In this document: piece by piece, positions 1 to 23,771 of the stretch
Layout: every line of letters starts with the position of its first letter
Position numbering within the stretch: the first letter of the stretch is position 1
Source: Prasinococcaceae sp. CCMP 1430
Lineage: Eukaryota > Prasinodermophyta > Palmophyllophyceae > Prasinococcales > Prasinococcaceae
Direction of reading: 5' to 3'
Length of the DNA stretch: 23,771 nucleotides
Assembly (NCBI GenBank): GCA_013416795.1
Contig: RQSC01001125.1
Coordinates: forward strand, 1,739 to 25,509
Made by a program: the position numbers and the translations under genes
The notes under the pieces: model-generated
Told to the model about the DNA's origin: nothing
Databases searched by the model: none
The model's input: the letters and a program-made list of their open reading frames with translations, nothing else

Positions 1-724
1 CGCGCGGGGCGCCGTCGCCGCCGGCCATGGCGGGTGGCGCGAGCGGCTGTTCGACGAGCTCGGCGGGCCCGCTCCTTCGGATGGGCGCGCACCGCCCGCG
101 CGGCCGTCGCGCCCAGGCTGTGGCACCCTCCTCGCGCGCCCATCCTGCCTCCAACCCCCACCCCATTCCCGACCGCCCGCACAGCGCTCGCGCTCGCCCT
201 CGCGCTCGGCCCGGCGGCGCCGCCCCCCCGCGCTGCGGCGCCTCCTCGGAGACCCTCTTGTGCGCATTCAGGCTTTCGCGCGCGGCTCACGCCCCCGCGC
301 GCACACGCGGCGGCGGGGAGAGGGTGGTACAGTACCAGGTCAAAAAGAATTGAGGAACGTCTGGTTTTCCCATCAAAAAAAGACAACAGAAAATAGCATC
401 ATTCGAATGCAAAACGTGGTCCCGAGTCAAAACGCATCACACCGAGAGGCGGCCGGCCGCACGCGCCCCCTGGCCCTCCGCTCCCTCTCTTGGGGACACC
501 GCGGAGGGGGGGCTGAGGGAGGAGGACTTGGCGGGGGTGGGAGGGGCGATGCGGCGCGGAGCGCGCGCGTGCGGTGAGCAACGGGGGGAGAGAGGGGAGG
601 CGGGGCGGGCGCCACACCCGCTCCGCCCCGTGTGGGGCCTGCCCAAGGAAGAGGGGGAGCGAGGGGGGTGAGGGGCCGGGCCGCCGCGAGCGGTGCGCGC
701 GAGCGGGCGACCGCCGCGGCGGCT
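1..724. other. Left flank and 5' region of the GCN5 gene
   Basis: No gene is recognisable here. Frames are open on both strands because stop codons are rare at this GC content. An ATG on the minus strand at 28-26 begins a short Ala/Gly-rich reading frame that runs off the left edge. It could be the start of a divergent neighbour, but nothing supports it beyond the ATG. An ATG on the plus strand at 549 opens a 40-codon frame ending at 671, out of frame with the GCN5 start. It would be an upstream ORF if transcription begins before it. Confidence 0.4.
335..440. promoter_or_regulatory. A/T-rich presumed promoter of GCN5
   Basis: This is an island of A/T-rich sequence with several short A runs, inside otherwise extremely GC-rich DNA. 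Comparable islands sit upstream of the transporter, the glutathione reductase, the poly(A) polymerase and the LMBR1-domain gene in this window. That pattern is why I read it as a core promoter or nucleosome-poor region. No canonical TATA box is evident. It may serve GCN5 and any gene leaving the left edge. Confidence 0.4.
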
Positions 725-2857
725 ATGGAGCGATACTTCAAGCCCATCGCGGCTGCGATCGGCGCCGGCGCGCAGCGAGTAGGGGAGACGACGCCCCTGG
801 AGCCGCAGCCCGCGAGCGAGCCGACGGAGGAACAGCCCAAGCCACCGCAGGAATCCGAGCGGCTGCGGCAGCCGGGAGAGGCGAAGCCGCAGGATCTGGC
901 GCCCAACGGGCCGCCGCTGCGACACCAATCGCAGTCCAAGGACCAGCCCGCAGCGGAGGAGGCGCGGCCGGCCCCGCGGACGGCACCGCCGCAGGAGCCG
1001 CAGGAGCCGCCGCTGTCGCCAATCAAGGCGGCCCCGGCGCAGCCGTCGTCTCCGGTCGCGGCGGGCGCGCTGCACCTGCAAATGCCCACCCCCTCCGCGT
1101 CGCCGCGCGTGCGCGCGCCTCGCGAGTCGCCCGGGGCGAAGCGACGCGCCGCCATGACCGAGGAGGAGCGCCAGGCCAAGAAGGCGGCGGCGCTCGCGCT
1201 GCTGCCCGACATACAGCCGCCGCTGCCCCCGGGATCGAGGCCGCCGCCAAAGCCGCCGGCAGCCCTCGCGCCATCGCCATCGCCGTCCAAGCCGCGGTCG
1301 CAATCAAGGAGCGCGGCGGGCGGGCGATCGCCGCTGGCGGGCGCGGCGACGCCTGGCGCTCCCGCGCCTACCAAGGGCGCTGCTGGGAGCGCCGCCAACC
1401 ACTCGGCCGCGATCGCTGCTGGCAGCTCGGGCGGTCCAGGAGGGAGCGCGAACGGGACGGCCGCTGGCGGCGGCATGGATGCGGTCGCAGCGAGCACCCC
1501 AGCGCACGCCACGGCCCCGGCCGCCTCTCTGCCGGGGGGCTCGCCCGCGACCCCGGCAACGGCGCTGTGCGAGCCGGCCGCGCTCCGCGGCGTCGCTGGA
1601 CGCGAGCGCGAGCTGGCCGCCCAGGAGGGCGACGGCGTGCTCTCCTTCAGCGTGCACTCGTGCGCGGGCGCGGGCAGCCCGCTCGTCGACCTCGAGCGCC
1701 TGGTGGCCCTCAAGGTGCTCTTCTCGCGCCAGCTGCCCAACATGCCGCGCGAGTACATCGTGCGGCTGCTGTTCGACCCGCGCCATCGCTCGCTTTGCCT
1801 GCTCAAGCACGGCAGGGTGATCGGCGGCATCACGTACAGGCCTTTCAGGGAGCAGAGCTTCGCAGAGATCGTCTTCTGCGCGGTGAGCGCTGACGAGCAG
1901 GTTCGCGGCTACGGGAGCCGGCTCATGACGCGCATGAAGCTGCAGGCGCTCCGCTCGGAGGGCGTGGACCATTTCCTGACGTATGCGGACAACAACGCGA
2001 TCGGCTACTTCGCCAAGCAGGGCTTCACCAAGGAGATCTTCATGCCGCGCGAGCGCTGGCACGGCTTCATCAAGGACTACGACGGCGGCACGCTCATGGA
2101 GTGCGCCTTCAGCGAGGCCGACCAGCGCTGGAGGGCCGACTTCCCTCGCATCATCGCGTCGCAGCGCGCGGCGGTGGCGGCCGTCGTGCGCAAGCTCTCG
2201 AACTCACACGTGGTGCACCCGGGGCTCGGCGCGTTCTCCGCTCTCAAGGAGCGCGAGGAGCGCGGGCTGCCCGCGCCGCCGGGCGAGCTGCGGCCACGGG
2301 TGGCCGCCATGGACATCCCTGGCGTGAACGAGGCTGGCTGGAGCGCCGAGGACGTGGGGCCCATGCTGTGCTTCGCCGCGTGCGTCGAGCGGGCGTCGGT
2401 GGAGAGGCACCAGTACATGGCGGCGGCCTATGAGGCGCGCCAGAAGGGGGCCGACCCGCCGCGCTCAGAGTGGCCCAGTAGGTCGCCCGCGTTCGAGGCG
2501 GCGCAGCAGGCACAGATGGCGGCCATGCACAAGGCCCTCACGGACCACGCGGACGCGTGGCCCTTCCAGGAGGCGGTTGACGTCAGGGAGGTGCCGGACT
2601 ACCTCACGATCATCAAGGACCCCATCGACCTGAGCGAAATCGGGCGGCGCGTGGTGCAGGGTGACTATTATGCCACCGTGGAGATGTTTGCCGCGGACGT
2701 CAGGCGCATGTTGGACAACTGCAGGCTGTACAACGCCCCGTCCACCATCTACGCTAAGTGCGCTCAGCGTCTCGAAGGGTTCTTCAACCAGCAGATGCTA
2801 CAGAAGACCATCATCATGGAGCCGGCCACGCACGCGCCTCCGGGGGCGCATACCTAG
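725..2857 (+). CDS. GCN5: GCN5/PCAF-type histone acetyltransferase with bromodomain
   Basis: Catalytic subunit of SAGA/ADA-type coactivator complexes, which acetylates histone H3 lysines in the nucleus. The 710-residue product is intronless. Residues 1 to about 295 are a Pro/Ala/Gly/Ser-rich disordered tail. The GNAT domain spans about 300-470. It holds FAEIVFCAV with the catalytic Glu, the acetyl-CoA loop QVRGYG, and TYADNNAIGYFAKQGFTKEI, the family hallmark. The GCN5 linker follows (LSNSHVVHPG, then GVNEAGW). A bromodomain lies at about 605-700 with the acetyl-lysine-binding Asn in CRLYNAPSTIY. ATG 725 (MERYFKP) is the first in-frame ATG; the open frame before it has only a GTG. No metazoan PCAF N-terminal domain is seen. 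The family assignment is secure; complex membership is inferred from the family. Confidence 0.95.
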   Translation: MERYFKPIAAAIGAGAQRVGETTPLEPQPASEPTEEQPKPPQESERLRQPGEAKPQDLAPNGPPLRHQSQSKDQPAAEEARPAPRTAPPQEPQEPPLSPIKAAPAQPSSPVAAGALHLQMPTPSASPRVRAPRESPGAKRRAAMTEEERQAKKAAALALLPDIQPPLPPGSRPPPKPPAALAPSPSPSKPRSQSRSAAGGRSPLAGAATPGAPAPTKGAAGSAANHSAAIAAGSSGGPGGSANGTAAGGGMDAVAASTPAHATAPAASLPGGSPATPATALCEPAALRGVAGRERELAAQEGDGVLSFSVHSCAGAGSPLVDLERLVALKVLFSRQLPNMPREYIVRLLFDPRHRSLCLLKHGRVIGGITYRPFREQSFAEIVFCAVSADEQVRGYGSRLMTRMKLQALRSEGVDHFLTYADNNAIGYFAKQGFTKEIFMPRERWHGFIKDYDGGTLMECAFSEADQRWRADFPRIIASQRAAVAAVVRKLSNSHVVHPGLGAFSALKEREERGLPAPPGELRPRVAAMDIPGVNEAGWSAEDVGPMLCFAACVERASVERHQYMAAAYEARQKGADPPRSEWPSRSPAFEAAQQAQMAAMHKALTDHADAWPFQEAVDVREVPDYLTIIKDPIDLSEIGRRVVQGDYYATVEMFAADVRRMLDNCRLYNAPSTIYAKCAQRLEGFFNQQMLQKTIIMEPATHAPPGAHT

Positions 2858-2964
2858 CTGGCAGGCGCGCCGTGATGGTGCCAGGCGAGGCGAGGCGAGG
2901 CGGGGTGCATCGCGTCGCGCATGTACATAGGCGCTCACCGGGCTGCGCGCGCGGGCGGGCGACG

Positions 2965-2970
2965 AATAAA
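2965..2970 (+). terminator. Polyadenylation signal AATAAA of GCN5
   Basis: A canonical AATAAA lies 108 nt after the GCN5 stop codon, in a small A/T-rich patch between the convergent GCN5 and transporter genes. It is the only AATAAA I found suitably placed behind a gene in this window. The two 3' ends are only 160 bp apart, so their untranslated regions may overlap. Confidence 0.5.
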
Positions 2971-3017
2971 GTATCATACAATTACGTACCAGTTTGGCGC
3001 GCGCCCCGGCGCTGGCT

Positions 3018-5204
3018 CTAGACGGCGTGCTCGTGGCCCGCGGCCGAGAGCAGCGTCGCGCGTTCGTCGACGGAACCGTCACGAGCGGCCGCCTTGGACG
3101 CGCGCAGCCGCGCGCTGCCCTGCACGGCTTCGGCCACGGTGTTGGGCATCGGAGCGCCGCGCGTCTCGACCAGTGCCACCTGTCGGGCGCGGCGATGGAG
3201 GCCAAGCGCGCGAGAAGGGGGGTGCGGGGAGCACAGGTGAGCACAGGATGGGAGGGAATGCCGCACGGTGGCATGGCGCGACTGCACGCGCCCCGCTCGA
3301 CGCACGACGCGCGCGCGCGCACCTCGGTTACGAGTGCGCCCAGCAGCCCGGCGAGCCCGAAGATGGTGAACGAGACCGTGTCGGGCACGATTGACACGAG
3401 GCCGGTGGCCGCGGCGCTGCCCACACGCGCCATCTGAGAGCAGATGCCAACGCCGGCCGTGCGCTGCAGCGTGGGCATGAGCTCCGCGGCGTACACGTAC
3501 ACGGCGGCTTCGCATGCACAGCGGAGGGCGGCGCGGAGGCGAGAGAGAGCGCGGTGCCGCGTCGCGGGGGAGAGAGGGTGGTAGCAGACGTCGGCGCCGT
3601 CAGCGACGCGTCGCACGCGGGTGCAGGCAAGCGAGCGACGGAGCGCGACAGATTTCGCGCCTCGCTCTCGGCGCGCGGCAGGTCCGCGGCCGCGCACCGA
3701 AGGCCGCTGCCCCCGCGAGTTTACCGACGACGGCCGCCGACGTCTCGGCGGTCCCGTCGAGCACCACCACAAGCAGCGTGGACGCGCTCGCGAGCGCCAT
3801 GCACGCCGACGTGGTGTGTTTTCTGCCGAAGCGCGGGTGCGTCACCAGCGCGCCGAAGAGCAGGCCCGGCAGCTCCACCATCGCGAGGATGGCCGTCGTG
3901 GCGTATAGGCTGCCTGGCAGGTTCCCCGCCGAGTTGTTCACGCCGTAGTACACCATGCCGCACACCGCCCACACGAAAGTAATGCCGGCGGTGATCATCG
4001 CCATGCGCGCGGTGCTGAACAGCACGCCCACCCCGCGCTCGCCCGCCGAGTTTGCCGCGCCCGCGCCGCCCGCCGCGGCGCCGCCCGCGCCCGCGCGCCC
4101 GTGCGCGCGGATGGCGTCCACCGCAGCCGGCGGCAGCCTGGAGCGGCTGGCGTCGGCCGCGCTCTCGAGGAGCGCCAGCGCCTCGGCGTGCCTGCCCTGC
4201 CCGATGAGCCAACGGGGCGACTCGTGCAGATGCATCGCCGAGGCGGCGAGCAGCGCGACCGCCTGCACCGCGACGCCCAGCGTGAGCGCGCGCCAGCCCC
4301 GCGCGTAGTACGCCATGAGCACGAGCCCCGCCTCGGCGGCCGCGAAGACAACGTGGTAGTAGCCCACGCCCACGAGGTTCACCCACTGCTGCGGCAGCGC
4401 CTCCGCGCCCAGCACGTACGACACCACGCCGTTTCCGCCCATGCAGAAGCCCAGCGCGCAGCGCACGGCCGCGTACGACCAGTAGCCGGGCGCGGCCGCC
4501 GCGCCGAGCGCGAGGGCGGCCGCCGCGCCCAGCGAGCCCAGGAAGGCGCGCCGGCGCCCGATGCGGTCCGCCGCCGCGCCCCACGCGAGCGCGCCCAGAA
4601 ACCATCCGGGGATGAAGTATGCCACGCCCAGCGCCGACAGCTTCCATCGGTCGCCGCACACGAGGCAGAAGTCGTGCGCGACGGTGCCGCGTCCGCCGGC
4701 GGCGGGCGGCGCATCGCACGCGCAGGCGCTCTCCCCGGCGTCGTACGCGCCCTCCACGAAGATGTGCAGCGTGACGCACTGCGCGCCGAGCCACCACGCG
4801 GCGCCCGTGAGCAGCGCCTGGCGCGTCTGCCACGCGCCCAGCCCCAGCAGGAACCACGCCTTGATCGACTGCGACACCGAGCCGACCAGCGAGCCGGGGG
4901 CGCCGGAGGGCGGGGGTTGGCCCGCGAGCGTGTCGAGCGCCACCTCGAGGGCGCCGAAGACGGAGAGGTGGTTGTGGTGCGTCGCCGCCGGCCCGTTATC
5001 GTCGCTGTCCGATTCGCCGTCGTGTGTGTGGAGGGCGTTTCCTGAGGCCCCCGAGGAGCCGGGATTCGAGGAGGGCTGGTGGTGGTGGAGCAGTGCGCGC
5101 GCGAGGTCGCCGTCCGCGCCGCCGCCGTGGAGCACCTCGCGCGCGAGCGTCGCGCCCGCCGCGCGCGCCGACCGCGATACGGGCACGTTCTCGAGCTGCG
5201 CCAT
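3018..5204 (-). CDS. SLC22-like major facilitator superfamily transporter
   Basis: Membrane transporter of the organic ion/sugar MFS branch. The substrate cannot be read from sequence. Three exons: 5204-3698, 3507-3323 and 3164-3018, giving 612 residues; introns are 190 and 158 nt. Splice choices are supported by family motifs rebuilt across them: AAAF|AAVYVYAAELMPT at the first junction and VTE|TRGAPMPNT, the SLC22 ETRG motif, at the second. The hydrophilic N-terminus of about 110 residues is His/Ser/Asp-rich. A Cys-containing extracellular loop follows TM1. The TM2-TM3 loop has the MFS signature ADRIGRRRAF, and ESPRWLI follows TM6. A long Ala/Gly-rich central loop precedes the second half. 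ATG 5204 is the first in-frame ATG. It is convergent with GCN5 and divergent from the gene at 5531. Confidence 0.88.
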
Positions 5205-5530
5205 CTCGCGCCGCCCCCCCCTCCCCCCTGCGCCGCCGCGCGCGGCGCCACTGCCGCCCCTCCCCCTCGTCCGCGACCGGTGCGAATTGCGCAATTGAGA
5301 AAGTAATAAATACCCTATAGTATCTAACCCTAACTTTGGCGCCTACCGAACCGGACCCGCGGGTGCGCGCGAGATTCCCCGCTTTCGGTTGGCTCCGGTT
5401 CCCCGCGCGCGGCGACAGGGTTGGGGGGGGGAGGGGGACTGCAGGAGCGCGGCACAGGCCGCGCGGCCGGCGAGTGCGGAGGCAGCAGGCGGGGACGGGC
5501 ACGCGACGGGCGGGCGGACGCGCGAGCAAA
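5205..5530. promoter_or_regulatory. Shared divergent promoter region, with TATAGGGT and telo-box-like motifs
   Basis: These 326 bp separate two divergently transcribed start codons. The A/T-rich core is at 5292-5337. Read on the minus strand it holds TTAGGGTTAG and then TATAGGGTATTTATT. A very similar string, ATATATAGGGTTATTTTTA, lies upstream of the LMBR1-domain gene near 19313-19335. Whether it drives the transporter, the plus-strand gene or both cannot be told. The remainder, 5340-5530, is GC-rich leader of the plus-strand gene with nothing recognisable. Confidence 0.45.
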
Positions 5531-6289
5531 ATGGGCAACAAACATCCGCAGCCCTCGCACACGCACGACTACATTCCCATCACGGGCTTGCAGCAGTGCC
5601 CGCGCGGCATGCACCTGCCGCCGTCCATCGCGCTCTTCGTGCCGCCCCCTGAGTGGGACAGCACCATAGCGCCGCGGCTCGACCTGGCGTTCGCGCTGGC
5701 CCCACGCGGCAAAGACCTGGCCCGTTTTTTTCTCTACGTCCTTCCTGTCATCGTGGTGGTCATCGTGTTGCCCACAGTCTTCGCCCCAAAGGTGGCGAGA
5801 GCCCTGCCGTCACTCGTGATCTTCTTGTTAACTGTGCCCGCAGGGTTCTACTGGCTCGTCCGGGAGTTTAAGTGGTCACGCGCCTTCCACGAGGCGTGCG
5901 GCGAGCTCAACGGCGCGCTCGTGCCGCGCGGCGTGAACCTCTTCCTGCAGAGGGGCGGCCACAAGGGACGCCTCAAGTGGCTGGGCGTCGCACACCCGCC
6001 AGTGGTCTACCCAGGCATGACCGGGCAGCAGCCGCAGGCCCACATGGGCGCCGCGCCGCCGCCGATGACGTACGCACCGGGAGCGCCGCCGCCGATGGGG
6101 TACGCGCCGGGGGCGCCGCCGCCGCACCAAGCCGTGGTCATCGGCTCGGGCTCTGCGCCCCAGCTGCCGGCCGTCGAGGTAGGCGGCGCCGGAGCTGCCG
6201 CGGGCGTCGGCGGGAGTGGAATGTCGTCGGAGATGGCGCCGGCGCAGCAGCCAGGCGACGCGCTCGTCTATGAGACCGTCGCGAAGTAA
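5531..6289 (+). CDS. Unrecognised two-transmembrane protein with proline-rich tail
   Basis: I do not recognise this 252-residue protein. A hydrophilic N-terminus begins MGNKHPQPSHTH; the Gly at position 2 could allow N-myristoylation, but position 6 is Pro rather than Ser/Thr. Two hydrophobic segments lie at about 71-91 and 95-115, separated by a few residues, suggesting a hairpin with both ends on the same side. A charged and aromatic stretch follows (WLVREFKWSRAFHEACGEL, then GVNLFLQRGG). The tail, from about 160, is rich in Pro, Gly and Ala and holds the repeat GAPPPMxYAP. ATG 5531 is the first in-frame ATG. A possible 52-nt intron was rejected because it shifts the frame. It is convergent with glutathione reductase. 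Coding status looks good; function is unknown. Confidence 0.75.
   Translation: MGNKHPQPSHTHDYIPITGLQQCPRGMHLPPSIALFVPPPEWDSTIAPRLDLAFALAPRGKDLARFFLYVLPVIVVVIVLPTVFAPKVARALPSLVIFLLTVPAGFYWLVREFKWSRAFHEACGELNGALVPRGVNLFLQRGGHKGRLKWLGVAHPPVVYPGMTGQQPQAHMGAAPPPMTYAPGAPPPMGYAPGAPPPHQAVVIGSGSAPQLPAVEVGGAGAAAGVGGSGMSSEMAPAQQPGDALVYETVAK
6053..6127 (+). repeat. 30-bp tandem repeat encoding APPPMxYAPG
   Basis: Two and a half copies of a 30-bp unit start at 6053, 6083 and 6113. They encode APPPMTYAPG, APPPMGYAPG and APPPH in the tail of the two-transmembrane protein. Pro/Tyr-rich repeats of this sort are often disordered interaction tails. The copies differ at few bases, so the duplication is recent or homogenised. 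Confidence 0.8.
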
Positions 6290-6424
6290 TCTTAACGACG
6301 CGGACGCGGGCGCACGCTGGGCCGCAGGTTTGACAAGTAAAGAGGTGTATATGTGTGAAAGGTGGGGGGAGGGGGACGCGGGACCGCCGCGCTCTTCCGT
6401 GCGCTCTCCGACGCCACAGACGTC

Positions 6425-8026
6425 TCACAGCTTGGCCGGGCCCGCCGTCCTTGAGGGCGTGCGCATGGTGACGAACTCCTCCGCGGCGCTCGGATGGATG
6501 CCAATGGTGGCGTCGAAGTGCGCCTTGGTCGCGCCGGCCTTGAGCGCCACGCCAATGCCCTGCATGATTTCGGGCGCGTCGGCGCCCACCATGTGCACGC
6601 CGAGAACCTTGTCGCTCTCCTTGCCCACGATCATCTTCATGAGCGTGCGCTGCGCGGTGCCCTCCACCATGGTGTACTTGAGCGGCTTGAAGGTGGAGAG
6701 ATAGACGTCCACGGGCTCGCCGGCGCGCTGGATGGCCTGCTCCTCCGTCCAGCCGACGGTGCCCAGCTCGGGGTCGGAGAAGACCGCGGCGGGAATGAGG
6801 TCGTAGTTAGGCACGGCGGGGCCGTCGGGGCCGAAGGCGCTCTCGGCGAAGCGCATGCCCTCCATGAGCGCCACGGGGGTCAGCATCACCTTGCCGATGC
6901 AGTCGCCCACCGCCCAGATGGACGGCACGCGCGTGCGGTTGTGCTCGTTGACCACGACCTCGCCCTTGCGGCCGAGCTCCACGCCGGCCTCCTCGAGGCC
7001 GATGCCCGCCGTATTGGGCTTGCGGCCGGTGGCGAACATGACCACGTCCGCGTCGTACGTGGCCTTGTCCGTCACGAGGGTGAGGCCCTCGCCGCCGGGG
7101 CCCTCGGTGACCTCTTTGGGCACCTCACCCGGGTGCATGTGCACGCCCTTGGCGGCGTACTGCTCCGCGAGGAACTTGCGGCAGTCGTCGTCGAATCCGC
7201 GCAGCGGGTGGTCCGCGCGGTACACGAGGTGCACCTCGCTGCCGTAGCCGTGGAAGATGCCCGCGAACTCGACGGCGATGAAGCCGCTGCCGTAGATGAC
7301 CACCTTCTTTGGCCGCTGCGGCAGCACGAGCGCCTGGTCGGAGTTGATGACGCCCGGCAGGTCCACGCCGGGGATGTTGGCCGGCACGGATGCGGTGGAG
7401 CCCGTGGCCACGAGAATGTTCTTGGCGGTGACGGTGCGGCCGTTAATGGACACCGAGTTCGGGCCGGTCACCCTGGCGTGACCCTCGATCATCTCGACGC
7501 CCGCGTTGCCGAGCAGCCTGGCGTAGATGCCGTTGAGGCGCGTGATTTCCTTGTTCTTGTTGGCGAGCAGCGCGGACCATTCCTCGGGCGGCGTCGCGCC
7601 GCCGTTCTTCCAGCCGAAGTGCGGCGCGTCGGCGAAGGCGTCGTGCAGCTGCGCGCCGTAGTGCATGAGCTTCTTGGGCACGCAGCCGCGGATGACGCAC
7701 GTGCCGCCCGCGCCGCCCTTGGCGCCCCACTCGGACACGAAGTCGAAGGGCAGCTCGCAGATGGCCACCTTGGCGCCGAACTTCTGCGCGGCCCAGCGCG
7801 AGGCGCGCACGCCGCCACTCCCCGCGCCGATCGTCACGAGGTCGTAGTCGTAGGCGCCGTCGGCGCCGCCGCCCGCCATGGCGGCGGCCGCCGCCGCGCG
7901 TGCGCGCGAGTAGCCCGCCCGCGCTTCTGCGCCTGCACCCCCGCACGCGCACCCACGCCGGCGGCGGCGCCGCCACTCACTCGGCAGTCGCCGCGCGCCA
8001 CTCAGCGCTCGGCCAGAGGCGACCAT
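6425..8026 (-). CDS. GSR: Glutathione reductase with N-terminal targeting extension
   Basis: NADPH-dependent flavoenzyme that reduces glutathione disulfide, central to the glutathione-ascorbate redox system. The product is 533 residues. The FAD site is IGAGSGGVRASRWAA and the redox-active disulfide is in GGTCVIRGCVPKK. The NADPH site is IYGSGFIAVEFAGIF, followed by the Arg-bearing YRADHPLRGFD. The C-terminal dimer interface carries IGIHPSAAEEFVTMRTPSR with the catalytic His-Glu pair. Glutathione-type rather than thioredoxin- or lipoamide-type is clear from these motifs. Residues 1-49 are Arg/Ala-rich with almost no acidic residues, resembling a mitochondrial or plastid presequence. A second ATG at 7879 (MAGGG) would give a cytosolic form. 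The open frame starts two codons earlier with GTG, so ATG 8026 was chosen. No introns. Confidence 0.95.
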   Translation of the reverse strand: MVASGRALSGARRLPSEWRRRRRRGCACGGAGAEARAGYSRARAAAAAAMAGGGADGAYDYDLVTIGAGSGGVRASRWAAQKFGAKVAICELPFDFVSEWGAKGGAGGTCVIRGCVPKKLMHYGAQLHDAFADAPHFGWKNGGATPPEEWSALLANKNKEITRLNGIYARLLGNAGVEMIEGHARVTGPNSVSINGRTVTAKNILVATGSTASVPANIPGVDLPGVINSDQALVLPQRPKKVVIYGSGFIAVEFAGIFHGYGSEVHLVYRADHPLRGFDDDCRKFLAEQYAAKGVHMHPGEVPKEVTEGPGGEGLTLVTDKATYDADVVMFATGRKPNTAGIGLEEAGVELGRKGEVVVNEHNRTRVPSIWAVGDCIGKVMLTPVALMEGMRFAESAFGPDGPAVPNYDLIPAAVFSDPELGTVGWTEEQAIQRAGEPVDVYLSTFKPLKYTMVEGTAQRTLMKMIVGKESDKVLGVHMVGADAPEIMQGIGVALKAGATKAHFDATIGIHPSAAEEFVTMRTPSRTAGPAKL

Positions 8027-8503
8027 CGCCACAACTTACATTGCAATTATTATCAAAACATCCCATGGTGGCCTTCCATCAGCGAGCGGTGGCAGGGCGC
8101 GCGCACGCGTGCGAGATTGACGAAGGTGGCGGGTGCGCTGGAGCTGGACCGCCTTGGGGCTTCCCGCGTCACCTTTCGAGAGCTCCCTCCGCCCTGTAGC
8201 TGCGCGCGGCTGGCGACGTTCGCTCGTTCGATGGGGGACGACAACAGCCTCGACGTCGAGGCGCGTTGATCAATGAACAATCTGTACACAGTACTACACA
8301 CACGCGCAGGCCGCCCGCGCAATGCGCGCGGGGGGCATCGGGCTGGGAATGTGGCATCCTGCCACGTCCTGCGAGCTGGCGCAGCTCGTTTTGGGGGACG
8401 CGCACGCCGCACCGGAGGCGCGAGCGGCCGGGCGAGCGCGGTCGGCCTCGTGCGGGCGGGATAGACGCTGGCAGCCAGGGGCGGGGGCGCACCTCCGCGC
8501 CGC
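8027..8503. promoter_or_regulatory. Glutathione reductase promoter region and 3' flank of the poly(A) polymerase
   Basis: The A/T-rich island at 8031-8063 (the plus strand includes TTGCAATTATTATCAAAAC) lies directly upstream of the glutathione reductase ATG and is the likely core promoter. A perfect 16-bp palindrome, GCCTCGACGTCGAGGC, sits at 8248-8263 around a GACGTC core, a bZIP-type sequence. The stretch 8264-8320 is moderately A/T-rich and probably belongs to the 3' untranslated region of the poly(A) polymerase. No further gene is supported. Confidence 0.4.
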
Positions 8504-11171
8504 TCACGCGAACATGGCATCGATGGCGGATTCTCCAGGGGGCTCAAGCAGGCCTCGACTGCCGTCGCCGCCGCCGTCACCGCCGCCCCCGTCGCCGCCG
8601 GTGAGGTCGACGATGTCGCCGTCACCGCCGGTGAGGTCGACGACGTCAACCACGCCCATGGCCGCTTTGGCGGCTTCGACCGAAGCGGCGAGCTCGAGCT
8701 GCGCCCGCCGGCGCACGGCCATTCGCACCCCCGCGCCCGCGCCCTTGCTCGCAGCGCCGCCGGCGGGCGGCTTCGCCACGCCCGCGCGTGCCACCTTGAG
8801 CCGTTCCTTGGACTCCTGCCGGCGCTCCTTGCGCAGCTGCGCGCGCGTCTTGCCGCCAGGCGCCCCGGCACCGTCGTCCTCGCCGGCGCCCCCGAGCCGC
8901 CTGCCCGCCGGCGCGACAAGCACGCCGCCGGCGCCGCTCGCGCGCGCCTCGAAGCCATCGGCTGAGTCGAGACCCTCGAAATCCTCCATGGGCCGGCCGT
9001 CGAGCACGGCGTGCAGCAGGCTTCCGGGGGTCGCCTCGCCCGGCGCGGCGCGCTCCGCGGCGGCGGGCGCGCCGGCGAGGACCGCGTATTCGTAGCGGCC
9101 CTGCTCGCCGGCGTCGTGCGTGTACCAGCCGCACGCGGCCCGCAGCGCCGCCGCCGCCTGGCGGAAGGCGCCGCGCCAGCGCTTGAACTGATGCGCGCTG
9201 CTGCCGATGTCGCGCCCGCGCTCCTGCGGGTCCTCCGCGGCGAGCATTCCGCGCCGGCGGCGCGGGTCGGAGAAGTCCACCAGCGAGCGCTTGGCGCGTT
9301 TGCCGCCGTGCTGCAGCGAGAGCGCCTCGGCGTCGAAGTCGAAGGTCGGGTGCGAGGCGCTGGCGTCGCGGCCACCGAAGCGCGTGAAGAAGGTGCACAG
9401 CAGGGATGCGAGCGTCGGCTCGCCGCCCGGGCGCGGCTGCTCCCTTGAGCGCGCGGAGGCGCCGGCGCGGGCCATGCGCACGTGGCACGCGGCCATGAGC
9501 GTGAGCACGTACGAGGATATGCCGCCGTTGAAGGCCTCGTTGAGCCCGCGCGCGCGCAGGAAGGCCTTGAGCGCCAGCACGAGCGGTGCGAGCAGCGGCT
9601 CTTCGCGCTGCATGGCCAGCACGGCGCCCACGGCCTCCAAGCCATTGGTGGAGCCCACCGACACGTCGGCAGCTATGCCGTTTCGGAACACCAGCTTGAT
9701 GATGGGTACGCGCGCTTTGGATATCACCTGTGCCTTGGACACCTCGCTGCCAGAGCGCAAGCGGTTGGCCAGCCTGTGGGAGTCAGGCAGCGGGGCGCGC
9801 GGGTGGGATGGCGCGGGTGCGTGGGTTCGCGGGTTGGGGAAAGGTGGATGTCAGCGTGCCAGTGGCGGGAGCCGGGCGCAGTGAGCCGGGCGCAGTGAGC
9901 CGCGCGCAGCGCCCGCGCGCGTCGGTGTCTCCCCGCGGGGATCTCGCCCGGTGAAAGGCCACCTCATGCAAAGCGTCGATGCGAGGGTGGTGAGTAGTGG
10001 GCTGGCTCGCACAGGCCGACGTGCGCGCGGGCGCGGGCGTCCGGGCGCGCACCTGAAGAGGGCCGACACAACCCGTTTCTTTTCGGTGGACGTGTACCCG
10101 CCGCCGGCCTTGTTGTTCTGCACGCCGATGCCAAGCACGCACGCGTCCACATCGGCGCCGGGAAGCGACAGGCCATTCGCGCGGCTGCCGAACAGCTCCA
10201 CGCGCGCGGCATTGCCGATGGTCGCGCGGCAGGCCGTGCGCAGCTCCTTCATGACAGGCGCGAGGCTCGCGTCGCCGTGCGTCGCCGCGTGCTTCGCGCA
10301 ACGCGCGTGAAAGGCCGTCATCTCAGCGCTAAGCACGTCGTCGGCTGAGGCACCTTGCGTCGAGGCTGCCGCGCCCGCGCTGCAAGACGGCTCGCCCTGC
10401 TCGCCCTGTGCGTGGCGCCGCGTCGTCGCGAGAGCGGGCGCCCGTGGGGTCAGCATCCCGTCGCGTGCACGCGCGGGCGAGCGAGCGCGCGAGCGCGGCA
10501 CATGAGCGCGCGTCTCCTCACCTCGTTCCCCGCGCCACCGGCCACGCTCGAAACGCCCAGCACATCGGCCCACTCTGCGATGAGCGCGGCCTCGCCCGCG
10601 GGCTTGACGCGGCCTGGCGCCGCGGGCGCGGTGTCAAAGAGGGGGCGCACGCTCGCGGCGCCACGCGCTCGCGCCGCGCGCGCCTCGTCGCGCGCTCGCC
10701 GCAGCCACGCGCTCGCGCCGCGCGCGCCTCGTCGCTGTCGGCGCCGCCCCCTCGCGGCGCTCTCGCCTTGGGCGCGGCGCTCTTGGCCTTTGGCGAGGAG
10801 GCCTTCTTGGCCCGCCCCGAGGCTGCCTTTGCCGCCTTACCCGCCTTGCCACTCTTCTTTGACCCCGGCGGCGCGCGCGCGGCGGCCGGCGCGCCGCCCC
10901 TGGTGAGCTCCTGCAGCTGCTTCGCGATGCGCTTGGCGGGCGGGGCGTGCGGCGTGTGCGCGCTCTCCGAGAGCTTCGCCCACGTCCCGGCGGCCACCTT
11001 GCGCTTCGATACCAGCGCGGCCGCCCCGCCCTTGGCTCCTGCCTTGGCGCCGCCGTTGGCCGGCTTGCGCTTCGCGACTGCGCCAGCGGGCGCCCCGGCG
11101 CGCCCCTTAGCGCCGGCGCGCGACGGCCTGCTCGCCACCGCGCGCGTGTGGCAGCCGGCGAGCCGCCGCAA
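8504..11171 (-). CDS. TRF4/TENT4-type non-canonical poly(A) RNA polymerase (5' end unresolved)
   Basis: Nuclear nucleotidyltransferase that adds short tails to aberrant RNAs for exosome decay in TRAMP-like complexes. Solid exons: 9773-8504 and 10405-10053. An upstream exon ends at 10522. The catalytic block VELFGSRANGLSLPGADVDA carries the GS motif and the Asp pair; the third catalytic Asp is in AADVSV. The junction at 10053/9773 yields SALF(R)LANRLRSGSEVSK. The central domain has KARVPIIKL, STNGLEA and GGISSYVLTLM. The C-terminal tail holds two VDLT motifs. The upstream exon has a Lys/Ala-rich N-terminus, then ALIAEWADVLGVSSV. Within it a 44-bp tandem duplication breaks the frame unless 41 or 44 nt are removed. 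No in-frame ATG was found; 11171 is the outer limit of the open frame. Confidence 0.85.
8591..8650 (-). repeat. 30-bp tandem repeat encoding two VDLTGGDG motifs
   Basis: The 19-bp string CCGCCGGTGAGGTCGACGA occurs at 8595-8613 and again at 8625-8643, a 30-bp period. On the minus strand it encodes VVDLTGGDG and IVDLTGGDG near the C-terminus of the poly(A) polymerase. Hydrophobic-hydrophobic-Asp-Leu-Thr followed by acidic residues is the classic form of a SUMO-interaction motif. Confidence 0.75.
10660..10735 (-). repeat. 44-bp tandem duplication with a 32-bp perfect repeat, frame-breaking
   Basis: Positions 10660-10691 and 10704-10735 are identical over 32 bp, with a 12-bp spacer between them. 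The period of 44 is not a multiple of three. The poly(A) polymerase frame runs into the first copy (reading SDEARAARARG) and continues after the second as VRPLFDTAPAAPGRV in a different frame. Deleting one 44-bp unit restores one frame. Removing 10708-10668 as a 41-nt GT-AG intron also restores it. Either this is a duplication-born intron, a real frameshift allele, or an assembly or sequencing error. Confidence 0.8.
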
Positions 11172-11693
11172 CCAACAGCCGCCGCCGCCGCCGCGCGGCG
11201 CACCGACCGAACGCCGAAAGAGGGCGGAGCGACCAACCGAAACCGAAACAACGAACGAACGAACGACTCATCCAACCATCGACCAATGCAATTCACGCCC
11301 CCAACCAACGAATAATCGCGATTCGAATTCGATCTCGCCCTCGAATGATCGATTCATGGCCGGCCCGCCAACAAAAATCAATCAATCAATGGCGCCAACC
11401 GGCGCTCGCCGACCTGTCCAAGCGCTGGCCGCGGGCGAAAGCGCATCGGAGACGGCGTTGCCCGTCTCTGCGCGCGCGCGGCTCTGCCGGCAGGTGCGCC
11501 GCGGCGCGGCGGCAGTGCGTGTCTATTCTCCACCCACCCACCCACCCACCCGGTGCTTGACGAGCACGTCCGGCATCACCAACCAACCCAAGTGCCGGCA
11601 CAGCCGTTGACACCGACAACAGACAAGACGCGGGGATGCTCCATTACTTCGCTAGCGGCCGTGCGTTGGGCGTGCCAACGGCCAGCGCGGCAA
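11172..11693. other. Intergenic block with tetranucleotide repeats and low GC
   Basis: This lies between the poly(A) polymerase 5' exon and the NIN-like gene stop. 11225-11400 is unusually low in GC and rich in short iterations: ACGA/CGAA near 11252-11266, AATC at about 11377-11390, and CCAAC throughout. 11531-11550 is five copies of CACC. It probably holds the promoter and perhaps a first exon of the poly(A) polymerase. Minus-strand ATGs at 11364, 11270 and 11576 are candidates, but I could not join any of them to the downstream frame with confidence. Confidence 0.5.
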
Positions 11694-14600
11694 TCAGAGC
11701 GCGTCTACGACGTCCAGCCGGACGGTGAGCGGTCTCTGCGGCACCTCCGCTGGTCGCGCCTCGAGGGTTGCCGCCACGAGCTCGTCGAAGTCCTGCTGCG
11801 TCTCCAGACGAATGAGGTCACCCTCGCGGTCCAGGTAGCGCATCTTCAGCGCGGCGGGCGGGGCGCAGCCGATGGCGGTGGCCACGCGCGCGATGACGGT
11901 GGCGAGCGCAGCTTGCGCGGCGGGCATGCGCACCCGCACAGTTTCGCCTCCGTACCTGCGCGTGATACATTGTCGAACGCGAAGATGCGCAGCGGCATCA
12001 CGGGTCAGCCACGCGGGTGTGGTGGTGGTGGCGTCGTGTGTGTGGTGGTGGTGGTGTAGCGCAGTTTTCACGAGTGGCACGAGCGTCCAGGGTGAGCGCA
12101 CGCACTTGGCTTTGATCACGATGTCTCCGCTGTCTCCGCACGCAGTCACGTCGGACCCCGGCTGCGTAATCTGCTGCTGCTGCAGCGCGTTGGTCTGTGG
12201 CAAGTTCTCTTGGTGCACGTAGCCGCTCGCAGTGGGGTCGTTGGTGTTGCCCCCCTCGGGGAAATTCGACGCCTCCTCGGGCGAGCCGTCCTTTCCAGCA
12301 CCGCGCGGCACCACGTGGTGGGGCGCGGGCGGGGCTGGGCCGATGGGAAGGGCGCCGACCGCCAGGGGTGGCACTCCTGCCAGCCTTGCGAGGATGTGAT
12401 GCGGGCCAGCGTGCGGGAGCTCTGCTTTCTGCATCAAGTGCGCGGCCTGATGGCCCGCCGAGCCGCCACAGTCCTCGCCATTTGCAGGCGTGCTGACGCC
12501 AACGAGCTGTGCGAGCATGCCGGGCGTCAGGGCATGCGTCGCCAAAGCGTAGGGGGCGTTAGTCTGCCCAGGCGTGGCCGGAAGGCTCCCGGGGAGGGGC
12601 GTCAGCGGAAATGGCGACATGCCAGGGCCGAGCGGCGTAAAGCCTTGCAGGCTCAGCAGCGGCGGCGTATGGCCCGACTGTCCCAAGGGGAGGGAAGCGC
12701 CTAGCCCCGCCATCATGCCCCGCGGGGGCACATCTCGTGGCATGACCCCTTGTAACGTCTGCGTGCCGTACTGGTATGGTGAGAGCTGAGGAGGGCCGCC
12801 TCCTTGCCGAGGGGGGGCGACCGCGGCGTCGCCATTGCCCGCATCAGGCACGGCCTCGGTGTGCCCGTAGAGACCGGCGGACGCCGCTAGCCTCTCGCCG
12901 TGGGGCAATGACGACGGTGTGCGCGCGTGCTCGCCAGCGACACCGCCGCCGTCGGCGCCAGATGGCGTTGCACCAATCGACCCCAGCGCCCCCCCGCTGA
13001 CGTCCTCGTGCAGCTTGCGCAGATCAGAGTCCATAACGTCCATCTTCTTGAGCTTCCTGCAAGGCCAGCGCATGATGCCGTGCGCGCGGCAGATGCGCTT
13101 TAGAGTAGTCGTGCAGACGCCGAGCGCCTTGGACGCGTCGACGAGCTTCATGTGGAAGTGACTCTGCAGCGTCTGGATCGAAACGCCTCGATCAGACTGC
13201 TTTCGCTTTTTCGCGCTCTGTTTGTCACCCGCCGTGTCGCGCGCCGATGGGTTGGGATCATCGGCAACCCCTGTGGCCGCAGCTCGGGCGACATCCGTCG
13301 GCTGCGCTGCCCGCTCGTCGTCTTGCTGCACGAGCTCGATGCGTTTGAGCTTTTGCAATTTGTTTCGATGCTTGGACGAGCCATAAAATGTGCCGCTGTC
13401 CTCCTCCACCGCGCTCGATGGGGCGTGTGCTGGCGCCGTCGTGGCGCCACCAGCCGCGGTTGCAGCGGTCGCAGCAGCTGCAGCAGCGGCGCGTGCGGGC
13501 AACTCGCCAGCTAACGCCTCCTCCGCTCTCTCCTTGGCCTCGGAGTCCTCGCGTGCTCGCCTCTCCCTCTCGAGGCGGCCGATGTCATCGGGCAGCACCA
13601 AGCGCACATCGACTCCGCATTCCTTCGCGCCAGTGCGCGTGAGCTCTGCAAGCTGAGCGATGACCCTGGCAGCGGCGGTGGCGACGGCGTCGCTGCTGCG
13701 GGAGGCCATCCCCCGAAACACAATCTCGACAACGACGCGGCATGTGCGGCTCTGCTCTGCGTCGCCTGCCGCCACCGTATGTGTCTGTGCCATCTCACGC
13801 GCTCGCTCCTCCCCCGTGCTCCCCGCCACCGTCTGCTCTGCGGGCGCTCCATCTCTCTGAGAGCCGCCGTCCTTGGTCCCTCCTTGCCGATCGGCCTCCG
13901 GCTCGCGTGCGCCCGGCGCACTGTCCTCGGGTAACGGCATTTGGACAGCGTCTATTGCGCACGAGGCCAAGCTGGTCGCTCCGCTGATGCGCGCCACGTC
14001 CCGCAGGGGACACTCGAAGAGGTCGGCGGAGGCGAGGTCGGCCGTCACCACCAGGGAACCCTCGTCGAAGGCCCGCACGACACTGGGCGTTCGTGTCGAT
14101 GCCTCAGATTGCCGATAGCTCGCCGTCGACGTGTCGTAACTCTGCGAGCAGCACACGCGCCGGTAGCCCCAGGCGGCACTGCCTTTACCTGAGACAGCGA
14201 ACGGGAAGCGCGCGGCGGAGAGGCACGGCGGGCTTGGTGCAGTTCGCAGGGCATCCGGCTGCGGCCCCCGCTGTTGCAGTTCGTCGCCCCCCTGGCCGCT
14301 CAGGAACCTTGCTGGACCGCCGTCGTCGAGCGCCCAACACTGAACCAGCATCACCTCGACGTCGCCCACCGCGCCGCCGCCGCTGCGAGCACAGTCGAGG
14401 CCAGAGTCACCACTGAGGAGTTTGATCATCGCTGGCGCGAGTCCTGCCGGCACGGGAACGCGCGGGACGCCGGCGAGGTCGGCGCTGCCCCACGCGCCCG
14501 GGGGGACCGCCACGTCCACGCTGCCCGCCGCCGCTGATGGCGGCGGCGGCGGGCTCGTTTCGATCCCCTCCTTTCGTAGCAGCGCCTTCACACGCCCGCA

Positions 14601-15304
14601 CATCTCCTCTTTGAAGTGGATATCTTCCGCCAGGCTGGTGACCTCGAGCACGCCGTACGCGCCATTGAAGCCGTGCGGGGCGGCCCCAGGCGTCGGCTCC
14701 TCGCTCGCGCCGATGAAGAGCGGCAGCGCCATGGTCGCGCGCACGCCCAGGGAGTATGCTTTGCCGAGCCGTAAGAATTCTTCGTCTCGATAGAGGCTGA
14801 CGTTCGGGCTGAATTCCGGCCGGCCGCTCAGCAGCACGCGCCCGGGCATGTGCGCGCGCGCCGCGCCGCGCGCGAGGCGCATGTCGAAGTCACAGCTGTG
14901 GGTGCGATACCGCGCGAGCGCCCCATTCGGGCTGCGCGACGCTCCGCCCGCACCCAGCGCGAACGGCTGCCCGAGCGTCCTGGCCATGTGCGAGCCACCC
15001 TTTGACTGGACGACGCGCCACACCTGTGCGATGCAAGCGAGCGGTGCGAGCGCGCGACGCCGTTGCTGTAAGCTCGGCAGGGCGTGCGCGGGCGTGCGCG
15101 TCGCATGTTTTTTTGGCGGCGCGCTCTGATCGCACTACGCCGGGTGGGTCTCCCCTCCGACCCGCGCCGCGCGGCGGGGCGCGGAGGCGCGCAGACGCTC
15201 TCGCCGACATCCCGCGCGCCACGTACCTGCACGAGAATGTCATCGGAGCTCTCCGCGGCTCGCGTGCACACGCGCTGAAGGGCGGCGTTGTAGTCGTCGG
15301 ACAT
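11694..15304 (-). CDS. NLP: NIN-like protein (NLP): GAF-like N-terminus, RWP-RK and PB1 transcription factor
   Basis: Nuclear DNA-binding regulator of the family that controls nitrate-responsive genes in plants and green algae. Three exons: 15304-15227, 15023-12106 and 11955-11694, giving 1,085 residues. Exon 1 (MSDDYNAALQ...DDILVQ) joins VWRVVQSKGG, matching the conserved start of the NLP N-terminal domain. Then come PFALGAG, HMPGRVLLSGRPEFSPNVSL, LGVRATMALPLF and GAYGVLEV. A weaker second GAF-like unit spans about 230-430. A basic stretch KKRKQ precedes the RWP-RK domain at about 637-687 (VCTTTLKRICRAHGIMRWPC, then RKLKK). A low-complexity Pro/Leu/Gly region follows. The PB1 domain at about 995-1080 is rebuilt across the last intron as IKAK|YGGETVRVRM. 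I do not see the His-His-Leu-Gln stretch of land-plant nitrate-sensing NLPs. Confidence 0.93.
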
Positions 15305-15615
15305 ATTTCAGGGAAACCCCTCTCTCCCCTTCCCTCGGTGCGTACCACCAGCGACGAGCCACAGGGTGGCTCGCCGCCACTCTTGACGGGCGCACGCGCG
15401 TCGCTGGCGCCCCCGCACGCGCACGGCCGGCCGTCAGGGCGGCCGGCGCCTCGTGCCAGTCGGGCCCGAGATGCCCACTGGCTGGCGGCGGTGCGCGCGC
15501 GCTGCCCCGGGGCGCCGTTTTTGCTGTTTGGCGCCGAGCGAGAGGCGGCCGAGGAAAAAAAAAACGCGGTCCCACGAGCGGCGCTCGGGCGCTCCCGCCC
15601 GCGCGGCCGCTCCGC
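15305..15615. other. 5' flank of the NLP gene
   Basis: GC-rich sequence upstream of the NLP start codon, containing a run of ten A bases at 15555-15564. It is presumably leader and promoter. All frames are open only because stops are scarce, and none has recognisable protein content. No TATAGGGT-like motif is present. Confidence 0.35.
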
Positions 15616-16271
15616 NNNNNNNNNNNNNNNNNNNNNNNNNNNNNNNNNNNNNNNNNNNNNNNNNNNNNNNNNNNNNNNNNNNNNNNNNNNNNNNNNNNNN
15701 NNNNNNNNNNNNNNNNNNNNNNNNNNNNNNNNNNNNNNNNNNNNNNNNNNNNNNNNNNNNNNNNNNNNNNNNNNNNNNNNNNNNNNNNNNNNNNNNNNNN
15801 NNNNNNNNNNNNNNNNNNNNNNNNNNNNNNNNNNNNNNNNNNNNNNNNNNNNNNNNNNNNNNNNNNNNNNNNNNNNNNNNNNNNNNNNNNNNNNNNNNNN
15901 NNNNNNNNNNNNNNNNNNNNNNNNNNNNNNNNNNNNNNNNNNNNNNNNNNNNNNNNNNNNNNNNNNNNNNNNNNNNNNNNNNNNNNNNNNNNNNNNNNNN
16001 NNNNNNNNNNNNNNNNNNNNNNNNNNNNNNNNNNNNNNNNNNNNNNNNNNNNNNNNNNNNNNNNNNNNNNNNNNNNNNNNNNNNNNNNNNNNNNNNNNNN
16101 NNNNNNNNNNNNNNNNNNNNNNNNNNNNNNNNNNNNNNNNNNNNNNNNNNNNNNNNNNNNNNNNNNNNNNNNNNNNNNNNNNNNNNNNNNNNNNNNNNNN
16201 NNNNNNNNNNNNNNNNNNNNNNNNNNNNNNNNNNNNNNNNNNNNNNNNNNNNNNNNNNNNNNNNNNNNNNN
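15616..16271. other. Assembly gap (656 N)
   Basis: A run of N interrupts the sequence in an extremely GC-rich stretch. The decamer GCGCGGCCGC occurs on both sides, at 15601-15610 and 16283-16292. Any reading frame drawn through this interval is artefactual. Confidence 0.98.
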
Positions 16272-16736
16272 CGCGCCGCGGCGCGCGGCCGCGGCGGCGC
16301 ACGCGCTGGCCATCGCCATTGCCGCGGCGGGGGCGGGGGAGCGGAGTGCGACGAGCCTCGCGCGCGACGCCTGGAGGCCTTCCTGGGCGGCGCTCCTCGT
16401 GCGCTCCGTCACCGGCGTGTGGCACCGACGCCACCCAACCGATTGCAACCGACCCCGCCGTCCGCCGGGCGGCCGCTCTCTTTTTGATGGCCTTTTGCGT
16501 CGCCGCCGGCAGAATCTTTTTCCCGCGTGGCGTCGCGCGGCCGGATCGTTCGGCCAGGGTGGCAGCCCGGCAGGGGAGATGCGGCGCACAGACACAGGCC
16601 GCTGCACTTTCTTAGAGTTACAGTTGGCAGCACCTCGCTCCGTAGCCGCACCCGAGCAGCATGGGGGTCTCACCCTCTAGTAGATACTCTAGTCGGTAAA
16701 TCCTCGACGCGTCGGCGCCGCCTGCGAGGGACCTAC
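16272..16736. other. Unassigned region between the gap and the LMBR1-domain gene
   Basis: No gene can be assigned. On the plus strand the frame from 16273 gives an Ala-rich run, then ERSATSLARDAWRPSWAALL, which could be the end of a protein lying in the gap. On the minus strand an ATG at 16319 begins MAMASACAAAAARRG and enters the gap, resembling a targeting peptide. These are mutually exclusive and both are weak. The part nearest 16737 is presumably 3' untranslated region of the LMBR1-domain gene. Confidence 0.3.
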
Positions 16737-19025
16737 CTACCTGCGCAGGTTGGCGAAGATGCCGTCCAGGTTGTCCCTGCCGCCGCCGGGCGCGCTGCGT
16801 CCTTCGCCACCGGCGCCCGCGCTGGCCGCGCGCGATGCGAGGCGCGCCTTGGCCTCCTCCCACGAGCGGTCGCCGCCGCCGCCGCGAACGGCGCTCCCGG
16901 CGTACCTGCCGCCGCCTCCGCCTCCGCCGTAGCGCGACTGCTGCCCCACCTCGCGCGTTCCGCGCAGGGGCCGCCCGTCGGCCGAGCCCGTCTCACCCAC
17001 CAGCAGCTCAGAGGCTTCGCCGCCGTCGCCTCCCAACGAGAGCTCATGGCGCTGAAGCAGCCGCCGGCACCTCTCCTCGAGCGCCACCATCCTGTCACCC
17101 CCGTCGTCGTCGTCAATGTCCGCGTACTCGTCCGCGCTCGAGCTGAAGAAGCGTCCCACAAGCCGTCCGCAGCACCCGCCCACATTGAGCAAGGATAGCG
17201 CGCACACCACCACGAGCACAATGGGTGCGTACGAAACGAAGTCGCGCCCGCCGAAGATGGGGATGCGGTCCATGACGTGCATGGTCTTTGAGAACGCCGT
17301 CGCCGCGCCCTCGCGCTTTGCGCCAGGGCACCCGATGGAGCCGTAGGGCGGTGTGTGCAGCACGGCCAGGAAGTTGTACGCGAGCGGCGCTGCGAGACGA
17401 GCCATAAGTGCCGCGTTGAGAGTAAGGCTCACCGCGTCCGAGTGCCCGGGCGTCAGCGAGTAGTGGTTGAAGAGCCTCACCTTGAAGAGCGAGTAGTAGG
17501 TGCACACGACGACGTACAGCAGTGGCAGCAGGGTGTAGGCGGCGAGCAGCCACCCGTCGTCCGAATCCTCCGTGCCCTCTCCGCCGCACGCCGAGCGGAC
17601 CAACGCAGAGAACGCGCTTAAGTCCGAGCTCAGGCCCGTGTACGAGGCGGCCGTCACCTCGGCGAGCACGGTGGCGACCGAGGCCGCCGCGAGTGCCACC
17701 GAGCCCGCGCGCCGCACCCACGGCTCAACAAAGCACACCCACATGCGTCGCACGCCCGAGCCTGAGAGTGCGCCCGCGCCGTACGCTGCTCCGCTCGCCT
17801 CCTGCGCGCACGCGTCGGCGGCGCGCGCAGCGCGCGCGGCTCGTGCGGTGGCGTCCTCCCAGCGCGCGACCGTCGCACGCGCGCGCCGCAGGCGGCGCCG
17901 CAGCGCCGCCACCCCGGCGACGTCCGCGTCGTAGTCCTCCGCGCCGCCCTCCTCAACCGCCGCCTCCACGTCACCCTCGTCGACCTCGCACGCCCACGAG
18001 CTTTCGCGCGACTGCGCCTGGGCGCGCGCGCGGGCCTCCGCGTCCTCCTCCAGCACCACGTTCACGTACGGTCGCAGCTCATCCCGGCGGCTCATCTGAA
18101 CGTCGACGGCGCCCAGCGCTCCGCGCGCCGCGCGCAGCTCCGCCGCGGCGCCGCGGGCGCTTCTCGCGCACGAGTCGAGCTCAACAAAGGCCCAACGGCG
18201 GCGGGACGACACGCCGGCGTTGCGCCACGCGCTACGGGGAATCTCCACCATCCCGTACCCCAGCGCAGCGAGCGCGACGAGCAGGCCCCACGCGTTCGAC
18301 GCTGCCATCGCGACGCCCGCGAGGCCGCCCACGCTGAGCTCACCGCTTGCAATCAGCAGCACTACGCCCAATGCGCCCACGCCGCCGACCGCCGCATAGA
18401 AGAAGGCGTTGGTGCGCAGCGCGTGCTGCGCGCGCGCGCGCGCGCTGAAGGCGCCGCTGTCCGCGTACATCTGCACGAAGGGCAACAGCGCCCACGTGAG
18501 CACAAACATCGACCAGTAGACGCCCGACCACAGCGACGTGAGCACCGCCTCGGCGTCGTGTGTGCCGGCGCTGCTCTTCGCAAGCGTCGCCTGCACGTCG
18601 GCCGGCGTGAGGGCCAGGATCGACAGGCAGCACGCCCATGTGTACCTGTCAGTGCGCGCGCGTTGACCGGGTCGGGTTTGGGTAGGAGGTCGGGGAATGT
18701 GGGTCAGTGGCAAAGCGCTCATCTGGAGAGGACAGGAGGGTGGCAGGCGCGGGAAGGAGCAGCACGCGAGGGCGAGACCACCAGACAGCGGCGCGCGCAG
18801 TGTCGCGCGAGGTGGCGGGCCCGTATGCGCGCAGATGCATGACAGAAAGAAGGGATGCGGGAGGGGGCGCGTCTCCGCTCGTTCGCTCGCTGGGCGCGCG
18901 TACCACGTGATGGCGAGCGTCGCCGCGCCGTTGACTTTCAGCCCTGCCGAGAAGCGCATGAGCTGCAGGGCGGCAGCAAGCGCCGTGGCGGGAAGCAGCA
19001 GGGCCAGCGACAACGGCACCGCCAT
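16737..19025 (-). CDS. LMBRD2: LMBR1 domain-containing protein 2-like nine-pass membrane protein
   Basis: Polytopic membrane protein of the LMBR1/LIMR family; animal LMBRD2 is linked to receptor signalling, and the role in algae is not established. Two exons, 19025-18904 and 18645-16737, give 676 residues, close to the usual length. The junction joins LAITW to YTWACCLSIL with an exact phase match. Nine hydrophobic segments can be counted. They include one carrying SNAWGLLVALAALGYGMVEI with PRSAWR after it, an LMBRD2 hallmark, and one ending in KVRLFNHYSLTPGHSDAVSL. A charged Arg/Glu/Ala-rich, probably coiled-coil, cytosolic segment lies between the fifth and sixth. The C-terminal tail is acidic, then Gly-rich, ending DNLDGIFANLRR. 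ATG 19025 was chosen because a hydrophobic N-terminus follows it. Confidence 0.9.
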   Translation of the reverse strand: MAVPLSLALLLPATALAAALQLMRFSAGLKVNGAATLAITWYARPASERAETRPLPHPFFLSCICAHTGPPPRATLRAPLSGGLALACCSFPRLPPSCPLQMSALPLTHIPRPPTQTRPGQRARTDRYTWACCLSILALTPADVQATLAKSSAGTHDAEAVLTSLWSGVYWSMFVLTWALLPFVQMYADSGAFSARARAQHALRTNAFFYAAVGGVGALGVVLLIASGELSVGGLAGVAMAASNAWGLLVALAALGYGMVEIPRSAWRNAGVSSRRRWAFVELDSCARSARGAAAELRAARGALGAVDVQMSRRDELRPYVNVVLEEDAEARARAQAQSRESSWACEVDEGDVEAAVEEGGAEDYDADVAGVAALRRRLRRARATVARWEDATARAARAARAADACAQEASGAAYGAGALSGSGVRRMWVCFVEPWVRRAGSVALAAASVATVLAEVTAASYTGLSSDLSAFSALVRSACGGEGTEDSDDGWLLAAYTLLPLLYVVVCTYYSLFKVRLFNHYSLTPGHSDAVSLTLNAALMARLAAPLAYNFLAVLHTPPYGSIGCPGAKREGAATAFSKTMHVMDRIPIFGGRDFVSYAPIVLVVVCALSLLNVGGCCGRLVGRFFSSSADEYADIDDDDGGDRMVALEERCRRLLQRHELSLGGDGGEASELLVGETGSADGRPLRGTREVGQQSRYGGGGGGGRYAGSAVRGGGGDRSWEEAKARLASRAASAGAGGEGRSAPGGGRDNLDGIFANLRR

Positions 19026-19363
19026 GGCTGCCCGCGAAGCACCCCGCCTCGCAACCACGGCACTCCGCCTACCCACAACCCCACCCCGGATGCGCTCGCC
19101 CGGGTGCCGGGCCGGGCCGGCGCACGCGCCGTGCGCGCTCTCTATGCCACCTCCGGCGCCCACCCGCCAGCCCGCGCGCCCGCCCCCCTCCCTCCCGCGG
19201 GCGCGCGCCGCGCCCGCCCCCATCACGGCAGCGCCAGGCGCTCGGGGAACCCACCCCGTCCTCGCGGGTGCGTTTTGCACTGCGTTCCCAAAAAAGCAAC
19301 AACCAACATAGACCCTAAAAATAACCCTATATATGGTTAGGGTATGGCAGCGCGTCCGCGTGG
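19026..19363 (-). promoter_or_regulatory. LMBR1-domain gene promoter region with TATAGGGT motif
   Basis: The 338 bp between the dephospho-CoA kinase stop and the LMBR1-domain start are GC-rich up to about 19280, then A/T-rich to 19346. Read on the minus strand, 19346-19308 contains TACCCTAACC, a TATATA core and ATAGGGTTATTTTTAGGGTC. It closely matches the core of the divergent promoter near 5310. It lies about 300 nt before the start codon and only some 20 nt after the neighbouring stop, so it could also act in 3' processing of that gene. Confidence 0.45.
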
Positions 19364-20112
19364 TCATTGCGCTCGCGCCTGCCTCGCGATCCGCCGCTGC
19401 TCCTCGAGCACCGTCAGCAGGGCCGCCTTCGTGTCCTCCATGCTGCAGCCGGTGTCAATGACCACGTCCGCCCTCCTGCGCTTCTCCTCGTCGGGCATCT
19501 GCTTTGCGAGGATGGCGTCGAGCTTGGCAGCGCTCATGCCAGGCCGCGCGAGCACCCGCTCGCGCTGCGCGGCCTCGGGCGCTGATACCACCAGCACGGC
19601 ATCTAGCACACCCGCGCAGTCGAGGCGCGTCTCGTAGAGCAGCGGGACGTCCAGGACGACCACCTGGCGCGCGCCGCGAAAGAGGGGTCGCGAGTGCCGG
19701 CGCGAGGGAAGTCAGTTGCAGTTGCCGCGGCGGACCGCGCGCCCGGCGGCGAGAGCGGAGCTGGAGGCGCGGGCGGGCGCGCGCGTACCTCGTGCCCCTC
19801 CGCATCGCGCTCCTCGAGCCAGCGCTCGCGGTGCGCCGCGACGAGCGGGTGCACGACGCCCTCGAGCGTCTTCATCGCCGCGTCATTGCCCACAACGAGG
19901 GCGCCGAGCGCGCGCCGGTCGACACCGCCGTCGCCGCCGAGCACCTCGCGGCCAAAGGCCGCGGCCACCGGCTCGACCGCCGCGCCGCCTGGCGCGTACA
20001 GCTCGTGCACTGCGGCGTCGGCGTCCGCGACGGGCACGCCCGCGTCGCGCAGCACGGCCGCACACGCGCTCTTGCCCATGCCAATGGATCCCGTGAGGCC
20101 CAGCACGCGCAT
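19364..20112 (-). CDS. COAE: Dephospho-CoA kinase (CoaE family)
   Basis: Catalyses the last step of coenzyme A synthesis, ATP-dependent phosphorylation of the ribose 3'-hydroxyl of dephospho-CoA. Two exons, 20112-19789 and 19663-19364, separated by a 125-nt GT-AG intron, give 207 residues, the usual CoaE length. The P-loop is [11 protein letters not shown] at residues 5-15. [16 protein letters not shown] is the conserved substrate-side segment. The junction [15 protein letters not shown] rebuilds the conserved DVPLLYE motif. [16 protein letters not shown] and [16 protein letters not shown] complete the lid and C-terminal signature. No targeting extension is present, suggesting a cytosolic enzyme, and no fused PPAT domain is seen. 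Confidence 0.94.
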
Positions 20113-20662
20113 CGCCGCTGCCGCCGCCGCGGCTGGTGGGGTGCGAGGTGATCAACGAGGTGACCTTCTTGCGCGAGAGCGTCTGCATCGCGGCGGGCGC
20201 GCGCAGCGGCATGCGCACGCGCGCGCGCGTGCGCTGTGGCGACCAGCAGCTCGCCGCCCTCCCCACGCACTCCCAGCTGCAGCGCTCGCAGACGGGCGTC
20301 GCGACATGCACCGCCGTGAAGAGATTGTGCAGGCGTCCGCATTGACCGACGATCCAGACTGCTTGGCGACGTCACATGGCCATGAATGGCTTCAAGCGTT
20401 TGGTCTGTGGGAGGACGCGTGGGCCCGTGAACTTGCACGAGGACACGCCTAGCTAGCGCGCTCTTCGCACGCGCCAGGCGGACGCCGCGCAGGGCGGCCT
20501 GTAGCGAGACACCGCCCGTGCGAGGCAGACGCAGCTAGCTGACTGGAGAGCGCAGCAGAAGAGCCAACAACATCATTAGTGCACCGCCAATCGTCCCCAA
20601 TTCGGTAGCCATTCTCTAGCTAGCCGCAGCTAGCTCGAGTAGCGCGCGACCGTAACCCACCT
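20113..20662. other. Intergenic region with AGCTAGC repeats and one small open frame
   Basis: No gene is recognised in this 550-bp stretch. A plus-strand ATG at 20306 opens a 48-residue frame ending at 20452 (begins MHRREEIVQASALTDDPDCL). Its composition is more balanced than that of neighbouring spurious frames, but it has no known motif. 20340-20420 is relatively A/T-rich and may be the dephospho-CoA kinase promoter. AGCTAGC-containing strings recur at 20450-20457, 20533-20540, 20616-20624 and 20628-20635, within the presumed 3' flank of the PHD gene. Confidence 0.35.
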
Positions 20663-22084
20663 TCAGCTCGAGGGGGCCTTGCGCTTGCCCTTGATCTTGC
20701 CGGTGGCCTTGCCATTTTTGGTGCCCGAGGCCTTGCCGGCGGCCTTTTTCCTGCCCGCGCTCGCCCGCTCCTTCGCGGCGGCGCCCTTCCCATTGCCGCC
20801 AGGGAGCGCGCTGCATGGGGTCGGAGGTCGGCCCGGGCACGGAGCGTACTCCGCATCGCCGCCGGACACGTCGCTCAGGAGCTCGCCCCTGTACGCCTCA
20901 CCCGTGCCGAAGAGCTCTTCATTGAGCTTGGCGTAGTCCACCTTCTGCCGGCGGCGCTTCGTGCGGATGATGAGCGCCGCCGGCTCGTCGAGCACGTCGC
21001 TGCCCCCGCTGGCACTACCGTTGCGTCGCTGAGGGGCTTTTCGTCCTTTGCCGTCTCCGCGCCCGCGCCGGCTGCCGCGGGCGGGGGGCGAGAGCACCGG
21101 CGAGAGCGGCTCCTCCGACACGTCGCTCGCATCGCTGCCGCTGTCATCGCCGGTGCTGCCCTCATCGCTGCTGCTGCCGTCGTCGCTGCTGCTGCTCGGC
21201 GCCATGAAGTCCTCATCGCCCTCCTCGCCGTCAGATGGCAAGAGGTCGTCGTCGCCAGCGCCGGCAGCGGCGACGACGCCACTAGCAGGGCCGCCCGCAG
21301 CCAGTGCTAGCTCTGCGCGCGCGGCCTCCGCTTCGGCGTCGGCCTCTGGGAACACCTCGCTCCAGTGGCTGCCGGTGTGCAGCGGCACCCCGCCCTGCGC
21401 CGCACTGTGCGCACCCATGCCATTGATGTCGTAGATGCAGTCAACCAGGCAGTCGCACGCGGGACACAGCCAGCCCTCGTCGTCCGCAGGCAGGTTCTCG
21501 GCGCACAGCGGCGGGTCGACGCAGAGGAAGTGGTACGCTCTTCCGCACTCACCATCGCACAGCACAATGTCGTTGCCATCGGTGGACTCGGCGCTGCCGC
21601 ACTTGCCGCAGAAAATGTCCGCCTCGTCCAGCTCACCCTGGGCATCGTAGGCCGAGGAGGGAATGCGCGCGTCGCCGCCGCTCTCCCACAGCACGCGCAC
21701 AGCGGCGCGCGCGGCAAGCTTGCCCTCGGCGGCGCGCGCGCGCGCTTTGGCGAGCTCAGCGACGGGTCGCACGCGCTCGCGCGACGCCCTCCCCCAGCCG
21801 TCGCGCTCGTACGCCTCGAGCATCGCCTGCGCGAGCCGCACCTTGGCGAGGGCGTTGCGGCACGCGTTGCGCGCGCGCTCGTACGCTGTGAGCGCGCGTT
21901 CCTCTTTCCTGCGCGCGCGCGCCCTCTTCCCGCCGCCTTGCGCCCCCCCCACGTCTGCCCCGCGGGGTTTTCCCCCCTTCACCTGCGCATCCTCTCGCAC
22001 GCCCCTGCGGCCTCGGCCCGCCGCCCCCCACGGGCTGCGCGCCGCCGCCGCGCGCACGCGCCTCCCCCCCCTTCGCGTGCGCAT
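20663..22084 (-). CDS. HAT3.1/PRHA-type PHD finger protein lacking a homeodomain
   Basis: Probable nuclear chromatin reader. The single-exon product has 473 residues. A basic N-terminus is followed by a helical segment (residues 62-135, including AMLEAYERDGWGR and RPVAEL) like that preceding the PHD finger in plant HAT3.1. The PHD finger at about 158-212 has the Cys4-His-Cys3 pattern: CGKC, LCDGEC, YHFLC and CPAC. Then come DCLVDCIYDING and HWSEVFPEAD, also HAT3.1-like. An acidic Ser/Asp block (about 275-330) includes DLLPSDGEEGDEDFMAP. RRRQKVDYAKLNEELFG matches the conserved segment before the homeodomain in plants. Here the protein instead ends in a Lys/Gly-rich tail with no homeodomain. 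ATG 22084 is the first ATG of the frame. The ligand is unknown; H3K4 binding would be a family inference. Confidence 0.85.
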   Translation of the reverse strand: MRTRRGGRRVRAAAARSPWGAAGRGRRGVREDAQVKGGKPRGADVGGAQGGGKRARARRKEERALTAYERARNACRNALAKVRLAQAMLEAYERDGWGRASRERVRPVAELAKARARAAEGKLAARAAVRVLWESGGDARIPSSAYDAQGELDEADIFCGKCGSAESTDGNDIVLCDGECGRAYHFLCVDPPLCAENLPADDEGWLCPACDCLVDCIYDINGMGAHSAAQGGVPLHTGSHWSEVFPEADAEAEAARAELALAAGGPASGVVAAAGAGDDDLLPSDGEEGDEDFMAPSSSSDDGSSSDEGSTGDDSGSDASDVSEEPLSPVLSPPARGSRRGRGDGKGRKAPQRRNGSASGGSDVLDEPAALIIRTKRRRQKVDYAKLNEELFGTGEAYRGELLSDVSGGDAEYAPCPGRPPTPCSALPGGNGKGAAAKERASAGRKKAAGKASGTKNGKATGKIKGKRKAPSS

Positions 22085-22470
22085 ACTGAGCTGTGCGCGC
22101 GGCGCGGCGGGCGAGCGGCGCGCGCGCCGGCGCCCGCTGCCAGTGTGTGGCGCCGATCAGCCGACCCTCGGTCTCCCGTGGGTACATCGGATGCGACGCA
22201 GCCTCTGGGGTGGGGTGGGGTGGGGGTTGCGATGTTTGAGGTTTGTCATCGCCGTACCATCAAATGTGCGACGAGGTGCGCATCCGCGACGAAATGCTGC
22301 TCGAGCGTGCCAACGTGCTGCTCAACGCGTACGCTGACGAGTTCGCCTGAGCGCTCACGAGCGCGCGCGACGCGAGATAAGTGTACACGGCGCGATTACG
22401 TGCGACGCGCCCGGCGCCGCGCGCGCGCGGCGCGCGCGGTAGCAGCTAGTCCTCGCTCCTTGCGCCCCCC
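22085..22470. promoter_or_regulatory. Intergenic region, presumed PHD gene promoter
   Basis: 386 bp between the PHD start and the WD40 gene stop. 22199-22226 is a G-rich run of GGGGT iterations, and 22230-22270 is relatively A/T-rich, the likely core promoter. A plus-strand ATG at 22264 opens a 28-residue frame ending at 22350 (MCDEVRIRDEMLLERANVLL and eight more residues). It is Glu/Arg/Leu-patterned like a helix. It has no upstream partner exon that I can support. Confidence 0.35.
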
Positions 22471-23660
22471 TCAGTACGGCGACATGCGCCGAGCGGACCC
22501 CTCGCCACGGCGCTTGTCGGCGCCGCCGCTTCGGCTGTCACCGGCGCCATCGCCGGCGCTCGCGGCGCCAGGCGCCCACATGCACAGCGCGCCGTCTTCC
22601 CCGGCGGTGTACAGCAGCCCGTCCGCCGAGCGCGCGAGGCCACGCACGACGGTCGTATGCGAGTCCTCGCCCCCTGATAGCAGCGTGGTGGCGGCGGCGA
22701 GCGCGGCGGCGCCGCATGCCTCCCCGGCGCGCGCGGGTTCCGCGGAGACTGGGAAGAGCGCCACATTGCCGTCGGCGCTGCCTGCTGTCAAGCACAGGCC
22801 ACCGCCGGGCGCGCTGTGGCATCCGACGAGGTACACGTCCTCCTCCGCTACGCACGCCGCCGGAAAGAGGCGCGCGGCGACCTCCTTGCGCGCGTCCTCG
22901 AGCGCGGCCACCATGCTGCCCTGCCGCCAGTCCCACACTTGCAGGGTCTCCACGTGTGTGGTGAGCCACAGAGCGCCGGCATCCCCCGCCTGCAGGTCGC
23001 AGAAGCCCATGCGCGCCACCGAGCTGTTGGTGTTGAGCACCGACTGCAGCGCCTCGTCCTCGTCGGTTGCGCTGTGCTCGACGTCGAACACGCACGCGAG
23101 GCCGTCAGTGCCGGCGCTCACGAGCGCGCCCGCGCCGGCAAATTCGAGCGCGGTGATCGGCTCGCCGTGCGACTCCTCGAAGGCGCCCACGCGCTTCCCC
23201 GTGCGCGAGTCGAAGAGCGACAGCACGCCCTTTGAGCTGCCCACCACCACCAGGTGCCCCCCCGCGCCCGCATTGGTCGCGACGGCCGTCGCCTCGGTGC
23301 CCGGCGCAACGCGGAGAGTGAACGTGGCAGAGCACGAGCGCGTGTCCCAGGCGACCGCCGAGCCGTCGGCGGACGCTGTGAGCGCCGCCGTCGGCGACGC
23401 CCAGCACAGGTCGTTCAGCGCAGCCGTGTGCCCTGCGCGGGCGGGACGGGGGCACGCGGGCGCCGCTGCTGTCAGCCGCCGCGCGACGCGCGCGCGGGTT
23501 GGGTGGAGTTGGGGGTGGGCTTGGGGTTGGGGGATGGGGAGGGCGCTAGCCCCTCGTCGGACGCGGCGCGGCGGCGCGCCTCACCCTCGAGCCCCCCCAC
23601 GTACGCCAGGTGTGCCCCGTGTGCCTCGAGGAGCCCGACGAGATGGTGGGGCCGCAGCAC
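22471..23660 (-). CDS. WDR89: WDR89-like WD40 repeat protein (5' end missing or disrupted)
   Basis: Beta-propeller scaffold protein; the cellular role of WDR89 is poorly defined. The main exon 23432-22471 encodes 319 residues. Its upstream exon ends at 23585, with a 152-nt intron giving the classic WD junction GGLEG|HTAALNDLCW. Repeat-like blades include LTASADGSAVAWDTRS, VVVGSSKGVLSLFDSRTGKR, ALVSAGTDGLACVFDVEH and WLTTHVETLQVWDWRQG. Further blades are LCLTAGSADGNVALFPV and LLYTAGEDGALCMWAPG. VLNTNSSVARMGF and the HVETLQVWD region resemble WDR89 specifically. The N-terminal part is not settled. The frame upstream of 23585 has no ATG and meets TGA at 23771-23769, while an overlapping frame looks more protein-like. 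The true start is probably outside the window. Confidence 0.75.
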
Positions 23661-23771
23661 GCCGCGCGAGCGCCGCCACGCGCGCGTACGGCGCGCCGGC
23701 GTCCGCCAGAGACAGCAGCGCCGGCGGGCGGAAGCCCAAGAAGGGCAAGAGACGAGACAGCGCCAGCGTCA

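Follow-up and report, generated by a model that had tools for sequence, protein, structure and literature searches.

One known route of intron gain is the tandem duplication of part of an exon, usually described as acting through a duplicated AGGT (PMC4974935), and in the cases of ATP2A1/ATP2A2 and the potato RdRp a GT lies in one copy and an AG in the other (PMC4974935). An earlier note on the locus described here had invoked this route, which the literature supports, and had named, beside a frameshift and an assembly error, a newborn intron of 41 nt that a duplication in a poly(A) polymerase exon gave rise to; if that were true, it would be one of a small number whose source sequence can still be seen. 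The locus resembles the described examples in having a GT in one copy and an AG in the other, but it differs from them in that there is no AGGT and no pyrimidine tract, the donor and the acceptor are unlike those of the genome, the interval is shorter than any intron found, and it is known from genomic sequence alone.

The in-frame coding minisatellites in low-complexity linkers of G+C-rich algal genes are a second point of comparison, with which the locus shares short imperfect units, a repeated peptide and an unconserved linker, whereas the spacing here is 44 instead of 45 nt, which puts the assembled sequence out of frame. The host gene is to be compared with the Trf4/Cid1 non-canonical poly(A) polymerases (PDB 3nyb, cid1, TUT7), with which it shares a GS..DVD core and a later exon aligned to 3nyb, and from which it differs by a long Ala/Lys/Arg-rich N-terminal extension that bears the repeat and, where tested, belongs to no Pfam family. 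The genome itself, of 24.5 Mb on 145 contigs, has ~70% G+C where it was read and encodes chlorophyll a/b-binding proteins, by which the organism would be a green alga; in size and G+C it is similar to that of Prasinoderma coloniale (25.3 Mb, 69.8% G+C; PMC7455551).

Sequence and Methods

The window is the whole stretch of 23,771 nt that was analysed. Genes were called in it and in 20 further stretches of the same genome (~213 kb including N) by a gene-finding hidden Markov model with unsupervised training, whose introns are model inferences and not transcript-proven, and whose splice-site profiles come from those called introns that were at least 50 nt long. Because the model admitted introns down to 16 nt, it should have picked up short introns as a class if their sites were normal. 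Chance repeats were simulated with an order-2 Markov model on the local 439 nt around the repeat. The score that weighs an intron against a one-base frameshift let GC donors in at 1 in 60, and was calibrated in silico on 1094 coding windows from this genome, each with one base deleted. The degrees of confidence expressed below are judgements, which the model scores guide but do not equal.

Runs of N occur in 12 of the 21 sampled stretches (some of them possibly withheld sequence), and there are also single Ns standing alone, several of which fall in tracts that are G+C-rich or simple repeats. Within the window, a run of 656 N (15616-16271) is either an assembly gap or withheld sequence.

The Host Gene and its Repeat

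From its domain matches, the gene on the minus strand is a Trf4/Cid1-type non-canonical poly(A) polymerase. The nucleotidyltransferase core with its GS and DxD motifs is present, NTP_transf_2 being above its cut-off, and the last exon has matches to PAP_assoc and MTPAP-like_central under the Pfam cut-offs, the former just under. The earlier assignment to a poly(A) polymerase had named the right enzyme (NTP_transf_2, 3nyb) but not its non-canonical kind, nor that the repeat sits upstream of the polymerase core, in an unconserved, low-complexity Ala/Lys/Arg-rich N-terminal extension for which Pfam, where tested, gave no match. Downstream of the repeat the core is intact by Pfam, PDB match and translation. 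The parts of the locus are as follows, in the direction of the gene.

10736 to 11105, minus strand: upstream part of the exon, Ala/Lys-rich and of low complexity, in frame F0 (GC3 0.89-0.90; coding log-likelihood ratio ~+31 over three pieces; no Pfam match)
10704 to 10735, minus strand: 32-nt repeat, first copy, DEARAARARG in F0 (repeat search, translation)
10668 to 10708, minus strand: 41-nt GT-AG interval, judged to be no intron (donor -5.7, acceptor -4.8, shorter than every intron found)
10603 to 10727, minus strand: best-scoring ordinary-size intron alternative, GC-AG, 125 nt, a rival and unproven (model scores; donor 10766 gives 164 nt, GT-AG 10708-10614 gives 95 nt)
10692 to 10703, minus strand: 12-nt tail of unit 1, separating the two perfect copies (the two units aligned; against the tail of unit 2 it has one substitution and one indel)
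10660 to 10691, minus strand: 32-nt repeat, second copy, DEARAARARG in F2 (repeat search, translation)
10522 to 10613, minus strand: end of the repeat-bearing exon in F2, up to a GTGAG donor at 10521 (coding log-likelihood ratio +11.7)
10406 to 10521, minus strand: ordinary intron of 116 nt, GTGAGG..CACAG (gene model)
10053 to 10405, minus strand: exon of the nucleotidyltransferase core with GS and DVD motifs and an in-frame ATG upstream of the core (Pfam NTP_transf_2, E=5e-6; translation)
9774 to 10052, minus strand: ordinary intron of 279 nt, donor GTGCG (gene model)
8504 to 9773, minus strand: last exon, remaining polymerase core (PDB 3nyb, Trf4-type Poly(A) RNA polymerase protein 2, E=4.5e-11)

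Upstream of the repeat F0 has no in-frame ATG, so that the 5′ gene model is uncertain, and so is the first exon (11078-11576), for which the model has a short segment at 11576-11546 and then an intron of 468 nt whose donor is GTGGG. Towards its C-terminus the gene has another tandem repeat (8589-8647), in frame and with a unit of 30 nt, that encodes VDLTGGDGDIVDLTGGDG, resembling a pair of SUMO-interacting-motif-like VDLT sites. A search of this genome for a second copy or haplotig of the locus found none, only a 35% identical paralog, and no relative of the last exon was found in the bacterial and archaeal contigs searched. The neighbours include genes for a GNAT-bromodomain protein, a sugar transporter, a pyridine nucleotide-disulphide oxidoreductase, an LMBR1 protein and an RWP-RK/PB1 protein, the latter (11694-15134, minus strand) with a NIN-like arrangement of RWP-RK and PB1 and a very long open frame.

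What the polymerase gene contains is an ordinary tandem repeat. Positions 10660-10691 and 10704-10735 are an identical 32-nt direct repeat with a start-to-start distance of 44, at exactly the coordinates given in the earlier note; TRF concurs, reporting 2.1 copies over 10646-10735 with 93% matches and 2% indels. The repeat is beyond simulated chance, the longest perfect run at lags of 20-200 being 32, against never more than 19 in 2000 simulations. On the minus strand, unit 1 runs from 10735 to 10692 and unit 2 begins at 10691. The 44-bp unit is no clean duplicate: identity ends after 32 nt, and the tails of the 44- and 43-nt units (CTGCGGCGAGCG and CGCCGCGAGCG) differ by one substitution and one indel; the repeat is imperfect, and this alignment implies that indels have happened at it. 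Both copies read DEARAARARG, copy 1 in F0 and copy 2 in F2, frames that are one base apart. The G+C of 10604-10735 is 83.3%, a value that only 0.4% of coding windows reach. An Rfam search of the window gave no match, and the repeat thus resembles no known RNA family. Elsewhere in the sample, a complex 82-nt tandem repeat in non-coding DNA (L026, 6702-6912) is perfect across 44-46 nt.

The break of the coding frame at the repeat, as previously described, is borne out by GC3 and log-likelihood ratios: the frame is broken in the assembly, with coding in F0 upstream (11105-10736; GC3 0.89-0.90) and in F2 at the end of the exon (10613-10522; GC3 0.87). Over the ~120 nt around the repeat (10735-10614) the coding log-likelihood ratio is positive in none of the frames, lying at about zero or slightly below. 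The frame is mended by removing 2 mod 3 bases (44, 41, 95, 125 or 164) or by gaining one base. The arithmetic by which deletion of one 44-nt unit restores it holds, and so does that of the 41-nt GT-AG interval at 10708-10668; this, however, is one of seven GT-AG pairs that mend the frame and is therefore no special coincidence. In genomes of 70% G+C chance yields such pairs, which calls for caution. One base inserted between the copies joins F0 to F2 and gives a repeat unit of 45 nt, or 15 residues, with DEARAARARG of both copies in the joined frame.

Intron Grammar of the Genome

The ~61 inferred introns are 56-874 nt long (median 153, 5th percentile 90). Their donors are mainly GTGCG (35), GTGAG (10) and GTACG (7), their acceptors CAG (50), TAG (7) and AAG (5), with no GAG in the final round, and GC-AG introns number at most ~1-2 in 60. 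A possible GC-AG intron (AAG|GCGCGT) lies at L033, 8672-8823, six bases inside a GTAAAG donor, and transcripts would be needed to tell the two apart. A first, untuned model without a splice-site profile did pick the 41-nt intron at the repeat, but the same model also made 17-nt introns, and the pick was gone once splice-site profiles had been learned; the lesson is that no intron should be claimed until the splicing rules of the genome in question have been learned. Elsewhere the model called two frameshifts in ~129 kb of coding sequence (L034, 9747, and L035, 7926), which are possible consensus errors.

Explanations of the Frame Break

We prefer, with about even confidence, an in-frame 45-nt coding repeat that has lost one base in the consensus. 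Local duplication or slippage would have given rise to 45-nt units of 15 residues that both include DEARAARARG, and one base missing between the copies would break the frame, with no new intron involved. We infer that the absence of this base more probably comes from an error in the consensus of a gapped draft, within a tract of 83-87% G+C, than from a fixed mutation. The preference follows from the draft quality, the intact polymerase core and the behaviour of other coding repeats: at the four other loci where called coding sequence holds close direct repeats that are not simple (L033, L026, L022 and L038), every spacing is divisible by 3, which is also true of the coding arrays within the window, so that a 45-nt unit would fit. 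The in-frame 30-nt tandem repeat at 8589-8647 of this gene, the high G+C of 10604-10735 and the low T fraction of the intron candidates speak for it as well. Against it, 10735-10614 has no positive coding log-likelihood ratio, ordinary introns sum to a score 5.6 log units higher, and frameshifts called elsewhere are rare. The earlier note had listed a frameshift or an assembly error among its options; a frameshift or consensus error does lead, but as a one-base indel in a 45-nt repeat and not as an extra 44-bp block, since the units differ.

A possibility missed at that time, to which we give tentative credence as the next best, is that all or most of the repeat lies within an unrecognised intron of normal size (95-164 nt), in which case the sequence would be right and the repeat a neutral intronic duplication. 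The candidates are GC-AG 10727-10603 (125 nt), GC-AG 10766-10603 (164 nt) and GT-AG 10708-10614 (95 nt), whose lengths fit the introns of this genome. All ordinary-size candidates summed, mostly GC-AG, score 5.6 natural-log units over a one-base frameshift (GT-AG alone 0.28 over); the coding signal is gone across 10735-10614, a pyrimidine-rich CCCCCTCTTTGACACC stands just before the CAG at 10614, and for non-coding repeats in this genome a spacing indivisible by 3 is normal. Even so, all but one of the 31 comparable model introns score higher (their range is from 3 to more than 30, with one at or below 5.6), and the 5.6 is inflated, as the repeated 32 nt are counted twice (the second copy adding 2.5). 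Base composition, a typical rather than strictly defining property of introns, also sets the candidates apart, with a T fraction of 0.05-0.084 against a minimum of 0.095 among the 61 introns and a G+C of 83-84% against a maximum of 81.5%. GC donors are rare, and close to the repeat there is just one GT donor, the poor GTGGC.

The one-base loss and the ordinary intron are the two remaining readings, and they are poorly separated. In the calibration a score of at least 5.6 was reached by 0.6-0.8% of the deleted windows below 80% G+C and by 1 of 17 above 80%, but these windows had been picked as clearly coding, so that for weakly coding linkers the true frequency probably exceeds this. The locus is atypical both ways, in the top 1-6% of in-silico frameshifted exons and in the bottom 3% of model introns.

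A genuine genomic frameshift, be it an allele, a strain mutation or a decaying N-terminus, is less probable than either. Translation may then begin at the ATG of the next exon (10405-10053), which is in frame (AEMTAFHARC) and lies ahead of the nucleotidyltransferase core; that the N-terminal extension has no Pfam match and that F0 upstream has no in-frame ATG would agree with this, the 5′ gene model being uncertain anyway. The strong F0 coding signal upstream and that in F2 at the exon end suggest, on the other hand, that the long extension is in use, and the intact polymerase core makes a lasting loss of the gene unlikely.

An assembly artefact in which a 44-bp block was copied one time too many, as formerly suggested, is highly improbable. 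The assembly is a draft with gaps in G+C-rich tracts, and removal of one unit mends the frame; a copied block, however, should match over at least 44 nt, whereas identity stops at 32 nt and the tails carry a substitution and an indel, and the flanks of 12 single-N joins have no comparable duplication. An exact duplicated block was judged unlikely on these grounds.

Just as improbable is that the duplication created a very recent spliced intron, be it of 41 nt or of 95 nt through the same GT and the CAG at 10614. The Rogers model of intron gain requires a duplicated exon segment with a GT in one copy and an AG in the other, which is found here (GT at 10708, AG at 10668, 41 nt that mend the frame), exon-segment tandem duplication being a known route (PMC4974935). 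It also calls for a duplicated AGGT that leaves the peptide unchanged, but in GAGCGCGTGG the AG stands four bases before the GT, and removal of 41 nt from 44 leaves three extra bases; the copied segment has only 5% T and no pyrimidine tract. The splice sites and the length do not suit the host spliceosome either: 41 nt compares with 56 nt for the shortest of the ~61 inferred introns (5th percentile 90), and the donor GTGGC, outside GTGCG, GTGAG and GTACG, and the acceptor GAG score -5.7 and -4.8 (log-odds), in keeping with the remark of the earlier note that the interval was short and its donor atypical. Because of the distance between AG and GT and the failure of length and both sites in the host grammar, the locus is not classed with intron gain by tandem duplication.

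The 41-nt newborn intron (10708-10668) itself, the least credible of all readings, is strongly disfavoured by length, donor, acceptor and model score against the intron grammar of the genome, its score being 17.5 natural-log units lower than that of a one-base frameshift in the general model and 11.3 lower in the intron-specific model.
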